Shown here one piece after another: positions 1-64,000 of a stretch of 64,000 nt of DNA. Each line of letters begins with the position of its first letter. The stretch's first letter is position 1. Below the pieces are notes generated by a model. It had not been told where the DNA came from. It worked only from the letters and a program-made list of their open reading frames with translations, and ran no database searches. The translations under genes were made by a program, and so were the position numbers. This stretch comes from Hyphobacterium sp. CCMP332 (GTDB lineage: Bacteria; Bacteroidota; Bacteroidia; Cytophagales; CCMP332): positions 2,458,001 through 2,522,000 of the forward strand of contig CP058647.1 of NCBI GenBank assembly GCA_014323545.1, in the 5' to 3' direction.

Positions 1-708
1 CAGCATATCGGAACTGTATCTGCCAAGGATCCGGGTATTTTTGTAGATTCAATTTCCAATCCGTTTTTAAAATCATACAGATACAAGATATCCGTTGTAG
101 ATACCTGTGGAATTGAATCAGCACTTTCAGGTCATCACAAAACAATTCATCTGGTGCAAAGCATTGCCTTAGCCAGTAATACAGTCAATCTGTTATGGGA
201 TGCTTACGAGGGATTTTCTTATAGCACATTTTATATTTACCGAAATTCAGATTCACTGGGTTGGGAATTATTGGATTCCGTAGCCTCTAATTCATTTAGT
301 TATACAGATACACCTCCATTTTCAATAACTGATCCAAATCTATTCTATTCAATTGTGATAAATTCACCACAAGATTGTGACCCAAATAAAGATTCGGATT
401 ATACCAAAACAAGATCAAATCCATCATCTGCAATTTATAGCCCACCTTTTGCTTCTTTAAATGATAATTCATTTTTAACACCCAAATTGGAAGTATTTCC
501 GGTTCCGGCGAAGCACAAAGTCTTTCTAAGAAGCAATAACGCTATAGTGGGTCTGAAATATTCAATACTGACCATAAACGGGCTTGTTCTCAGAAGCTCA
601 GAATACAGTTCAAATGGAATTGAAATTGGAGACCTTTCTGATGGAATTTATATTTTAAAACTTGAGGGTAAAAACAGGCTTCAGAACATCAGATTCATCA
701 AAAATTAA
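1..708 (+). CDS. C-terminal part of a T9SS-secreted repeat protein (5' end outside window)
   Basis: The reading frame is open from base 1, so this is the last 235 residues of a longer protein. What is visible is part of two fibronectin-III-like modules (residues 1-165, with the phrases YRYKISVVDTCG and FYIYRNSDSLGWE), then a type A T9SS sorting domain (about 166-235: a VFPVPAKHKVFL strand, then SDGIYILKLEG and a basic end). Such domains direct export through the outer membrane and are removed at the surface. The last 230 residues closely match the ends of the next two genes, most strongly the third (shared CDPNKDSDYTKTRSNPSS). This is therefore the first of three tandem paralogues. Substrate or ligand cannot be told. 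The 108 bp before the next gene show no clear terminator. Confidence 0.85.
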   Translation, partial: QHIGTVSAKDPGIFVDSISNPFLKSYRYKISVVDTCGIESALSGHHKTIHLVQSIALASNTVNLLWDAYEGFSYSTFYIYRNSDSLGWELLDSVASNSFSYTDTPPFSITDPNLFYSIVINSPQDCDPNKDSDYTKTRSNPSSAIYSPPFASLNDNSFLTPKLEVFPVPAKHKVFLRSNNAIVGLKYSILTINGLVLRSSEYSSNGIEIGDLSDGIYILKLEGKNRLQNIRFIKN

Positions 709-816
709 ATGAGGAATAGCTTGCAAGTAGTTCTATAATAGACAATTAGACTTGTAGAAATCTATATATTTCAATAACTTAAAGGGATAAGATTATTTGA
801 ATAACCCCTCTTTATT

Positions 817-3800
817 ATGTCTCACCCTAAGAAGTTCTCCCTTTTATTTGTCCTTTGCTTTTTTCTATTCAATGGAGCTGTAAAAGCACAGAGCCTTAAG
901 TGGGCCAAATCTATGGGAGGGTCATTTAACGATGATGGTCTCTCTATTTTTGTTGATGGGGCAGGTAATGTCTATACCACCGGGTTTTACTGGGGTTCTG
1001 CAGACTTTGATCCGGGTCCGGGACTCTTCATCCTCACGTCTGTAGGGGGGCAGGATATATTCGTACAAAAACTGGACTCATCTGGTAATTTCTTATGGGC
1101 AAAATCCTTTGGTGGGACTTCAACGGATGAAGGATTGTCTATAGCGGTTGATGCATCGGGTAATGTCTATACTACCGGGTTTTTCCGTGGAACCGCAGAC
1201 TTTGATCCAGGTCCGGGAATCTTCAACCTTTCTTCCGCAGGAGATGATGATATTTTTATTTTAAAATTAGATGCTTCGGGTAATTTCCTTTGGGCTAAAT
1301 CCATCGGAGATTTTAGGTTCGATGCTGGTAACTCAATCACTGTCGATGCCGCCGGCAATGTGTATACCACAGGGTCATTTGAAAGGACAGTAGATTTTGA
1401 CCCGGGGCCCGGCATCACCAATCTTACCTCCAACGGAAATCCTTCTGATATTTTTGTTCTGAAACTGGATGCCTCAGGTAATTTCCTATGGGCCAAAGCC
1501 TTTGGAGGGACTGATTATGATGATGGCCGTTCTATCAAAGTAGATGCCTCCGGTAATGTCATTTCCATCGGAGAATATGAGGGAACGGTGGATTTTGATC
1601 CTGGTCCGGGTACATTTAACCTTACTTCTGTCGGAGATAAAGATATTTTTATACTGAATCTGGATTCTTCAGGGAACTTCAATTGGGCTAAATCTATTGG
1701 AGGGGCATCAGAAGAAAGGCGCAGTTCAATAAGTTTGGATATAGCCGGAAATATATATGCTACAGGAATTTTTACGGGAGTGGCAGATTTTAATCCGGGT
1801 GCTGGAATTTTCAACCTAACACCATCTGGGAATGAGGATGCCTTTGTCCTAAAGCTGAATGCCTCGGGCAATTTCCAATGGGCGAGATCAGTAGGTGGAC
1901 CCCAATTTGATGAAGGTAATTCCATCGATGTAGACGCTTCCGGAAATGTCTATACTGCGGGTTTTGCTGCGGGAACGGTGGATCTTGACCCGGGTCCTGG
2001 AATCCTCAATGTATCAGGGGGCTATGTACAGATTCTGGGTAACTCCGGCAACTTCATTTGGGCTGCAGGAATGGGTAGTAATTGCTATTCAGTCAAGGCT
2101 GGAACTTCTGGAAATTTTTATACCACAGGAAATTTTACTGGGACAAGAGATTTCAACCCTGGTCCGGGAACCTCCAATCTGACTTCAGCAGGGGGTAGAG
2201 ATATTTATGTGCTGAAATTAGGACCCTGTGTTCAAACTTCATCGGTGGAAACTATATCAAGCTGCAACAGCTACACATGGCAGGCAAACGGACAGACCTA
2301 TTCTGGTAGTGGAAGTTATAACTATACACTCACCAACGCAGCAGGCTGCGACTCAGTACTTACGCTAAATTTAACTATAAATAATTCAACATTTGCTACA
2401 ATTTCTGAAAGTGCGTGCTCTAGCTATTTATCACCTGCAGGAAATACATATTCCACTTCTGGTACATATATTGATACAATTCCTAATACAGCGGGATGTG
2501 ACAGCATTATCACCATTAACCTCAGCATACAAAACTCATCAAGTACAATATTCCCTGTAGTCTGCGATTCTTATTTATCTCCTTCAGGATTGACTTATTC
2601 TTCATCGGGTGTTTATTCAGATACTATTCTTAATTCAGTTGGATGCGATTCTGTTATCACGATTAACCTAACAATTAATTCAAGTAGTGGAGATAGCATT
2701 AATCCGACGGCTTGCACTTCGTATTTATCCCCGGCTGGAAATACTTATACTGCTTCCGGATTATATTATGATACTTTGTTCAATTCTTTTGGTTGCGACA
2801 GTATTATTACAATTAATCTCAGTATCGTTCAACCAACGACTAGTTCAATTTCTCCTTCGGCATGCCAGAGCTATTTGTCCCCCGGAGGCAATACTTATTC
2901 TTCCAGCGGGACATATACAGATACAGTACTTAATTCATCTGGTTGCGATAGTATCATTACAATAAATCTGACCATCAATTCACTTCCTTCTTTCATGACG
3001 ATAAACGTCATCGACCTGGAATGTTACGGAGATAATGACGGAGAAGCACTATTAATTCCAACTGCGGGCCCAGCACCTTATTCTTATTATTGGTCAGGTC
3101 CAACGGTGGAAAATGGCCCATTTCAACAAAATCTGCACGCCGGAACCTACTATGTACAAATGACCGATGCTAATGGATGCATCTATACAGATTCAGTTGT
3201 TATTAACAGCCCACCGGAAATTGTTCGATCCTTTAATATCTTTTCTCCAACCTGTGGTAATTACAACGGAGCAATTGACCTGACGGCGAGTGGTGGTCTG
3301 GGAAGCTTGAGCTATCAATGGAACACCGGAGCTACTACAGAAGATATTAATTCCATAAATGCCAATTTTTATACCGTTTCAATTACCGATTCCATTGGTT
3401 GTGTAGCTATTGAAGGTATTCCCGTTAGTTCTCAGGGTGGACCTTCTTTGAGTATTAATAATATTATTTCTGTTTCATGTTATGGCTTGAGCGATGGAGC
3501 TATTGATGTCGACATTTCGGGCATTTACCAGGTGTCTATATGGGCAAATGGAGGCACATCTGAAGACTTATCTAATATTCAGGCAGGACCTTACCATTTG
3601 ATAGTTGCTGATACTCTTTCGGGTTGCGTTTCAGTACTTAATGCATTTGTACCTCAGCCCGATCCAATTTATCTGGATGTAATTACAACTACAAGTATTT
3701 GCAATGATTCAACGGGAACAGCAACACTCAATATGCTTGGCGGAAATGGGGGAGGTACTATTACCTGGTCAAATGGAAGTTCAGGAAATACGGTGAATGC

Positions 3801-4938
3801 TCTCGCCGCAGGAGTATATTCAGTCAATTACAGTGATAGTAAGGGATGCTCTGATATGAGTAATTTTGCCATTTCAGATGCTGGAGCGCCATTGATATTC
3901 CTTGATAGCATAATTAATGTACCATGTGGTGGAAGTACGGGCGAAATTCAGCTGACAACAACTGGAAATGTTGCACAAAATGTCTATTCGTGGAGTAATG
4001 GTTTGGGAACTGAAGATCTTACAGGTGCAGGTCCCGGAACATATATCTTAAATGTCACCGATCCAGTTGGGTGTCAGTCATTCTTTGTAGATGATATTGA
4101 AAGAATTCCTGCTGGAGTTCCAAAATACTGTCATACTATGTTTGACAGCATAAGCCAGAATAATATTGTTCTCTGGGACGTGCCGGTTAATTTATCCCGA
4201 CTTGATCATTATTCAATTTGGAAAGAAAGTTCTCAAGCAGGGTTTTATCAGAAAATGGGTGAGACTAATAATCTTTCGGCAGGAATATATTACGATACTT
4301 TAACCAATCCTGATGCTTCATATGCACGCTATAAGGTAAGTGTAGTTGATTCTTGTGGATTAGAAACCGTGCTTTCTGCACATAAAAAAACAGTTCATCT
4401 AACACAGAATTTTGGAGTCATTCCTAATACAATAAATCTCAATTGGGACAATTATGAGGGATATCCCCTAAATACATGGTTCATATATAGAAACTCACAG
4501 GCTCAGGGATGGGAAATAATTGATTCTGTTCCGTCAAATTCATTTTCCTATACTGATCAACCACCTTTTCAGTTATCTGATCCGGAGTTGTATTATGTAA
4601 TCAAGGCGGGACTTCCATTGACCTGTAATCAGAATTACCACATGGTAAGATCGAATAATTCAAATAGCAGCAATGTTATGATTAATCTTGACCATACCCC
4701 AACGGATCAAATACTACAGATTTATCCTAATCCTACCAGGGATGAAATTTATTTGAAATCGAATCATAAAGGGCCTTATAATCTTGAGATTTATAATTTG
4801 CAGGGAAATCTAATTCTCTCTAAACAGGATTTACATGAAATGGAAAACTTGTCAATATCCAATCTTCCTTCAGGAAGTTATTTTATCAAAATTGAGTCCG
4901 AGAAAAATAAATGGATAAAAAAACTAATAAAACATTAA
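817..4938 (+). CDS. T9SS-secreted protein: seven-repeat propeller, five Cys-pair modules, SprB-like repeats
   Basis: A 1373-residue exported protein. Residues 1-25 are a signal peptide ending AVKAQ. Residues 27-468 hold seven ~65-residue repeats (WAKSxGG, then VDASGNVYTTG, then DFDPGPG, then KLDASGN), which suggests a seven-bladed beta-propeller of SBBP type. Residues 469-721 hold five ~49-residue modules with a Cys near each end (CxSYLSPAGNTYS to GCDSIITINL), probably disulphide-closed Ig-like units. Residues 722-1097 hold about five SprB-like repeats (CYGxxDG to AGTYxVxxTDxxGC). Two FN3-like modules follow (about 1098-1280), then a type A T9SS sorting domain (about 1298-1373, IYPNPTRDEIYL). 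SprB repeats are known from the gliding adhesin of Flavobacterium, so adhesion is likely, but the ligand is unknown. The ATG is chosen because the signal peptide follows it directly. It belongs to a three-gene paralogous array. Confidence 0.88.
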   Translation: MSHPKKFSLLFVLCFFLFNGAVKAQSLKWAKSMGGSFNDDGLSIFVDGAGNVYTTGFYWGSADFDPGPGLFILTSVGGQDIFVQKLDSSGNFLWAKSFGGTSTDEGLSIAVDASGNVYTTGFFRGTADFDPGPGIFNLSSAGDDDIFILKLDASGNFLWAKSIGDFRFDAGNSITVDAAGNVYTTGSFERTVDFDPGPGITNLTSNGNPSDIFVLKLDASGNFLWAKAFGGTDYDDGRSIKVDASGNVISIGEYEGTVDFDPGPGTFNLTSVGDKDIFILNLDSSGNFNWAKSIGGASEERRSSISLDIAGNIYATGIFTGVADFNPGAGIFNLTPSGNEDAFVLKLNASGNFQWARSVGGPQFDEGNSIDVDASGNVYTAGFAAGTVDLDPGPGILNVSGGYVQILGNSGNFIWAAGMGSNCYSVKAGTSGNFYTTGNFTGTRDFNPGPGTSNLTSAGGRDIYVLKLGPCVQTSSVETISSCNSYTWQANGQTYSGSGSYNYTLTNAAGCDSVLTLNLTINNSTFATISESACSSYLSPAGNTYSTSGTYIDTIPNTAGCDSIITINLSIQNSSSTIFPVVCDSYLSPSGLTYSSSGVYSDTILNSVGCDSVITINLTINSSSGDSINPTACTSYLSPAGNTYTASGLYYDTLFNSFGCDSIITINLSIVQPTTSSISPSACQSYLSPGGNTYSSSGTYTDTVLNSSGCDSIITINLTINSLPSFMTINVIDLECYGDNDGEALLIPTAGPAPYSYYWSGPTVENGPFQQNLHAGTYYVQMTDANGCIYTDSVVINSPPEIVRSFNIFSPTCGNYNGAIDLTASGGLGSLSYQWNTGATTEDINSINANFYTVSITDSIGCVAIEGIPVSSQGGPSLSINNIISVSCYGLSDGAIDVDISGIYQVSIWANGGTSEDLSNIQAGPYHLIVADTLSGCVSVLNAFVPQPDPIYLDVITTTSICNDSTGTATLNMLGGNGGGTITWSNGSSGNTVNALAAGVYSVNYSDSKGCSDMSNFAISDAGAPLIFLDSIINVPCGGSTGEIQLTTTGNVAQNVYSWSNGLGTEDLTGAGPGTYILNVTDPVGCQSFFVDDIERIPAGVPKYCHTMFDSISQNNIVLWDVPVNLSRLDHYSIWKESSQAGFYQKMGETNNLSAGIYYDTLTNPDASYARYKVSVVDSCGLETVLSAHKKTVHLTQNFGVIPNTINLNWDNYEGYPLNTWFIYRNSQAQGWEIIDSVPSNSFSYTDQPPFQLSDPELYYVIKAGLPLTCNQNYHMVRSNNSNSSNVMINLDHTPTDQILQIYPNPTRDEIYLKSNHKGPYNLEIYNLQGNLILSKQDLHEMENLSISNLPSGSYFIKIESEKNKWIKKLIKH

Positions 4939-4987
4939 GATAATTAACTTGGAATATATTTTACATGGAATTGAACTCAATTACCAA

Positions 4988-7897
4988 ATGAAACTTTACA
5001 TACGTACTTTCTTTCTCCTCTTTATATTCCTAAGCTTAAATCATACCAATTCGCAAGCGCAATGTGGGTTGCTTTCAGGATCCACAACTGAGAATTTTAC
5101 TACGAACGGAGTTTGTGGCCCGGTTACGGCAAACTGGACCTTAACATATGATTTTATTTCACCGGTAGATCCTAGTAAAGTTTATATTCAGTTTACATGG
5201 AATGATCCTGCAAATACAGTCAACATATTAGCGACAACAGCCAATGGCTCAAACACTCAATTTACGGGCAGCGATAATTTTTCTTATCCTGTAGGCATGA
5301 ATTGTGATTATAGTCCAAATGCGGTATTACTTTATGACCTTGCCGGAGACGGGCCTGGTGCGGGAGATATTTGCAGCTCTTCAATCATTAACAAAACCGT
5401 AGCTTCATGGGCTGATGATAATTCGTTTACGGGAACTGTAGCTGTAAGTCCTGCAAATTATGAAGTCTGCTCTAATCAGAATATAAATGGATTTCAATTT
5501 CAGGATAATTCAACACCAAACTGCAATGCAATTGTTTCACCCGCATCTCCAAATGAATTAACTAGATGGATTCAATTTGTATACGGTACCGGTTCCGGTC
5601 CTTATATTCCTTCTCTTACTTTGGATACCGGTGGAGGAACTGTGCAAATCACGGATGGCAATGGCTCTTTGTTAAACACTTTTTATGGTCCTGTAATTGA
5701 AATATTAGTCCCTGTCACCCAGGCACAATTAAATGAATTGAGTTATCCCATTTCATTTCCGTCAGGAGCAAATGGAGGAGATGAATTTGAAATCACACTT
5801 AGGAACTGGAATATCTGCAATGCTTATGATTCACTTCCTTTTGACGGAGTGCCACCTATCGACCCGGTTAACGGCGATAATCCTTCAGTAACAGCTACTG
5901 CCTCAATAGTAATTAATTCCACTCCGGGATTTCAAGTCAGCAATGTAAATTCCCCTTCATGTAGCGGGTTTAATGACGGACAAGCATTTTTAGCACCGAC
6001 CGCCGGATTGCCTCCTTTCAGTTATTTTTGGACAGGGCCACAAAATGAAACAGGTCCCGTACAGCAAAACCTTATTGCCGGAACCTATTATGTGACAATG
6101 ATTGATGGAAATGGTTGCACTAAATTAGATTCTCTAATTATTTCACCAGCTCCGGCGATCACAAGTTCATTTAATGTTACAGATGCTAATTGCAATGCCT
6201 TTGATGGAGTCATTGATCTCACAGCAGGCGGAGGGACGGGGACACTGGAGTTTTTATGGAACAATGGTGAAATAACAGAGGATATAGACAGCCTGATTTC
6301 CGGTTTATATGTAGTCACTATTACTGACCAAAACGATTGTGAGCATATTGCTTCGGCGATCGTTAATTCAATTGGGGGGCCAAATCTAATTTTAGATAGT
6401 ATAAATAATGTGACTTGCAATGGGGGTAGCGATGGTGACATTTTCGCTTCATTAAGCGGCACCTATCAAATAGCAGTATGGTCTAATGGATTTACCACAG
6501 ATGATATTTCCGGTTTACAGGCAGGCCCCTATCAATTGACAGCAATAGATACCCTATCCGGTTGCAATTCACTTTTGAATGTTAATATATCTGAACCGCT
6601 TCCATTGCAGCTGAACATCAGTGTTGGAAATGCAAATTGCAATGCAAGTGATGGACAGGCTTTGGTAAATGTGACAGGAGGAAATGGTGGTTATCTTTAT
6701 AATTGGAGTACCGGTGGAACAAGTAATGCGATTTCAAACCTCTCTGCCGGTTCCTATTCGCTATCCGTTACAGACGGAAAAGGCTGTACAAAATCCAAAA
6801 ATTTCACTGTTTCTGAAATAGGTGCTCCTCAAATCATTCTCGATTCAATTGTAAATCCGGATTGCGGTGCGAATTTGGGTTCAATATTTATTAGTGCCAC
6901 AGGTGATACTACCGGGTATACTTATAATTGGTCAAATGGCTCTACTAATGAAGATTTGGTTTCTGTGCCACTTGGCAACTATGATTTGATAGTTACAGCA
7001 CCCAATACCTGCAAGGCTTTTTATAATGCGAGCATTCAAAGTAAAATTCCTCCGACACCTCAAATTTGTTTGGTTACTGTGGATAGTGCGACAGGTTCAA
7101 ATCAGGTAGTTTGGGAGCGGGGATCCAATAAAGATAGATTTGATTTTTACAAAATATGGAGAGAAAGCACTTCCGCGGGAGTTTATCAGCTTATTGGAAC
7201 AGTTCCGGCAGATAGCATTGGTTTATTTACAGATTCTGTATCAAACCCATTGATTAAAGCTTATAGGTATAAATTATCTGTGGTGGACACCTGCGGAAAT
7301 GAATCAAATAGATCCTTAGCTCATAAAACAATACACCTGCTTCAAAGCTTTGGCGTACAAGCCAATTCAATTAATTTGAATTGGGATAATTATCAAGGAT
7401 TTTCGTATTCGACTTTCTTTATTTATCGAAATTCTCAGGCAAGGGGCTGGGAAGCGATTGATTCACTTGCAGTAGGATTAGGAAACAGATATACAGATAT
7501 ACCTCCCTTTCCAAGAACTGATCCTGAATTGTTTTATGCCATTTTAGTCAATAATCCTGATAGTTGCGACCCAAATAAGGATTCGGACTATACTAAAACC
7601 AGATCTAATCCTTCATCCGGAATATATTCACCTCCTTTAATTAGTAATATCAATAATGAATATTTAAATAGATCTGTAATATACCCTAACCCGGTTGATA
7701 ACACTTTGTTTATTAAGAATTTGCAAATAAATGAGAATTATTATCTGGAAATAATAAGTATTCAGGGAAAACCTATCTTTCAATCAACTATTAATTGCAA
7801 TGAAGGGATTGATGTTTCAGAATTAAATACCGGTGTTTATTTTTTAATTATTCGATCCAATAGTTCTACTCAAATCACTAAGTTCACAAAGCACTAA
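4988..7897 (+). CDS. T9SS-secreted protein with SprB-like repeats
   Basis: The ATG at 4988 is preferred over an in-frame TTG at 4949 because it places the signal peptide (MKLYIRTFFLLFIFLSL to SQAQ) at the N-terminus. The protein is then 969 residues. Residues 25-315 are a unique beta-rich, Cys-containing region that I do not recognise. Residues about 318-683 are five SprB-like repeats (SCSGFNDGQAFL, AGTYYVTMIDGNGC). Two FN3-like modules follow (about 690-870), then a type A T9SS sorting domain (about 895-969, VIYPNPVDNTLFI). From the SprB repeats to the end it is collinear with the upstream gene, while the N-terminal modules are unrelated, so the array has exchanged N-terminal modules. The gene starts 49 bp after its neighbour and may be co-transcribed with it. 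Role inferred: surface or secreted adhesin. Confidence 0.87.
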   Translation: MKLYIRTFFLLFIFLSLNHTNSQAQCGLLSGSTTENFTTNGVCGPVTANWTLTYDFISPVDPSKVYIQFTWNDPANTVNILATTANGSNTQFTGSDNFSYPVGMNCDYSPNAVLLYDLAGDGPGAGDICSSSIINKTVASWADDNSFTGTVAVSPANYEVCSNQNINGFQFQDNSTPNCNAIVSPASPNELTRWIQFVYGTGSGPYIPSLTLDTGGGTVQITDGNGSLLNTFYGPVIEILVPVTQAQLNELSYPISFPSGANGGDEFEITLRNWNICNAYDSLPFDGVPPIDPVNGDNPSVTATASIVINSTPGFQVSNVNSPSCSGFNDGQAFLAPTAGLPPFSYFWTGPQNETGPVQQNLIAGTYYVTMIDGNGCTKLDSLIISPAPAITSSFNVTDANCNAFDGVIDLTAGGGTGTLEFLWNNGEITEDIDSLISGLYVVTITDQNDCEHIASAIVNSIGGPNLILDSINNVTCNGGSDGDIFASLSGTYQIAVWSNGFTTDDISGLQAGPYQLTAIDTLSGCNSLLNVNISEPLPLQLNISVGNANCNASDGQALVNVTGGNGGYLYNWSTGGTSNAISNLSAGSYSLSVTDGKGCTKSKNFTVSEIGAPQIILDSIVNPDCGANLGSIFISATGDTTGYTYNWSNGSTNEDLVSVPLGNYDLIVTAPNTCKAFYNASIQSKIPPTPQICLVTVDSATGSNQVVWERGSNKDRFDFYKIWRESTSAGVYQLIGTVPADSIGLFTDSVSNPLIKAYRYKLSVVDTCGNESNRSLAHKTIHLLQSFGVQANSINLNWDNYQGFSYSTFFIYRNSQARGWEAIDSLAVGLGNRYTDIPPFPRTDPELFYAILVNNPDSCDPNKDSDYTKTRSNPSSGIYSPPLISNINNEYLNRSVIYPNPVDNTLFIKNLQINENYYLEIISIQGKPIFQSTINCNEGIDVSELNTGVYFLIIRSNSSTQITKFTKH

Positions 7898-8078
7898 CTA
7901 TTAAAGTAATCACTGATTATTATCTAAAAGGTTAATCTGCCCATAGCAAGATATTACTTGTATTAATCTTTATGCCCTTATTTGTTTTTTGAAACAATGA
8001 ATTTCGATCATTCAAATTTAAATTTTACATTTATCAACTGTCAAACTGGCTATGGACCTAAAAGATTGACCATTTAAA

Positions 8079-11000
8079 ATGAGGTTTTTATTCTTTTTAA
8101 TATTGTTTGTTTGGAATTATTCTATGTTGGCTCAGCCCTTTCATAAATCGGGACGTTTGCCTCTTTATAATATTTCACCGGACGAATATCAACTTAAACA
8201 CCCTCAAAACCATTGCATATTAGTAGCTTCTGATGGTCTGGTATATGTCGGGAATAATGGAGGTTTATTGGTTTATAATGGAGTTGAATGGAGTAAAGTT
8301 TACAATCAAGAAAAAAAAATACTTGCTCTTGAAGAAAGCTCTGACAAAATAATTTTTGCTGGTGGCGAAAACGAACTGGGCTATATACAGGAAAATGCCA
8401 AAGGTGAAATGGAGTACAAATCCCTGCTTGATGAAATCCCCGATTCATTAAGAAGTTTTGGCCGAATGAATCTTATTAAAGCCTTAAATAATTCATTATT
8501 CATTATTTGTGAAAACCGAATTTTTGAATTCCAATCAAAAAAGTTAATCGCAGTAAGTAAGAAGTTAAATTTTGGTGGATGTTTTACTTTTCAAAATGAT
8601 TTATACATCAATGATATTGGGAAAGGACTTTTAAAATGGAATGATCAAGAATACATTGAATTCGATGGTGATTATGTATTTAGTAAAGGGTCAATCTTCA
8701 AAATTATTAATAATGCAATAGTTTCATTTGGCTCAAGTAGAGTTATAATATTTTCACTTCCAGAAAAAGGTAAAGCAGTACAAAAAGAAATTATAGACTA
8801 CGAATTTTCCAATTCGCCAATAAGTATAAAAGATGTTTTAGTCTACAATAACAATGTTTTATTTGGTACTGAAGATGAAGGACTTTTAATAATTGATGAA
8901 AACTTTCAACTGTTAAAGCGAATTAACTCTGCCAATTCAGAATTGCAAATTGACTTTATTAGGAAAATGTTTATCGATTCATCAAGTAATTTATGGCTTG
9001 CGCTGGATAAAGGCGTTTCTGTGATTGATCTCAATTCACCTTTTTCAATATACAAATCATCCGAAAACCTGAGAGGAATGGTCAATGATGTGATAAAATT
9101 TGAAAACTCAATATTTGTTGGTGGCTCACAAGGTCTTATTAAACTAGACATTCAATCAGAAAATAAATTTGTCACAGCTGTAGAAGTTACGGGAGAATGT
9201 TGGTCTTTGGAAGTAATAAATGATCTTAATGATAAGTTAAGTTTTGCAACTGATAATACAATTGAAATATTAAATGAAAGTGGATATGCTGATACCATTT
9301 TAGGGGCTCTTCCATGGGATATTGCTCATTCAAAATACAATAAAAATAGAATCTGGATTGGAAATGATGATGGGGTCATTACTTCAATATTAACCAATGG
9401 GAAATATGAAGAAGAGTTTAAAAACAACACAATTCAAAAACAGATTCGTAAAATCGTTACACTAAAAAATGGAGATGTTTGGCTCGGTGCAAGAGGAAAA
9501 GTTGCAGGAGTTTATTTTATAAATGAAACTAATCTTGATACCTCAATCATTTCAAATCCCAAATTTTATGACTCAACTTATGGGTTTCCAAATGTCCCTT
9601 ATGTTTTCCCTTTTTTGATTCATGATGAAGTATTTTTTGCCACAACAAGAGGTATTTTTGAATTTGATTCCATGTCAAATACTTTTAGCAAATCAGACAA
9701 ATTCAAACACCCATTTAATTTACAAGAGAGAAATATTTTAAATATGTATCCAGCAGGCAAGAATGCTGTTTGGCTCACATCAAAAGACAGAGATGCTGAA
9801 TCATTTCAAAATGGCATTTATAATTTTGAAACAGGAGAATGGGTATATAAACCGTATATGGATTTAAGCAGTGCAGTACAATTTTCTGCTTATTACGATT
9901 CTGTAAATCAAGAATTGTGGGTCGGGGGCTCAGAAGGATTATTCAGAATCAAGAATTTAAATCCTAAACCAATAAAATCTTATACAGCATTTATTAGTCA
10001 AGTCAAATATGACCCGGATTCCATATTGTTTGGTGGTCATGTATTTGAAGGGTTTATCAATAATACCTATAACTACAGTAAAAAACCCTTGCGTTTTTCA
10101 TTTAGCGCAAATAGCTACAAACGCAAAGATGATCTGAAATTCAAATATATGCTTGAGGGATTCGATGAAGTATGGACTGACTGGAGTGAAGAAGCTGAAG
10201 CCGTTTACACCAACCTACCGGGAGGTTCATATACCATGCGCGTAAAAGCAATTGATTTTTTTGAAAATGAAAGTGAAGAAGCCAGTTTTTCATTTACCAT
10301 TTTACCGCCCTGGTATCTAACTACCTGGGCCTATACGCTATATTTCTTTGGGTTTATTGGTTTTGTATATGCTGCGATTCGCGTTTCTACCATTAGCCTT
10401 CAGAGAGTTATTAAGGAAAACACAAAGGAAATTGTTGCACAAAAAGACGAAATTGAAGCAAAGAATACCGTTCTGGAGAGTCAAAAGGGTAGGATTGAAA
10501 AACAGAATTTAAATATTTTGGACAGTATTCGCTATGCAAAACGAATTCAGATGGCCACACTTCCTGCCGAAGATAAAATTCAAAAGTCCGTAGAAAATGC
10601 CTGGGTCATGTACAGGCCTAAAGATATTGTGAGTGGGGATTTTTACTGGCTGGAAAATTACAAGGATGAGAAAACTGAAAAAACACTAATTGCTGCTGTA
10701 GATTGTACAGGGCACGGTGTTCCCGGAGCTTTTATGAGTATTATTGGATACAATGGATTAAACAGGGTGGTTAGAGAATATCGCTTAAACAGGCCGAGCG
10801 AAGTACTCGATAGACTCAATGAAATTATCACTACCACTTTAAATCAACAAGGAGCTCAGCGAGAAGAAATTAAAGACGGTATGGACATGTCCTTATGCTC
10901 TCTCGATAGAAAAAATTTAAAATTGGAATATGCAGGTGCGCATAATTCACTGTATGTCATAAGAAAGGGAGAAGAAAAACTAATTGTCGATGGCGAAGCG

Positions 11001-11357
11001 CAAGCTTCAATCATGAATGACAAAGGCCATAATCTGTTTGAAATTAAAGCCGACAAACAGCCAATAGGTGCTTTTGAAAATAGAAAGAATTTCACCAATC
11101 ACGAAATTCAACTTTTGAAAGATGACATGATCGTATTATTTACCGATGGGTATGCCGATCAGTTTGGTGGGCCAAAAGGTAAAAAGTTTTTCTACAAACC
11201 TTTTAAAAGATTACTTTTGAGCATAGCGGATGAGGATGTAATAAAGCAACATGAAATCATTGAAAATACATTTAATGATTGGATTTCTTATCCTGATTCC
11301 AATGGAGACGCGCACGAGCAGGTGGATGATATTTGTGTAATTGGGGTAAGAGTTTGA
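8079..11357 (+). CDS. Sensor protein: periplasmic propeller, Y_Y_Y, TM, SpoIIE-type PP2C phosphatase
   Basis: A 1092-residue inner-membrane sensor. A signal or anchor segment (residues 1-18) is followed by a long periplasmic region of two-component-regulator-propeller type (about 20-680, repeated WLxxxxGxxxI strands). A Y_Y_Y Ig-like domain follows (about 686-746, YMLEGFDEVWTDW), then one TM helix (about 748-771) and a coiled coil (775-815). The C-terminal SpoIIE/RsbU phosphatase domain (about 835-1092) keeps the expected acidic motifs: SGDFYWLE, DCTGHGVPGAFMS, FTDGYADQ and DDICVI. In this family such domains dephosphorylate a phosphoserine protein, often an anti-anti-sigma factor. The sensing half is typical of Bacteroidota hybrid histidine kinases, but the output here is a phosphatase. 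No partner kinase or STAS protein is encoded nearby. It stands alone, 181 bp after the T9SS array. Confidence 0.9.
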   Translation: MRFLFFLILFVWNYSMLAQPFHKSGRLPLYNISPDEYQLKHPQNHCILVASDGLVYVGNNGGLLVYNGVEWSKVYNQEKKILALEESSDKIIFAGGENELGYIQENAKGEMEYKSLLDEIPDSLRSFGRMNLIKALNNSLFIICENRIFEFQSKKLIAVSKKLNFGGCFTFQNDLYINDIGKGLLKWNDQEYIEFDGDYVFSKGSIFKIINNAIVSFGSSRVIIFSLPEKGKAVQKEIIDYEFSNSPISIKDVLVYNNNVLFGTEDEGLLIIDENFQLLKRINSANSELQIDFIRKMFIDSSSNLWLALDKGVSVIDLNSPFSIYKSSENLRGMVNDVIKFENSIFVGGSQGLIKLDIQSENKFVTAVEVTGECWSLEVINDLNDKLSFATDNTIEILNESGYADTILGALPWDIAHSKYNKNRIWIGNDDGVITSILTNGKYEEEFKNNTIQKQIRKIVTLKNGDVWLGARGKVAGVYFINETNLDTSIISNPKFYDSTYGFPNVPYVFPFLIHDEVFFATTRGIFEFDSMSNTFSKSDKFKHPFNLQERNILNMYPAGKNAVWLTSKDRDAESFQNGIYNFETGEWVYKPYMDLSSAVQFSAYYDSVNQELWVGGSEGLFRIKNLNPKPIKSYTAFISQVKYDPDSILFGGHVFEGFINNTYNYSKKPLRFSFSANSYKRKDDLKFKYMLEGFDEVWTDWSEEAEAVYTNLPGGSYTMRVKAIDFFENESEEASFSFTILPPWYLTTWAYTLYFFGFIGFVYAAIRVSTISLQRVIKENTKEIVAQKDEIEAKNTVLESQKGRIEKQNLNILDSIRYAKRIQMATLPAEDKIQKSVENAWVMYRPKDIVSGDFYWLENYKDEKTEKTLIAAVDCTGHGVPGAFMSIIGYNGLNRVVREYRLNRPSEVLDRLNEIITTTLNQQGAQREEIKDGMDMSLCSLDRKNLKLEYAGAHNSLYVIRKGEEKLIVDGEAQASIMNDKGHNLFEIKADKQPIGAFENRKNFTNHEIQLLKDDMIVLFTDGYADQFGGPKGKKFFYKPFKRLLLSIADEDVIKQHEIIENTFNDWISYPDSNGDAHEQVDDICVIGVRV

Positions 11358-11390
11358 GATAAATCAATTTTGAATAAAATATATTAATAG

Positions 11391-12047
11391 ATGCCAAAAA
11401 CTTTAATACTTGTAGGTATGGGACCCGGGAATGGTGCCGCCCTGGCTAGAAAATTTGGTAAGGAAGGTTATAAGATATATATGATCGGCCGAACGGAAGA
11501 AAAGCTGGCAAATTTTAAAAAAGAACTTGAAGCTGAAAAAATTAAAGCCGATTATAAAGTAGCCAATGCAGCTGATGAAGAACATTTTCGCCTGGCTTTT
11601 AAGCACATATTTTTAGAGCATGAAAGTCCGGAAGTATTAATTTATAATGCAAGCGTACTCAAACCAAGGATACCTTCTCGCTTAATTCCCGATCATGTAG
11701 TAAGAGATTTTCGCACCAATGTTGTCGGAGCAATAATTGCGGCGCAGGAGGTCTTGCCTTCTATGAAGAAAAAGAAAAAGGGGACCATCCTGTTTACAGG
11801 CGGAGGACTAAGTATTAATCCACATTTCGAATATTCCTCTTTGGCGATTGGGAAAGCAGCCTTGCGAAATTTTACATTTTCATTAGAGCAGGAGTATAAG
11901 GATTACGGTATACATGTTGCAACAATTACTATAAACGGGATGGTGAAAAAAGGGACCAAATTTGATCCTGAAAAAATAGCAGAAGAATTTTGGAAACTTC
12001 ACAATCAAAAGGAGAAAGATTGGGAGACAGAAATCATTTTTGAATAA
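11391..12047 (+). CDS. SDR-fold NAD(P)-binding protein, catalytic Tyr not conserved
   Basis: A 218-residue Rossmann protein of the short-chain dehydrogenase/reductase superfamily. The N-terminal nucleotide-binding turn reads VGMGPGNGAALARKF, and R34 in MIGRTEEKL suggests NADP preference. The usual NNAG is replaced by YNAS (about 84-87). The YxxxK active site is altered: the segment reads YSSLAIGKAALRNF, so the residue four before the conserved Lys is Leu and the only nearby Tyr lies seven before it. Classical SDRs need that Tyr for hydride-transfer chemistry, so this protein may bind a nucleotide without catalysing redox, or may use a displaced residue. The C-terminal part (about 200-218) is short and acidic, without a usual substrate loop. 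It lies 33 bp after the phosphatase gene, possibly in the same transcript. The substrate is unknown. Confidence 0.8.
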   Translation: MPKTLILVGMGPGNGAALARKFGKEGYKIYMIGRTEEKLANFKKELEAEKIKADYKVANAADEEHFRLAFKHIFLEHESPEVLIYNASVLKPRIPSRLIPDHVVRDFRTNVVGAIIAAQEVLPSMKKKKKGTILFTGGGLSINPHFEYSSLAIGKAALRNFTFSLEQEYKDYGIHVATITINGMVKKGTKFDPEKIAEEFWKLHNQKEKDWETEIIFE

Positions 12048-12077
12048 TCCCATTTTTGAACTGTTGAAACAACCTGA

Positions 12078-13211
12078 TTGAATATTCTTGTAAAAACACT
12101 CTTTGGCCTTGAAGAGATCCTTGCTGAGGAATTGAGAGAGCTGGGGGCAAAAAACATAAGAAAGACCCGAAGAGCTGTAAGTTGTGAGGGTGATATTGAA
12201 TTTCTATATGCGGCAAATCTTCATTTGCGGACAGCCCTAAAAATCCTTGTTCCATTATATCAATTCGATGCCTCAAATGAAGATGAATTATACAATAAGG
12301 TAAGCCAATTCGACTGGTCAAAGTATATAGATTTAAGCCAGACCTTTGCGATAGATAACACAGTTCGCTCAAGTATTTTTCAACATTCAAAATATGTGGC
12401 TCTCAAAGCCAAAGATGCAATAGCCGATCAATTCAAAAATAAATTTGGTAAGAGACCAAATGTCGATATACATAATCCCGATATACAATTGGATATCTAT
12501 TGTTCGGAAAATCATTTTACAATCTCCATTGATAGTTCCGGGGAAACCTTAAACAGAAGGAAATATAGAGTGACCGGACATGTTGCGCCATTAAATGAAG
12601 TTTTGGCGGCCGGAATGATCAAATTAAGCGGTTGGACAGCTGAAAAGCCACTGATTGATCCTATGTGCGGAACAGGTACAATATTAATTGAAGCGGCAAT
12701 GTTGGGACTAAACATCCCTCCACAATGGAAAAGAAACTATTTCTCATTTATGAACTGGGAAAACTTTGACAGAGACCTTTGGGAAAAGATAAGAGCAGAT
12801 TCTGAAAAAGCGATTCTAGAAAAAGAATTGTCAATTGAAGGCGGTGATTATGATAAGAAGGTTCTGCAAAAGACGGAGGAGACCATTAAGGAATTAAATC
12901 TAGAACGACACATAAAGCTAAAACACAGCAGCATGGAGAGAAATAAGACAGAGCTAAAAAATGGCTTTGTGATAATGAATCCACCCTATGGCGAAAGACT
13001 TGACAGTTATGATATAAATGTCTTTTATAAAGGGATAAGCGATGCGCTTAAAAATAACTTTCAGGGTTTTGAAGCCTGGGTATTGAGTTCTAATATTCAG
13101 GCCCTAAAACATTTAAGACTTAAACCTTCAAAAAAAATTGTCTTGTATAATGGATCTCTTGAATGCAGATTTCAGAAATATGAATTATACGCCGGTTCAA
13201 AAAGAAATTAA
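12078..13211 (+). CDS. THUMP-domain class I RNA (guanine-N2) methyltransferase, RlmL-N-like
   Basis: A 377-residue SAM-dependent methyltransferase. The first ~160 residues hold a ferredoxin-like and THUMP RNA-binding region (LFGLEEILAEELRELGAKN). The catalytic domain then shows the SAM loop (PMCGTGTILIEAAML, about 195-209) and the base-flipping motif NPPYGERL (about 302-309), which is typical of N2-guanine methyltransferases. This matches the N-terminal half of E. coli RlmL (m2G2445 of 23S rRNA), a common stand-alone form in Bacteroidota and Firmicutes. The start is TTG: the in-frame codon just before it is TGA and no ATG lies between that stop and the conserved region. The gene starts 30 bp after the SDR gene and ends 1 bp before the next gene, so an operon is likely. 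Confidence 0.88.
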   Translation: MNILVKTLFGLEEILAEELRELGAKNIRKTRRAVSCEGDIEFLYAANLHLRTALKILVPLYQFDASNEDELYNKVSQFDWSKYIDLSQTFAIDNTVRSSIFQHSKYVALKAKDAIADQFKNKFGKRPNVDIHNPDIQLDIYCSENHFTISIDSSGETLNRRKYRVTGHVAPLNEVLAAGMIKLSGWTAEKPLIDPMCGTGTILIEAAMLGLNIPPQWKRNYFSFMNWENFDRDLWEKIRADSEKAILEKELSIEGGDYDKKVLQKTEETIKELNLERHIKLKHSSMERNKTELKNGFVIMNPPYGERLDSYDINVFYKGISDALKNNFQGFEAWVLSSNIQALKHLRLKPSKKIVLYNGSLECRFQKYELYAGSKRN

Positions 13212-13212
13212 T

Positions 13213-13635
13213 ATGCGATTGATTACAGTAATTTTTTGTCTTGTTCATTCAATAGATTCATTCTCACAATTGGGCGCGCACGATGTCTTGCAGACCTATA
13301 AAGGGAAAGATCTCAATGCCCTTCAACCCATTGAGGGGAATCCAATCATTAAAAAAATAGTCCAAAAAAGAAAAGGGATAGAAGTGATCAGTACAGAAGG
13401 TGAAAAAACTTTTAAAGTCTGGGATGAAATCGAAACTATTAATTTTGGTCATAACGAATATCATTTGGATATGGACTTAAATGGTATGTCATTGTCAATT
13501 CTTTATAAACCCTATCCCTACACCAGCAGCGAACAAATACTTCAATACGGGATTGTAAAAGTTCCCGATTCACTCAATTCCAGCTCCTTAAATTATTATA
13601 AGATCATCTTTTTAAAAGATTTGGTGTTTGAGTAA
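13213..13635 (+). CDS. Small secreted hypothetical protein
   Basis: A 140-residue protein that I do not recognise. The ATG at 13213 follows the methyltransferase stop by one base and opens directly into a signal peptide (MRLITVIFCLVHSIDSFSQ), so it is preferred over an upstream TTG in the same frame that overlaps the methyltransferase gene. The mature part is polar and beta-rich (KVWDEIETINFGHNEYHLDMDL) without Cys pairs, TM segments or a lipobox. It is probably periplasmic or secreted. It is most likely translated from the same mRNA as the methyltransferase. A weak stem-loop overlaps its stop codon (about 13630-13652) but lacks a T-run. Confidence 0.7.
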   Translation: MRLITVIFCLVHSIDSFSQLGAHDVLQTYKGKDLNALQPIEGNPIIKKIVQKRKGIEVISTEGEKTFKVWDEIETINFGHNEYHLDMDLNGMSLSILYKPYPYTSSEQILQYGIVKVPDSLNSSSLNYYKIIFLKDLVFE

Positions 13636-13694
13636 GCTTATTCGCTTCACTCATACCTATAAATTCAAAGATTCAAGTTTTTAACTAGTGAGGG

Positions 13695-14039
13695 GCCAGG
13701 CAGTAGCGCCAGCTCCCGACGACTCTAATGCTATCAGAATTATTCGTAGAAAACTCTGATTTTAATTTTAGGATTGGCTCCGCCGATCCCATTCATGATA
13801 TCTTGTGCAAACAAAGCCTACCTCACCTGGATCGGTTTTTTTCGGATGTTCCAAGGAATAAGAAAAATGATAGGAGGGATGATGAAATATCCCATTTTGG
13901 GTGGGCATGCACTGAATGTTACTGCTATCGCAGTACCCATTTTTTGTTTAATGAAGCTCTTTGAAACAAAATATCAATCGCATCCTTAAACAAAAAATCC
14001 CGGGCTTTCACCCGGGACTCATTCAGTGCAGAGGAGGAG
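13695..14039. repeat. Direct duplication, copy 1 (31-bp outer block and 271-bp core)
   Basis: The core 13769-14039 equals 14129-14399 at an offset of exactly 360 bp with only two differences that I can see (13779 T/A and 13919 T/G). A separate outer block, 13695-13725, matches 14086-14116 at an offset of 391 bp, so copy 1 carries about 31 bp more between block and core. The core includes the tRNA terminator (relic here at 13990-14017) and ends with the last ten acceptor-stem bases of the tRNA-Ser gene, after which copy 1 runs into unrelated sequence. Copy 1 therefore looks like the 3' flank of a former tRNA-Ser gene whose body is lost. Short reading frames inside it are not convincing genes. 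The stretch 13636-13694 before it holds nothing that I recognise. Confidence 0.93.
13990..14017 (-). terminator. Relic tRNA terminator inside duplication copy 1
   Basis: Identical to the terminator at 14350-14377: a 7-bp GC-rich stem (TCCCGGG with CCCGGGA) followed, on the minus strand, by six T. No intact tRNA lies upstream of it, only ten bases of a tRNA-Ser 3' end at 14030-14039. Confidence 0.7.
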
Positions 14040-14055
14040 AGGACGGAACGTAAAG

Positions 14056-14077
14056 AAAAGCTCCGGTGGAGCTTTTT
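14056..14077. terminator. Bidirectional terminator-like hairpin between the two duplication copies
   Basis: A nine-base stem, AAAAGCTCC with GGAGCTTTT, around a GGT loop. It carries A and T tracts on both sides, so it could stop transcription in either direction. It lies in the 46-bp non-duplicated segment between copy 1 and copy 2. Confidence 0.6.
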
Positions 14078-14085
14078 AGTGACGT

Positions 14086-14399
14086 GCCAGGCAGTAGGGC
14101 GAGCTCCCGACGACTCGGATGATTTTACTAGGATTGGCACCGCCGATCCCATTCATGATATCTTGTGCAAACAAAGCCTACCTCACCTGGATCGGTTTTT
14201 TTCGGATGTTCCAAGGAATAAGAAAAATGATAGGAGGGATGATGAAATATCCCATTTTGGGTGGGCATGCACTGAATGGTACTGCTATCGCAGTACCCAT
14301 TTTTTGTTTAATGAAGCTCTTTGAAACAAAATATCAATCGCATCCTTAAACAAAAAATCCCGGGCTTTCACCCGGGACTCATTCAGTGCAGAGGAGGAG
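14086..14399. repeat. Direct duplication, copy 2 (attached to the intact tRNA-Ser)
   Basis: Second copy of the block described at 13695-14039: outer block 14086-14116 and core 14129-14399. Here the core continues into a complete tRNA-Ser gene on the minus strand, so this is probably the parental arrangement and copy 1 the derivative. The near-perfect identity over 271 non-coding bases indicates a recent event or ongoing gene conversion. Confidence 0.93.
14350..14377 (-). terminator. Rho-independent terminator of tRNA-Ser
   Basis: On the minus strand, 12 bases beyond the tRNA 3' end, a TCCCGGG/CCCGGGA stem with a six-base loop (14358-14377) is followed by six T (complement of 14352-14357). 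Confidence 0.85.
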
Positions 14400-14473
14400 G
14401 GATTCGAACCCCCGGTACCTCGCGGTACAACGGTTTTCAAGACCGCCGCATTCGACCACTCTGCCACTCCTCT
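14389..14473 (-). tRNA. tRNA-Ser (anticodon UGA)
   Basis: An 85-nt class II tRNA on the minus strand. The acceptor stem AGAGGAG pairs perfectly with CTCCTCT, followed by discriminator G, with no encoded CCA. The D-arm has GCAGAGTGGTCGAATGC, the anticodon loop reads CTTGAAA (anticodon TGA, for UCA codons), a long variable arm follows, and the T-loop is TTCGAAT. It is followed by a strong terminator. A perfect palindrome lies just upstream (14483-14501). Partial copies of the same tRNA flank it on both sides: a 10-base 3' remnant at 14030-14039 and a broken 5' part at 14781-14896. Confidence 0.95.
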
Positions 14474-14482
14474 AATTTTTTA

Positions 14483-14501
14483 GAATCCTAATTTAGGATT
14501 C
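14483..14501. promoter_or_regulatory. 19-bp perfect palindrome upstream of tRNA-Ser
   Basis: GAATCCTAA-T-TTAGGATTC, ten bases upstream of the tRNA-Ser 5' end. On the minus strand it overlaps a weak -7-like TAAATTAG, with a TTTG further upstream. It may be an operator or another short palindrome insertion. The function is unproven. Confidence 0.4.
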
Positions 14502-14520
14502 CAGCCTAAGATTCAAAGTT

Positions 14521-14766
14521 CTAAATAATGCCTTTTAGTTTCAAAAAATTATATCCTTCAATCGATTTGAAAAACATTTCTTTTTTGTAGGCATCTGACT
14601 TGGTCTCAAAAGTTTCATAATAAACCAACTCCCAGGGTCTGTAAGATTTTGTTGATCTTACTTTTCCATTATTATGGTCTTTTAGTCTATTCTCAATATT
14701 CTTCGAATGGCCATAATAGTGTCGATTTACTCTTTTACTTTTCAATATGTATGCAAAGAACGCCAT
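14521..14766 (-). CDS. Small GIY-YIG nuclease-domain protein
   Basis: An 81-residue, single-domain GIY-YIG protein of the UPF0213/YhbQ-like group. The visible motifs are AYILKSK (GIY position), HYYGHSKNIENRLKDHN (YIG position, with the catalytic Arg in NRL) and the later Glu in KKEMFFK. Stand-alone proteins of this group are structure-specific or homing-type nucleases whose biological role is mostly unclear. The ATG lies only 14 bp from a broken tRNA-Ser copy (14781-14896), and an intact tRNA-Ser lies 48 bp beyond its stop, all on the same strand. The gene thus sits between two copies of its presumed insertion target. It may be transcribed from the tRNA side. An upstream reading frame across the intact tRNA is not part of it. 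Confidence 0.85.
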   Translation of the reverse strand: MAFFAYILKSKRVNRHYYGHSKNIENRLKDHNNGKVRSTKSYRPWELVYYETFETKSDAYKKEMFFKSIEGYNFLKLKGII

Positions 14767-14780
14767 TTACATTCTTAATT

Positions 14781-14896
14781 GTGGTTCAACGGTTTTTCCC
14801 GAAGGGATCCCTTTGGGACAAGACCGCCGCATTCCCCGAAGGGACCACTATGTGACGACCACCCTGCCTTTCGGCAGGTAAATCTGCCACTCCTCT
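14781..14896 (-). pseudogene. tRNA-Ser pseudogene: 5' part only, with three hairpin insertions
   Basis: Compared with the intact tRNA-Ser, this minus-strand copy keeps the 5' acceptor strand (14884-14896), part of the D-arm (14843-14849), D-loop to anticodon (14819-14834), the anticodon 3' side (14787-14796) and a weak match to the variable arm (14781-14786). The T-arm and 3' acceptor are missing. Three insertions separate these pieces. A 22-bp one at 14797-14818 splits the anticodon between its second and third base and forms two tandem mini-hairpins. An 8-bp one at 14835-14842 creates a CCC-GAA-GGG hairpin in the D-loop. A 34-bp one at 14850-14883 contains CCTGCC-TTTC-GGCAGG. It cannot make a working tRNA. 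Confidence 0.85.
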
Positions 14897-15009
14897 AATA
14901 AATTTTTAAGAGCCAATGCTCTTTTTTTAAGGCCCGTCCACAGAAGCCTAAGCGAAGGTGTAAAACGGGAGGGCAAAACTAATACACTCTGTTAATTTTA
15001 TCAAACCGA
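14897..15009. other. Short intergenic segment with terminator-like hairpin
   Basis: Contains AAGAGC-CAAT-GCTCTT followed by seven T on the plus strand (14908-14928). It has terminator form but no gene upstream on that strand, so it may be a relic. No reading frame is convincing. A palindrome AACCGATTATCGGTT (15004-15018) overlaps the end of the next gene. Confidence 0.45.
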
Positions 15010-15969
15010 TTATCGGTTATTTCTTTTGCGATGTCTTAATTTCTGTTGAAGTATTTGCGATTTTTCAAGACTGGCATTTAACTCAAATCCAAATAATAAA
15101 ATAAAGGATATGAAGTACAGCCATAACATAAGCCCAATCATAGCACCTATTGAACCGTAAAGCCTGTTGTATGAGGCAAAATGATTAAAATAATAGGTAT
15201 AGGCAAGCGAAACTAAAATACACAAAACAGTAGCCAGAATTGCACCATATGAAAAGAAACGCCATCTTTTATGGATGGAAGGTGCCCAGTAATAAATCAC
15301 TGAAACTCCCAATAGAAAAATTAAACCAATCACCAGATATTTAAGAATATAGAGCAAATAATAGGTCGTGTCAGTTTGCAAAATTTGCCATTCAACCATG
15401 GTATCAAGGGCAAATCTTCCAATGATTAAAATTGCGATGGCAAAAAATAAAATCAGGGCTAATACGACGGTTAGAATTAATGAAATCCACCTTCTATAAA
15501 TGTAGTTTCTTGTTTCTTTTGTTTTATAACACGCATTAAATGCCGCTATTAAGGCATCCATTCCGTTTGTCGCCAAAAATAACGCAAAGAAAAATCCAAA
15601 TGACAATAAGCCTCCTCTTGGTTTGCTCACTATATCATTGATTGTACCTTCAGCATTGTTATAAATTTTACCTGGGACGACTTCCTGAAGGAAATCCAGG
15701 ATCTTTACATTTAAATTTTCAATTGGTATGTACGGAATTACGGTAAACATAAATATTAATGAAGGGAAAATGGCAAAGGTGAAATTAAAGGCCACGCCAT
15801 AGGCCATCATTGAAATTTCATCATTGACTAATTTTTTCCAGAAAATTTTTCCAAAATTCCAAAGAGGCACCCTATTTCCGGTGATGTGGGTATTCTTTAG
15901 AAAATCTATAAAATTTCTGTAGTGTATTGACCTTTCTATGCGCTCTTTATACTTCTTAATTCTACTCAA
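15010..15969 (-). CDS. YihY/BrkB-family inner-membrane protein
   Basis: A 319-residue polytopic protein of the YihY/BrkB family (older name 'ribonuclease BN', now considered wrong for these membrane proteins). Family features are the N-terminal amphipathic stretch, the MAYGVAFNFTFAIFPSLIFMF segment and about six TM helices, ending in a basic tail (LRHRKRNNR). The molecular function of the family is unsettled. The start appears to be TTG: no ATG occurs between the preceding in-frame stop and the conserved region, and the TTG overlaps the upstream thioesterase stop by 8 bp, which suggests translational coupling. It is the last gene of mltG-thioesterase-brkB. The palindrome 15004-15018 at its stop codon may help end transcription. 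Confidence 0.85.
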   Translation of the reverse strand: MSRIKKYKERIERSIHYRNFIDFLKNTHITGNRVPLWNFGKIFWKKLVNDEISMMAYGVAFNFTFAIFPSLIFMFTVIPYIPIENLNVKILDFLQEVVPGKIYNNAEGTINDIVSKPRGGLLSFGFFFALFLATNGMDALIAAFNACYKTKETRNYIYRRWISLILTVVLALILFFAIAILIIGRFALDTMVEWQILQTDTTYYLLYILKYLVIGLIFLLGVSVIYYWAPSIHKRWRFFSYGAILATVLCILVSLAYTYYFNHFASYNRLYGSIGAMIGLMLWLYFISFILLFGFELNASLEKSQILQQKLRHRKRNNR

Positions 15970-16372
15970 AATAAGGTTTTAAATGATCGCTAAGTTCTTG
16001 TGGCGGCTTACAGGGCTTTCCACTTTGTTTGTTGATAAAAACCAATGTAGTCTTTCCGCTATGGATATGCTCATTATCATTTCTGAAGATTTTATAATGA
16101 AAATCAAAACGAATGGTTGGCATTTCTTTTATGCTGACATTTACAGTCAATAAATCATCATAGAAGGCCGGAGCAATAAATCTGGACCAATTTTCACGTA
16201 CGGGAAGAAGAATTCCATGCTCATCTTCTAATTTTTTGTAGCTAAAGCCTATTTCTCTAATTGCCTCAACTCTGGCAACTTCAAAATAGGTAGCATAGTG
16301 CCCATAATATACATAGCCCATACGGTCTGTTTCTGAATACCGAACTCTGATTTTAACTTCTGTCTCGAACAT
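15962..16372 (-). CDS. Acyl-CoA thioesterase, 4HBT hotdog (YbgC-like)
   Basis: A 136-residue single-hotdog thioesterase. The family signature is near the N-terminus: RYSETDRMGYVYYGHYATYF, with the catalytic Asp in ETD and the Tyr/His pair after it. This matches YbgC/4-hydroxybenzoyl-CoA thioesterase-like enzymes, which hydrolyse acyl-CoA (or acyl-ACP) in the cytoplasm. In proteobacteria YbgC belongs to the Tol-Pal locus. Here the neighbours are mltG (its ATG shares one base with the mltG stop, TAATG) and brkB (8-bp overlap), so the three genes form a tightly coupled envelope operon. The chain-length preference cannot be read from the sequence. Confidence 0.88.
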   Translation of the reverse strand: MFETEVKIRVRYSETDRMGYVYYGHYATYFEVARVEAIREIGFSYKKLEDEHGILLPVRENWSRFIAPAFYDDLLTVNVSIKEMPTIRFDFHYKIFRNDNEHIHSGKTTLVFINKQSGKPCKPPQELSDHLKPYFE

Positions 16373-17409
16373 TATTTGATATTCGCTCTATTTAAAGCTC
16401 GTTGATAACGATTGGCGTTGTTAATGTGTTCTCTGATGGTACTCGCAAAATTGTGATATCCCGAGAAATCTTCTTTAGCGCAAAAATAGTAATAGTTATG
16501 ATCTTCGGCATTTAATACTGCATCAATTGAAGAAATTGAAGGTAAATTTATCGGTCCCGGAGGAAGTCCCTGATTTTTATAGGTATTATATGGTGAGTCA
16601 ATATCCTTGTGAACATTTAAAACCCTTTTTAACTGAAAATTTCCGGTTGCAAATACCAGAGTGGGATCTGCCTGTAATGGAATGCCTTTTTTTAATCTGT
16701 TTAAATAAACACCTGCAATTTTTGATTTTTCATCGTTCCAACGCGTCTCTGCCTGGACGATAGAAGCTAAAATACTAACCTCATCTCTTTTTAAGTTGAT
16801 TTTTGCCGCTTTATCAATTCTTACTTCATTCCAAAAATGTTGATACTCTCTTTGCATTCGATCGCATAGCTCTTCCGGATTTTGTTGCCAATACATTTCA
16901 TAAGTATTTGGAATAAATAAATTCACAATTGTAAAAGTGTCCTTACCATATTTTCTGCAAAACTCAGGATCCCGAAGTTTTGCTTCGAGTAGCTCCGGAT
17001 CCATTTCAATGTATTTACAAATTTTTTCGCAAAGGTCTTTTTTAGTTCTTATGTTGTTAAATGTCACCGTCACAGGAACCTGAATACCTGCTCTTAGCTT
17101 TCTTACAATATCTATATTGTTAGAATTTGGACTGATCAAATACCTACCTGATCGCACCTTATCTTGATAATCTAGAACTTTTGACACAAATGAAAATGAA
17201 AGAGCATCACTTAATACTTCATCTTCATTCATTTGGGATACCAGCTCTTTAAATAATGTCCCTTTCTCTATTTCAAGATAATAGGGCTTATTCTGGCCTA
17301 CAAGGAAATTAGCGGCAAAGAATACCTGATAAAAATAAAATGTGAATGATATTATCATTACACCTGAAAATAAAAGTACAAGCGGCAGTCGCGCTTTTTT
17401 AGCTTTCAT
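16372..17409 (-). CDS. mltG: Endolytic murein transglycosylase MltG
   Basis: A 345-residue MltG. One N-terminal TM anchor (about residues 8-31) is followed by a LysM-like region and the YceG catalytic domain. The catalytic Glu lies in SIVQAETRW (about residue 217), followed by the family signature AGVYLNRLKKGIPLQADPT and a NLPSISSIDAVLNA segment. MltG cuts nascent peptidoglycan strands on the periplasmic face of the inner membrane and sets glycan chain length. It is the first gene of the mltG-thioesterase-brkB operon on the minus strand. The divergent YciO-type gene begins 112 bp upstream. Confidence 0.93.
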   Translation of the reverse strand: MKAKKARLPLVLLFSGVMIISFTFYFYQVFFAANFLVGQNKPYYLEIEKGTLFKELVSQMNEDEVLSDALSFSFVSKVLDYQDKVRSGRYLISPNSNNIDIVRKLRAGIQVPVTVTFNNIRTKKDLCEKICKYIEMDPELLEAKLRDPEFCRKYGKDTFTIVNLFIPNTYEMYWQQNPEELCDRMQREYQHFWNEVRIDKAAKINLKRDEVSILASIVQAETRWNDEKSKIAGVYLNRLKKGIPLQADPTLVFATGNFQLKRVLNVHKDIDSPYNTYKNQGLPPGPINLPSISSIDAVLNAEDHNYYYFCAKEDFSGYHNFASTIREHINNANRYQRALNRANIK

Positions 17410-17521
17410 GTCACAAAATTAGATCAAAATAGACTCTTAAAATAAAATCAAATATTTTAAACCAAAAATCAGTTGATTGTTTGACTTGAACACTCCTTAA
17501 CCATATATTTAATGCAATATT

Positions 17522-18145
17522 ATGGAAGCAGAATTGTTAAAAATTCATCCCGTTAATCCAGAACAAAGAAAAATAGATCAGGTTGTTGAAGCGCTTGAAC
17601 TGGGAGCACTTATTGTATACCCTACGGATACAGTCTATGGTATTGGTTGTGATATCTATAATTCCAAAGCCATTACAAAGCTGATTCAGGTATTAGGTAT
17701 TAAGGGAAAACAAATGAATCTTTCGTTTATCTGCAATGATCTGAGCCATATTTCTGAATATGTTAAAGGACCTGATAATACTTCATTTAAGCTAATGAAG
17801 AAATATTTGCCCGGTCCTTTTACCTTTATTTTGGAATCCAGTTCGAGAGTGCCAAAAATTTTAAATGTCAAAAAGAAAACTGTTGGAATTCGAATTCCGG
17901 ACAATAATATAATTCGTCAATTGGTCAGGTCGCTTGGAAATCCCATAATTACTTCTTCATTAAAGCTGGATGATGATATTGTAGAATACCCTACGGATCC
18001 GGCTGAGATTTTCGAAATGTATAAAAACAAAGCTGATGTTATTATTGACGGGGGATATGGTCATAACGTTCCATCAACTATTATCGATTGCACTACACCG
18101 AAATACGAAATTATCAGACAGGGCCTGGGAGAAATTTATCTGTAA
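17522..18145 (+). CDS. Sua5/YrdC/YciO-domain protein, YciO type
   Basis: A 207-residue YrdC-fold protein. The binding loop [12 protein letters not shown] (about 33-44) and the [13 protein letters not shown] segment mark the family. TsaC/Sua5 members make threonylcarbamoyl-AMP for t6A37 tRNA modification. The full-length layout, with the N-terminal [13 protein letters not shown] and the phrases [14 protein letters not shown] and GVGDV-like GLGEIYL, resembles E. coli YciO more than TsaC. YciO's physiological role is less certain. I therefore do not assign tsaC. The last 10 bp overlap the end of the convergent GWxTD gene. Confidence 0.82.
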
Positions 18146-19608
18146 TCCTGACTTGGGTCTTCACTGAACATCATTTTGCTCGAAATTTCTTGCTTCCAGT
18201 TTGGGTTGCTAATCTCACCTATGGCTGTTGAATGAACAATTTCATAGTTAAAATTAGCACGGTTGGTCTGAGCAAAAACAAATTGAACATTGCTTTGTGG
18301 TTGAGGTTCGGTAACTGAATAATAAATCCATTTTTCATATGGAATTATTGCATTGTTAATGGCACTTCTCGACATATCAGAAAACTCATCGTCAATACGG
18401 TTGGGCTTTCCATATTGAATATAGACTCTTCCGCGATCTGTTTGATATCCGGGCATGGTCTGCGTCTTGTATTTCCTTTCTACAATTTCAACCCGGTCTT
18501 TATATTCTAAAAATAAGATTCTTGCATCTTTATCTTTAGTTTCTCTTTTCTGAAAGAAGTAGCACAAGAAATTAATTTTCTGTTTTTCATCCCCTGAATT
18601 TACTACCGCTTCTGCGAAGGCCCTTTCATTTTGTTTTGCCATAGGCATTAATGCATCCACCAGGAAATCAAGGTTTTTCATATTAATGGTTTCAGCAATT
18701 TGACAGGGGTCATAATTGTTGGAGTCGAGTTCTATGGCTTTTTCATCTTCATTTTCAACAATCAAATCGGGATGAAAACGCTGGAAATATTTCTCTTTTG
18801 AATAAAGTGAATTATTGGTGCGATCCTTGATTTCCAAAACCAGGTTATAATCACCTGATGGTACTGGAGATAAATCTATTTCTGCTAATACAGGATTAAC
18901 GCCATCAGCCTTAAGTTTTTTGAAAATACCTGTTTTGTCAATTTTTTCTCCCGTTCTGGCATTTGTAATACGCGCTTCAAGTAAATACGTAGCATCTTTT
19001 CCAATGACCTCATCCGAGTTATACACTTCGAGATAAAAGATATAGCGATCATCTGCTTTTGCAAAGAAGTTTGAATTTCTTGAAATCATTTCTATTCCAT
19101 TTTTTACGTTTGGAGCTTGTTTTTTAGATGATTTATAGGATTTTAAATTTTGAATATCACTCATCTGCAACAAGGCATTATCAAAACCTATTTTTACAGG
19201 AAAGTTTACACTTAGATTCGAAGGCTCCCCACTGGCCAGATCGCTTGCATAAAGGAAAAATGAATATTCACCAACCGGAAGAATTACTCTGTGCTGAGTT
19301 AGATATTCCTCAGTTTTTAAACTTATTTCGGAATTTGGAGAATTCGATAAGCGATAAGAGTCGATAAAAACAGTATCATTTTGCTTTACCATTCCGGCAA
19401 TGACTTTTACTTCAGATACCAGTTTTCCCTCTGAGCTTTTTCTGTGTGTTAAAGTGTTGGCCGGAAAGCTTAAATAGTACTCAAATAATCCCAAAGAATC
19501 ATTGGCCTTGAAATTACAATAGTCCAGCGTAGCAGCTATTCCCTGTGAGTAAGTTTCATTTGAAATGAAAAATGAAATTGAAAGGATCAGAAGTAGTTTT
19601 TTAATCAT
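18136..19608 (-). CDS. GWxTD-domain exported protein
   Basis: About 490 residues from the ATG at 19608. A TTG seven codons upstream is less likely because the signal peptide ([21 protein letters not shown]) starts at the ATG. The C-terminal third carries the GWxTD-domain pattern found across Bacteroidota: [22 protein letters not shown], then GKPNRIDDE and YEKWIYYS. The signature Trp is Tyr here (GYQTD). The middle is beta-rich and resembles surface or periplasmic adaptor modules. The function of the family is unknown. It is divergent from wbqC (62 bp apart) and convergent with the YciO-type gene (10-bp overlap). Confidence 0.85.
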
Positions 19609-19670
19609 ATTTGTTTTCAAAGACTTCAAAGCTATTAAGATAACCGTTTTTAATCAATTTGAATTCATAC

Positions 19671-20297
19671 ATGAACAAGGATTTCATCATTTTACCATCT
19701 TATCTGCTTCCGCCAAAATCTTATTTTGACCAAATAAAAGTAGCAAAGAGGCTAATTATCAATGATCTTGAGGTATATAAAAAACAAAGTTTAAGAAATC
19801 ATTTTGATATTTTGACATCTCAGGGCCCACTTATGATTACATACCCTGTGCAGAAACCCTGGAGAGGAAAATCTATAAGAGATATTAAAATAGACAAAAC
19901 ACAAAAATGGTTAAAGAATCACTGGAGATCAATTAAAACTGCATATGGTAAGGCTCCCTTTTTTGAGTACTATTCAGATTATTTTGAATCGCTAATAAAA
20001 AATCCACCTGATAACCTTCTTGAATTTAACCTTCAACAGCTAAGCATATGTTTAAAAATTTTGGGAATAAATAAGAAAATGCTTCTCCTAAGTGAGGAAA
20101 AATCTAATTTATTGAATACATCTCAATTCGAGTTGGAAATGGAACGATTTAAAAATTGGGATGTTTATTTTAGTCAGAAACAAGACGAATTGGCATACCA
20201 ACAGCAATTTGGCAATGATTTTGTTGATGGATTGAGCATAATTGATTTGATTTTTAACCAGGGACCGGAATCAGTATTGTATCTAAAAAAGACTTAA
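19671..20297 (+). CDS. WbqC-family protein
   Basis: A 208-residue cytoplasmic protein of the WbqC family: LPSYLLPPKSYFDQIKVAK, QSLRNHFDILTSQGPLMITYPVQ, LKNHWRSIKTAYGKAPFFEYY. Members are often found in O-antigen and glycan loci and are thought to act in sugar-nucleotide or acyl transfer, but the chemistry is not established. The ATG at 19671 is preferred over a TTG four codons upstream. Here the gene is away from any glycan cluster, between a GWxTD gene (divergent) and clpC. Confidence 0.85.
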   Translation: MNKDFIILPSYLLPPKSYFDQIKVAKRLIINDLEVYKKQSLRNHFDILTSQGPLMITYPVQKPWRGKSIRDIKIDKTQKWLKNHWRSIKTAYGKAPFFEYYSDYFESLIKNPPDNLLEFNLQQLSICLKILGINKKMLLLSEEKSNLLNTSQFELEMERFKNWDVYFSQKQDELAYQQQFGNDFVDGLSIIDLIFNQGPESVLYLKKT

Positions 20298-20413
20298 ACA
20301 AAATTTGGTAACTGTGCGTTTTTTAATCTGATCTTACATATATAAATTGTGCGTAGCATTAAAAAGAATTAAATGTTACCTTTACCTAAGGCCATTAAGC
20401 CGTATTAATATTT

Positions 20414-22948
20414 ATGGAAGCAAAATTTTCAAATAGAGTAAAAGAAGTCATTTCATTAAGCAGAGAAGAAGCATTGCGTTTGGGCCATGATTATATTGGT
20501 ACCGAACACTTATTGCTTGGCATGATTCGCGAGGGTGAAGGAATGGCTGTTTCCTTGCTCAAAAAATTAGGGGTATCACTGGACGAACTTCGCATGTCAA
20601 TCGAACAGGCAACCATGGGAACGGCTTCTCAAAACATTAAGAATCTTTCAAATATTCCTCTGACAAGGCAGTCAGAAAAAGTCTTAAAAATCACCTATTT
20701 AGAGGCTAAAATTTTTAAAAGTGAGCTCATCGGCACAGAACATTTATTGCTGTCCATTTTAAGAGATGAAGACAATATTGCCACACAAATCCTTGAAAAA
20801 TTTGACGTCAGCTATGATGTCGTAAAAGAGTTATTGGAATATCACCATCAAAACCCGGTTTCTAGTCAGGAAACTGAAGATTCGGATGAGGATTCAAGCA
20901 AATTCTTTGGTGGCGGAGGCGGAAAAGGCGAAAACCCAAAATCAGGTGCAGAAAAATCAAAAACGCCTGTTTTAGATAACTTTGGAAGAGATTTAACAAA
21001 GTTAGCAGAGACCGATAAACTCGATCCTATTGTTGGAAGAGAGAAGGAAATTGAGCGTGTTGCTCAAATATTAAGCCGTAGAAAGAAAAACAATCCAATA
21101 CTCATAGGTGAGCCGGGAGTTGGTAAAACCGCAATAGCTGAAGGCCTAGCACTTAGAATTGTTCAGAAAAAAGTTTCAAGGGTATTATTTGGCAAAAGAG
21201 TGGTTACCCTGGATCTCGCGTCATTGGTGGCAGGAACAAAATATAGAGGTCAGTTTGAAGAAAGAATGAAAGCAGTTATGAATGAGCTTGAAAAAGCTAC
21301 CAATGTCATTCTTTTCATTGATGAACTTCATACAATAGTTGGAGCAGGAGGAGCAAGTGGCTCATTAGATGCTTCAAATATGTTTAAACCGGCCTTGGCC
21401 AGAGGCGAGATACAATGCATTGGTGCGACAACTTTGGACGAATACCGTCAGTATATTGAAAAAGATGGCGCGCTGGCAAGAAGATTTCAGGTAGTGATGG
21501 TTGATTCTACTTCTGTTGAAGAAACCATTGAAATCCTTAACAATATCAAAGAAAAATACGAAGATCACCACAATGTAAATTATACGCCTGAGGCTATAAA
21601 TGCATGTGTAAAATTGTCTGATAGATATATTAGCGATAGGTTCTTACCGGATAAGGCCATTGACGTTTTAGATGAAACAGGTGCCAGAGTTCATTTAAAT
21701 AATATCCATGTACCCGATAGTATAGTGAAGCTTGAAGAGGCAATTGAAAATGTAAAAAAAGAGAAAAATAAAGTTGTAAAAAGCCAAAAATACGAAGAGG
21801 CTGCACAACTGAGGGATAAGGAAAAAAAGCTTCTGGAGCAATTGGATATCGCGAAAAACGATTGGGAGGAAGAAACCAAAAAAAGAAAATACACTGTCGA
21901 TGAGGAAAATGTGGCAGAAGTAATTGCCATGATGACCGGAATACCTACTAAACGAGTTGCTGAAAAAGAAAGCTCCAAATTGAAAGATATGGATAAAGAC
22001 CTCTCGGGTAAGGTTATCGGGCAGGAAGAGGCAATTAGAAAACTGACTAAGGCAATTCAAAGAACAAGAGTAGGTCTTAAAGATCCGAAAAAACCAATTG
22101 GTTCATTTATATTTTTAGGGCCAACCGGTGTTGGTAAAACAGAACTGGCAAAAGTCCTGTCTACTTATTTGTTTGATAAGGAAGATTCGCTTGTGCGAAT
22201 AGATATGAGCGAATACATGGAGAAATTCTCTGTATCGCGACTTGTCGGAGCACCTCCGGGATATGTGGGATATGAAGAAGGCGGTCAATTAACAGAAAAA
22301 GTAAGAAGGAAGCCTTATTCGGTTGTCTTATTGGATGAAATTGAAAAAGCCCATCCAGATGTCTTTAATATTTTATTGCAAGTGCTGGATGATGGCATAC
22401 TTACAGATGGACTCGGAAGGAGAGTAGATTTTAGAAATACGGTGATCATCATGACTTCTAACATTGGAGTAAGGGATCTCAAAGATTTTGGTATGGGCAT
22501 TGGATTTAATACACAATCCAGACAATCGAACCAGGATGATATTGTAAAAGGAACCATACAGAAAGCCTTGAAGAAAACTTTTTCCCCGGAGTTTATCAAT
22601 AGGCTTGACGATATAATTGTCTTTAATTCACTGGAAAAAGAGCATATATTCAGAATTATTGATAATGCTTTAGAAACGGTATTCAATAGGATAGATGCCA
22701 TGGGGTATGGTGTTGAATTAACGGTTAAAGCCAAAGAGTTTTTATCTGAAAAAGGATACGATCCACAGTTTGGAGCTCGGCCTTTAAATAGAGCTATTCA
22801 GAAATATCTTGAAGATGCAATTGCTGAAGAGATACTGAAAGGCGATATAAATGAAGGCGATATCTTATCTGCTGATTATAAAGAAGGTGCTGAAAACCTT
22901 ACAATTAAGATCAAGAAAAAGAAGAAAAAGGAACAACCAAAAGAATAG
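20414..22948 (+). CDS. clpC: ATP-dependent Clp protease ATP-binding subunit ClpC
   Basis: An 844-residue Hsp100 unfoldase. Two Clp_N repeats (about 1-145: [12 protein letters not shown] and [12 protein letters not shown]) are followed by AAA+ module 1 (Walker A GEPGVGKT about 232; Walker B LFIDELH), a UVR-type coiled middle segment ([17 protein letters not shown], about 456-472), and AAA+ module 2 (Walker A GPTGVGKT about 569; [11 protein letters not shown]). An IGF loop ([10 protein letters not shown]) fits ClpP docking, and a ClpB-type small domain precedes a Lys-rich tail. It feeds proteins into ClpP. No clpP or adaptor gene is nearby. A TACCTTTA element about 30 bp upstream resembles a -7 promoter. 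A strong terminator follows. Confidence 0.95.
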
Positions 22949-22953
22949 TATGA

Positions 22954-22979
22954 AGCCCTGATTTTTTCAGGGCTTTTTT
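22954..22979 (+). terminator. Rho-independent terminator of clpC
   Basis: AGCCCTG / CAGGGCT stem with a T-rich loop and five trailing T. It overlaps the last codon of the convergent protease gene. Confidence 0.85.
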
Positions 22980-25476
22980 ATTCAATTATTATTTTTCTTG
23001 TGTCTGAATTTGTATTGGTAGAGAATTTCAAAATATAAATACCATTGGGTAAAGATGAGATATCAATACTAATCATAGTAGCATTACTGATAACATTTTT
23101 TAATAATTGTCCCTCTACATTCAACAGTTGAATTAATAATTCTTCATTGTTGTAATTTTTAATATTTAAAATTTCTCTCGCAGGATTTGGGAAGATTTTT
23201 ATTTTGCTGGCAATCTCAAATGAATTTAAGCTCGACGATTTTTCAACTCTGAATGCCCTGTCCACATAAATACTATCTGAGCCAAATACATTAGAAACTT
23301 TTAAACTTATATCATACCAACCTTCGGTCTGAAGAACAAATTCAACATTTTGCGAGGTAAAATTAGAGGAAGAAGAATCAGAACTTAGCAGCCACTCCCA
23401 GGTGTCAGGGAAATTGCCTGAAAAATCTTGAATAAAAACCGTATCTCCTGTATTAAATAAGGTATCTGATACTTGAAAATTAGCAATCGGTATTTGCAAC
23501 ACTGTATTTGTATCTAAACATAACCTGTATGTTACAGAACAACCATTTGGCATTTGGGATCCCGTACAATTTCCAAAGGCACCCGATGCTGTGAAATAAA
23601 TGGAATCGTTAAATTCAATATTGAAAAAACCCCCACCGGTTAGGCCATCACCCCAACTGTCATAAACAGTAAAATCATAACAACCGGGACTCAAACAAAA
23701 TAAAAAAGAATCCAGGACATTGGCTTGAAAACTGGCTTCATTAAAAAGTACAAGTCCATTTGTGTCAGCAATTTCCAGATTAAGTTCTTCCGGCCAATTA
23801 TCGGCAAACATTTTAAAAGTCACTTCATTTCCATCAATAATTGAGAAGGATTTAGATTTCAAATTATTACATTGATTATAATCGGCTTGCCCGTTGACTG
23901 TTAATATTTCACCAATCAGGGTATAATTCCCCGGTAAAAAGTTGATGGTATCTAATTGAATGATTGCTTCCAGTCCCGGTAAGAGTATTCCCGTCCATGC
24001 CAGTGTATCCGGTGATTGCCCTTGGATTTCCCAGGATAATTCCAGGGATGCAATGGTATCAGTGCCCTTATTTCTAATGCTAATTTGAGGCACCTGTATG
24101 CGATAACAAGAGTTTTCATCGGGAGAACTTATTTTCCCTATAGAAGCTTCAAGTGTGGGTGTAAAAGTAAAATAGTTTCCACCTAGCGTGTCATTTGGCC
24201 CCTGAGAAGGATCTAACCAATCTGAGAGACGTGCTGAACTATTACTTCCTTTTACCCAGCTGTACGAAAACTTCCCATACCAGTCGCTGGTAATATTTGT
24301 GCATGAAGCATATCCTCCATGAAGTTGGCCTACAATCTGCTTGTCGGTATTAAAAAGCGGAGATCCGGATGAGCCCCCTTCTGTGGTCCCGTCGTCCCAT
24401 GCGGGGATGCGCCAATGCGTTTCATTGGTATCTATGTTTGATGAAAGGTAGTCCGTAGATTCTGTACTTTGATAAGAAAAACTTATTTTTTTTATATCTC
24501 CGCTGGGATGATGAATAGCAACAGCTGTATCTGTACTTGTATTTATATTTGACCATCCTGAATAAAACACGTTGTATGCCAGAGGTGGCCTGCTATCTAA
24601 TTCCAGAAGGGCAAAATCACTAGTTGCGGATGTCGCTACCAAACTGGCGCCACTTACAATTTGATTGGTTGGCCCGTCGATATTGGCACAGCTAGGACTT
24701 TGATAATTAAAGTAAAACATCCAGTTACTGACCCCGGCGCCTGTCAGACAATGATTTGCTGTTAAAAAATATGGTGTTCCATCTTCACAGGTATTATTAA
24801 TCATAGCACCACTACACCAGCGTGTTCCACCAGCCAGAACTATCATGGCAACGCTGTTTGTTTGATCGACCCAATCTAATCCCTCAGGACAATTAACATT
24901 ATTATTACATGGTCCTGAATCACCAAAGAGGAAGAAATTCTTATATCCGTGAATCACACTGCTGATTTCAATTTTGGGATCCGGCGAGGAGATTGGTGAA
25001 TTGTATTCTAAAACCAGTTTTTCACCTGGGATTAAACCTGTGGCAAATTCAGGGTTTTCATCAGTATTGTTTGAAGAAGTAAAAGCACCTAAAAGATAGC
25101 TGCGGTCTTTATTGTATAAAAATAATTTACCACCTTTTGGAATCCTGAAATCACTGTATATCAAATTAATGCTGAACGCCTCTGGACAAAGGAGCTCGAG
25201 TCTCCACACTTTTGTTTCATCATTAATAATTTCTTTAGTAGAAGAATTAGCAATGGAAATAGAAACTTCATGAGCTTTTCCAAAACGCATCGGGCGATTG
25301 CGCAATTGATCAAGGCTGTCCTCAAGCAACAATCTTTCAACATTGACTTTTGGAAGCTCAATGCTATTCACTTTTTCTTGAAGCACATTATCAAAAGAAA
25401 GTGGTGAGCTTTTTTCGGAAATTTGTGCAAAAACCCGAGTGCCCAGCAAGAAAAATATAATCAGCAAATATCTCAT
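22978..25476 (-). CDS. T9SS-secreted trypsin-fold serine protease
   Basis: An 832-residue secreted protease. A signal peptide (1-17) and a pro-region (18-190) precede a chymotrypsin-fold domain (about 200-430) with the catalytic His in LTANHCL (about 243), Asp in SDFALLELD (about 286) and Ser in GSSGSPLF (about 369). The many Cys and the layout resemble lysyl endopeptidase-type enzymes of Bacteroidota. Beta modules follow (about 440-660), then a PKD-like domain (about 665-745, DTWEWLLSSD) and a type A T9SS sorting domain (about 755-832, IFPNPAREILNI). It probably digests protein outside the cell. Its ATG follows the stop of the VWA-like gene by one base, so the two form a transcriptional unit. 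Confidence 0.92.
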   Translation of the reverse strand: MRYLLIIFFLLGTRVFAQISEKSSPLSFDNVLQEKVNSIELPKVNVERLLLEDSLDQLRNRPMRFGKAHEVSISIANSSTKEIINDETKVWRLELLCPEAFSINLIYSDFRIPKGGKLFLYNKDRSYLLGAFTSSNNTDENPEFATGLIPGEKLVLEYNSPISSPDPKIEISSVIHGYKNFFLFGDSGPCNNNVNCPEGLDWVDQTNSVAMIVLAGGTRWCSGAMINNTCEDGTPYFLTANHCLTGAGVSNWMFYFNYQSPSCANIDGPTNQIVSGASLVATSATSDFALLELDSRPPLAYNVFYSGWSNINTSTDTAVAIHHPSGDIKKISFSYQSTESTDYLSSNIDTNETHWRIPAWDDGTTEGGSSGSPLFNTDKQIVGQLHGGYASCTNITSDWYGKFSYSWVKGSNSSARLSDWLDPSQGPNDTLGGNYFTFTPTLEASIGKISSPDENSCYRIQVPQISIRNKGTDTIASLELSWEIQGQSPDTLAWTGILLPGLEAIIQLDTINFLPGNYTLIGEILTVNGQADYNQCNNLKSKSFSIIDGNEVTFKMFADNWPEELNLEIADTNGLVLFNEASFQANVLDSFLFCLSPGCYDFTVYDSWGDGLTGGGFFNIEFNDSIYFTASGAFGNCTGSQMPNGCSVTYRLCLDTNTVLQIPIANFQVSDTLFNTGDTVFIQDFSGNFPDTWEWLLSSDSSSSNFTSQNVEFVLQTEGWYDISLKVSNVFGSDSIYVDRAFRVEKSSSLNSFEIASKIKIFPNPAREILNIKNYNNEELLIQLLNVEGQLLKNVISNATMISIDISSLPNGIYILKFSTNTNSDTRKIIIE

Positions 25477-25477
25477 T

Positions 25478-27556
25478 CTAGTAAGTTCCCGAATATTTTC
25501 TGATGAACCATTCGATTGTAATCAGTAATAATCCAACAAAGAATATCCAATATAAAGATATGAAATCGATATTGACTTCCCTGCTATGGATTATTCCTTT
25601 GCTTTCATTCCCAAGAATTTGATCAATATTTTCTTCATTTATACTTGTGAAAAAATCACCGCCGTTGCTTTCTGCCAATCGTTTCAATAAATTAAAATCA
25701 GCCTGTGAACTTAATAATTCAAGTTCCATTTTTCGAATTGAAAACTGACCTTTCACTTGGTAGTTTTTATTATCTACTTCAGTATTGGCATTATAGCTAT
25801 ATATACCGGGCTCAAGCCCTTTAATACCAAATTCCCGGTCTTTGCTATTTGTGAAATTATATTCTGTTACTGCACCTGATTCGTTTCTGACTTTCATTTG
25901 AATCTTATTCCCAAATATGGGCTCGAATATATCATTGTATATTTCCGATTCAAAAAACACCGTATTGCTTTCATAAAGATCGTCTTCATTTTTTATTCTG
26001 ATTCTAAATTTGCGCTTGTCTTCCTTTAGAGAAAGAAATTGAACCATTTTATTAATAAGTGCATCAGTAAATTCAAAATTTTCGTTTATAGAATATTCGT
26101 GCATTCTCCAGGCCCATAAGCCATCGCCCAAAAGCATTCCGAATTTATTATTTGAGACTTGTTGAATAGCTAAAAGTGGCTTACCTGTATTGATTCTATT
26201 GACAGCCTGGTACAGGATTATTTCAGACCCTTCCCCGAGTTCAAAATTGGCAAAGGGGACTTCTATTGGCGGTAGTTTTGGAATGAGCTGCTCAGTGTTA
26301 TCAGGTAATTTGAATTTTTGAAAATCCGGATTTATATATGGATTAACGTCATCCATTTGACGGACTCTGGCATTAATATTTATTCCCTTAAATTCCCTGT
26401 TTAGGTTGTAATAATCACTGGATGGCCCCAATATAAACCAAATTGGAACTTCTTTTTCAATAAATTTTCGGACGTAAGCATTTCCTACATTTTGAAGATT
26501 AGGGATTTGATGCATAATTACCAGGTCAAATTTTTCTTCCGGCATTACCTCAGTCGCCAGAGAAACACTTATGACATCGTAATTCAAACTTTTTGAAAGT
26601 GCATCTTTTATTGCTTTTATGTCAGGATGTGGATTCAATGATAATACAAGCACTTTATCCTTTCCATCTATAATTTCTAAATAAATATCTCTTACATTGT
26701 TTTCCTGTCTTTTTGGATCTTCATTTTGGGCTATCGCCTTAATCCGCAATCGCTGTTGACCCGTATTTTTGGCCAAAACCTTGAAGTTGGTCGATTTTAA
26801 GCTTTCATTCTGTTTAAAGATTAATGTTTCTTCCTTTAGAACAGTGCCACTACTTAGAATTTGAACCTTCACATTGGTATTTTCAAAGCCATTTTGTTGT
26901 ATGGATACCTTAATTGGAAAGTAATTATCGAGGAAAGCCACTTCATTATACTGGATATCATTTATCCATACATCCTTAACTGTTGATGTATCACCCAGTC
27001 CAAGTGTTGAAATTCGATTGGAATATTGCATATATAATGGTGAAACACCGCGATTAAAAAGGCCATCCGATATCAATAAAATGCCGCTTAAGTTTCGATT
27101 TTCATATCTTTTATCAATATTTTTCAACATAGAAGAAAGATCGGTTTTCTTTGAATCGAATGTCAGACTATCGTTTATATCAAGGACTTCATCATTGAGA
27201 TTTACTATTTCAAGACTTATATCCCGTTCAAGTGCTGATTTTTTTAAGCTTTGAAATGAATTATTTAATATTTCAAGTGGTTCAGTTTCTAAATAAGTGC
27301 CTAATGAACTTGAGTTATCCAAAGCAATCACAAAAGCAGGCTTTTCTATTCGATTTTCGAAATGCTTAATTATGGGATTGATTAACAAAATAAAAAGTAG
27401 AGTAAATAGTACAAATCTTAGTGCAAAGAGTACAATTCTTATATTTTTACTTATCCTTTCTTCTTTTCGATAAAGCAATAAACTCAATAATGCAGCGAGA
27501 ATTATTGCGGGAATAAGAAGCAATGGAGAATATTCGAAAGTAAGTGAGAAATTCAT
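25478..27556 (-). CDS. Membrane protein with VWA-like domain (BatA-like N-terminus)
   Basis: A 692-residue inner-membrane protein. Two N-terminal TM helices (about 10-24 and 40-64) precede a von Willebrand A-like domain with a partial metal site (ALDNSSSLG, about 80-88) and a later ISDGLF. A glutamine-amidotransferase-like Rossmann segment follows (about 300-460: VLVLSLNPHPDIKAI and VPIWFILGPSSD), then beta-rich modules and one C-terminal TM helix (about 668-685). This is the layout of a common Bacteroidota family of unknown function related to the BatA/BatB 'aerotolerance' proteins. Adjacent by one base to the secreted protease. The divergent metalloprotease gene starts 58 bp upstream. Confidence 0.8.
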   Translation of the reverse strand: MNFSLTFEYSPLLLIPAIILAALLSLLLYRKEERISKNIRIVLFALRFVLFTLLFILLINPIIKHFENRIEKPAFVIALDNSSSLGTYLETEPLEILNNSFQSLKKSALERDISLEIVNLNDEVLDINDSLTFDSKKTDLSSMLKNIDKRYENRNLSGILLISDGLFNRGVSPLYMQYSNRISTLGLGDTSTVKDVWINDIQYNEVAFLDNYFPIKVSIQQNGFENTNVKVQILSSGTVLKEETLIFKQNESLKSTNFKVLAKNTGQQRLRIKAIAQNEDPKRQENNVRDIYLEIIDGKDKVLVLSLNPHPDIKAIKDALSKSLNYDVISVSLATEVMPEEKFDLVIMHQIPNLQNVGNAYVRKFIEKEVPIWFILGPSSDYYNLNREFKGININARVRQMDDVNPYINPDFQKFKLPDNTEQLIPKLPPIEVPFANFELGEGSEIILYQAVNRINTGKPLLAIQQVSNNKFGMLLGDGLWAWRMHEYSINENFEFTDALINKMVQFLSLKEDKRKFRIRIKNEDDLYESNTVFFESEIYNDIFEPIFGNKIQMKVRNESGAVTEYNFTNSKDREFGIKGLEPGIYSYNANTEVDNKNYQVKGQFSIRKMELELLSSQADFNLLKRLAESNGGDFFTSINEENIDQILGNESKGIIHSREVNIDFISLYWIFFVGLLLITIEWFIRKYSGTY

Positions 27557-27614
27557 TCTGTAATGGTAAAAATACTAGGCCGTGAAATTTTATGATCTGT
27601 TTTTATAATGATTA

Positions 27615-28361
27615 ATGCTTATACAAGATTTGAAATTGGTTAAATTAAGCTTATTATTTTTCCTTTTACATTGTCTAATATTTTATGCTAACGCTCAAAA
27701 TGAAATAATAGTTGGTGGGGAGTATACCAAAGTCTCAAACTATATCTCAGAGGCTAAATTAAAGGATTTAAAGTCAAAATTTGGTCGAAATAAAGGGATT
27801 CCGAAAAAATATGAGCTTCAAATCTTATTGGCACTTTCCCATTACCCGCAATTAAATGATGTTTCAATCGAGTTTATTGAAAAGAAAGTTTTTGCACCTT
27901 TGTCTGCTTTACCATCAGTACCTTCAATGATCAGCCCATTGACCAATAGGAAATACAGGGTAATTATTTCTTTGAAATCAACAATTGAAATGGAGAGGAT
28001 ATTATTAAAAAATTTACCCTTAAATGCTCAAGTAGGGGTAATAGGACATGAACTTGCTCATATTTTGGATTACGACCAAAGATCTTTCAGCGAGTTATTG
28101 GCCGTAGCTATCAATTATGGTGTGAATCCGGCTTATCACGCCTGGTATGAAAAGAAAACGGATTTACGAGCCATTGAAAACGGTTTGGGATGGGAATTAT
28201 ACGCTTATTCAAAATACGTGAGAACTATATTTGGTAGTGAAGAAAGGGAAGTAAATCTTTCTGACGATTTTTACCTTCATTTCAATGAAATATTGTACGA
28301 AATGCAAAAAACCGATCTGTATAATATCTATTTTCAACCCAACTCAATCAATAAGAGATAA
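27615..28361 (+). CDS. Putative exported zinc metalloprotease (HELAH motif)
   Basis: A 248-residue protein with a hydrophobic signal segment (about 8-27, ending YANAQ). The centre shows a zinc-binding HExxH motif, GVIGHELAHILDYD (about 136-149), followed after about 35 residues by EKKTDLRAIENG, where Glu or Asp could be the third ligand as in gluzincins. I do not recognise a named family. It is likely a periplasmic or secreted peptidase, with folding and specificity unknown. It stands alone, divergent from the VWA-like gene. Confidence 0.68.
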   Translation: MLIQDLKLVKLSLLFFLLHCLIFYANAQNEIIVGGEYTKVSNYISEAKLKDLKSKFGRNKGIPKKYELQILLALSHYPQLNDVSIEFIEKKVFAPLSALPSVPSMISPLTNRKYRVIISLKSTIEMERILLKNLPLNAQVGVIGHELAHILDYDQRSFSELLAVAINYGVNPAYHAWYEKKTDLRAIENGLGWELYAYSKYVRTIFGSEEREVNLSDDFYLHFNEILYEMQKTDLYNIYFQPNSINKR

Positions 28362-28404
28362 TTACACTTTGCAAAATAAGATTAGCAGAATATAAATATA
28401 TTTC

Positions 28405-28412
28405 TATATTTG
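28405..28412 (+). promoter_or_regulatory. Promoter -7 element (TATATTTG) before the HNH/AP2 gene
   Basis: An exact match to the Bacteroidota TAnnTTTG -7 consensus, 57 bp before the start codon. A good -33 TTTG at the usual spacing is not visible. Confidence 0.5.
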
Positions 28413-28468
28413 ATAGCTCCTTTTGAAAAAACCAAGAAAAAGATGTGCATTCATCTTCATAATAGAGA

Positions 28469-28981
28469 ATGAAGTTATCTCTAAGTAATTCCAATAAAAA
28501 AGTCACATTATGCAGACAAGGTTTTTCTTATCTTAAGAAAAATGGTCTCATGAAAGGTTGGAGAATTCACTCAGCAGGTTATGCTTTTCACCAAAAAACA
28601 GTGATGGGCAAAATAAGGACTAATTACCTGCACAAATTGCTCGCACAGGAATTTGTAAAACAACCCAAGTCAAAAAAGAAGTTATTTGTCAGAATGATAA
28701 ATGAAAACAAATTGGATTGTAGAGTAGAAAACCTTGAGTGGGCGGATATGGGAGAACTTAGAAGACATCAGCATTCCCCTGCCAGACATTTTAGAGGCGT
28801 GTCTAAAGATGGCAAAAAATTCCGGGCGATATTGTATGACCAGGGGAAAAGGATTTACATTGGCCGTTTTGAAACACCGGAGGAAGCTGCATTAGCCTAT
28901 AACCAGGAGTCGATAAAACGCTTTGGAAAAACAGGGGGCCTTAATGAGGTAAAGGAATTAGAATTAGAATCAAGCAATTAG
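28469..28981 (+). CDS. HNH-like / AP2 DNA-binding domain protein
   Basis: 170 residues. Residues about 25-95 match the HNH-3 endonuclease layout (YLHKLLAQEFV, then VRMINENKLDCRVENLEW). The His that normally stands before the 'x-D/N-G-N-K' turn is replaced (VRMINENK), so nuclease activity is doubtful. Residues about 105-160 are an AP2/ERF-type DNA-binding domain (GVSKDGKKFRAIL, RIYIGRFETPEEAALAYNQES). HNH plus AP2 is the architecture of bacterial and phage homing endonucleases, the proposed source of the plant AP2 domain. Here it stands alone with its own promoter-like element, so it may now be a DNA-binding regulator or a decaying mobile gene. Confidence 0.82.
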   Translation: MKLSLSNSNKKVTLCRQGFSYLKKNGLMKGWRIHSAGYAFHQKTVMGKIRTNYLHKLLAQEFVKQPKSKKKLFVRMINENKLDCRVENLEWADMGELRRHQHSPARHFRGVSKDGKKFRAILYDQGKRIYIGRFETPEEAALAYNQESIKRFGKTGGLNEVKELELESSN

Positions 28982-28991
28982 ATTCTACTAT

Positions 28992-29183
28992 TTATATTTC
29001 CTTGAAATAATTTTCCGCTTTTTTGAATTCTTCGTAACTGTTAAAATTCACCATTGCTAAAGCGCTTTCCCTAAAAAAACCCGAATTAATCAGACGTAAA
29101 TAATTGTTGTACTTGGTAATCAGATTAACTCTGTCAAGATTTGGGATTGTTTTTAGAGGCTTTCTTAATGTTAATGTTTGCAT
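28992..29183 (-). CDS. Small hypothetical protein
   Basis: A 63-residue protein that I do not recognise. It has an ATG start, no TM segment and no Cys. The composition looks coding (mixed charged helix with Tyr and Phe, SYEEFKKAENYFKEI at the end). It is convergent with the HNH/AP2 gene and 10 bp from it, and lies on the same strand as the WYL regulator beyond a GC-rich hairpin (about 29213-29240). Confidence 0.5.
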   Translation of the reverse strand: MQTLTLRKPLKTIPNLDRVNLITKYNNYLRLINSGFFRESALAMVNFNSYEEFKKAENYFKEI

Positions 29184-29212
29184 GTCTTTAAAATTTATAT
29201 TTCAAAGAAACA

Positions 29213-29240
29213 TGCTGCCTGCGCAGGCTATTTGCGCAGC
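29213..29240. other. GC-rich stem-loop between the WYL gene and the small ORF
   Basis: Contains TGCGCA repeated in inverted arrangement around a 7-base loop (29220-29238) and an extra TGCTG/CAGCA pair. It starts 4 bp beyond the WYL stop codon. It could be a weak terminator for the WYL gene (no proper T-run) or a short hairpin insertion like those at 14797-14883. Confidence 0.4.
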
Positions 29241-29244
29241 AATT

Positions 29245-30255
29245 TTATTTATACATTTTTCTCATTTTTTTTAATTCCCTCTGAATTTCTTCTCTAAGTT
29301 TTTTTGGTTTTAAAACTTCTACAGAGCTTCCATAGCTGAGGATTTGAGACTTTAACTCATAACTGATCATTACTTTGATTTCTATGGTCAAATCATCTGT
29401 ATTTTGATTTATAATCTTTTGTGAATGATGAATAGGTTGTGTTAAAATGTATTTGGCTTGTGAAGAATTAAACTTTAACATTATTTTTTTGACATTTAGT
29501 TTTTGCGGTGCAGTAATTCCAAAAGCATCCTTAAAATAATCCAGTGAGTTAAATTCTTTGTGAATTTCAAAATATTTATTGGTTTCTTCTATTGATTCGA
29601 TCCGGTCCAAACCAAAGGTATTGATCATTTTTTTGTCTTCATTCCAGGCAATCAAATACCATCGCGATTTATATTCCTTAAGAAGATAAGGATGAACTTT
29701 GTACGATTTGGACTTGTCATCTTTAAATGACTTATAAATCATTTCAAGTACTTTTTGCGATTTAATAAGCGCTAATAAAGGATTGATAAAATGTGTTCCC
29801 TGTGCGATTGGTGAAGATTCAAATTCAATAAACTCACCCTGATTATTTAATTCTACCTGTCGTGAAATTTTATAAGAGGAGGCGATTTTTTCGATTATCC
29901 CGGAAAATGGTCTTAGGATTTCCACATTTTTAAATTGATCGAGCACGCGTGTTGCAAATTCGAGGGTTTCCAGATCATCGTCATTTAAAGGAATATTGTC
30001 AATGCTATAGTTCGCATCTTCATATCGATAAGCACTTTCTTTTGAATCATAAATAATCGGTGCATTGTATCCAAGATCGCTATCATAGCGCATGGCCTGG
30101 ATATCAGCCTGTATGGTTCTGGTTGAAATTGGCTTGCCAAGGGCTTCCTCACATTCATTTATTAAATCCTGCAATTTGGGAAGTGGCTTAAACTTGTTTT
30201 TCAGCCTTCTGTTAATTATTCTATATCTGATTAATGCGTCTTTGTTTACAGGCAT
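29245..30255 (-). CDS. WYL-domain transcriptional regulator
   Basis: About 336 residues: an N-terminal winged helix (STRTIQADIQAMRYDSDLGY, DeoR-like recognition segment), a linker, and a WYL domain (YKSRWYLIAWNEDKKMINTFGLDRI) with a C-terminal WCX-like region. WYL domains bind ligands, often nucleic acid or nucleotide, and such regulators are frequent near defence genes, although none is seen here. The start is set at the ATG at 30255: a TTG seven codons upstream lies inside the aldolase terminator hairpin (30260-30293), so it is unlikely to be used. On the same strand as fba, downstream of its terminator. Confidence 0.87.
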   Translation of the reverse strand: MPVNKDALIRYRIINRRLKNKFKPLPKLQDLINECEEALGKPISTRTIQADIQAMRYDSDLGYNAPIIYDSKESAYRYEDANYSIDNIPLNDDDLETLEFATRVLDQFKNVEILRPFSGIIEKIASSYKISRQVELNNQGEFIEFESSPIAQGTHFINPLLALIKSQKVLEMIYKSFKDDKSKSYKVHPYLLKEYKSRWYLIAWNEDKKMINTFGLDRIESIEETNKYFEIHKEFNSLDYFKDAFGITAPQKLNVKKIMLKFNSSQAKYILTQPIHHSQKIINQNTDDLTIEIKVMISYELKSQILSYGSSVEVLKPKKLREEIQRELKKMRKMYK

Positions 30256-30259
30256 ATGT

Positions 30260-30293
30260 AAAAAAAAGCCTTTCAATTGTTTTTGAAAGGCTT
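30260..30293 (-). terminator. Rho-independent terminator of the class II aldolase gene
   Basis: An 11-bp stem AAGCCTTTCAA / TTGAAAGGCTT with a six-base loop, followed on the minus strand by an eight-T run. It lies 18 bp after the aldolase stop and directly before the WYL gene, decoupling the two. Confidence 0.88.
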
Positions 30294-30311
30294 GAATTTT
30301 AAGAATAAAAA

Positions 30312-31379
30312 TTAATTTCTATCAATACAATTGAGGTCATCGAAAGCCTGAGTTAGCCTGGCCACAAAGCTTTCTTCGCCTTTTCTCAGCCAATTACGAG
30401 GGTCATAGTATTTTTTATTGGGTTTATCCGCACCTTCCGGATTGCCAATCTGAGATTGCAGATAATCGCGATTTTCTTTTTCAAAGTTGCGAATACCATC
30501 CCAGAATGCCCATTGCATATCGGTGTCAATATTCATTTTGACAGCCCCATATGTAATCGCTTCGCGAATTTCTGCTTGTGAACTTCCCGAACCTCCATGA
30601 AAAACAAAATTGATAGGGTTGCCATCAAGATTCAATTTTTTCTTTAAATAATCTTGCGAATTTTTAAGTATTATAGGTCTCAATTCAACATTTCCGGGTT
30701 TATAAACCCCGTGAACATTGCCAAAAGCTGCGGCTATTGTGAATCGCTCTGATACCTCGGATAATTGCTCAAAAGCATAAAAAACTTCCTCGGGTTGTGT
30801 ATATAAACGTGAGCTATCCACTCCTGTATTATCTACCCCATCTTCTTCACCTCCTGTAACACCCAGCTCAATTTCAATAATCATTTGAAGTTTATTGAGT
30901 TTTTCAAAATAGGACTTACTTATACTTATATTTTCTTCCAATGGTTCTTCTGAGAGATCTAGCATATGAGAGCTGTACAGAGGCCGCTTGTGTTGTGCAA
31001 AGTGTTTTTCACCGGCATCTATTAATCCATCGATCCAGGGCAATAGTTTTTTAGCAGCATGGTCTGTATGTAATATTACAGGGACTCCATATGCTTCTGC
31101 CATGGCATGTACATGTTGAGCGCCCGATATGGCCCCAAGAATAGCCGCTTTCTGGTTTTCATTGGAAATGCTCTTTCCGGCAAAGAATACAGATCCTCCA
31201 TTTGAAAACTGTATCATGACAGGTGAATTCACTTTAGCGGCTGTTTCTAAAACCGCATTGACTGAATTGGTACCTACAACATTTACGGCGGGCATAGCAA
31301 AATCATTCTCATTTGCATAATTAAGAAGATCCTGTGCCTCCTGACCGTATAATACTCCTGGTTTGAAACGTTTTGACAT
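30312..31379 (-). CDS. fbaA: Class II fructose-bisphosphate aldolase
   Basis: A 355-residue, zinc-dependent aldolase of the class IIA (E. coli FbaA) type. It splits fructose-1,6-bisphosphate into DHAP and glyceraldehyde-3-phosphate in the cytoplasm, and runs the reverse step in gluconeogenesis. Visible motifs are the zinc/catalytic segment VILHTDHAAKKLL (about 103-115), GNVHGVYKPGN (about 220-230) and NFVFHGGSGSS (about 259-269), all with the metal-binding His. The E. coli enzyme is of similar length. It lies 29 bp after the DUF3078 gene on the same strand and is closed by a strong terminator. Confidence 0.96.
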   Translation of the reverse strand: MSKRFKPGVLYGQEAQDLLNYANENDFAMPAVNVVGTNSVNAVLETAAKVNSPVMIQFSNGGSVFFAGKSISNENQKAAILGAISGAQHVHAMAEAYGVPVILHTDHAAKKLLPWIDGLIDAGEKHFAQHKRPLYSSHMLDLSEEPLEENISISKSYFEKLNKLQMIIEIELGVTGGEEDGVDNTGVDSSRLYTQPEEVFYAFEQLSEVSERFTIAAAFGNVHGVYKPGNVELRPIILKNSQDYLKKKLNLDGNPINFVFHGGSGSSQAEIREAITYGAVKMNIDTDMQWAFWDGIRNFEKENRDYLQSQIGNPEGADKPNKKYYDPRNWLRKGEESFVARLTQAFDDLNCIDRN

Positions 31380-31408
31380 TATATTTTCTTTAATTAAACG
31401 ATAAGTTC

Positions 31409-32347
31409 TTAAAATTTATAGGTGATTCCAATTCCTATGACACTTTTAAATTGTGTTCGTGGTGCGATATCTATAGGATCATTTTCCGCAGCAATTTTTA
31501 TATCCTGATCATAGATTAATTGAGTAAGTACACTGGCTGTCATAAAATCGTTTATTTTCATATTCAAATTATTAATCCAGTTGACATCCAATACATCGGG
31601 ATCTTCAAGATAATTTGAAAAGAGGTCTAGTACTGATTCAAATTCTACATTTTTAACAACTTCTTTGTTGAAATTTATTCTGAATGAGGCTCCAATTTCT
31701 GCCCGTACATTTTTACCCGGAGTAATAATGTTGCCGGCGCTGTCTATTACTGCCGCATCTACACCGTATTCTCCATTATCCGCCAATCTCTGATCCATGA
31801 CCAAAGTAATTTTAGCAGTTAAGGGAGATAAAAAGAACGAGAGATATTCTGTTGGCTGGTAACCAAAACCCAGCGCTTCTTGAATATAACCGGGTGCGAG
31901 CCAATCGGAAATTTTGTTATCGACAAATTGTGAATCAGGGGGGTTATATCCCGGCGCAAATTGTGATCTGAATGTAAAAACGTTTGAAAATGACCATTTG
32001 GGTTTATAATTATAATCCAGTTCGGATGTAAATAATATTTTATCATCACTTTTAATAACCGGGGCTTCTCCTTGCTTTATCAGGCCATAGGCTATCTCAA
32101 AACTGTTTTTCCATTTAAATTTATTCTTTTTATAGTCGGCTCTTACCAAAAAGTTACCTGTTCCTGAAACAGATTCCTGACCACCACCGGCCCAATTGGT
32201 TAGAGAGACATTTGTAAAATTCAAACCGATTCTACCTCCAATGACCCAATTTTTCAAAGAATCAGGAGTGCTTAATTCCTCATCCTGGCCATTACTATTG
32301 AAATGGCAAAAAGTTATAATAATTATTAACAGATAAATTTTTTTCAT
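31409..32347 (-). CDS. DUF3078 outer-membrane protein
   Basis: About 312 residues from the ATG at 32347 (two GTG codons precede it in frame). The signal peptide is MKKIYLLIIIITFCHFNSNG. The mature part shows the DUF3078 start (NWVIGGRIGLNFTNVSLTNWAGGGQES) and alternating beta strands ending in GIGITYKF, as in outer-membrane barrels. The function is unknown. A -7 element (TAGTTTTG, 32370-32377) lies just upstream. The aldolase gene follows and may share its transcript. Confidence 0.87.
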   Translation of the reverse strand: MKKIYLLIIIITFCHFNSNGQDEELSTPDSLKNWVIGGRIGLNFTNVSLTNWAGGGQESVSGTGNFLVRADYKKNKFKWKNSFEIAYGLIKQGEAPVIKSDDKILFTSELDYNYKPKWSFSNVFTFRSQFAPGYNPPDSQFVDNKISDWLAPGYIQEALGFGYQPTEYLSFFLSPLTAKITLVMDQRLADNGEYGVDAAVIDSAGNIITPGKNVRAEIGASFRINFNKEVVKNVEFESVLDLFSNYLEDPDVLDVNWINNLNMKINDFMTASVLTQLIYDQDIKIAAENDPIDIAPRTQFKSVIGIGITYKF

Positions 32348-32369
32348 CACCACAAATTTTTCGATGCGG

Positions 32370-32377
32370 CAAAACTA
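32370..32377 (-). promoter_or_regulatory. Promoter -7 element (TAGTTTTG) of the DUF3078 gene
   Basis: An exact TAnnTTTG match on the minus strand, 22 bp before the ATG at 32347. It implies a short 5' leader and supports that ATG. Confidence 0.55.
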
Positions 32378-32514
32378 ATATTTAATTTAATTCTGCTATC
32401 ATATTCAAGTGCAAAAGAGATTTGTGGAAAACTTAGTGTATAACTTGTGGATAAGTTTAAACCTGCAGGGCACAATTTTATATAAATTTAGAAGAGAATC
32501 ATCTAATTACACCT

Positions 32515-32742
32515 ATGAAAAAGAATGTTGGAGTTATGGACAAGTTGCTTAGAATGTCAATTGTTCTGATAATAGGTGCACTTTATCTCGTAGATGCGAT
32601 TTCCGGACTTCCTGCAATTATTTTGGGAGGAATAGCTCTGTACCTGACGATTTCAAGTTTTATTGGTTTTTGTATTTTATATAAGCCTTTTGGCTATTCT
32701 TCTATTGAAAAAATAAAAAGCACAAAAAGAAGAAAGCGTTGA
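32515..32742 (+). CDS. DUF2892 (YgaP-like) small membrane protein
   Basis: 75 residues with two TM helices (about 14-31 and 34-52). The MKKNVGVMDKLLRMSIVLIIGALYL opening and the Cys after helix 2 (FIGFCILYKPFGYSS) are typical of DUF2892/YgaP-type proteins, some of which are fused to rhodanese domains and handle sulphur. No partner domain is present here. It ends 1 bp before the convergent nuoD stop. Confidence 0.85.
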   Translation: MKKNVGVMDKLLRMSIVLIIGALYLVDAISGLPAIILGGIALYLTISSFIGFCILYKPFGYSSIEKIKSTKRRKR

Positions 32743-32743
32743 A

Positions 32744-33988
32744 TCAGCGATCTACTTCTCCGAGGACAATGTCGATGGATCCAACAATTGCTATCAAATC
32801 AGCAAGCAGCGATCCTCTTGATATTTCAGGTAAAATGGAAAGATTAACAAAGCAACCGGAGCGTGCTTTGCACCGCAGCGGAACATCTGATTTTCCATCT
32901 GATTTAATATAAAATCCCAGTTCACCTCTTGGATTTTCAGCTCTGAAGTATATTTCCTGTTCTTTTGGTCTTATTTTTTTGGGGCAAAATTCCCGGGGGT
33001 CAAAATCTTTTGTTCTCTTGTAATCATTTTGAAGTCTATTCAAACTTTGTTCAACAATTTTCAATGATTCCTTGCATTCCTGTGCTCTTACCCAGGTTCT
33101 ATCCCAGCAATCTCCGATGGTTCCCATTTCTCCTTTCCCTATTGGCACATCAAATTCCAATTCGGGATATACTGAATAGGCATCTACTTTCCTAAGATCA
33201 AACCTCAATCCGGAGCCTCTTAATACCGGCCCGCTGGCGGCATAATTAATGGCAAGATCGCGATTAAGAATACCGACATTTGCGGTGCGTTCTACAAAGA
33301 TCTTGTTTTCAATAAGCAAACGGTCAACTTCAGAAAGTTTTGGTTTTAAATAATTGATGAATTCAGTACACTTCTCCTCAAATCCAATCGGAAGGTCATA
33401 ATAAAGTCCTCCGACCCATATATAATTATAAAGCATACGGGCACCACAGATCCATTCAAGCATTCTAAGGATATGTTCTCGGTCTCTCATCATCCATAGA
33501 AGTGGGCTTACAGCACCAATATCCACTGCATAGGTACCAATTGCCACAAAATGCGAAGCTATACGATTAAGTTCAGCCACTAATACCCTGATGTATTCCA
33601 CACGCTTTGGAATTTGCGAGCTTATCCCCAACATTTTTTCTACAGCCATGGCATAGGCATGCTCGGAATTCATGGCTGAGACATAATCCATGCGGTCTAC
33701 ATACGGAATTATTTGATTGTAGGGTAAACTTTCGGTATGTTTTTCAAAACAACGATGTAAATATCCAATATGGGGTACTACATCAACAATGTATTCACCA
33801 TTGAGCAATGTTTCCAATCTCAGGACTCCATGAGTGGATGGATGCTGAGGTCCAATGTTTATAACCATCTCTTCTCTTTTGAGCAAAGAAGGATCGTATC
33901 TGGAAGGTTCTGAATTATTTAGATGACTTTCTTCAAATTGATATTGAATCTTTGAATTCTTGTCAATATGGTTTTTTGTGTTGTTCAA
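32744..33988 (-). CDS. nuoD: NADH-quinone oxidoreductase subunit D
   Basis: A 414-residue, 49-kDa-type subunit of the peripheral arm of complex I that helps form the quinone site. The conserved [19 protein letters not shown] starts at about residue 43, with [13 protein letters not shown] and CGARMLYNY further on, and the C-terminal end DIVLGEVDR is as in the family. The ORF starts with TTG in a TTGA overlap with the nuoC stop. The next ATG (33868, [10 protein letters not shown]) would leave almost no residues before the core motif, so TTG is preferred with moderate certainty. Last gene of nuoABCD here. No nuoE follows. Confidence 0.95.
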
Positions 33989-34485
33989 GCCTCACTTTCG
34001 AAATCAATTGTAATACCGTGGTATTTTTCTGATGTGGTGTAATCTTTGCGCAGAGGATAGCCTTTCCAGTCTGCAGGCATTAATATTCTTCTCAAATCCG
34101 GGTGGCCATCAAAAGGAATTCCGTACATGTCATATACTTCTCTTTCCATCCAATTTGCAGAACGATAGAACTTTGAAATGCTCGAAATCGCTTCGGTCAA
34201 TTCATTTTTTTCGGTTTTATTAACTTCAATGATAATATCAAGATGCCGGTCGAAAGGAATGGAATAAAGCCTGTAAACTACCCCTAAAGTTCCATTTTCC
34301 CAATTGTCAACACCGGAAATACATGTTAGGTAGTCAAAATACATTTCCTGGTCTTCCCTCAAATACACAATGGTCTCCAAAAATTTTTCCTTTGACACCT
34401 TAATGCATTCTACATCAGAATTATTTTCAATCAAGGCGAAGTAATCTTGGTCAAATTTTTTTAATAAAGAATTAACTATTGCCAT
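33985..34485 (-). CDS. nuoC: NADH-quinone oxidoreductase subunit C
   Basis: 166 residues, 30-kDa-type subunit of complex I's peripheral arm. The signature is [28 protein letters not shown], followed by [11 protein letters not shown]. It overlaps nuoB by 14 bp and nuoD by 4 bp, so it is translated in coupling with both. Not fused to NuoD, unlike in E. coli. Confidence 0.95.
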
Positions 34486-34993
34486 GCTCTGATTTTCTTG
34501 ATTTAAAAATTTTTGAAATGAGTGTTCCTTCCGGATGTGGTGTAGATGCTATCTTTTCCTGCAGTTTTAAAATTCCCCCAATTAGAGCTTCAGGACGGGG
34601 AGGGCAACCCGGCACATATACGTCTACCGGAATGATTTTATCAACACCTTTAACAACATGATAACCGTGCTCCCAATAGGGTCCGCCACAATTCGAACAG
34701 GAACCCATGGAAATCACATATCTGGGTTCCGGCATTTGTTCATAAAGTCTTCTGACCCTATCAGCCATTTTAAAGGTCACTGTACCTGCGACGATCATAA
34801 CATCGGATTGCCGTGGGCTCGGTCGGGGAAAAACACCTAAGCGGTCAAGGTCATAGGCGGAGGCATAAGTAGAAATCATTTCAATTGCGCAGCAGGCCAA
34901 CCCAAATCCCATCGGCCACAGCGATGATAATTTGGCCCAGTTTAATAGGTCATCAATTGAAGTAATCGCTATGTCGCCTTCTCCTGTTTTCAA
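34472..34993 (-). CDS. nuoB: NADH-quinone oxidoreductase subunit B
   Basis: 173 residues, the PSST-type subunit that binds iron-sulphur cluster N2, the last electron carrier before quinone. The cluster ligands are visible: GLACCAIEM (tandem Cys, about 34-35), [11 protein letters not shown] (about 98-102) and [11 protein letters not shown] (about 130). The start is TTG, directly after the nuoA stop codon (TGATTG). No ATG is available before the conserved region. Confidence 0.95.
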
Positions 34994-35470
34994 TCAGTTG
35001 TATTTTTCATTTATCTTATCGTAATAACTGTCCGGAATATTGGATTGGTATTTTTCATTCTCGATTTTGGGTTTTGGCCAATTTAAAAAACCTTTTTTCC
35101 ATACAAAAAATAAACCCAAAAACAAGATAGCTATGAATATAAACATTTCGATTAATGTCAAGTATGACCAAATACCTTCACTTGCATTATTTAGCGCTGT
35201 ATTATCAAATATTAAGGCCCAGGGAAAAAGAAAAAGTATCTCTACTTCAAACAGTAAAAAAATTAAGGCTATCACGAAATAACCCGGATTATATTGGATT
35301 CTCGCATCATTGGAGGGTTCCTCACCGCTTTCATAACTTTTTAATTTTTCGACATTTGGATTGGTTACGCTTAGAAATCGCGAAGTGAGTATTCCAAAAA
35401 CACCGAATAAAATTGCCGCAGCAAAAAACAGCAGAATCATTGCATAATTTTCCAGATAGGTTTCGCTCAT
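34994..35470 (-). CDS. nuoA: NADH-quinone oxidoreductase subunit A
   Basis: 158 residues from the ATG at 35470 (a TTG two codons upstream is less likely). Three TM helices, with the loop SYESGEEPSNDARIQYNPGYFVIALIF carrying the conserved ExG and the acidic residues of the family. A membrane-arm subunit of complex I at the quinone entry. First gene of the nuoABCD block. Confidence 0.93.
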   Translation of the reverse strand: MSETYLENYAMILLFFAAAILFGVFGILTSRFLSVTNPNVEKLKSYESGEEPSNDARIQYNPGYFVIALIFLLFEVEILFLFPWALIFDNTALNNASEGIWSYLTLIEMFIFIAILFLGLFFVWKKGFLNWPKPKIENEKYQSNIPDSYYDKINEKYN

Positions 35471-35485
35471 GTTCAAATTTGAATA

Positions 35486-36364
35486 TTATTTTTTAATACT
35501 AACAAGGTATACCCCACTGAATATAAGCATTGCAAAAAAAACTTTGTTTAAGGTCAATTCATCTTTCCCTAATAATACGGCGAGAAAACTCGCCAAAAGA
35601 GGCTGCAAATAAATATAAATACCGACCATACTGGCATTGACATATCTCAACGACCAGGCATTCAACAAATATGCAAGAATGGTTACAGCTGCTACAATAT
35701 AGAAAATTGAAAGATAGATTCTTCCTGGCATTTGATCCCATTCAACAAGAATCAGGTCGCTGAACCCCACAAGTGTAACAAAAGGTATAGCCAAAGTAAA
35801 TATCCATTTTACCACCGTTATAGGATGATACTTTTCCATAATTGGTTTTATTAAAACCAAATAAATACCATAAGAGCAGGCATTGATAAATACAAGTATA
35901 TCTCCTTTAAAAGTATCGCCTGAAAATGAGAATCCGGAATTCCCAATCAAGAGGATAGCACCTGAACATCCAAACAAAACTCCCAGCATTTTTAATTTTG
36001 TTATTTTTTCCTTTAGGATTATTGCTGATGAGATCAATACAAGTATCGGAGTAGCAGTCATTATAAGAGAGGCATTGATAGGGCTTGTAAGGCTCAAACC
36101 TTTAAAAAAAAACAATTGATTAATGACAACTCCAAATGCAGTTGCTCGAAGAAGAAGATAGAAATCTTTTCTGCTTTTAATTTTTTCCTTAATCCAAATG
36201 GCGTGAATAATCCAGAAAACAGCAGCAGCTATAATGACCCTGATGACTATCAAGCCGAAAGGGCCAACATATTCAGGCATTACTTCTTTTGCAATGATGT
36301 AATTTCCAGCATAGATTGCCCCAACTGAAAAAAGAACAGCATGAATTGTATACTTATACGGCAT
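35486..36364 (-). CDS. DMT-superfamily (EamA) transporter
   Basis: 292 residues with ten predicted TM helices in two EamA repeats (first about 8-140: GNYIIAKEVMPEYVGP, SLTSPINASLIMTATPILVLI; second about 150-288: YLNAWSLRYVNASMVGIYIYLQPLLASFLAVLLG). Such proteins usually export metabolites or amino acids. The substrate cannot be inferred. It lies 15 bp upstream of nuoA on the same strand, so it may lead the transcript. Divergent from rarA. Confidence 0.88.
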   Translation of the reverse strand: MPYKYTIHAVLFSVGAIYAGNYIIAKEVMPEYVGPFGLIVIRVIIAAAVFWIIHAIWIKEKIKSRKDFYLLLRATAFGVVINQLFFFKGLSLTSPINASLIMTATPILVLISSAIILKEKITKLKMLGVLFGCSGAILLIGNSGFSFSGDTFKGDILVFINACSYGIYLVLIKPIMEKYHPITVVKWIFTLAIPFVTLVGFSDLILVEWDQMPGRIYLSIFYIVAAVTILAYLLNAWSLRYVNASMVGIYIYLQPLLASFLAVLLGKDELTLNKVFFAMLIFSGVYLVSIKK

Positions 36365-36485
36365 TTGGCAGGCAAAAATGTGGATTTTCAGCTACATATT
36401 TTTTTTAAGTTCCCGATTTTTTATTCATCCCGATAAACAGCTTTTTAAATGCCATCTTGAAAGATTATTTCTAACTTTCAGAAAT

Positions 36486-37751
36486 ATGTTAACACAAAGA
36501 ATTCCACTGGCTGAAAGACTTAGACCTGTCGATTTGGATACTTTCATTGGTCAATCGCATTTGCTTGGAAATGGGGCTGTTCTCAGAAAGGTAATCGAGA
36601 GCGGAGTTTTACCTTCAATGATCCTATGGGGGCCTCCGGGAGTGGGGAAAACATCATTGGCAAATGTTATTGCAAATACTTTAAAACTTCCATTTCACAC
36701 ACTTTCTGCTATTGCTGCAGGTGTCAAAGATGTGAGGGAAGTGATAGAAAAAGCAAAACGGCAAGGGAATGCAATTTTGTTTATAGATGAAATTCATCGT
36801 TTTAATAAAGGACAGCAGGATGCATTACTTGGTGCGGTTGAAAAAGGAACCATCACTTTGATTGGTGCTACTACTGAAAATCCTTCTTTTGAAGTGATCA
36901 ATGCGCTTTTATCAAGATGTCAGATTTATTTATTGAAACAACTTGAAGAAAAAGATCTTAAAACTTTGGCGAACTATGCCATAGAACGCGATATTGAAAT
37001 AAAACAAAGTGGAATATCAATTAAAGAATGGGATGCTCTATTTAGAATTGCAAATGGGGATGGAAGAAAACTTCTAAATATCATTGAACTTGTATCACAG
37101 AACCTGGATGAGAATAAAGAAGTAACAAATAAATTGGTACAGCAGATTGCCCAGCAAAAGCAAATTCAGTACGATAAAAATGGAGATTTGCATTATGATA
37201 TCATCTCGGCCTTTATTAAATCAATTAGGGGAAGCGATCCAAATGCAGGAGTTTACTGGTTGGCCAGAATGATAGAAGGAGGAGAAGATCCAAAATTTAT
37301 TGCCAGAAGATTACTAATCCTTGCCTCAGAGGACATCGGGAATGCAAATCCAACAGCTTTGGTATTGGCAAATGCATGTTTTGATGCAGTTAATAAAATA
37401 GGTTGGCCGGAATCAAGAATTATTCTTTCCCAATGTGTAACATATTTGGCTTCATCACCTAAAAGCAATGCTGCATATAAGGCTATTGCTAAAGCTCAGG
37501 AAGAAGTGAGAAATAGTGGCAATTTAAGCGTCCCTTTGCCGATTCGAAATGCGCCGACAAAATTGATGAAGGATCAGGGATATGGATTGAATTATAAGTA
37601 TGCTCATGATTTTGAAGGTAATTTTGTATTGCAGGAATATTTACCGGATGAAATAAAAGACAATATTTTTTATGAACCTGGAAAAAACAAAAGAGAAGCA
37701 GATTTGCGGGCTTATCTCAAATCAAAGTGGCAGGGAAAATACAATTACTAG
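36486..37751 (+). CDS. rarA: Replication-associated recombination protein RarA (MgsA)
   Basis: 421 residues from the ATG at 36486. The longer ORF adds a hydrophobic leader unlike the family. AAA+ ATPase with Walker A WGPPGVGKTSLA, Walker B AILFIDEIHRFNKGQQDALL and sensor-1 LIGATTENPSFEV, then the C-terminal MgsA tetramerisation part (SDPNAGVYWLARMIEGGEDP, APTKLMKDQGYG). RarA acts at stalled replication forks. The adjacent AsmA-like gene begins 37 bp downstream. Confidence 0.95.
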   Translation: MLTQRIPLAERLRPVDLDTFIGQSHLLGNGAVLRKVIESGVLPSMILWGPPGVGKTSLANVIANTLKLPFHTLSAIAAGVKDVREVIEKAKRQGNAILFIDEIHRFNKGQQDALLGAVEKGTITLIGATTENPSFEVINALLSRCQIYLLKQLEEKDLKTLANYAIERDIEIKQSGISIKEWDALFRIANGDGRKLLNIIELVSQNLDENKEVTNKLVQQIAQQKQIQYDKNGDLHYDIISAFIKSIRGSDPNAGVYWLARMIEGGEDPKFIARRLLILASEDIGNANPTALVLANACFDAVNKIGWPESRIILSQCVTYLASSPKSNAAYKAIAKAQEEVRNSGNLSVPLPIRNAPTKLMKDQGYGLNYKYAHDFEGNFVLQEYLPDEIKDNIFYEPGKNKREADLRAYLKSKWQGKYNY

Positions 37752-37788
37752 AATTTACAATGAAAATTTAAGACAAGTTTAAGGTTAA

Positions 37789-40700
37789 ATGGCCAAAATA
37801 AACTCAAAGAAAAATAGAAGCCCGGAACAACGCAAAAGACGGCGTAAAAGACTGATATTCGGATCATTCGGTTTTACGCTTATTCTTTTGTCGATATTTT
37901 CTTTGCTTTTAATAATTTATGGAAATGCAATTCTCAAAAATTTTATCATCAAAACAGTTGAAATTAGAAGTGAAGGGCTATATAGGGTCGAGTTAAAAGA
38001 AATTAATGTAAACTTTCTAAAACTCGGATTTGAAGTAAATCACTTCCATCTCATTCCAGACAGGGCTATTTACAGAGCAAAAAAGGCTAAAGGAGATGTA
38101 AAAACGGGATTGTATGATATTCAAGTTCCACATTTTGAAGTCAATGGTTTGCGATTACTTACCGCTTTTTATGAGAATAGCTTTATAATTAATTCTCTGA
38201 TCATCGAAAAACCTAATCTCCGACTTTTAGATGTTCCCATATTCAGATCTAATAAAGATTACAGCGAGGAATACGATGATATAAGACCGATTATCATTGA
38301 ATTGGTAGAATATTTTTTAGTTCGCGACCTTATTATAAACGAAGGCGTTTTTGATATTTTCCTGGAGAAAGAAGGCCAGGTTGAAAATTTTACAGCTTCA
38401 AAAATATCTTTGCGATTAAAGAATTTTCAAATTGACAAAAGAAATCCCGAGGGCCAGGAAAAATTTCTTTATTCCGACGGCGCAGAACTTGTTTTCAAAG
38501 ACTATAAGCTTGTATTAAAAGATGGTATTCATGTTATCGATGCCAATGAAATTGGAATCAATACCTTGGATTCTATCGTCTATGCCAGAGGATTTAGTTT
38601 GAACCCGAGTCAAATTTCCTTGAAAGAATTAAGAGAGAGTAGGAAATCCTATTTCACAACTTTTTTTCCTGAAATATTGCTGAGTGGCGCTGATGTAATC
38701 AAAGCCTATGAAAAGGACACTTTCAATATTCAAAAGTTATTAGTACTAAGACCTAAGATTGGATATTTCAATCAGACGCCTCTATCTGAACGCGTAAAGT
38801 CAGAAAAAACACTTAAAAATCAAGTCGACTTTTTCCCTTTGATAGAAGGGTATCTGAAAGAGGTAAATATTGGGAAATTTGATTTGGAAAAAGGAAATTT
38901 CAGATATGGAGAACCATTGGAAAACGTTCCGGAAAATGTCAATATAAGTGGAATTGATGTGTTTCTTGATGAATTCCATATCGACTCGACGGCCTATAGA
39001 AATATGGAAAGGATTTTATATTCTAAAAACATTGAACTCGATTTTAGTTCTTTTAGAATGTCTCTTCGCGACTCAGTTCATGTTCTTCGAGCCAATTCAC
39101 TTTATATTTCTAGCAAAGAAAGAATACTTAAGGCAAATGGCTTACAAATTAAACCGCTAACGAATTTTGATAAAGGCATAAAAAAAGATCAGCTGAACAT
39201 TCTTCTGCCAAATATTGAACTCAGGGAACTGGATTTATACAAAATGTATCTGGAAGGCAATTTGCTAGCCAATGAGTTTATCGTGGATAACCCTATAGTG
39301 AACATTGAAATAAAGAAAAAGGGAAAAGATAAAAAGAATAAAAACGATCGCAAATCAGCCAACGATGTCTACAATTTATTCAGTAGATATTTGAGATCAT
39401 CAAGCATTAACCAGATTAATATTAATAATGGCTCAATAGATTTTGACCAAACCGTAGAAGGGAAAAATGAAGAGATTATCGCCGAGAATATTTCTCTTAT
39501 CCTTTACAATTTCTTTCTAGACTCTTCCAGTTTTGTCAGTGCGAATAACTTTCTATTTTCTGAAAATATTGATTTTGAATTAAAAGACTACGACTTTTTA
39601 TTGCCCAACGAGATAAATGAAATCAAGGTGGGTCTGTTTCAGTTTTCTTCTAAAAAAAGAGAATTAAATCTACGCGATATTAGCATGAAGGCATTGCGAA
39701 AAGATACTATCCGACAGCGATTAAAACGCCAGGGGAAATCGGGTTATCTTGAGTTTGAAATACCAACAGTAAAATTTGAAAATGCAGATATATTACGGGT
39801 ACTAAAAAACAGACAAATAATAGTAGATAAGATATTAATTGACAAGCCACGGTTGTATTCATATAAATTAGAAGAATTGCCAAAGGATACAACCCTTCCT
39901 CCTGATTTAGAAAACATCAAAAACAGTATTCATAGTTTGTTGCCTTTTATTAAAGTGAAAAAATTGGAACTATCAAATGGTGAAATAAGCAGCTTCAATA
40001 TAAATGGGGATTCAAGTGTTTTGAACTACAATAATAAATTACACCTGACATTAAAGGGATTTAATCTTTTACCTGACTCAATTTTCGTGTCTGGTGATGA
40101 CTTGTTCTTTTCCAGGTCTATTGAAGTAGTAATCCACGACCAGAAAATTTTCATTAATAAAGGCTTATATCAAATTACTTCTGACTCAACGGTTTATAAT
40201 TTTCCTGAAAAGCAATTGAAAATAATTGGCTTCAATTTGGAGCCTGTTATAAATGAAGGAATTGAATTTTCTGAATCTGTAGAGATTTCCTTACAATCAC
40301 CGATAGCCATTTTCAATAATGTAAATCTGGAAGAAGTATATAACAATCAGATTCTAAATGTTGATAGTGCAGAATTTGACACATTGAAAATAGTAATGCA
40401 ACAAAGAAATTCGGGAAACAATAAAGACAGCTTAAAAAATAGCAAATTTAACATGCCGAGGATTCTAAACGAGTTAAATGTAAGCAGCATTAATATCAGA
40501 CATGGAGAAATAGATTATTTCAATTACAAAAATTCGAAAATTGCAGAAGCCGTATTTAATGGACGGATAATTAAAACTGAACTGGCCGACCATACCATTG
40601 GTTCTCAACCTGAATCATTACCCTTTGAGGACTTTCGTTTTGTAATTCCCGAATTTAAGTTTGAAGCTAAAAAGATAAATCACACATTGTCGATCGATTC

Positions 40701-42231
40701 CATTGATTTTGATTTGGCATCAAATACAATTTCCAGCAAAAAAGTAAACTTCTTCGTCGACAGCATTTACCTTGATTCAGTTCGTCTGAAAAACTCGGTT
40801 TTTTCAAATGCAACAATTGACTCGATTTATATTAATGGCATTGATTTTAACGGTTTTTATATCAATAGGAATGTAAAGATTGACACATTCTTATTTTGGA
40901 ATCCTGGCCTTGAAATACACGATTACAGCAATACTTCTTCAAAACCCAGTTTAAAGAAAATCCAATTCTATTCTTACCTGAAGGATTATATTAAGGAATT
41001 ACATGCAGATGAAATTTTAATTTATAACGGTAAACTTAAAAACTTTAAACATGAGAATGACACCAGCGTACTCAGCTCGGTACTAAATAATATATACGTA
41101 GACTTTAGCGATTTTCTTGTCGATAGTCTATCATCAACGAGAAATAGATTTTTGTTTTCAGAAGATGTGGTATTAAGACTAAAAAACTATTCTAGAATCC
41201 TACCCGATGAAATGAATATGATAACGTTCGGTGAAATTGGATTTTCAACAGGTAATTCAAAAATTTATGCTAAAAGGACTCATCTTAAGCCCCTTTACAA
41301 CGATTATGATTACTCAAGAAAATTGGGATACCAGGGGGATAGGGTAGAAGCAAAAATTAAAACCATTGATGTCCGCGGAGTTGATCTTGAAAAACTATAT
41401 TTAAATGAAGAATTAAGGGCTGGAGAATTATTCATTGACTCCCTTTTTATAGACGATTTTAGAGATAAAAGAGTGGAATTAAACAAAAATTTTCGCCCGC
41501 CAATGATTCATGAAGTTATCAGAAATATACCTGTATTATTTTCTATAGATTCTATACACGTATTGCATGGAAATGCGAAATACCGGGAATTTGCTGCTGA
41601 TGGAGAATACCCCGGAGAAATATATTTCAATGATATCAATAGTAAAATTTATCTGGTTTCAAATGATTCAAACTATTATCAATACAATCCTAATACCTAT
41701 CTGTTCGCCATTGGAAAATTGATGGATCAGGGGGATATTATCATGAGTGGTAATTTTAATTTGTTGGATACTAATAATACATTTAGCATAAGGGGGAGTT
41801 TAGGTTCAATGGATATGACCGCTGTAAATTCAATGACAGAAAATGTGGCATTTGTTTCAATTAAAAGTGGAATTTCAAGGTCTTTGAATTTCAATTTTGA
41901 AGCCGATGAAGACTATGCTGAAGGAGATTTAAATTTTCAGTATTCGAAGTTTAAAATCTTTGTAATTAATAAAAAAACAGGTGAAGCTGAAGGTTTGGAT
42001 GAAGGAATAGTGTCCTGGTTTGCAAACACCTTTTTGATCAATAGTAAAAATCCACATTTGGGGTTTTTTAAGGATGGTGAAATATTTTTCCGTAGGGATA
42101 AAGGCAAGTCAATTGTAAATTATGTTTGGAAGGCCATTTATAGCGGAATAAAAACGAGTATTGGTGCTCAAACCCAGAAGAAATTACATAAGATTGCCGA
42201 GAAACAGGAAAAGGCAGCAAAAAAGAAATAA
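37789..42231 (+). CDS. Very large AsmA/TamB-like envelope protein
   Basis: 1480 residues with one N-terminal TM anchor after a strongly basic stretch (RKRRRKRLIFGS; TM about 23-46). The rest is a long series of beta-rich repeats of about 200-260 residues. Each contains a phrase like INNGSIDF or IYNGKLKNF, then FLFSENIDFELKDYDFLLPNE or FLFSEDVVLRLKNYSRILPDE, then a helix-poor linker. The C-terminal segment (about 1330-1460: MDMTAVNSMTENVAFVSIKSG, then GKSIVNYVWKAIYSGIKTSIG) resembles AsmA-family C-termini, which contact the outer membrane. AsmA/TamB/YhdP proteins form periplasm-spanning grooves that move phospholipids. This is an inference from layout, not from a firm domain match. Confidence 0.75.
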   Translation: MAKINSKKNRSPEQRKRRRKRLIFGSFGFTLILLSIFSLLLIIYGNAILKNFIIKTVEIRSEGLYRVELKEINVNFLKLGFEVNHFHLIPDRAIYRAKKAKGDVKTGLYDIQVPHFEVNGLRLLTAFYENSFIINSLIIEKPNLRLLDVPIFRSNKDYSEEYDDIRPIIIELVEYFLVRDLIINEGVFDIFLEKEGQVENFTASKISLRLKNFQIDKRNPEGQEKFLYSDGAELVFKDYKLVLKDGIHVIDANEIGINTLDSIVYARGFSLNPSQISLKELRESRKSYFTTFFPEILLSGADVIKAYEKDTFNIQKLLVLRPKIGYFNQTPLSERVKSEKTLKNQVDFFPLIEGYLKEVNIGKFDLEKGNFRYGEPLENVPENVNISGIDVFLDEFHIDSTAYRNMERILYSKNIELDFSSFRMSLRDSVHVLRANSLYISSKERILKANGLQIKPLTNFDKGIKKDQLNILLPNIELRELDLYKMYLEGNLLANEFIVDNPIVNIEIKKKGKDKKNKNDRKSANDVYNLFSRYLRSSSINQININNGSIDFDQTVEGKNEEIIAENISLILYNFFLDSSSFVSANNFLFSENIDFELKDYDFLLPNEINEIKVGLFQFSSKKRELNLRDISMKALRKDTIRQRLKRQGKSGYLEFEIPTVKFENADILRVLKNRQIIVDKILIDKPRLYSYKLEELPKDTTLPPDLENIKNSIHSLLPFIKVKKLELSNGEISSFNINGDSSVLNYNNKLHLTLKGFNLLPDSIFVSGDDLFFSRSIEVVIHDQKIFINKGLYQITSDSTVYNFPEKQLKIIGFNLEPVINEGIEFSESVEISLQSPIAIFNNVNLEEVYNNQILNVDSAEFDTLKIVMQQRNSGNNKDSLKNSKFNMPRILNELNVSSINIRHGEIDYFNYKNSKIAEAVFNGRIIKTELADHTIGSQPESLPFEDFRFVIPEFKFEAKKINHTLSIDSIDFDLASNTISSKKVNFFVDSIYLDSVRLKNSVFSNATIDSIYINGIDFNGFYINRNVKIDTFLFWNPGLEIHDYSNTSSKPSLKKIQFYSYLKDYIKELHADEILIYNGKLKNFKHENDTSVLSSVLNNIYVDFSDFLVDSLSSTRNRFLFSEDVVLRLKNYSRILPDEMNMITFGEIGFSTGNSKIYAKRTHLKPLYNDYDYSRKLGYQGDRVEAKIKTIDVRGVDLEKLYLNEELRAGELFIDSLFIDDFRDKRVELNKNFRPPMIHEVIRNIPVLFSIDSIHVLHGNAKYREFAADGEYPGEIYFNDINSKIYLVSNDSNYYQYNPNTYLFAIGKLMDQGDIIMSGNFNLLDTNNTFSIRGSLGSMDMTAVNSMTENVAFVSIKSGISRSLNFNFEADEDYAEGDLNFQYSKFKIFVINKKTGEAEGLDEGIVSWFANTFLINSKNPHLGFFKDGEIFFRRDKGKSIVNYVWKAIYSGIKTSIGAQTQKKLHKIAEKQEKAAKKK

Positions 42232-42280
42232 AATCTTCCATTCGGATTCGTTATTTTTATAAATTATTTAAACCAATAAT

Positions 42281-43510
42281 ATGAAATTACTACTACGATT
42301 TAAATACATTCTGTCTATATCAGTCATAACAACGCTTCTATTTTCTTGTAACTCAGAAGATGACATTATTGCTCCGGGAAATGAGAATCAGGAACCTTCG
42401 GTTTTGGTTTCTTTAGATACTTTTCTTATTAGACCTTCTGGTGAGCTCCAAACTTTTGTTGAAGCGGCTATTTCTGGAATAGATCCAGCAACAATTAAAT
42501 ATGATGCAGTCATTTTAAAGGTTGTATATAGAACAAAGTATAAAGGAGAAACAATAAATGCTTCTGGACTTGTTATTCTGCCTTCGACAGAAGATGAAGT
42601 TGATATGTTGAGTTTCCAGCATGGAACGATTGGTTCTGATGCAGAAGCACCAAGTAATATTACTTTACAGGATCAGGCAGCAATTTTTTATTCGGCAATA
42701 GCGGGTACCGGAATGATTGCTGTGATACCTGATTTTATCGGTTTTGGAGCTTCAGCTAACATTCCGCATCCTTATTATGTTGAGGATCTTACTGCAAGTG
42801 CAACTATAGATAATATCAGAGCTGCAAAGGAAATTGCTGAGTTATTCCAATTGGATTTCAATAACGAATTATACCTTGCAGGCTATTCACAAGGTGGCTA
42901 CGCCACAATGGCCACGCATAAATGGATAGAAGAAAAAGGATTAGATGGATTTAATCTTATTGCTTCATTCCCTTCTTCAGGAGGATATGACATGAAGGGG
43001 TTTCAGGAGTACTTTTTTACCCTAGAAACATTTCATCAACCTTTTTACATGGCTTATGTAGTAAATGCATTCAAATCTGCTTATGATATGAGCCTAAATT
43101 TTAGTGATGTATTTAATGACCCATATGCTTCTAGAATTCCGGATTTGTTTAATGGACAGTACACAGGTACAGAAATAAATAATCAGCTTAATGATACGCT
43201 AAGTGTATTATTAAAAGCAGAGGCAATTGCAGGTTTGGAAACGGATCCCTTATACGCAGATCTTAAAATGCAACTAATTGAAAACTCCTTGACTGATTGG
43301 GTGCCACAAAAAAGAATGTTTATGTATCATGGTACATCCGATGTTACAGTACCATATCAAAACTCTATTGACACCTATGATCAGCTAATTGAAAATGGTG
43401 CATCGGAAAATATTGTAACCTTTACTCCATTGCAGGATGCAACACATGGTACCGGTGTAATTCCTTATATCGGTGAATTAGCTAGTGAACTGATTATCTT
43501 AAGAAATTAA
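42281..43510 (+). CDS. Lipoprotein alpha/beta-hydrolase
   Basis: 409 residues with a lipoprotein signal peptide (lipobox LLFSC, Cys about 23) and a secretory-lipase-like alpha/beta-hydrolase fold. The nucleophile elbow is GYSQGG (Ser about 202), the acid is probably the Asp in [11 protein letters not shown] (about 350), and the His is in DATHGTG (about 388). A lipase, esterase or feruloyl-esterase-like role at the cell surface is likely. The substrate is unknown. The stop overlaps the end of the convergent asnS by 4 bp. Confidence 0.83.
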
Positions 43511-44949
43511 AATTCTGCATTTTTTGGTGCTCGCGGGAATGGAATGACATCCCGAATGTTTGACATTCCCGTGATAAACACCATCATTCTCTCAAATCCA
43601 AGTCCAAAACCACTATGTGGTACAGTACCGTATTTTCTTGTTTCCAAATACCACCATACATCTTTCTCAGGAATTCCGATTTCCTTAATTCTTGAACTTA
43701 GGATGTCTAACCTTTCTTCTCTTTGAGAACCACCCACGATTTCACCTATTCCGGGAAATAATACATCCATTGCAGCTACCGTTTTGTCATCCTCATTGAC
43801 CCGCATATAAAATGCTTTTATGGCCTTTGGATAATTGTAAATAATCACTGGTTTTTTAAAGTGTTTTTCAACAAGAAACTTTTCGTGTTCGGACTGAAAA
43901 TCCATGCCCCATTCTTCAACCGGGTATTCAAATTTCTTCTTTTGATTTGGTTTCGATCGCTTTAAAATTTCAAAAGCTGTTGAATAATCTATCCTTTCAA
44001 AATTATTGCTTATTGCAAAATCAATACGATCAATCAAACTCATTGCGCTTCTTTCATTTTGGGGCTTTTCAGATTGAGCTTTATCAAAGCGTTCAGCCAA
44101 AAATTTGAGATCTTCCGATGCATGCTCTTTAACATAGTCAAGACAATATTTCAATAACTTTTCAGCCAGGTCCATATTGTCATATATATCCGCAAAGGCA
44201 ACTTCGGGTTCTATCATCCAGAATTCGGCTAAATGACGGGTAGTATTTGAGTTCTCAGCGCGGAAAGTGGGGCCAAAAGTGTAAACTTTTGATAGGGCCA
44301 GGGCTCCAAGTTCTGCCTCTAACTGTCCGGATACTGTTAAATTGGTTTCCTTACCAAAAAAGTCCTCTTCATAATTAACCTCACCTTCTTCATTTAAGGG
44401 AGGTTTTTTTGGATCCAGGGTAGTTACCCTAAACATTTCGCCCGCACCCTCCGCGTCGGAACCTGTAATTATTGGCGAATGCAAATAATAAAATCCGTTT
44501 TTGTTAAAGAAATTGTGAATAGCAAATGCCAGGTGATGTCGAATTCTAAACACCGCACCGAAAGTATTACTCCTTGGCCTCAAATGAGCTATTTCTCTTA
44601 AGAATTCGAGACTATGCTTTTTTGGTTGCAGTGGGTATAATTCGGCATCTGCATCGCCTAAAATTTCAAATATATTTGCCTGAATTTCAAAATCTTGACC
44701 GCTGCCCACGGAAGGAACAAGTTTCCCAATCACTTTAATGGATGCACCTGTGGTTATCCGCTTGATTTCTGCATCATTAAATGAAGCGTTATCTAAGACA
44801 ACTTGAATATTATTTATAGTTGAACCATCATTGAGCGCAATAAAGGAAACATTCTTATTGCCGCGTCTTGTTCTAACCCAGCCCATGGCGCAAATCTCAT
44901 TTCCTTCGTTTTCACCCTTCAATAAATTTTTAATTTCTACTCTTTTCAA
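43507..44949 (-). CDS. asnS: Asparaginyl-tRNA synthetase
   Basis: A 480-residue class IIb aminoacyl-tRNA synthetase. An N-terminal OB-fold anticodon-binding domain ([21 protein letters not shown]) precedes the catalytic core with motif 2 ([22 protein letters not shown]) and motif 3 ([27 protein letters not shown]). The [13 protein letters not shown] ending distinguishes AsnRS from AspRS. Charges tRNA-Asn. The start appears to be TTG: no ATG exists near the usual MKRxxI opening. Divergent from rpoN. Confidence 0.96.
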
Positions 44950-45016
44950 TTGTCCTATTTTTTGTAAATCTAAAGAAGCTGCAAAAAAAACTAATTTTAG
45001 CCAGTTTTATGAATCT

Positions 45017-45041
45017 ATCTGATAAAATCAGATTATTTTTG
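45017..45041 (+). promoter_or_regulatory. rpoN promoter: -7 TATTTTTG with abutting palindrome
   Basis: The -7 element TATTTTTG (45034-45041) matches TAnnTTTG exactly and lies 28 bp before the rpoN ATG. Directly upstream is a perfect inverted repeat ATCTGAT-AAA-ATCAGAT (45017-45033), filling the spacer toward a TTTATG -33-like element at 45006-45011. A repressor bound there would block the promoter. Confidence 0.6.
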
Positions 45042-45069
45042 ATTTGAACATTTATTCATTTTTCAATTT

Positions 45070-46509
45070 ATGCAGAGGATTAGTCTAAAGCAGACCTTAA
45101 GTCAGAAATTATCACCACAGCAAATTCAATTTATCAAATTGCTACAGGTGCCTACTGCCGAATTAGAAACCAGAATAGAAGAGGAATTAGAAGCAAATCC
45201 GGCTCTTGAAGAAGGGGAAGGTGATGAAATTGCTGCAGATTCTGAGAATTCAGAATCCGAGAAAACAGAAGAGAGAGATGATGAGATCGGGTTAGAAGAC
45301 TATCTTCATGATGAATACTCGGGATATAAAATGGCCGGTGACGGTCCCAATCCAGATGATGAAAACAAGCAGACACCCATTGTATCCGGCTCAAGCCTGC
45401 TCGAACGACTTGAGAATCAAATGGGATTTAGAAAATTAAGCGAGCGTGAACAGGAAATCGCTAAACAGATAATTGGGAGCATAGATGCTGATGGATATTT
45501 GCGTCGTGAATTAGAAGCAATTTCAAATGATCTGGCATTCTCAAAAAACATAGAGGCGGAATACGATGAACTGGAAAATCTTTTATATGAAGTACAGAAA
45601 CTTGATCCTCCGGGAATTGGAGCACGGGATTTAAAAGAGTGTCTGGTACTTCAGTTAAAAAGAAAAAAAAGCGATCCGATTCGACGGAAAGCAATTGAAC
45701 TTCTGGAATCAAGCTTTAACGAGTTTTCTAAAAAGCATTATGAGAAAATTCAAAAAAAACTTGATGTCGATGCGGAAGAATTAAAAGAAATAATAGCAGA
45801 GATAATTAAGCTCAATCCCAAACCCGGAGGCAGCTCAGATGCAGCTCAAACAAGAAATGAATATATCATTCCGGATTTTATAATTGTAAACAATGACGGC
45901 GATTTGGAAATTTCATTGAATTCAAGAAATGCACCTGAATTAAGAGTAAGCAGGTCTTATTCAGAAATGTTTCAGGCTTATGATAAAAGCCCAAAGAAAG
46001 ACAAGGGAATGAAACAGGCGGTCTCCTTTGTTAAACAAAAGCTCGATGCAGCAAAATGGTTTATTGATGCCATAAAGCAAAGGCAAGAGACCTTGATGAA
46101 AACTATGAATGCTATTGTTCAATTTCAATACGACTTTTTTCTGGAAGGGGATGAGGGCAAACTTAAGCCGATGATATTGAAAGATATTGCAGAGCGAATT
46201 AACATGGATATTTCGACCGTTTCGCGGGTGGCCAATAGCAAAGCTGTACAAACAGAATTTGGTATTTACCCATTAAAATTCTTTTTTTCCGAAGGGATTG
46301 CGACGGATTCGGGTGAAGATGTAAGCAGCAGAGAGGTAAAACAAATGCTCAAAAGGTTTATTGAAGAGGAGGACAAGAAGAAACCGCTCTCTGATGATAA
46401 ACTGGAAAAACTTTTAAAAACAAAAGGCTATCAAATAGCAAGAAGAACTGTTGCAAAATACAGGGAACAATTGGGAATCCCTGTTGCGCGACTTAGAAAG
46501 GAATTATAA
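45070..46509 (+). CDS. rpoN: RNA polymerase sigma-54 factor
   Basis: A 479-residue sigma-54. The Gln-rich activator-interaction region is at the N-terminus (LKQTLSQKLSPQQIQFIKLLQVP), followed by an acidic linker (about 45-100), the core-binding region (about 105-270), the HTH region (INMDISTVSRVANSKAVQTEFG, about 378-399) and the RpoN box (ARRTVAKYREQLGIP, about 457-471) that reads the -24 element. It needs AAA+ enhancer-binding proteins. None is encoded in this window. Followed 1 bp later by a PAP2-like membrane protein. Confidence 0.95.
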   Translation: MQRISLKQTLSQKLSPQQIQFIKLLQVPTAELETRIEEELEANPALEEGEGDEIAADSENSESEKTEERDDEIGLEDYLHDEYSGYKMAGDGPNPDDENKQTPIVSGSSLLERLENQMGFRKLSEREQEIAKQIIGSIDADGYLRRELEAISNDLAFSKNIEAEYDELENLLYEVQKLDPPGIGARDLKECLVLQLKRKKSDPIRRKAIELLESSFNEFSKKHYEKIQKKLDVDAEELKEIIAEIIKLNPKPGGSSDAAQTRNEYIIPDFIIVNNDGDLEISLNSRNAPELRVSRSYSEMFQAYDKSPKKDKGMKQAVSFVKQKLDAAKWFIDAIKQRQETLMKTMNAIVQFQYDFFLEGDEGKLKPMILKDIAERINMDISTVSRVANSKAVQTEFGIYPLKFFFSEGIATDSGEDVSSREVKQMLKRFIEEEDKKKPLSDDKLEKLLKTKGYQIARRTVAKYREQLGIPVARLRKEL

Positions 46510-46510
46510 T

Positions 46511-47113
46511 ATGAAGAAAAATCTGGCATTAGCTATTTCGGTTTTACTGCATCCATTATTGATGCCAAGTATTATTTTTTTAAGCATTTTTGAATTTGCC
46601 CCGATCATAATATCCAATGTTCAAAATAAATGGATTCTACTTATGCTCATTTTTTCGGGGTCCTACCTCGTTCCAATATTTTTAATTTTAACGATGTATA
46701 ATTTGGGCATAGTAAAGGACATTAAATTGGATAATAAGTCCGAAAGGCGATGGCCAATGATTGCATCTACAATAATATATATAGCTTTTACCTATTTATT
46801 GGTGGGTAAAACTCCAATGATAGTGCCATTAATTATGACTGGTATTACATTTACGCTTGCACTAACCACCTTAATCACACGTTTTTGGAAAATTTCAGCT
46901 CATTCGGTAGGGGCAGCAGGCACAAGCGCTTTTTTATTGCTTTGTGTGCTGCGCTTTAGCGAAATGAACCTATTGATCCCGGCTTTATTGATGGTCATGT
47001 TATCAGGGTTTTTAATCTCTGCGAGGTTGTATCTACAGGCTCATACACCAAAGCAAATCATTGCGGGAATTGCGTTGGGTATTCTGGTATCTTTTGGTGT
47101 TTTTTTAATTTAA
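46511..47113 (+). CDS. PAP2-like integral membrane protein
   Basis: 200 residues from the ATG at 46511, one base after the rpoN stop. Five or six TM helices. The layout and two weak motifs recall PAP2 phosphatases: WKISAHSVGAAGTSAF in place of the PSGH motif, and SARLYLQAHTPKQIIAGIALG in place of SRxxxxxHxxxDxxxG. The catalytic Lys/Arg motif (KxxxxxxRP) is only suggested by DNKSERRWPM. Lipid-phosphate phosphatase activity is possible but unproven. Probably translated together with rpoN. Confidence 0.68.
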   Translation: MKKNLALAISVLLHPLLMPSIIFLSIFEFAPIIISNVQNKWILLMLIFSGSYLVPIFLILTMYNLGIVKDIKLDNKSERRWPMIASTIIYIAFTYLLVGKTPMIVPLIMTGITFTLALTTLITRFWKISAHSVGAAGTSAFLLLCVLRFSEMNLLIPALLMVMLSGFLISARLYLQAHTPKQIIAGIALGILVSFGVFLI

Positions 47114-47117
47114 ATAC

Positions 47118-47897
47118 ATGTATAAAAAACTCAAATACGAAGTAGAAAAGGGGATTGCAAACATAACTCTAAACAGACCTGAAGTATTTAATGCATTTGA
47201 CGATGAATTGAGTTATGAACTTCAATCTGCGCTTAAAGAAAGCGCAAAGAATGATGAAGTTCGAGTACTGGTAATAAGCGGAGAAGGGAAAGCTTTTTGC
47301 TCAGGGCAGGATTTAAAAGCTGTATCAGGTCTTGAAAAGCGATCGTTCAAGGAATCACTAACAAAAAGATATAATCCTATTATCCGTTCAATGCGCAATA
47401 TGCCTAAACCCATTATTGTAAAATTGAATGGTGTGGCCGCAGGGGCAGGTTGTTCTTTAGCATTGGCAGCAGATATAATAATTGCCGCTGAAGAAGCATC
47501 TCTCATAGAGGTTTTTGTCAATATAGGCTTGGTCCTGGACTCGGGATCATCTTTTTTCCTACCGCGCTTGGTAGGTTATTCAAAGGCATTTGAATTGAGT
47601 ACATTAGGCTCCAAAGTAAGGGCTATCGAGGCTAAGCAACTAGGTTTAGTCAATAAAGTAGTAAAGAAAGAAGATTTAGATACTGAAGTTCAAACACTGG
47701 CAGAGCATTATGCAAATGCGCCTACAAAGGCGATTGGTTTGATGAAAAAAATGCTTAATAAATCCTATAATTTTGATTTGGAACAGGCTTTGGAGTATGA
47801 AAAATACTGTCAGGAAATAGCTGGAGGATCAAATGATTATAAAGAAGGCGTCTCAGCATTTCTCGAAAAAAGAAAACCTGATTTTAAAGGCAATTAA
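47118..47897 (+). CDS. Enoyl-CoA hydratase/isomerase, PaaG-like
   Basis: A 259-residue crotonase. The oxyanion-hole segments are AFCSGQDLKAV (about 61-71) and GVAAGAGCSLALAADI (about 104-119), and the Asp in IGLVLDSGSSFFLPRLVG (about 139) matches the catalytic Asp of PaaG-type isomerases. PaaG converts ring-epoxidised phenylacetyl-CoA to its oxepin form and also isomerises cis-3-enoyl-CoAs. No other paa genes are in the window, so a fatty-acid isomerase role is equally possible. Four bp after the PAP2-like gene. Confidence 0.85.
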   Translation: MYKKLKYEVEKGIANITLNRPEVFNAFDDELSYELQSALKESAKNDEVRVLVISGEGKAFCSGQDLKAVSGLEKRSFKESLTKRYNPIIRSMRNMPKPIIVKLNGVAAGAGCSLALAADIIIAAEEASLIEVFVNIGLVLDSGSSFFLPRLVGYSKAFELSTLGSKVRAIEAKQLGLVNKVVKKEDLDTEVQTLAEHYANAPTKAIGLMKKMLNKSYNFDLEQALEYEKYCQEIAGGSNDYKEGVSAFLEKRKPDFKGN

Positions 47898-47935
47898 ACG
47901 ATTAAAATCAGGCTCACAAATTGTTTATTTCAAAA

Positions 47936-48694
47936 TCAGAAGGTAACCACTGTAATTCCAAGGATTACATTGGATAAATTTCCTTCCAGCTTTCCTTTGG
48001 AATCGTTTAATTCGGATTCAAAAAGTTCAGATAAAGCATAATATCCAAAGAAATTCAAGCTTCCAAAACCAATTCTGGCATGAAGCCCATATCGGAAATT
48101 TTCCAGCCCTTTTCTTGATTTGCTCTTAAATTTATAATTGTCTCCGTCCAGTTCATATTTTATTTTAGTTTTTGCATCAATTAGGAAACCTATTTTTCCT
48201 CCGACAGCAAAACGAAAGGACTTTTTTGAAGGTTTTGTCCTGAATCTAAATTCCATTGGAATATCAAAATAGTTTGCATTTAATTTTGATTTTTCTATTC
48301 CAAAAGTCAAAGTATCCGTATTTACTCCGGACTCAAATTCTGATGCGCTTATGACAAAAAGTGTATTGTTAGCACCTGGTGTTACACTAACTTCATTTGA
48401 AAACATGTAATTATCAGTCCCAAGTCCAAAGCCCGGATTAAAGGAAAGTTTTTTAGAACCAAAGAGCCTGAAATCGTACATGTAATAAATATTTGCAGAT
48501 CGACTCTTTAAAAATTCAATATCCATATTGTCAGGAGTGCCCTCTAGAAGCATATTATATCCAAATTCAAACACGAGTGTACCTGGAACTTTATCCTGAT
48601 ACTCAGTAAAATTTGGGTCTGTGACTTCATCTTGAGCAAAAATTGCATTTCCGATAATAATAAGGTATGTACTAAGTAATAATTTGATCTTCAT
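47936..48694 (-). CDS. Outer-membrane beta-barrel protein (PorT-like)
   Basis: 252 residues with a signal peptide (about 1-20, ending AIFAQ). The mature part has alternating amphipathic strands (YFDIPMEFRFRTKP, FRFAVGGKIGFLIDAKTKIKYE) and ends in ILGITVVTF, a typical barrel end. PorT-family barrels include T9SS accessory proteins, but this is too divergent to assign that role. Convergent with the PaaG-like gene and divergent from tRNA-Arg. Confidence 0.75.
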   Translation of the reverse strand: MKIKLLLSTYLIIIGNAIFAQDEVTDPNFTEYQDKVPGTLVFEFGYNMLLEGTPDNMDIEFLKSRSANIYYMYDFRLFGSKKLSFNPGFGLGTDNYMFSNEVSVTPGANNTLFVISASEFESGVNTDTLTFGIEKSKLNANYFDIPMEFRFRTKPSKKSFRFAVGGKIGFLIDAKTKIKYELDGDNYKFKSKSRKGLENFRYGLHARIGFGSLNFFGYYALSELFESELNDSKGKLEGNLSNVILGITVVTF

Positions 48695-48770
48695 AGCATG
48701 TATTTTGCTTTAAAGCTAAAATAAAAAGAAGTAGCGACAAACCTGACTTTTATTCAAGTCTCAATTTATC

Positions 48771-48778
48771 TACTTTTG
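48771..48778 (+). promoter_or_regulatory. Promoter -7 element (TACTTTTG) of tRNA-Arg
   Basis: An exact TAnnTTTG match, 22 bp before the mature tRNA 5' end, leaving a short leader to be removed by RNase P. Confidence 0.65.
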
Positions 48779-48800
48779 CATCACAATTAAACAAAATATT

Positions 48801-48874
48801 GGACCCGTAGCATAACTGGATAGTGCACCTGACTACGGATCAGGAGGTTGGGAGTTCGAATCTCTCCGGGTTCA
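48801..48874 (+). tRNA. tRNA-Arg (anticodon ACG)
   Basis: 74 nt. Acceptor GGACCCG pairs with CGGGTTC (one G-T pair), then discriminator A, with no encoded CCA. D-arm GCATAACTGGATAGTGC, anticodon stem CCTGA/TCAGG around CTACGGA (anticodon ACG, read as inosine for CGN codons), T-loop TTCGAAT. It has its own -7 element and a terminator hairpin, then the 103-bp repeat array. Confidence 0.95.
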
Positions 48875-48905
48875 CGATCAAACAAAAATCCTTAAAATGG
48901 ATGTG

Positions 48906-48932
48906 AAGCGAGCAAATCAAAAGCTCGCTTTT
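48906..48932 (+). terminator. Terminator-like hairpin after tRNA-Arg
   Basis: An 8-bp stem AAGCGAGC/GCTCGCTT with a 9-base loop, followed by four T in total. Its 3' arm (CTCGCTTTTG) is also the left border of the repeat array, and a TCGCTTTTG recurs at the right border (49561-49569). Confidence 0.7.
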
Positions 48933-49569
48933 GTATTTGTAAGCGAACATACATCCATGCTCAAGCATGGAAGGATTTTTATTTGCAGGACTGAACTAAA
49001 AGAGATCGACGCAGTCAATCTCGACTTTATCTTTTGTATTTGTAAGCGAACATACATCCATGCTCAAGCATGGAAGGATTTTTATTTGCAGGACTGAACT
49101 AAAAGAGATCGACGCAGTCAATCTCGACTTTATCTTTTGTATTTGTAAGCGAACATACATCCATGCTCAAGCATGGAAGGATTTTTATTTGCAGGACTGA
49201 ACTAAAAGAGATCGACGCAGTCAATCTCGACTTTATCTTTTGTATTTGTAAGCGAACATACATCCATGCTCAAGCATGGAAGGATTTTTATTTGCAGGAC
49301 TGAACTAAAAGAGATCGACGCAGTCAATCTCGACTTTATCTTTTGTATTTGTAAGCGAACATACATCCATGCTCAAGCATGGAAGGATTTTTATTTGCAG
49401 GACTGAACTAAAAGAGATCGACGCAGTCAATCTCGACTTTATCTTTTGTATTTGTAAACGAACATACGTCCATGCCCAAGAATGGAAGGATTTCTACCCG
49501 CCACGGCGGGTGAATTTGCAGGACTGTACCAAAAGAAATCGAAGTAGTCAATCTCGATCCTCGCTTTTG
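48928..49569 (+). repeat. Tandem array of six 103-bp units
   Basis: Units start at 48941, 49044, 49147, 49250, 49353 and 49456, always 103 bp apart. Units 1-5 look identical. Unit 6 is diverged and carries an extra 18-bp insertion (49496-49513). Each unit contains two stem-loops: TCCATGC-TCAA-GCATGGA, and GAGAT-C-GAC-GCA-GTC-A-ATCTC flanked by AAAA and a T-rich tail, so each unit resembles a small structured RNA with a terminator. Because 103 is not a multiple of three, reading frames across it shift from unit to unit and are not genes. There are no spacers, so it is not CRISPR. It fills the gap between tRNA-Arg and the next gene. Nothing else is seen in 48875-49594. Confidence 0.95.
49496..49513. 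other. 18-bp hairpin insertion in the last repeat unit
   Basis: Relative to units 1-5, unit 6 contains an extra block ACCCGCC-AC-GGCGGGT-GA, a perfect 7-bp GC-rich stem with a 2-base loop, in otherwise alignable sequence. It is similar in kind to the insertions in the tRNA-Ser pseudogene. Confidence 0.7.
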
Positions 49570-49594
49570 ATTTTAAATCTCACTAATTAAATTT

Positions 49595-50485
49595 TTAATT
49601 GTCAAAACGGATTCTGTAAGCTAAAAGAAGATTAATAAAGGGTGCGTTTTTGGATTGCTGAAAGGGACCTTCATTTACTTTATCTTTAGTTCCTTTCCAA
49701 TATTCCTGATATGATCTAAAGGCTGTGTGGCCAAATTCAGCTGACAGTACAATATTCTTTACAGGGTAATAATTAAAATAAAATTTAAACATATAATAAG
49801 CCCAAAACCGGTCACCGTCCCGAATGTAATTATTATTGAAATCGCCATTTAATCTGTAAGTGGTGGTGATGGTTTCGTGGGCAAGACCAAAATGGATTGT
49901 ATTTAATGCTTTGTATTCAAGATTTAGCCCGCGGGGGAGAAGTCCGAAAAAATTTAATTTTTTATTAATTCTCCAGTCCAAGCCCAAAACAGGAACAAAC
50001 AAGTTCCCAAAATTTTCTCGATTGTAATAGAGTCCGAATTTATATCTGAATTTTTCATTTAATTTTTTTGTCGCAATAACAATTGCTCCCATTTGCAGAT
50101 CTTCGGAGCTTATTCCTCTCCAGTCACTCGATATTTTTGGTAAAAACAACAAAAGAAAATTCCATCTATCATTCCATTTTTTACCATAGCCAATTTGTAG
50201 AATTGCTGAATGCAGATCAAATGTATTTAATCGGGTTTTGCTTGTTCTTAATCTTATGCGTTCATAAAATGTACCTACAATAATTGCATCCTCATTTTTT
50301 AGAACAAAAGGCAAAAAAGTACTAATTCTGGTTTGACTGATGCTAAGTGAAGTACTATCATTTTCCAAATAAGGCATACTGGGTGACTCATGCTGTCTTA
50401 TCGAAAAAATGTCAATAAAAGGTTGAGCGATAATTGAATTCTCCAGGAAAAATAGAAAAATAAGCGATACACCGGTACGGATCAT
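49595..50485 (-). CDS. Putative outer-membrane beta-barrel protein
   Basis: 296 residues with a signal peptide (about 1-20, SIIAQ). The mature part is made of amphipathic strands with many aromatic residues (RYKFGLYYNRENFGNLFVPVLGLDWRI, FWAYYMFKFYFNYYP) and ends LLLAYRIRFDN, consistent with an outer-membrane barrel. It may belong to the DUF6268 group, which I cannot confirm. Its stop codon is 25 bp from the repeat array. Confidence 0.7.
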   Translation of the reverse strand: MIRTGVSLIFLFFLENSIIAQPFIDIFSIRQHESPSMPYLENDSTSLSISQTRISTFLPFVLKNEDAIIVGTFYERIRLRTSKTRLNTFDLHSAILQIGYGKKWNDRWNFLLLFLPKISSDWRGISSEDLQMGAIVIATKKLNEKFRYKFGLYYNRENFGNLFVPVLGLDWRINKKLNFFGLLPRGLNLEYKALNTIHFGLAHETITTTYRLNGDFNNNYIRDGDRFWAYYMFKFYFNYYPVKNIVLSAEFGHTAFRSYQEYWKGTKDKVNEGPFQQSKNAPFINLLLAYRIRFDN

Positions 50486-50604
50486 TCTTATTTCTTTTAA
50501 CTACGAATTTATGAAAAATAAAGAATCCAAAAAGAGAACTGTATTTTCCACTAATCAGGTCTTAGAATGCTTTTTTTTTGTTAATTAGTAGAAACAAAAA
50601 AATT

Positions 50605-51252
50605 ATGAAAAAGATATTACTATCAATCACAGTAAGTGTTTTATTTATAACGTATTCAAATGCCCAGTTCTTTTCAGCAGGGTTGAAAGCAGGTGGACAG
50701 GCAGCCGCTGCTGCATTAAGTCCTGATGACGGAATCGAGTATTCAGGTATTTTTGGTTATCATGCAGGTGCCTTTGCTAAATTAAAATCACCGGTGAAAT
50801 TTGGTGGAAAAATTGAAGTACTTTATTCGGCGAGAGGAGGAGATATAATAACACCTGCTATAACTTCCGGACCTTTTCAATCACCAGAAATTACTACTGA
50901 GTTTAGAGCCAGCTATATTGATATTCCATTAATGGCTACATTTAATTTTATTAAGCCATTGGCAATTGAAGTTGGTCCTCAATTTAGTTTCTTGACAAAT
51001 GGTGAGTTTTCTGATGATAACAGTAAAACTGACTATGAACCTGATAATTCGCCTGAAATAGGTTTGGCAGTGGGTTTAGATCTTAATTTACCCAAGAAAT
51101 TAGGACTATATGTTAGATACAATCTAAGTTGGAATTCTCAAACTCAATCGTCTACGGATCCAAATACAAATACAACTATAGAAACAAAAACAGATGTGGC
51201 CCAATCCTGGATACAATTTGGAGTGAAATATAGAATCGTAGAACCGATTTAA
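50605..51252 (+). CDS. PorT-family outer-membrane beta-barrel protein
   Basis: 215 residues from the ATG at 50605 (the longer ORF adds nine residues before the signal peptide). Signal peptide MKKILLSITVSVLFITYSNAQ. The mature protein has an eight-strand-like pattern (SAGLKAGGQAAAA, FGYHAGAFAKLKSP, FRASYIDIPLMATFNF, AIEVGPQFSFL) and ends IQFGVKYRIVEPI. This is the usual PorT/OMP_b-brl family pattern. The specific role is unknown. Followed by a strong terminator and a convergent Sel1 gene. Confidence 0.82.
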   Translation: MKKILLSITVSVLFITYSNAQFFSAGLKAGGQAAAAALSPDDGIEYSGIFGYHAGAFAKLKSPVKFGGKIEVLYSARGGDIITPAITSGPFQSPEITTEFRASYIDIPLMATFNFIKPLAIEVGPQFSFLTNGEFSDDNSKTDYEPDNSPEIGLAVGLDLNLPKKLGLYVRYNLSWNSQTQSSTDPNTNTTIETKTDVAQSWIQFGVKYRIVEPI

Positions 51253-51268
51253 TTTAATAACTTCAATG

Positions 51269-51290
51269 AGCCCTCTTAGGAGGGCTTTTT
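51269..51290 (+). terminator. Rho-independent terminator after the PorT-like gene
   Basis: AGCCCTC-TTAG-GAGGGCT stem-loop followed by a T-run, 17 bp after the stop codon. It touches the end of the convergent Sel1 gene. Confidence 0.88.
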
Positions 51291-52005
51291 AGTTCAAATA
51301 TCTCCAAAGCTCTTTACTATCCCACAAAATTTGAGCTTCTTCTTCACCTTTTTCAAATGCTGATTTAGTCAGAATTGCAGCTTTCTTCCCATCAAAAATG
51401 GTACCATCGGCATTGAGATACATTTTTGCTAATAATAATTGCGCTGGGGCATAATCCTGATCAGAACTTTTTGAACACCATTTAAATGCAATGTTTTTAT
51501 TTTTTTCAGTGCCCTCTCCTTCGTAATAAATCCTGGCAAGAAAATACTGTGCCTTCGCATCTCCTTTTTCTGCACAAATTCTGAATAAATCCAGAGCTTT
51601 GTTTGGATACCTCAGCGTGCCAAAGCCAAAATAATACATTTGAGCTGCTTCCAATGCAGCAGGATAATGCCCCTGACTTGCACTCTTTTCAAAATATTTT
51701 AACGCTAGTTTATCTGTTTCTCTGTTTTTATCTCGATAAATTTCTTTGGCAAATTCATACTGACCTTCTTTCAATCCCTGATCTGCACTCTTCTGAAGCC
51801 AATACCTGCCTTTTGCTTTGTAATCGCCCGTTTTTGAAATGGACAAATAGTGCAATCCCAATAATAATTGAGCACCTTTATCGCCTTGTTTCGCGCTGTT
51901 TTGTGTTATCTCATATCGCTTTCCAACAAGCCGGTGTTGAGAAAAAAGCGAGTATGAAACAATTATTAACAGAAAGAATATACTGAGTTTAATAGGGCTT
52001 ATCAT
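51289..52005 (-). CDS. Exported Sel1-repeat (TPR-like) protein
   Basis: 238 residues with a signal peptide (about 1-23, SLFSQ). Five Sel1-like repeats of about 36 residues follow (GAQLLLGLHYL, ALKYFEKSASQGHYPAALEAAQMYYFGFG, KAQYFLARIYYEGEGTEKN, APAQLLLAKMYLNADG). Sel1 repeats form solenoids that bind other proteins. It is probably a periplasmic adaptor. No neighbour suggests a partner. Confidence 0.85.
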   Translation of the reverse strand: MISPIKLSIFFLLIIVSYSLFSQHRLVGKRYEITQNSAKQGDKGAQLLLGLHYLSISKTGDYKAKGRYWLQKSADQGLKEGQYEFAKEIYRDKNRETDKLALKYFEKSASQGHYPAALEAAQMYYFGFGTLRYPNKALDLFRICAEKGDAKAQYFLARIYYEGEGTEKNKNIAFKWCSKSSDQDYAPAQLLLAKMYLNADGTIFDGKKAAILTKSAFEKGEEEAQILWDSKELWRYLN

Positions 52006-52071
52006 CTTATTGCGATTTATTGTGACATAACAAGAACAATTATTTTGCCAAAACGAGATTAATCTATTTTA

Positions 52072-52108
52072 AACAAAAAAAAGGAGCATAGAACTAGTCT
52101 ACACTCCT
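52072..52108 (-). terminator. Rho-independent terminator of ssb
   Basis: On the minus strand, an 11-bp stem with two wobble pairs (complement of 52082-52092 with 52098-52108) and a five-base loop is followed by eight or more T. It starts about 25 bp after the ssb stop. Confidence 0.75.
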
Positions 52109-52133
52109 CTTTAAAAAACCAAAAATAGGTTAC

Positions 52134-52475
52134 TTAGCTCGCTTTCTTGTTGAGCATTAGAAATTCGTTAACCTGAACTTCAGTAAAATATCGCATTTGG
52201 CCGTCCTTATCTTCATAAGAGCGATGCAATAACTTTCCGTCAAGCGCAATTTCCTTACCTTTTTCAAAGTACTTCTCAACGATTTCGGCTTGCTTGCCCC
52301 ATGCCACTATATTGTGCCATTGAACATCAGTAACTTTCTCACCTTGTTTATTTTTATATGATTCAGAGGTCGCCAAAGAAAATTTAGCAACAACCTTACC
52401 ATTGTCAAGATGTTTTACTTCAGGATCTTTTCCCAGATTCCCGATAAGTTGTACGCGGTTTTTTAAATTGTTCAT
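52134..52475 (-). CDS. ssb: Single-stranded DNA-binding protein
   Basis: 113 residues from the ATG at 52475. The ORF extends 18 codons upstream, but MNNLKNRVQLIGNLGKDPEVK is the usual SSB start. OB-fold with KFSLATSESYKN, WHNIVAWGKQAEIVEKYFEKGKEIALDGKL and the RYFTEVQVNEFLML strand. The acidic C-terminal tail (DDDIPF type) that recruits partner proteins is missing: the protein ends LMLNKKAS. It is therefore likely a second, short SSB rather than the main replicative one. Divergent from a zinc-ribbon gene. Confidence 0.9.
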   Translation of the reverse strand: MNNLKNRVQLIGNLGKDPEVKHLDNGKVVAKFSLATSESYKNKQGEKVTDVQWHNIVAWGKQAEIVEKYFEKGKEIALDGKLLHRSYEDKDGQMRYFTEVQVNEFLMLNKKAS

Positions 52476-52572
52476 AATAATAATATTTATAATTTGTTCA
52501 TGCAGCTGATACAACTCAACTGACCACACAAAGCTGAGGGGTCTTCACGAATTGAGTCGGATAATAACCGTT

Positions 52573-52580
52573 TACTTTCG
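52573..52580 (+). promoter_or_regulatory. Promoter -7-like element (TACTTTCG) of the zinc-ribbon gene
   Basis: Seven of eight match TAnnTTTG. A TTG at 52552-52554 gives a plausible -33 spacing. Its position implies that the ATG at 52609 is the real start, because the longer reading frame begins upstream of the promoter. Confidence 0.5.
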
Positions 52581-52608
52581 TTTCATTTACGATTGTAATC
52601 GTTTAATT

Positions 52609-52971
52609 ATGGAAACTGACAAAAGAAAATGCCGTGAATGTGGTGAACAGCTAAGAGGAAGATCAGATCAAAAGTTTTGCTCTGATCAATGCCGTACAAC
52701 TTATAATAATCAATTGAACCGGGATGTAAGTAATCAGGTTCGAAACGTCAACAATATCTTAAGACGAAACCGAAGAATACTTGAAAACTTAAGTAAGAAT
52801 GAAAAGAAAAGAATACAAAGAGAACTCTTAATCCAGCTTGGCTTTAACTTTTCTTTTCACACGAGCACTTTCACAAACAAGAATGGACAAACCTATTATT
52901 TTTGTTATGAAAGAGGCTATGTTCAATTAAATGAGGAATTCTATTTCATTGTTAGGAATGAAGTTTTTTAG
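52609..52971 (+). CDS. Small zinc-ribbon protein
   Basis: 120 residues from the ATG at 52609. The N-terminus has a four-Cys zinc ribbon, CRECGEQLRGRSDQKFCSDQC (Cys pairs spaced 2 and 4), followed by a basic helical stretch (VRNVNNILRRNRRILENLSKNEKKRIQRELL) and a C-terminal part rich in Tyr and Phe (TYYFCYERGYVQL). It resembles a frequent Bacteroidota family of unknown function, perhaps nucleic-acid binding. It is divergent from ssb with a 133-bp shared upstream region. Confidence 0.75.
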   Translation: METDKRKCRECGEQLRGRSDQKFCSDQCRTTYNNQLNRDVSNQVRNVNNILRRNRRILENLSKNEKKRIQRELLIQLGFNFSFHTSTFTNKNGQTYYFCYERGYVQLNEEFYFIVRNEVF

Positions 52972-53825
52972 ATTTTAATTGTCATTACAGGCCTTTTTGC
53001 GTGATTGACAACGTCTTCGGCTATACTTCCACTCAATAAATGCATGAGTCCTTTTCGTGCATGTGTAGGTATAATTACCATGTCTGCATCGATATCTTCA
53101 GCAAAATAAACAATTCCATCTTCTTCAACGATGTCGGAGTATGTGTTAATCGTGTAGTTATCTATTTCGTATTTTTTGACGAATTCCTCCATCATATGTT
53201 TCATGGTTCTTGTAGAATGAAAATCATTAGGAGTATTAATTCTTACCAAGTGTAATTTTGACCCAAAAAGCTGTTGAATTTGCTTAACTATAGGCATTAC
53301 CTTTGATAAATCTTCATTGAATTCACTGGCAAAAACGATATTTCGTAAGGAAAGGTCAACATCATCTTTAACGGCAATTACCGGAATTGGTGAATGTCTG
53401 ACCAATTTCTCTGCCGTACTACCTACAAGTACTTCACCCAATCCCTGAGCCCCTTGAGTGCCGATGACCATAATGTCCATATCGTGATCTTCGGCTGTGC
53501 CTACAATGCTCTTAAAAACATCACCCATTTCGACATGCGAGTGAAATTTTACATGATCATGCCTTGCTTCTGAAGCCAGCTTGTGAATTTTTTGTTTCAC
53601 CTTACTTACTAAGGATTTTGTAAAAACAATTTCTTCATGCGAACCGGAAGTTTCTATTTGGCCTTCAGCATTAAAACTTCCTTCAGAATAAGAAGCTGAA
53701 GGTGCTTCAATAACATGATAAATATGTACTTCAGCATTACTTTGACTTGCAAGTTCTTCTGCAAACTTGAAAGCATTGTGTGAATGCTTGGAAAAATCCG
53801 TTGGTACTAAAATTCTCTTAATCAT
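52968..53825 (-). CDS. Universal stress protein, two tandem UspA domains
   Basis: 285 residues with two UspA domains. Domain 1 (about 1-145) keeps the ATP-binding pattern GTQGAQGLGEVLVGSTAEKLVRHS followed by PVIAV. Domain 2 (about 150-285) has a degraded version, PTHARKGLMHLLSGSIAEDVVNHAKRPV. Such tandem Usps help survival in stress, oxygen limitation and stasis. Divergent from a second usp gene, with two palindromic sites in the shared 164-bp region. Its stop overlaps the zinc-ribbon gene end by 4 bp. Confidence 0.92.
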   Translation of the reverse strand: MIKRILVPTDFSKHSHNAFKFAEELASQSNAEVHIYHVIEAPSASYSEGSFNAEGQIETSGSHEEIVFTKSLVSKVKQKIHKLASEARHDHVKFHSHVEMGDVFKSIVGTAEDHDMDIMVIGTQGAQGLGEVLVGSTAEKLVRHSPIPVIAVKDDVDLSLRNIVFASEFNEDLSKVMPIVKQIQQLFGSKLHLVRINTPNDFHSTRTMKHMMEEFVKKYEIDNYTINTYSDIVEEDGIVYFAEDIDADMVIIPTHARKGLMHLLSGSIAEDVVNHAKRPVMTIKI

Positions 53826-53904
53826 GATTTTATATTTTTATTAAAATAAAATAGCAACACGCCATTTCAAAACAGAAATTGTAATTTATTAAGATTTTTT
53901 CTGA

Positions 53905-53920
53905 TGATTCATGGCAATCA
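53905..53920. promoter_or_regulatory. CRP/FNR-like palindrome TGATT-N6-AATCA
   Basis: A perfect 5-bp inverted repeat with a 6-base spacer (TGATTCATGGCAATCA) in the divergent region between the two usp genes, 80 bp from the minus-strand usp start. Confidence 0.4.
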
Positions 53921-53926
53921 ATGAAA

Positions 53927-53938
53927 TGATACAGATCA
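53927..53938. promoter_or_regulatory. FNR-type site TGAT-N4-ATCA
   Basis: TGATACAGATCA, within a longer AATGAT-N4-ATCATT repeat. It matches eight of ten positions of TTGAT-N4-ATCAA. Its centre is about 41 bp from a transcription start implied by TACATTAA (53962-53969), which fits class II activation of the plus-strand usp. Confidence 0.5.
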
Positions 53939-53989
53939 TTCTTATTTCAGGATTAATCTAATACATTAAAAAGGCAAAATTTCGAGCAA

Positions 53990-54814
53990 ATGAAAAATAT
54001 AAGTAAAATTTTAGTCCCCGTTGATTTTTCTGAATGTTCAGTTAATGCTTTGGATTACGCATTAAAACTAAGCGAGTACACCGGAGGTATGATATGTGTA
54101 CTTCATGCTTATCACGTACCGTATGCCTTTCCCGAAGCAGGAAATGCCATTAGCGGTGAAACTATTCGAAATATTGAATTAAATGTAGAAGAAGAATTCG
54201 ATGTTCTTAAAGTACAATTCAGTAAGTATATCTCGAAGTTTTGTGCTTTTAAAAAAGTGGCTTCATTTGGAATAGATGCCATTAATGAAGAATTAAAAAA
54301 AGATAAATATGACCTAATTGTCATGGGCACAAAAGGTTCATCCGGTTTGTCAGAAATAATTATTGGCAGTGTGGCTGCAAACGTCATTGAAGAAGCAAAA
54401 GCCCCTGTTATTTGTGTACCTGAAAATGCGGTTTTTGAGAAGATTAACGATATTGCTTTTGCCTGTGATTATGAGGAAGTCAACGAGCCTAAGGAAATTG
54501 ATAGTTTAAAATTCATTGCTAAAAAGTTTAAAGCTCGAATTCATCTGGTCAATGTAAAAGAAAAATCCAAGGCCGGTCATTTTGAAGAAGCCATGTATTT
54601 TGAATCTTTGTTTGCTTCGATTCCTCATACCCATAACACATCAAGATTCCGTGATTTTGAAGCGGGAATTAATGACTTTGTTGAAAGTAATAAAGTTGAA
54701 CTTCTGGCTATTATGCCAAGGAAGAAAAATGTTTTAAAGAAAATATTTGGTTCCAGTCATACAAGAAAAATGGCTTATCATACTAAATTGCCAATGCTTG
54801 CTTTTCACGAATAA
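53990..54814 (+). CDS. Universal stress protein, two UspA domains
   Basis: 274 residues. Domain 1 (about 1-145) carries the nucleotide-binding pattern GTKGSSGLSEIIIGSVAANVIEEAKAPVICV. Domain 2 (about 150-274) is diverged (PRKKNVLKKIFGSSHTRKMAYHTKLPML) and probably does not bind ATP. A paralogue of the divergent usp. The cbb3-assembly genes lie just downstream on the opposite strand, in keeping with a low-oxygen role. Confidence 0.92.
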   Translation: MKNISKILVPVDFSECSVNALDYALKLSEYTGGMICVLHAYHVPYAFPEAGNAISGETIRNIELNVEEEFDVLKVQFSKYISKFCAFKKVASFGIDAINEELKKDKYDLIVMGTKGSSGLSEIIIGSVAANVIEEAKAPVICVPENAVFEKINDIAFACDYEEVNEPKEIDSLKFIAKKFKARIHLVNVKEKSKAGHFEEAMYFESLFASIPHTHNTSRFRDFEAGINDFVESNKVELLAIMPRKKNVLKKIFGSSHTRKMAYHTKLPMLAFHE

Positions 54815-54827
54815 TAAAGTTTGATTA

Positions 54828-55538
54828 TTAATCGTCAAATCCGCAAATAGTTATGATTTTTTCTTTGGCGGTATCAAAATCTAAATAAGGGCTAAAATAA
54901 TTTCCCATATTCAATCCTCGCACAATAAGGAGCAATGCAATAACAAGCGTGATTGCACTGGATACTTTTTTGTACGAAAACGTAAATCTTTTTTGAATCG
55001 CCTGATATGATATCATTGTGGCAACTAGTGCAGGTAATGTTCCCAAACCAAAAAACAGCATAAATAAGGCTGATTCAATGCCATTTCCCAGGGCAATGGC
55101 AGAAATCAATGCCAACCATACCAATCCGCATGGTAATAGACCATTAAGTATACCGGTTATATAAAAACCCGAAATTTTATTTTGATTGATATAATTGCCA
55201 ATGTTTTTCTTTACCCAGTTTTCAAAAAGATAATAGCGCTTCATAAACAGGCTATTCCTGAATAGCATTGGAATGAAAAGCACCATAATCAGCATAACAC
55301 CTAAGCCAATGCTAAAATACTGTTGAATTCCAGCCAAATTGAATGAAAACCCAATAAATCCTAATATTAGACCTAAAAAGAAATAAGTACTGAGACGCCC
55401 GCTTTGATATACTATTCTGGCTAGCCAGGTTCTAAATCCACCAAAACGGCCATAAGGCATTGCAAGTGCAAGTGGTCCACACATTCCAATGCAATGTGCA
55501 CTACCTAAAAAGCCCATGGTTAATGCGGCAATTAACAT
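54828..55538 (-). CDS. TauE/SafE-family membrane protein (cbb3 assembly-associated)
   Basis: 236 residues with six TM helices. It carries GSAHCIGMCGPLALAMPYG near the N-terminus and NGLLPCGLVWLAL in the middle, the paired Cys pattern of the 'sulfite exporter TauE/SafE' proteins linked to ccoGH operons. These are thought to handle copper or thiols during cytochrome cbb3 oxidase maturation. The ATG follows the ccoH stop directly (TAAATG). Third gene of ccoG-ccoH-this. Confidence 0.85.
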   Translation of the reverse strand: MLIAALTMGFLGSAHCIGMCGPLALAMPYGRFGGFRTWLARIVYQSGRLSTYFFLGLILGFIGFSFNLAGIQQYFSIGLGVMLIMVLFIPMLFRNSLFMKRYYLFENWVKKNIGNYINQNKISGFYITGILNGLLPCGLVWLALISAIALGNGIESALFMLFFGLGTLPALVATMISYQAIQKRFTFSYKKVSSAITLVIALLLIVRGLNMGNYFSPYLDFDTAKEKIITICGFDD

Positions 55539-55973
55539 TTACGGAATATTTAATACCTGTTCTGAGTAATATTCATCAGATTCGGCGCTCCATTCTATTT
55601 TTATGCGCCATAAGCCTGATTTTAAACCCTTATAAGAGATCAATTGAAGGCCATTTTCATCCGTTAACAATTGGATTTTTTGGTCTTCACCGGCATTTGA
55701 AGGTCTAAAAAGATGAACAAGACCATGTTCAATTTTATCATTAAATTTTAGAACAATACTTGATAATTCCCTATCCAATCTTATTTCAAGGGCACCAGCC
55801 TCAAAATTATTGGTCATTTGATCTATACGATCCTGATATTCGATTTCCTTCTGATAATAGTTTTCATCCACCAGATCAATGTTTTCCCTCATGGCAATTG
55901 TTACCATAGTAGCCATTATTCCGGCAAATACGATTAATGAGATCAGCAGCTTGTTTCCCCAGTTCATTCTCAT
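55539..55973 (-). CDS. ccoH: Cytochrome cbb3 oxidase assembly protein FixH/CcoH
   Basis: 144 residues with one N-terminal TM helix (about 6-28) and a periplasmic beta domain (GLVHLFRPSNAGEDQKIQL, LKSGLWRIKIEWSAESDEYY). FixH/CcoH is needed for early cbb3 oxidase assembly. It overlaps ccoG by 4 bp (ATGA). Confidence 0.88.
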   Translation of the reverse strand: MRMNWGNKLLISLIVFAGIMATMVTIAMRENIDLVDENYYQKEIEYQDRIDQMTNNFEAGALEIRLDRELSSIVLKFNDKIEHGLVHLFRPSNAGEDQKIQLLTDENGLQLISYKGLKSGLWRIKIEWSAESDEYYSEQVLNIP

Positions 55974-57406
55974 TGCGATATAATTCTTACAGGTCCCAAA
56001 AAGTTCGTTTTATCTCTTGTTAAGACTACATCTCCTTCTAAAACCAGAATATTGACCTTATTTTTCATTTCAGTAATGTTTTTCTCTTCTGTTTCAATAA
56101 AAAATACACTTTCAACCGAACCTTGAGCAGGAACAATGATTTCATCCCCTCCGATTATTTTGATTTCACCCTCAAAGCCTTCTCCAAGCTCAATTCTAAC
56201 AGATTTTTCAATAAAGGTTTTGTTGACAATCTGAAGGTTAAAGAGATTACTGATTTTACCATCATCGGTTTTTTGATAAAGTTGTCCCGGTACCCTCATT
56301 ACAGTAGTTTCAACATCCGTTCTTGTGGTGGTGAAAAAACCAAAAGCTCCCAGGAGTACAAGTAAAACCAATGAGTATGCGGCTACTCTAGCAGTGAATT
56401 TGAATGGAATTTTGTTTTCAATACCCAGAATGGAATCAAATCTTATGAGTCCCCTCGGTCTTTTTATTTTATCCATCACAGAATTACATTCATCAATGCA
56501 GGCAGTGCAATTAATACATTCCATCTGTGTTCCATTTCGAATATCTATACCCGTAGGACAAACATGAACACATAATTTACAATCTATACAATCACCTATC
56601 TGAGTGTTATCTTCTCCTTTTTTAATTTTTCCTCTAGGTTCTCCGCGATTATAATCATAAGCTACGACCATGGATTCTTTATTCAACAATACGCCTTGTA
56701 GTCGACCATAAGGACAAATAACAGTACAAACAATTTCCCGTACCTGACTAAAAACCAAATAGAAAATACCGGTAAATATTACCAAACCGGAAAAACCGGC
56801 CAAATTGTCTAAAGGGTTGGAACTTATCAATTCTAATACTCGTGGCATGCCCACTAAATAGGCCATTACTACATGTCCAAAAAATATTGACAAGAAGATG
56901 AAAAACAAATGTTTTAATCCTTTTTTTCTGATTTTTTCAGCATTCCAGGGCATGCTGTTCAATTTCATTTGCTGTCTGTAATCTCCTTCGAAAAAGTATT
57001 CTATTTTGCGAAATACCAATTCCATAAACAAGGTCTGCGGGCAGGTCCAGCCACAAAATACCCTTCCGTATACCACGGTAAAGAGTATTATGGAAACCAT
57101 TAGTGTTAAGACGCCTATGACAATGATAAAAATATCCTGTGGCCAGTAAACCTGTCCAAAAAAAATGAATTTGCGATCAAATATATTGACAAGGAAAAAT
57201 GGTTTTCCATTGTATTGGATAAATGGAAGAGCCACGAATGTTAACAAAATGGTATAGCCTAGGATTAACCTGTAGCGATGCCATTTTCCCGAAGGCATTT
57301 TAGGAAAAATCCATCTTCTTTTATTATCATCATTTACTGTAGAAGGCGTATTTCTAAACTTATCGTAAAGTTCTTCTTCGAAATAGGCAGATTTCGGTTC
57401 GCCCAT
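55970..57406 (-). CDS. ccoG: Cytochrome c oxidase accessory protein CcoG (FixG)
   Basis: 478 residues. Five or six TM helices, a CGWTCPQTLFMELVFRKIE segment, two 4Fe-4S motifs (CIDCKLCVHVCPTG and CINCTACIDECNSV) and a C-terminal Ig-like periplasmic domain (about 375-478). CcoG reduces Cu(II) to Cu(I) for the binuclear centre of cbb3 oxidase. The structural ccoNOP genes are not adjacent. The gene has its own promoter with an FNR-like site upstream, so it leads a separate operon. Confidence 0.95.
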   Translation of the reverse strand: MGEPKSAYFEEELYDKFRNTPSTVNDDNKRRWIFPKMPSGKWHRYRLILGYTILLTFVALPFIQYNGKPFFLVNIFDRKFIFFGQVYWPQDIFIIVIGVLTLMVSIILFTVVYGRVFCGWTCPQTLFMELVFRKIEYFFEGDYRQQMKLNSMPWNAEKIRKKGLKHLFFIFLSIFFGHVVMAYLVGMPRVLELISSNPLDNLAGFSGLVIFTGIFYLVFSQVREIVCTVICPYGRLQGVLLNKESMVVAYDYNRGEPRGKIKKGEDNTQIGDCIDCKLCVHVCPTGIDIRNGTQMECINCTACIDECNSVMDKIKRPRGLIRFDSILGIENKIPFKFTARVAAYSLVLLVLLGAFGFFTTTRTDVETTVMRVPGQLYQKTDDGKISNLFNLQIVNKTFIEKSVRIELGEGFEGEIKIIGGDEIIVPAQGSVESVFFIETEEKNITEMKNKVNILVLEGDVVLTRDKTNFLGPVRIISQ

Positions 57407-57429
57407 GCAATTTTTTTTTAAAACCTTTA

Positions 57430-57472
57430 CAAATCTAAAAGGGCGGTAAATAGTTAATTATGACATTCATCA
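57430..57472 (-). promoter_or_regulatory. ccoG promoter: -7 TAGATTTG with FNR-like site
   Basis: On the minus strand a perfect TAnnTTTG (57430-57437) predicts a start near 57424, 18 bp before the ccoG ATG. A near-palindrome TGAC-ATTC-ATCA (57461-57472), one base from TGAT-N4-ATCA, is centred about 42 bp upstream of that start. Confidence 0.55.
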
Positions 57473-57500
57473 GTTTAGGAAATGATGGATTAAAACCATT

Positions 57501-58397
57501 ATGATAAAGGCAATTCCCGGTGATTTACAAAACTCAATTAAAAGTTATTTAGAGTCTTTTTTCAAATCTGATATCAAGCTTAAAGATTTTAAATTCAGCT
57601 CCGGAGGCTGTATAAATAAAACAGGTATCTTAAAAACAAGTAAAGGTGACTATTTCATTAAATGGAATACAAAGAAATTGTTCCCTAATATGTTTAAAAG
57701 AGAACTTATGGGTTTAAACTTATTGATTTCAGCCAAACACAATTTGAAAGTGCCCAAACCAATTTTAGCAGGAGAAGATAAAGATCATATTTTTTTAATT
57801 CTTGAAAATATAATACCGGCACACCCCAGCTTTAATTTTTGGGAAAATCTTGGGCATGGTTTAGCTGAACTACATCAGAATTCCAATGAACAATACGGTC
57901 TTGATTATAATAATTACATAGGCTCATTAAATCAAGTCAATGCTGAATCATCAGATTGGCTTGAGTTTTTTAGAAAAAACAGGATTGAATTTACATTTAA
58001 AATGGCCTATGATTCAGGTTTTTTTAGTAAATCAGATCGCATTCAATTAGACAACATGTTTAAGCATCTAAATCAAATCTGCCCTGAAAACATCCGCCCT
58101 TCTCTTATTCACGGGGATTTGTGGAGTGGTAATCTTATGGTTGATTCCGAAGGAAACCCTTGTTTAATAGATCCTGCGGTCTATTATGGATTTAGAGAAA
58201 TAGAAATCGCATTTACTGAATTATTTGGCGGTTATGACACTGTATTCTATGGCAGCTATAATGAACACTGGGCATTGGAAGAAGGCTATTCGGAAAGAAA
58301 AGATATCTGGAATCTATACCCACTTCTGGTACATGTAAATTTATTTGGGTATTCATACGCTACTACTGTTAAATCCATATTAGCTCGTTTTCGTTAA
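57501..58397 (+). CDS. Fructosamine-3-kinase-family protein
   Basis: 298 residues with a kinase-like (APH) fold. The nucleotide region is GDYFIKWNTKKLFPNMFKREL. The catalytic loop is SLIHGDLWSGNLMVD (Asp about 212), followed by LIDPAVYYGFREIEIAFTELFGGY, the fructosamine-kinase signature. Bacterial members phosphorylate ketosamines such as ribulosamine or erythrulosamine on glycated proteins, leading to deglycation. Divergent from ccoG. Confidence 0.9.
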   Translation: MIKAIPGDLQNSIKSYLESFFKSDIKLKDFKFSSGGCINKTGILKTSKGDYFIKWNTKKLFPNMFKRELMGLNLLISAKHNLKVPKPILAGEDKDHIFLILENIIPAHPSFNFWENLGHGLAELHQNSNEQYGLDYNNYIGSLNQVNAESSDWLEFFRKNRIEFTFKMAYDSGFFSKSDRIQLDNMFKHLNQICPENIRPSLIHGDLWSGNLMVDSEGNPCLIDPAVYYGFREIEIAFTELFGGYDTVFYGSYNEHWALEEGYSERKDIWNLYPLLVHVNLFGYSYATTVKSILARFR

Positions 58398-58446
58398 AAC
58401 CGGAATTCAATATTTCAAATAAGATTTGAATTAAATTGTAAAAATT

Positions 58447-58466
58447 ATGAGATTGATCTTTCTCAT
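58447..58466. promoter_or_regulatory. Inverted repeat upstream of acs (ATGAGA-N8-TCTCAT)
   Basis: A perfect 6-bp inverted repeat with an 8-base spacer, 28 bp before the acs start codon. A candidate operator for carbon-source control. The regulator is unknown. Confidence 0.4.
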
Positions 58467-58494
58467 GAATTGCGCCCTTTTAAAATAGCTCAAA

Positions 58495-60390
58495 ATGAAA
58501 CATAGAATTTACAGTCTTGAAGATTATCTGAGAAGTTATCGTGAAAGTGTTGAAAACCCGGAAACATTTTGGTCTCAGGTAGCCAATTCCTTTGCATGGC
58601 GTAAAAGATGGGATAATGTATTGAGCTGGGACTTTACAAAACCCGAAGTCAAATGGTTTGAAGGAGCAAAACTAAATATAACTGAAAACTGTATTGACCG
58701 ACATTTGGTTGACAAGGGCGATAAAACTGCGATTATTTGGGAGCCCAATGACCCTAAAGACAAAGCGGTCAAAATCAACTATAATGAACTCTATCAAAAG
58801 GTAAATATTTTTGCTAATACACTCAAAAATCTCGGTGTAGGTAAGGGTGACAGGGTATGTATTTATATGCCAATGATCCCCGAATTGGCGATAGCAGTTC
58901 TTGCCTGTGCAAGAATAGGAGCGATTCATTCTGTCGTTTTTGCCGGTTTTTCTTCGAATTCACTTGCTGATAGAATCAATGATGCCAGCTGTAAACTGGT
59001 TTTAACTGCAGATGGCTCATACCGAGGGGCTAAAACTCTAAATCTCAAAAATATTGTTGACGAAGCGCTGGCAAAATGTTCATCCGTTGAAAAATGTTTG
59101 GTCTATAAAAGAACAGGCGACAATATTCAAATGAAGTCCGGACGTGATATTTGGTGGAACGATGCTATAAAAGGTCAAAGCACTGAGTGCAAAGCAGAGG
59201 AAATGGATGCGGAAGACATGCTATTCATCCTTTATACTTCTGGTTCAACAGGAAAACCAAAAGGAATGGTTCATACATGTGCCGGTTATATGGTCTATAC
59301 GACATATACTTTTCTTAATGCTTTTCAATATAAACCTGAAGAGATCTATTGGTGTACTGCAGACATCGGTTGGATTACTGGCCACTCTTATATTGTTTAT
59401 GGCCCACTTTCTGCCGGAGCCACTACGGTTATGTTTGAAGGAGTACCATCCTGGCCCGATATGGGTCGTTTCTGGGAAGTCGTGGAAAAACATAAAATCA
59501 ATATATTTTATACAGCACCAACGGCGATTAGGGCCTTGGAGAAAGCAGACATATCTTTTGTGAAAAAGCACGACCTGTCTTCTTTAAGAGTATTAGGTAC
59601 TGTGGGAGAACCGATAAACGAAGAAGCTTGGCACTGGTATCACGATCACATAGGCAATAACAAATGCCCTATTGTGGATACCTGGTGGCAAACTGAAACT
59701 GGCGGGTTTATGATATCTCCGGTTGCCGGAATAACGCCTACAAAGCCATCCTATGCAACGCTACCCCTTCCGGGTATACAACCCAGTATTGTTGATGAAA
59801 ATGGCTTGGAAATAGAGGGAAATGGAGTTCAGGGACGACTTTGCATTAAGTTTCCCTGGCCGTCCATTGCAAGAACCATTTATGGCGATCATGAGCGATT
59901 TAAGCAAACTTATTTTTCAGTTTTTGACAATAAGTATTTTACGGGTGATGGCTCAAGAAGAGATGAAGATGGATATTACAGGATTACCGGAAGGGTAGAT
60001 GATGTAATAATTGTTTCAGGCCATAATTTGGGTACAGCTGAAATTGAAAATGCCATTGATGAACACGAAAATGTTGCAGAAACAGCTGTTGTTGGTTTTC
60101 CACATGATATCAAGGGGAATGCGGTTTATGCCTTTGTAGCTACCTATGAAAATCCCAAGGATGAAAATCAATTGCGACATGAAATACTCGAGCTGGTTTC
60201 AAGAACAATCGGACCCATTGCCAAGCCCGAAAAAATCCAAATAGTTCCTGACTTACCAAAAACCAGATCGGGCAAAATAATGCGTAGAATCCTTAGAAAG
60301 ATCGCTGAAAAGGAATCCTCCGATCTCGGTGACATATCTACACTATTGAATCCGGAAGTTGTTGAAATTATTAAAAAAGGAGCACTTTAA
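58495..60390 (+). CDS. acs: Acetyl-CoA synthetase
   Basis: 631 residues. Activates acetate to acetyl-AMP, then acetyl-CoA. AMP-binding signature [19 protein letters not shown] (about 247-265), [20 protein letters not shown], the WWQTETGG motif (about 400-407), the hinge region [25 protein letters not shown], and [17 protein letters not shown] with the acetylatable Lys (about 599). Full length for the family. Confidence 0.96.
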
Positions 60391-60492
60391 TCTTTTTTAT
60401 GAATGTAATTTTTTATTTGAGATTCAACATTTAGAGCAATTTTAAATAAGCAACTTTAACCTGATTTTTATTCAGAAAAATTTTATTACCAT

Positions 60493-62436
60493 TTGTATTC
60501 AAAACCCCTGATATTATTTCAGATATTATTATTTCTAATACTGGGCCATCCAATAATTTCTCAGGAGTACGATTCTATTGAAGATCTTGAGAAACAATTA
60601 ACTGAAGAAATAAGTAAAAAGCAAAGAGTCGATATCCTCAACACTTTAACTTTTGATTATATCTTCTCAAATCCACAATTGGCTCCAAAATATAATAATG
60701 AAGCAATTATTCTAGCCACTGAGATAGATTATGATATTGGTGAATCCCGCGCATACAATAACAAGGGGATAATTTACAGAAATAGCGGTTTTTATGAGGA
60801 GGCAACACTCGAACATTTAAAGTCACTCGAAATAAACAACAATATTGATAATTTGGAGGGTAAGGCCCTGGATTATTCAAATTTGGGAATGGTCTATTTG
60901 GATCAAAATAATTATGTCAACTCAATAAAATATTTCAGAAGAGGTCTAAAAATTAAAGAAGAAATTAATGATTCTATTGGAATAGTTTTTACATATAATG
61001 ACCTTACCAGCGCCTATATCGGAATTAAGAGATTTGACAGTGCGTTGTACTATTCCATAAAAGCTCTATCATTTTCTAAAGAAACCAAACAATTTTCACT
61101 TGTTTCTCAAGCAAAATTCAACATTGCCAACATACATTATCTGCAGTACAAAATTGATGTGGCGGCTTACGAACTCAAAGAAATAGAAAAAGAGTGCATT
61201 GAAAATAACAACATCTATATTCTTTCAAAAGTATATAATCTACTTAGTGAGATTAAAAGGGTTAACAGAGATTTTGAAGCCGCATTAATTTATGCGCATA
61301 AAGCACTTCAAAATGCCAAAAAATATTCCATATCCACAGATATAAATAAAGCCTATATGGCCCTTTATAAATCAAATGCCTTATTAGGTGACTATGAAAG
61401 TGCCTATAATTATCTAAATATTTACAATGCTCGTCTCGATAGCATGCACAAACAAGAAAATGAACAAAAAACAGTACTTCTCGCAACTCAATATGAATTT
61501 GCTCATAAACAAAAAATGCTTGAAGAAAAGTTTTTCGAAGAATTGAGTTTTCAGAGGATTATCCTCACCATTTCTATCAGTCTTATAGTATTTGTTCTTG
61601 GTATTTTCCTTGTCTCAATCTGGAAAAATAAAAAACTAAAAGAAGCGAATCAAAGAATTGAAAAAATTGGAAAAGACATCCGAATTAAAAATCAGGAAAT
61701 TCAGGAACAAAATGATAAAATTCATATGCAGGCAGATAAACTTATGAAAGCAAATGCGGCAAAAAATCAAATTTTCAATATAATCAGCCATGACTTAAAG
61801 AGCCCTTTAGAGAATTTAAATATGCTGATGGATTTGTCTAAATCTGATACTATTTCCGAAGAAGAATTCAAAGATTATATTAAGAAACTCGGTAAGAAGT
61901 CTGAAACAATGCTTTTTACATTAAATAACCTTCTGACCTGGTCTAAATCTCAAATGAATGGTTTGTATACTAATTTTAATGAACTGAAACTCTTATCTTT
62001 TTTAGATGCTGAACGTCCCTTTTATAAAGAAATCGCAGACTCTAAAAATATAGATCTGAATATTGAATGCAATAATTCTATTATTGTAAAAGTGGATCAG
62101 GATCAGCTGAGAATAGTGCTCCGAAACCTGGTCAACAATGCTATTAAATTCACCAATCAAAGTGGAAAAATTGAAATAAAAGCAGAGGAAAACGGTGATA
62201 TTGTAAATATTTCAGTTAGTGATAATGGTGTCGGTATTGAGCCTGAGGATATTGACAAATTATTAAATTCAGAGCAATTCACTACTACCTATGGAACGAA
62301 TGGTGAAAAAGGTACTGGCATAGGATTAAAACTCTGTAAGGAATTGATAGAAAGAAACAAAGGCTCTCTTCAAATTTTCAGCGAACGCGGAAAGGGCAGT
62401 GTATTTAAATTTAGTTTAAACTCGTCCTTGAATTAA
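60493..62436 (+). CDS. TPR-containing sensor histidine kinase
   Basis: 647 residues. Signal peptide at about 1-24 (GHPIISQ). TPR repeats at about 70-310 (YNNKGIIYRNSGFYEEATLEHL, YSNLGMVYLDQNNYVNSIKYF and others). One TM helix (about 356-377), a coiled coil (380-425), a HisKA domain with the phospho-acceptor in NIISHDLKSPLENL (about 435), and HATPase boxes N (NLVNNAIKFT), G1 (SDNGVGIEPED) and G2 (GEKGTGIGLKL). No receiver domain and no adjacent response regulator: an orphan kinase. The start is TTG: the upstream in-frame stop leaves no ATG before the signal peptide. Confidence 0.92.
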   Translation: MYSKPLILFQILLFLILGHPIISQEYDSIEDLEKQLTEEISKKQRVDILNTLTFDYIFSNPQLAPKYNNEAIILATEIDYDIGESRAYNNKGIIYRNSGFYEEATLEHLKSLEINNNIDNLEGKALDYSNLGMVYLDQNNYVNSIKYFRRGLKIKEEINDSIGIVFTYNDLTSAYIGIKRFDSALYYSIKALSFSKETKQFSLVSQAKFNIANIHYLQYKIDVAAYELKEIEKECIENNNIYILSKVYNLLSEIKRVNRDFEAALIYAHKALQNAKKYSISTDINKAYMALYKSNALLGDYESAYNYLNIYNARLDSMHKQENEQKTVLLATQYEFAHKQKMLEEKFFEELSFQRIILTISISLIVFVLGIFLVSIWKNKKLKEANQRIEKIGKDIRIKNQEIQEQNDKIHMQADKLMKANAAKNQIFNIISHDLKSPLENLNMLMDLSKSDTISEEEFKDYIKKLGKKSETMLFTLNNLLTWSKSQMNGLYTNFNELKLLSFLDAERPFYKEIADSKNIDLNIECNNSIIVKVDQDQLRIVLRNLVNNAIKFTNQSGKIEIKAEENGDIVNISVSDNGVGIEPEDIDKLLNSEQFTTTYGTNGEKGTGIGLKLCKELIERNKGSLQIFSERGKGSVFKFSLNSSLN

Positions 62437-62482
62437 AGCATTAGGTAATAAGGTTTGACTATCCTTTTATTTTATTGATAGA

Positions 62483-64000
62483 TCATTGAACCAATACTTT
62501 AATGATGGAGCTTTTTATTCCATTAAATTGAAATAAATACAGTCCGGAATTAAGATTTCTCAAGTCAATTTTTTTGCTTTCTGAAATCGTATGAATGTCA
62601 ATAATGCGTCCATAGATATCCCTGATTTTTAATTCATAAGATTCTAAGTCAGAAATTTTAATTGTTACAACATCAGTAATTGGATTGGGGAATACTTTAA
62701 TATTTTCAATTTTACCGGCTGTTTCCAAGTCACTTATGATCACGTTAAAGAATAATTCAGATCTGCCGCCCAAGGAAGTATCATTGTGATATATGATTAA
62801 GGTATCATTGGCAAGATTTAGGGGGGTCCACTTTAAGGAAATTGCTTTGGAATTCAGGGCTTTAATCATTATGTCTTCTATAGTATCAAAATGAATTACA
62901 GCGTTGTTATTTATAAAATCTAAACTATCGATAATAAGTGGGGTGGGCCCAAGGTTTCGTACGGTAAAATTGCTAGAGATTGTATCATTGGAGGAAGGAT
63001 TGGTATAACTAAACTGATTTCTTGATTGATGATAAATCGGTTTTTCAATAATAGGTAAAAGGGCTGCAAAGGGCCCTCCGTAAATACCCAGATCATTTCT
63101 AATCGTGGACTGTGAGGGAAATAGAGCATTTCCGGGATTGGATTGATCTTCAAAATCATTGCGAAGAGAATCGGGATTTCCACTGTCCAATGAAGCACCC
63201 CCTGAAATGGCTAAAAAAGACGAATCCCTGAAAGCAGGATTAAAATTGTAATTGATACCGCTTAATGTACCACCTGTAGTATTGTAGGATGTCTGGAAAA
63301 ACTGTCCGTTTGAATTGGCAATTTCATCACCAAATTTCTGATAATTACCGTATATAATATTGTTTTCTAAAATAGTATTATCGCAATCTATGTTAAATAG
63401 CCCCCCTGCACTTCCGGCAAAACCGCCAAACCCGGTAATTGCCAGGTTTGACACAATGGTATTATTAATTACTCTGCATGAAGTGGAATCAACCGTACAG
63501 AAAACCATAATACCACCACCTCCAAATTGACTGGCTCCCCGATTATTATAAACCAGATTATTACTAAAAATACCTTTTGAATTATTCAGTACGATACCAT
63601 TACCATACAAACCGGTATTTCCTTCAATTATATTATTGTGAATAAAAGCGCTGTCAAAAAAAGTATGGATACCGCCGGCTCCGGAACTTATTATTCCACC
63701 TGTATTGATCAAACAGTGGTTATTGGTAATGTAATTAAATCGAATTTCAGGAGAAGAATTCTGAATTGCAATTCCTCCGCCTTCTATAAATACCTGATTT
63801 GCTGCTAAATTAAATGGTGTGCCCAATCCCGCTCTCAAAGTAAATCCCTGAAATAACATATTGCTTCCGCAGCCATTGATTATCCTAAGTACACTTGCCG
63901 TATCTGGATTTGAAGGATTGCTTCCATCAATTATTGTATTGTGTATGTCTGCAAAGTTTGAAGTGAACAAATAGTTCGAAGTCAGCAATATTTCTTTGGC
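62483..64000 (-). CDS. T9SS-secreted parallel beta-helix protein (5' end outside window)
   Basis: The frame is open to the right edge, so the start is missing; 505 residues are visible. The first ~270 form a right-handed parallel beta-helix of the pectin-lyase type (IDGSNPSNPDTASVLRI, NNIIEGNTGLYGNGIVLNNS, IINNTIVSNLAITGFGG, NNIIYGNYQKFGDEI). A linker and an Ig-like module (about 325-430) follow. A type A T9SS sorting domain is at the end (about 432-505, VFPNPITDVVTIKISDL and SGLYLFQFNG). It is likely a surface polysaccharide-binding or lyase-like protein. No catalytic residues can be assigned. Confidence 0.85.
   Translation of the reverse strand, partial: AKEILLTSNYLFTSNFADIHNTIIDGSNPSNPDTASVLRIINGCGSNMLFQGFTLRAGLGTPFNLAANQVFIEGGGIAIQNSSPEIRFNYITNNHCLINTGGIISSGAGGIHTFFDSAFIHNNIIEGNTGLYGNGIVLNNSKGIFSNNLVYNNRGASQFGGGGIMVFCTVDSTSCRVINNTIVSNLAITGFGGFAGSAGGLFNIDCDNTILENNIIYGNYQKFGDEIANSNGQFFQTSYNTTGGTLSGINYNFNPAFRDSSFLAISGGASLDSGNPDSLRNDFEDQSNPGNALFPSQSTIRNDLGIYGGPFAALLPIIEKPIYHQSRNQFSYTNPSSNDTISSNFTVRNLGPTPLIIDSLDFINNNAVIHFDTIEDIMIKALNSKAISLKWTPLNLANDTLIIYHNDTSLGGRSELFFNVIISDLETAGKIENIKVFPNPITDVVTIKISDLESYELKIRDIYGRIIDIHTISESKKIDLRNLNSGLYLFQFNGIKSSIIKVLVQ

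Follow-up and report, generated by a model that had tools for sequence, protein, structure and literature searches.

A displaced, hairpin-interrupted half of a serine tRNA gene beside a tiny GIY-YIG nuclease gene, and similar arrangements at other bacterial tRNA genes

tRNA genes are the classic landing sites of large integrative elements. Islands of the integrase type make the tRNA whole again when they insert there, and a partial duplicate of it stays behind. REP/RAYT palindromes are short and come without target duplication. Other close systems come from phages and mitochondria. SegB of phages T4 and T6 is a free-standing GIY-YIG homing endonuclease of the tRNA region, implicated in breaks of tRNA-containing DNA and in the tandem amplification of units consisting of tRNA and nuclease genes, and its growth inhibition is lost upon removal of 28 C-terminal residues (PMC2988022, PMC13096335). 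The work on SegB also indicates that donor alleles are generally cut poorly, and hairpins receive no mention in it (PMC13096335). In the mORFs of fungal mitochondria, known from atp6 of Allomyces and from atp6, atp9, cox2 and nad3 of Glomus, an endonuclease gene enters a host gene and supplies a replacement end, with the native end being displaced beyond it (PMC3630166). Mitochondrial double-hairpin and repetitive hairpin elements, in turn, are short hairpins found in RNA genes and dispersed through the genome (PMC2800124). For bacteria, the open-access literature yielded no description of tRNA-associated GIY-YIG elements or of hairpin-interrupted tRNA remnants.

The odd sequence described here lies within a 64-kb stretch of the Hyphobacterium sp. 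CCMP332 genome, which is referred to as the window. It is the front half, now displaced, of a gene for serine tRNA, with a very small nuclease gene and a full-length tRNA as neighbours. All features of the locus are on the minus strand, where they follow each other as the broken 5' half of tRNA-Ser(TGA) (14896 to 14787), the gene of an 81-aa GIY-YIG nuclease (14766 to 14521; Pfam PF01541), and the intact tRNA-Ser(TGA), which is the working copy (14473 to 14388; ARAGORN; Rfam RF00005, 58.9 bits). The nuclease gene was missed in the earlier note. It is the only open reading frame between the relic and the tRNA, and no integrase gene was found there. What had been called a tRNA pseudogene is indeed a broken tRNA copy, but really a displaced half within a GIY-YIG cassette arrangement. 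On the 3' side of the intact tRNA there is a hairpin of the form TCCCGGG-N6-CCCGGGA (14358-14377), probably a terminator, with a second copy at 13998-14017. The region 13770-14399 consists of a direct repeat of about 270 bp with 360-bp spacing, in which 13770-14039 repeats about 14130-14399, the tRNA-Ser 3' end and the terminator hairpin included. Because this repeat carries the tRNA 3' end, tRNA-Ser remnants are found on both sides, the second one, detected by a period-360 comparison, comprising the final 12 nt of tRNA-Ser(TGA) shifted 360 bp in the 3' direction (14028-14039).

Compared with the intact gene, the broken half has nt 1-46 all present, with 0 bases changed or lost (chain score 34), as blocks corresponding to nt 1-14, 15-21, 22-36 and 37-46. 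In the tRNA sense it reads AGAGGAGTGGCAGA | TTTACCTGCCGAAAGGCAGG | GTGGTCG | TCACATAGTGGTCCCTTCGGGG | AATGCGGCGGTCTTG | TCCCAAAGGGATCCCTTCGGGA | AAAACCGTTG, where the inserts, as previously claimed, are genuine extra DNA relative to a tRNA template otherwise unbroken in sequence. Their sizes can be read in two equivalent ways, 34/8/22 or 20/22/22 bp, summing up to 64 bp both ways, because GTGGTC occurs twice and makes the boundaries of insert 2 ambiguous; the sizes of 22, 8 and 34 bp given in the earlier note are thus a valid parsing, but not a unique one. With the 20/22/22 parsing, all three inserts are located in loops: insert 1 (TTTACCTGCCGAAAGGCAGG, 20 bp, 14863-14882) at 14^15 in the D-loop, insert 2 (TCACATAGTGGTCCCTTCGGGG, 22 bp, 14834-14855) at 21^22, also in the D-loop, and insert 3 (TCCCAAAGGGATCCCTTCGGGA, 22 bp, 14797-14818) at 36^37 in the anticodon loop. 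Under this parsing, the proposed sites in the anticodon loop and the D-loop stand, and no insert falls in the D-stem. Perfect mini-hairpins had been reported for every insert. According to folding energies compared with those of shuffles, this is true of insert 1 and of insert 3, which is made of two 11-bp hairpins (z -5.0 and -3.6, respectively), both being clearly non-random, but not of insert 2, a weak double hairpin with one of its two stems closed by a T.G pair and no better than its shuffles (z 0.03). An adjacent pair of 11-bp hairpins was found once, at this locus, in 464 kb of the genome (the window together with 20 samples of 20 kb at even spacing, from which the bulk genome statistics were taken), with 0.2 expected, and a search of 118 related genomes located TCCCNNNGGGATCCCNNNGGGA twice, each time within a broken tRNA-Ser(TGA) copy.

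The nuclease matches PF01541 (E 2.7e-15) over residues 4-67 of its 81, so that the catalytic domain fills most of the protein and no separate DNA-binding region is evident in it. The GIY-YIG motifs can be read in its sequence as YIL..YYG, NRLKDH and KKEMFFKS, and its nearest solved chains are UPF0213 proteins. Relatives were gathered from GTDB genomes and from 148 genomes of the order, and a same-strand tRNA lies at most 310 bp away in 48 of the 77 distinct proteins, a frequency that, like the others among these relatives, is not unbiased because sampling began from similarity to this nuclease. Several of the remaining genes sit at contig ends, and several loci come from metagenome bins. Apart from a single exception, the nearby tRNAs share the strand of the nuclease gene. 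Of the 48 tRNA-adjacent loci, 40 have a partial copy of that tRNA beyond the nuclease gene, and perfect GC-rich hairpins of 6 bp or more are present in 24 of these 40 copies (expectation 2.1), with the relic and hairpin thresholds having been set after the first examples had been looked at. The true share is probably higher, since some matched stretches start just past the hairpin (L050, L024, L047), and in other cases the whole arm has been swapped for a hairpin (L040, L084, L032, L141).

Two orders can be distinguished among these loci: broken 5' half, GIY-YIG gene and intact tRNA, as in the window, and its mirror, formed by intact tRNA, GIY-YIG gene and broken 3' half. Some loci consist of tandem arrays with three or four units of nuclease and relic (L083, L081). 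The arrangement is spread over Bacteroidota, Ignavibacteriota, Nitrospirae, Phycisphaerales and Patescibacteria, mostly as metagenome bins outside Bacteroidota. In a nuclease tree with few alignment columns and weak support, the tRNA isotype labels need 23 changes, compared with 33.3 after shuffling (0 of 200 shuffles as low), and both orders are found within the Ser, Arg and Val groups. The nearest relatives of this nuclease are located at tRNA-Ser(TGA) of Litoribacter and at tRNA-Ser(GGA) of another genome (G063). A TAnnTTTG promoter box precedes 7 of the 24 5' relics and 0 of 24 intact copies; the ancestral position is thus occupied by some of the relics. GIY-YIG genes without a tRNA nearby, considered as a source of the hairpins, are confounded by contig edges, and several clean cases are devoid of hairpins. 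One diverged GIY-YIG gene of this genome (L068, about 250-643; G000:C1, about 152450-152850), with no tRNA near it, is flanked by the palindromes CCCCGCATGATATGCGGGG and TCCCGGATAATATCCGGGA.

Partial tRNA copies are not restricted to nuclease loci. With a cut-off score of 13 or more, 15 of the 33 tRNA genes of this 3.33-Mb genome (G000) have a partial copy of their own within about 1 kb, compared with 6 of 858 mismatched pairs, and in a sister genus (G001) the figures are 10 of 33 and 9 of 825; many of the relics in both genomes have no adjoining nuclease. No clear excess emerged when a few tRNA loci each of three further genomes from the order were sampled (0 of 9 in G077; 0 of 8 in G129; 1 of 8 in G006, against a null of 16 of 216), which makes relic density lineage-dependent. 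G006 gave no GIY-YIG match; relics are nevertheless present at the GIY-YIG loci of G077. Some relics have features of their own. Upstream of the intact tRNA-Pro(GGG) near 338,400 of this genome, five tandem 100-bp units (L122, 586-1085, reverse strand) each combine the first 12 nt of that tRNA with a hairpin and with the acceptor strand copied in inverted form. The two genera, represented by G000 and G001, share orthologous tRNA-Pro(TGG) relics (L110, 1532-1582, and L176, 1382-1430) that have kept both hairpins, with a compensating change from C-G to T-A, and whose spacer has diverged. In L030 (2882-2958) and L063 (1721-1796), the anticodon arm is replaced by a TCCCG...CGGGA hairpin and ARAGORN calls the copies tRNA-SeC and tRNA-Lys, respectively, showing how relics mislead annotation.

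The site in the window can be followed across genomes, since a tRNA-Ser(TGA) gene beside a BrkB-family gene is common to this genome, G001, G116 and Litoribacter. An orthologous site without inserts, which had been suggested as a check, does exist: the syntenic tRNA-Ser of G001 (L196), with the same BrkB neighbour, is an empty site. In G116, the site holds a hairpin-bearing broken copy without nuclease, whereas the site of this genome holds a broken 5' half plus the nuclease, and that of Litoribacter a broken 3' half, the nuclease and a short 5' remnant. The BrkB-linked site seems to have been hit repeatedly. The two copies of the tRNA half in this genome are identical, and the same half is also identical in Litoribacter, making a foreign origin of the rebuilt half unreadable. 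When the relic was used as query against the DNA of 59 genomes, this genome alone gave matches, probably because short, broken blocks score too low.

When the inserts are considered as a class, 30 of 43 non-redundant ones fold better than 95% of their shuffles, a level reached by 9% of length-matched noncoding DNA. Judged by stems at the insert ends, 14 of 48 have stems of 5 or more, with 2.1 expected; this rule is too strict for double hairpins, and folding energies were used in its place. Their sequence styles include CCTGCCTGCCGGCAGGCAGG, doubled TCCCnnnGGGA, TCCGCCnnnGGCGGA in single or doubled form, and TCCCGA...TCGGGA, and in several loci the hairpin substitutes for an entire tRNA arm with no insertion. 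The clustering in loops proposed in the earlier note applies to all three inserts of the window under the alternative parsing, but is weak over all cases (20 of 33, with 14.9 expected, p = 0.055), and strict loop targeting was not retained. Hairpins recur at many sites, and the result that would have refuted the earlier note, inserts confined to this locus, did not occur.

The inserts could be dispersed palindromes of the REP or MITE type that a Y1/RAYT transposase had moved and that landed in a tRNA pseudogene by chance, as would befit short palindromes without target duplication, and four G020 copies of the 20-mer CCTGCCTGCCGGCAGGCAGG do lie inside a longer dispersed repeat. However, copy number is tiny: the whole 3.3 Mb contain 6 instances of the CCTGCC palindrome typical of the CCTGCCTGCCGGCAGGCAGG style when 2 mismatches are allowed, tRNA relics accounting for at least 3, and the exact 20-mer occurs at 9 loci in 118 genomes, of which 3 are in tRNA relics and 4 in the G020 repeat. 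The doubled TCCC style was found at 2 loci in 118 genomes, both being broken tRNA-Ser(TGA) copies. Moreover, G001 and G077, both of which bear hairpins, yielded no Y1 transposase, and this genome only two weak matches. These whole-genome and 118-genome pattern counts rule out a dispersed repeat family and, together with the distribution of Y1 transposases, make a REP/RAYT origin very improbable. In the G020 repeat (L203, L206, L207 and L208, near 1501), the palindrome is central, with CGTCATTGCGAGGGAG...GAACGACCGAAGCAATC or similar sequences around it. A free-standing process of mini-palindrome insertion, as the earlier note envisaged, is not supported, with the hairpins concentrating in displaced halves instead of being dispersed through the genome.

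A different possibility is a mutational process specific to tRNA-like DNA, such as cruciform or slipped-strand repair, perhaps following nuclease cuts, that would write palindromes into any unneeded tRNA copy, leaving hairpins without a role. The variable sequence styles, the replacement as well as the interruption of arms, the lack of strand bias and the different palindromes found at the same junction (21^22) of the tRNA-Ser relics of this genome and G116 would all agree with it. Even so, we find this unlikely, given that the identical 20-mer CCTGCCTGCCGGCAGGCAGG is shared by relics of different tRNAs and genera, and that hairpins are already in place in relics with no other change. Selection could also act on the RNA: the displaced half would be co-transcribed with the working tRNA, and hairpins would be selected to lock it into a harmless local fold, unable to pair with the tRNA or to engage tRNA-processing enzymes. 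The shared strand of tRNA and nuclease genes, with its single exception, the conserved and compensated hairpins of the tRNA-Pro(TGG) relics, and several relics in which the old acceptor strand pairs with an inverted copy speak for such insulation. Nonetheless, the inserts are more stable on the transcribed strand in 12 cases versus 23 (p = 0.09, in the opposite direction), compared with 28 versus 2 for tRNAs; without a transcript-strand bias they look like DNA palindromes rather than an RNA element, and we give RNA-level insulation a low probability too.

The reading that we favour, and that we consider reasonably probable, is that a compact homing-type GIY-YIG cassette entered tRNA-Ser(TGA), leaving a palindrome-interrupted half and a rebuilt intact tRNA. 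This is based on the GIY-YIG gene lying between the two copies, the link to tRNAs in 48 of 77 relatives, the hairpins in 24 of 40 partial copies, the empty site of G001 and the tandem arrays; the isotype-grouped nuclease tree, the presence of both orders and the promoter boxes fit a cassette with isotype preference. Fungal mORFs and SegB serve as precedents for how it would work, and inserts without a strand preference are what DNA palindromes would give. Both entry and movement are deduced from comparative evidence throughout. The original 5' half would have stayed on one side, and on the other a second 5' half would have served to restore a complete tRNA. The nuclease would cut intact genes for tRNAs of its own isotype, and the cassette would be installed by recombination via the tRNA halves; if it carried a segment with the order A-hairpin-B, recombination between this segment and a chromosomal tRNA A-B, before or after the hairpin, would produce both orders, and repeated cutting the tandem arrays. 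Against homing, the protein is a bare catalytic domain with no evident DNA-reading part, and many relics of this genome and G001 lack a nuclease. The two tRNA halves are identical and give no sign that the rebuilt one is foreign. Furthermore, the rebuilt tRNA is an intact target, and self-cutting would therefore have to be weak.

Within the homing-type cassette, the palindrome may act on the DNA: the displaced copy would lose its target and the direct repeat its continuity, which would protect this copy from renewed cutting and keep it from being used for reverting or corrupting the working gene. We put this role forward as the likeliest one, though with less than even confidence. The compensating change in tRNA-Pro(TGG) hints at RNA-level selection, and the absent strand bias is also compatible with a passive mutational origin. 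A bolder version, which we regard as rather doubtful, would see here a minimal bacterial mobile element made of a single GIY-YIG domain in tRNA genes, with the DNA hairpin as an obligatory part of its life cycle. The hairpin, defined by shape and not by sequence, would then label or create the displaced tRNA copy, and the nuclease itself would make or recognise the palindromes.

The three-part arrangement at many tRNA genes suggests genes of a poorly known kind, able to take up residence there without destroying the tRNA gene. If true, this would be a far smaller inhabitant of tRNA genes than those classically known, with about 0.4 kb and one 80-aa nuclease, sparing the tRNA and present in several phyla. 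The hairpins would be its regular signature, with target immunity, a recombination barrier or a nuclease product as candidate roles, and the relics would record how one essential family of genes has been invaded again and again.

With free-standing GIY-YIG homing endonucleases, this system shares the catalytic motifs, the location beside the target, the empty orthologous site and the target-specialised lineages; we call it homing-type, and not a member, because the separate DNA-binding region of the classical enzymes has no evident counterpart in it. SegB resembles it in being a GIY-YIG gene at tRNA genes and in the tandem units of tRNA and nuclease. However, SegB is a phage protein, whereas here a bare 81-aa domain is found in bacterial chromosomes, together with a split tRNA and a hairpin-marked broken copy. 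As in the mORFs, the native end is displaced beyond the nuclease gene and the working gene is rebuilt, but those involve mitochondrial protein genes with foreign replacement ends and a displaced part without a described hairpin, whereas the bacterial tRNA genes have identical halves and hairpins in the displaced one. The mitochondrial hairpin elements likewise lie in RNA genes as short insertions of one or two hairpins; here, by contrast, the hairpins concentrate in displaced tRNA halves by a nuclease, with one 11-bp pair in 464 kb. REP/RAYT palindromes are similar in their short length and lack of target duplication, and differ in being high-copy and in their Y1 transposase, absent from G001 and G077. 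Finally, as in integrase islands, the tRNA is restored and a partial copy is left, but in this case by an element of about 0.4 kb with a GIY-YIG open reading frame only, and with hairpins in the remnant.
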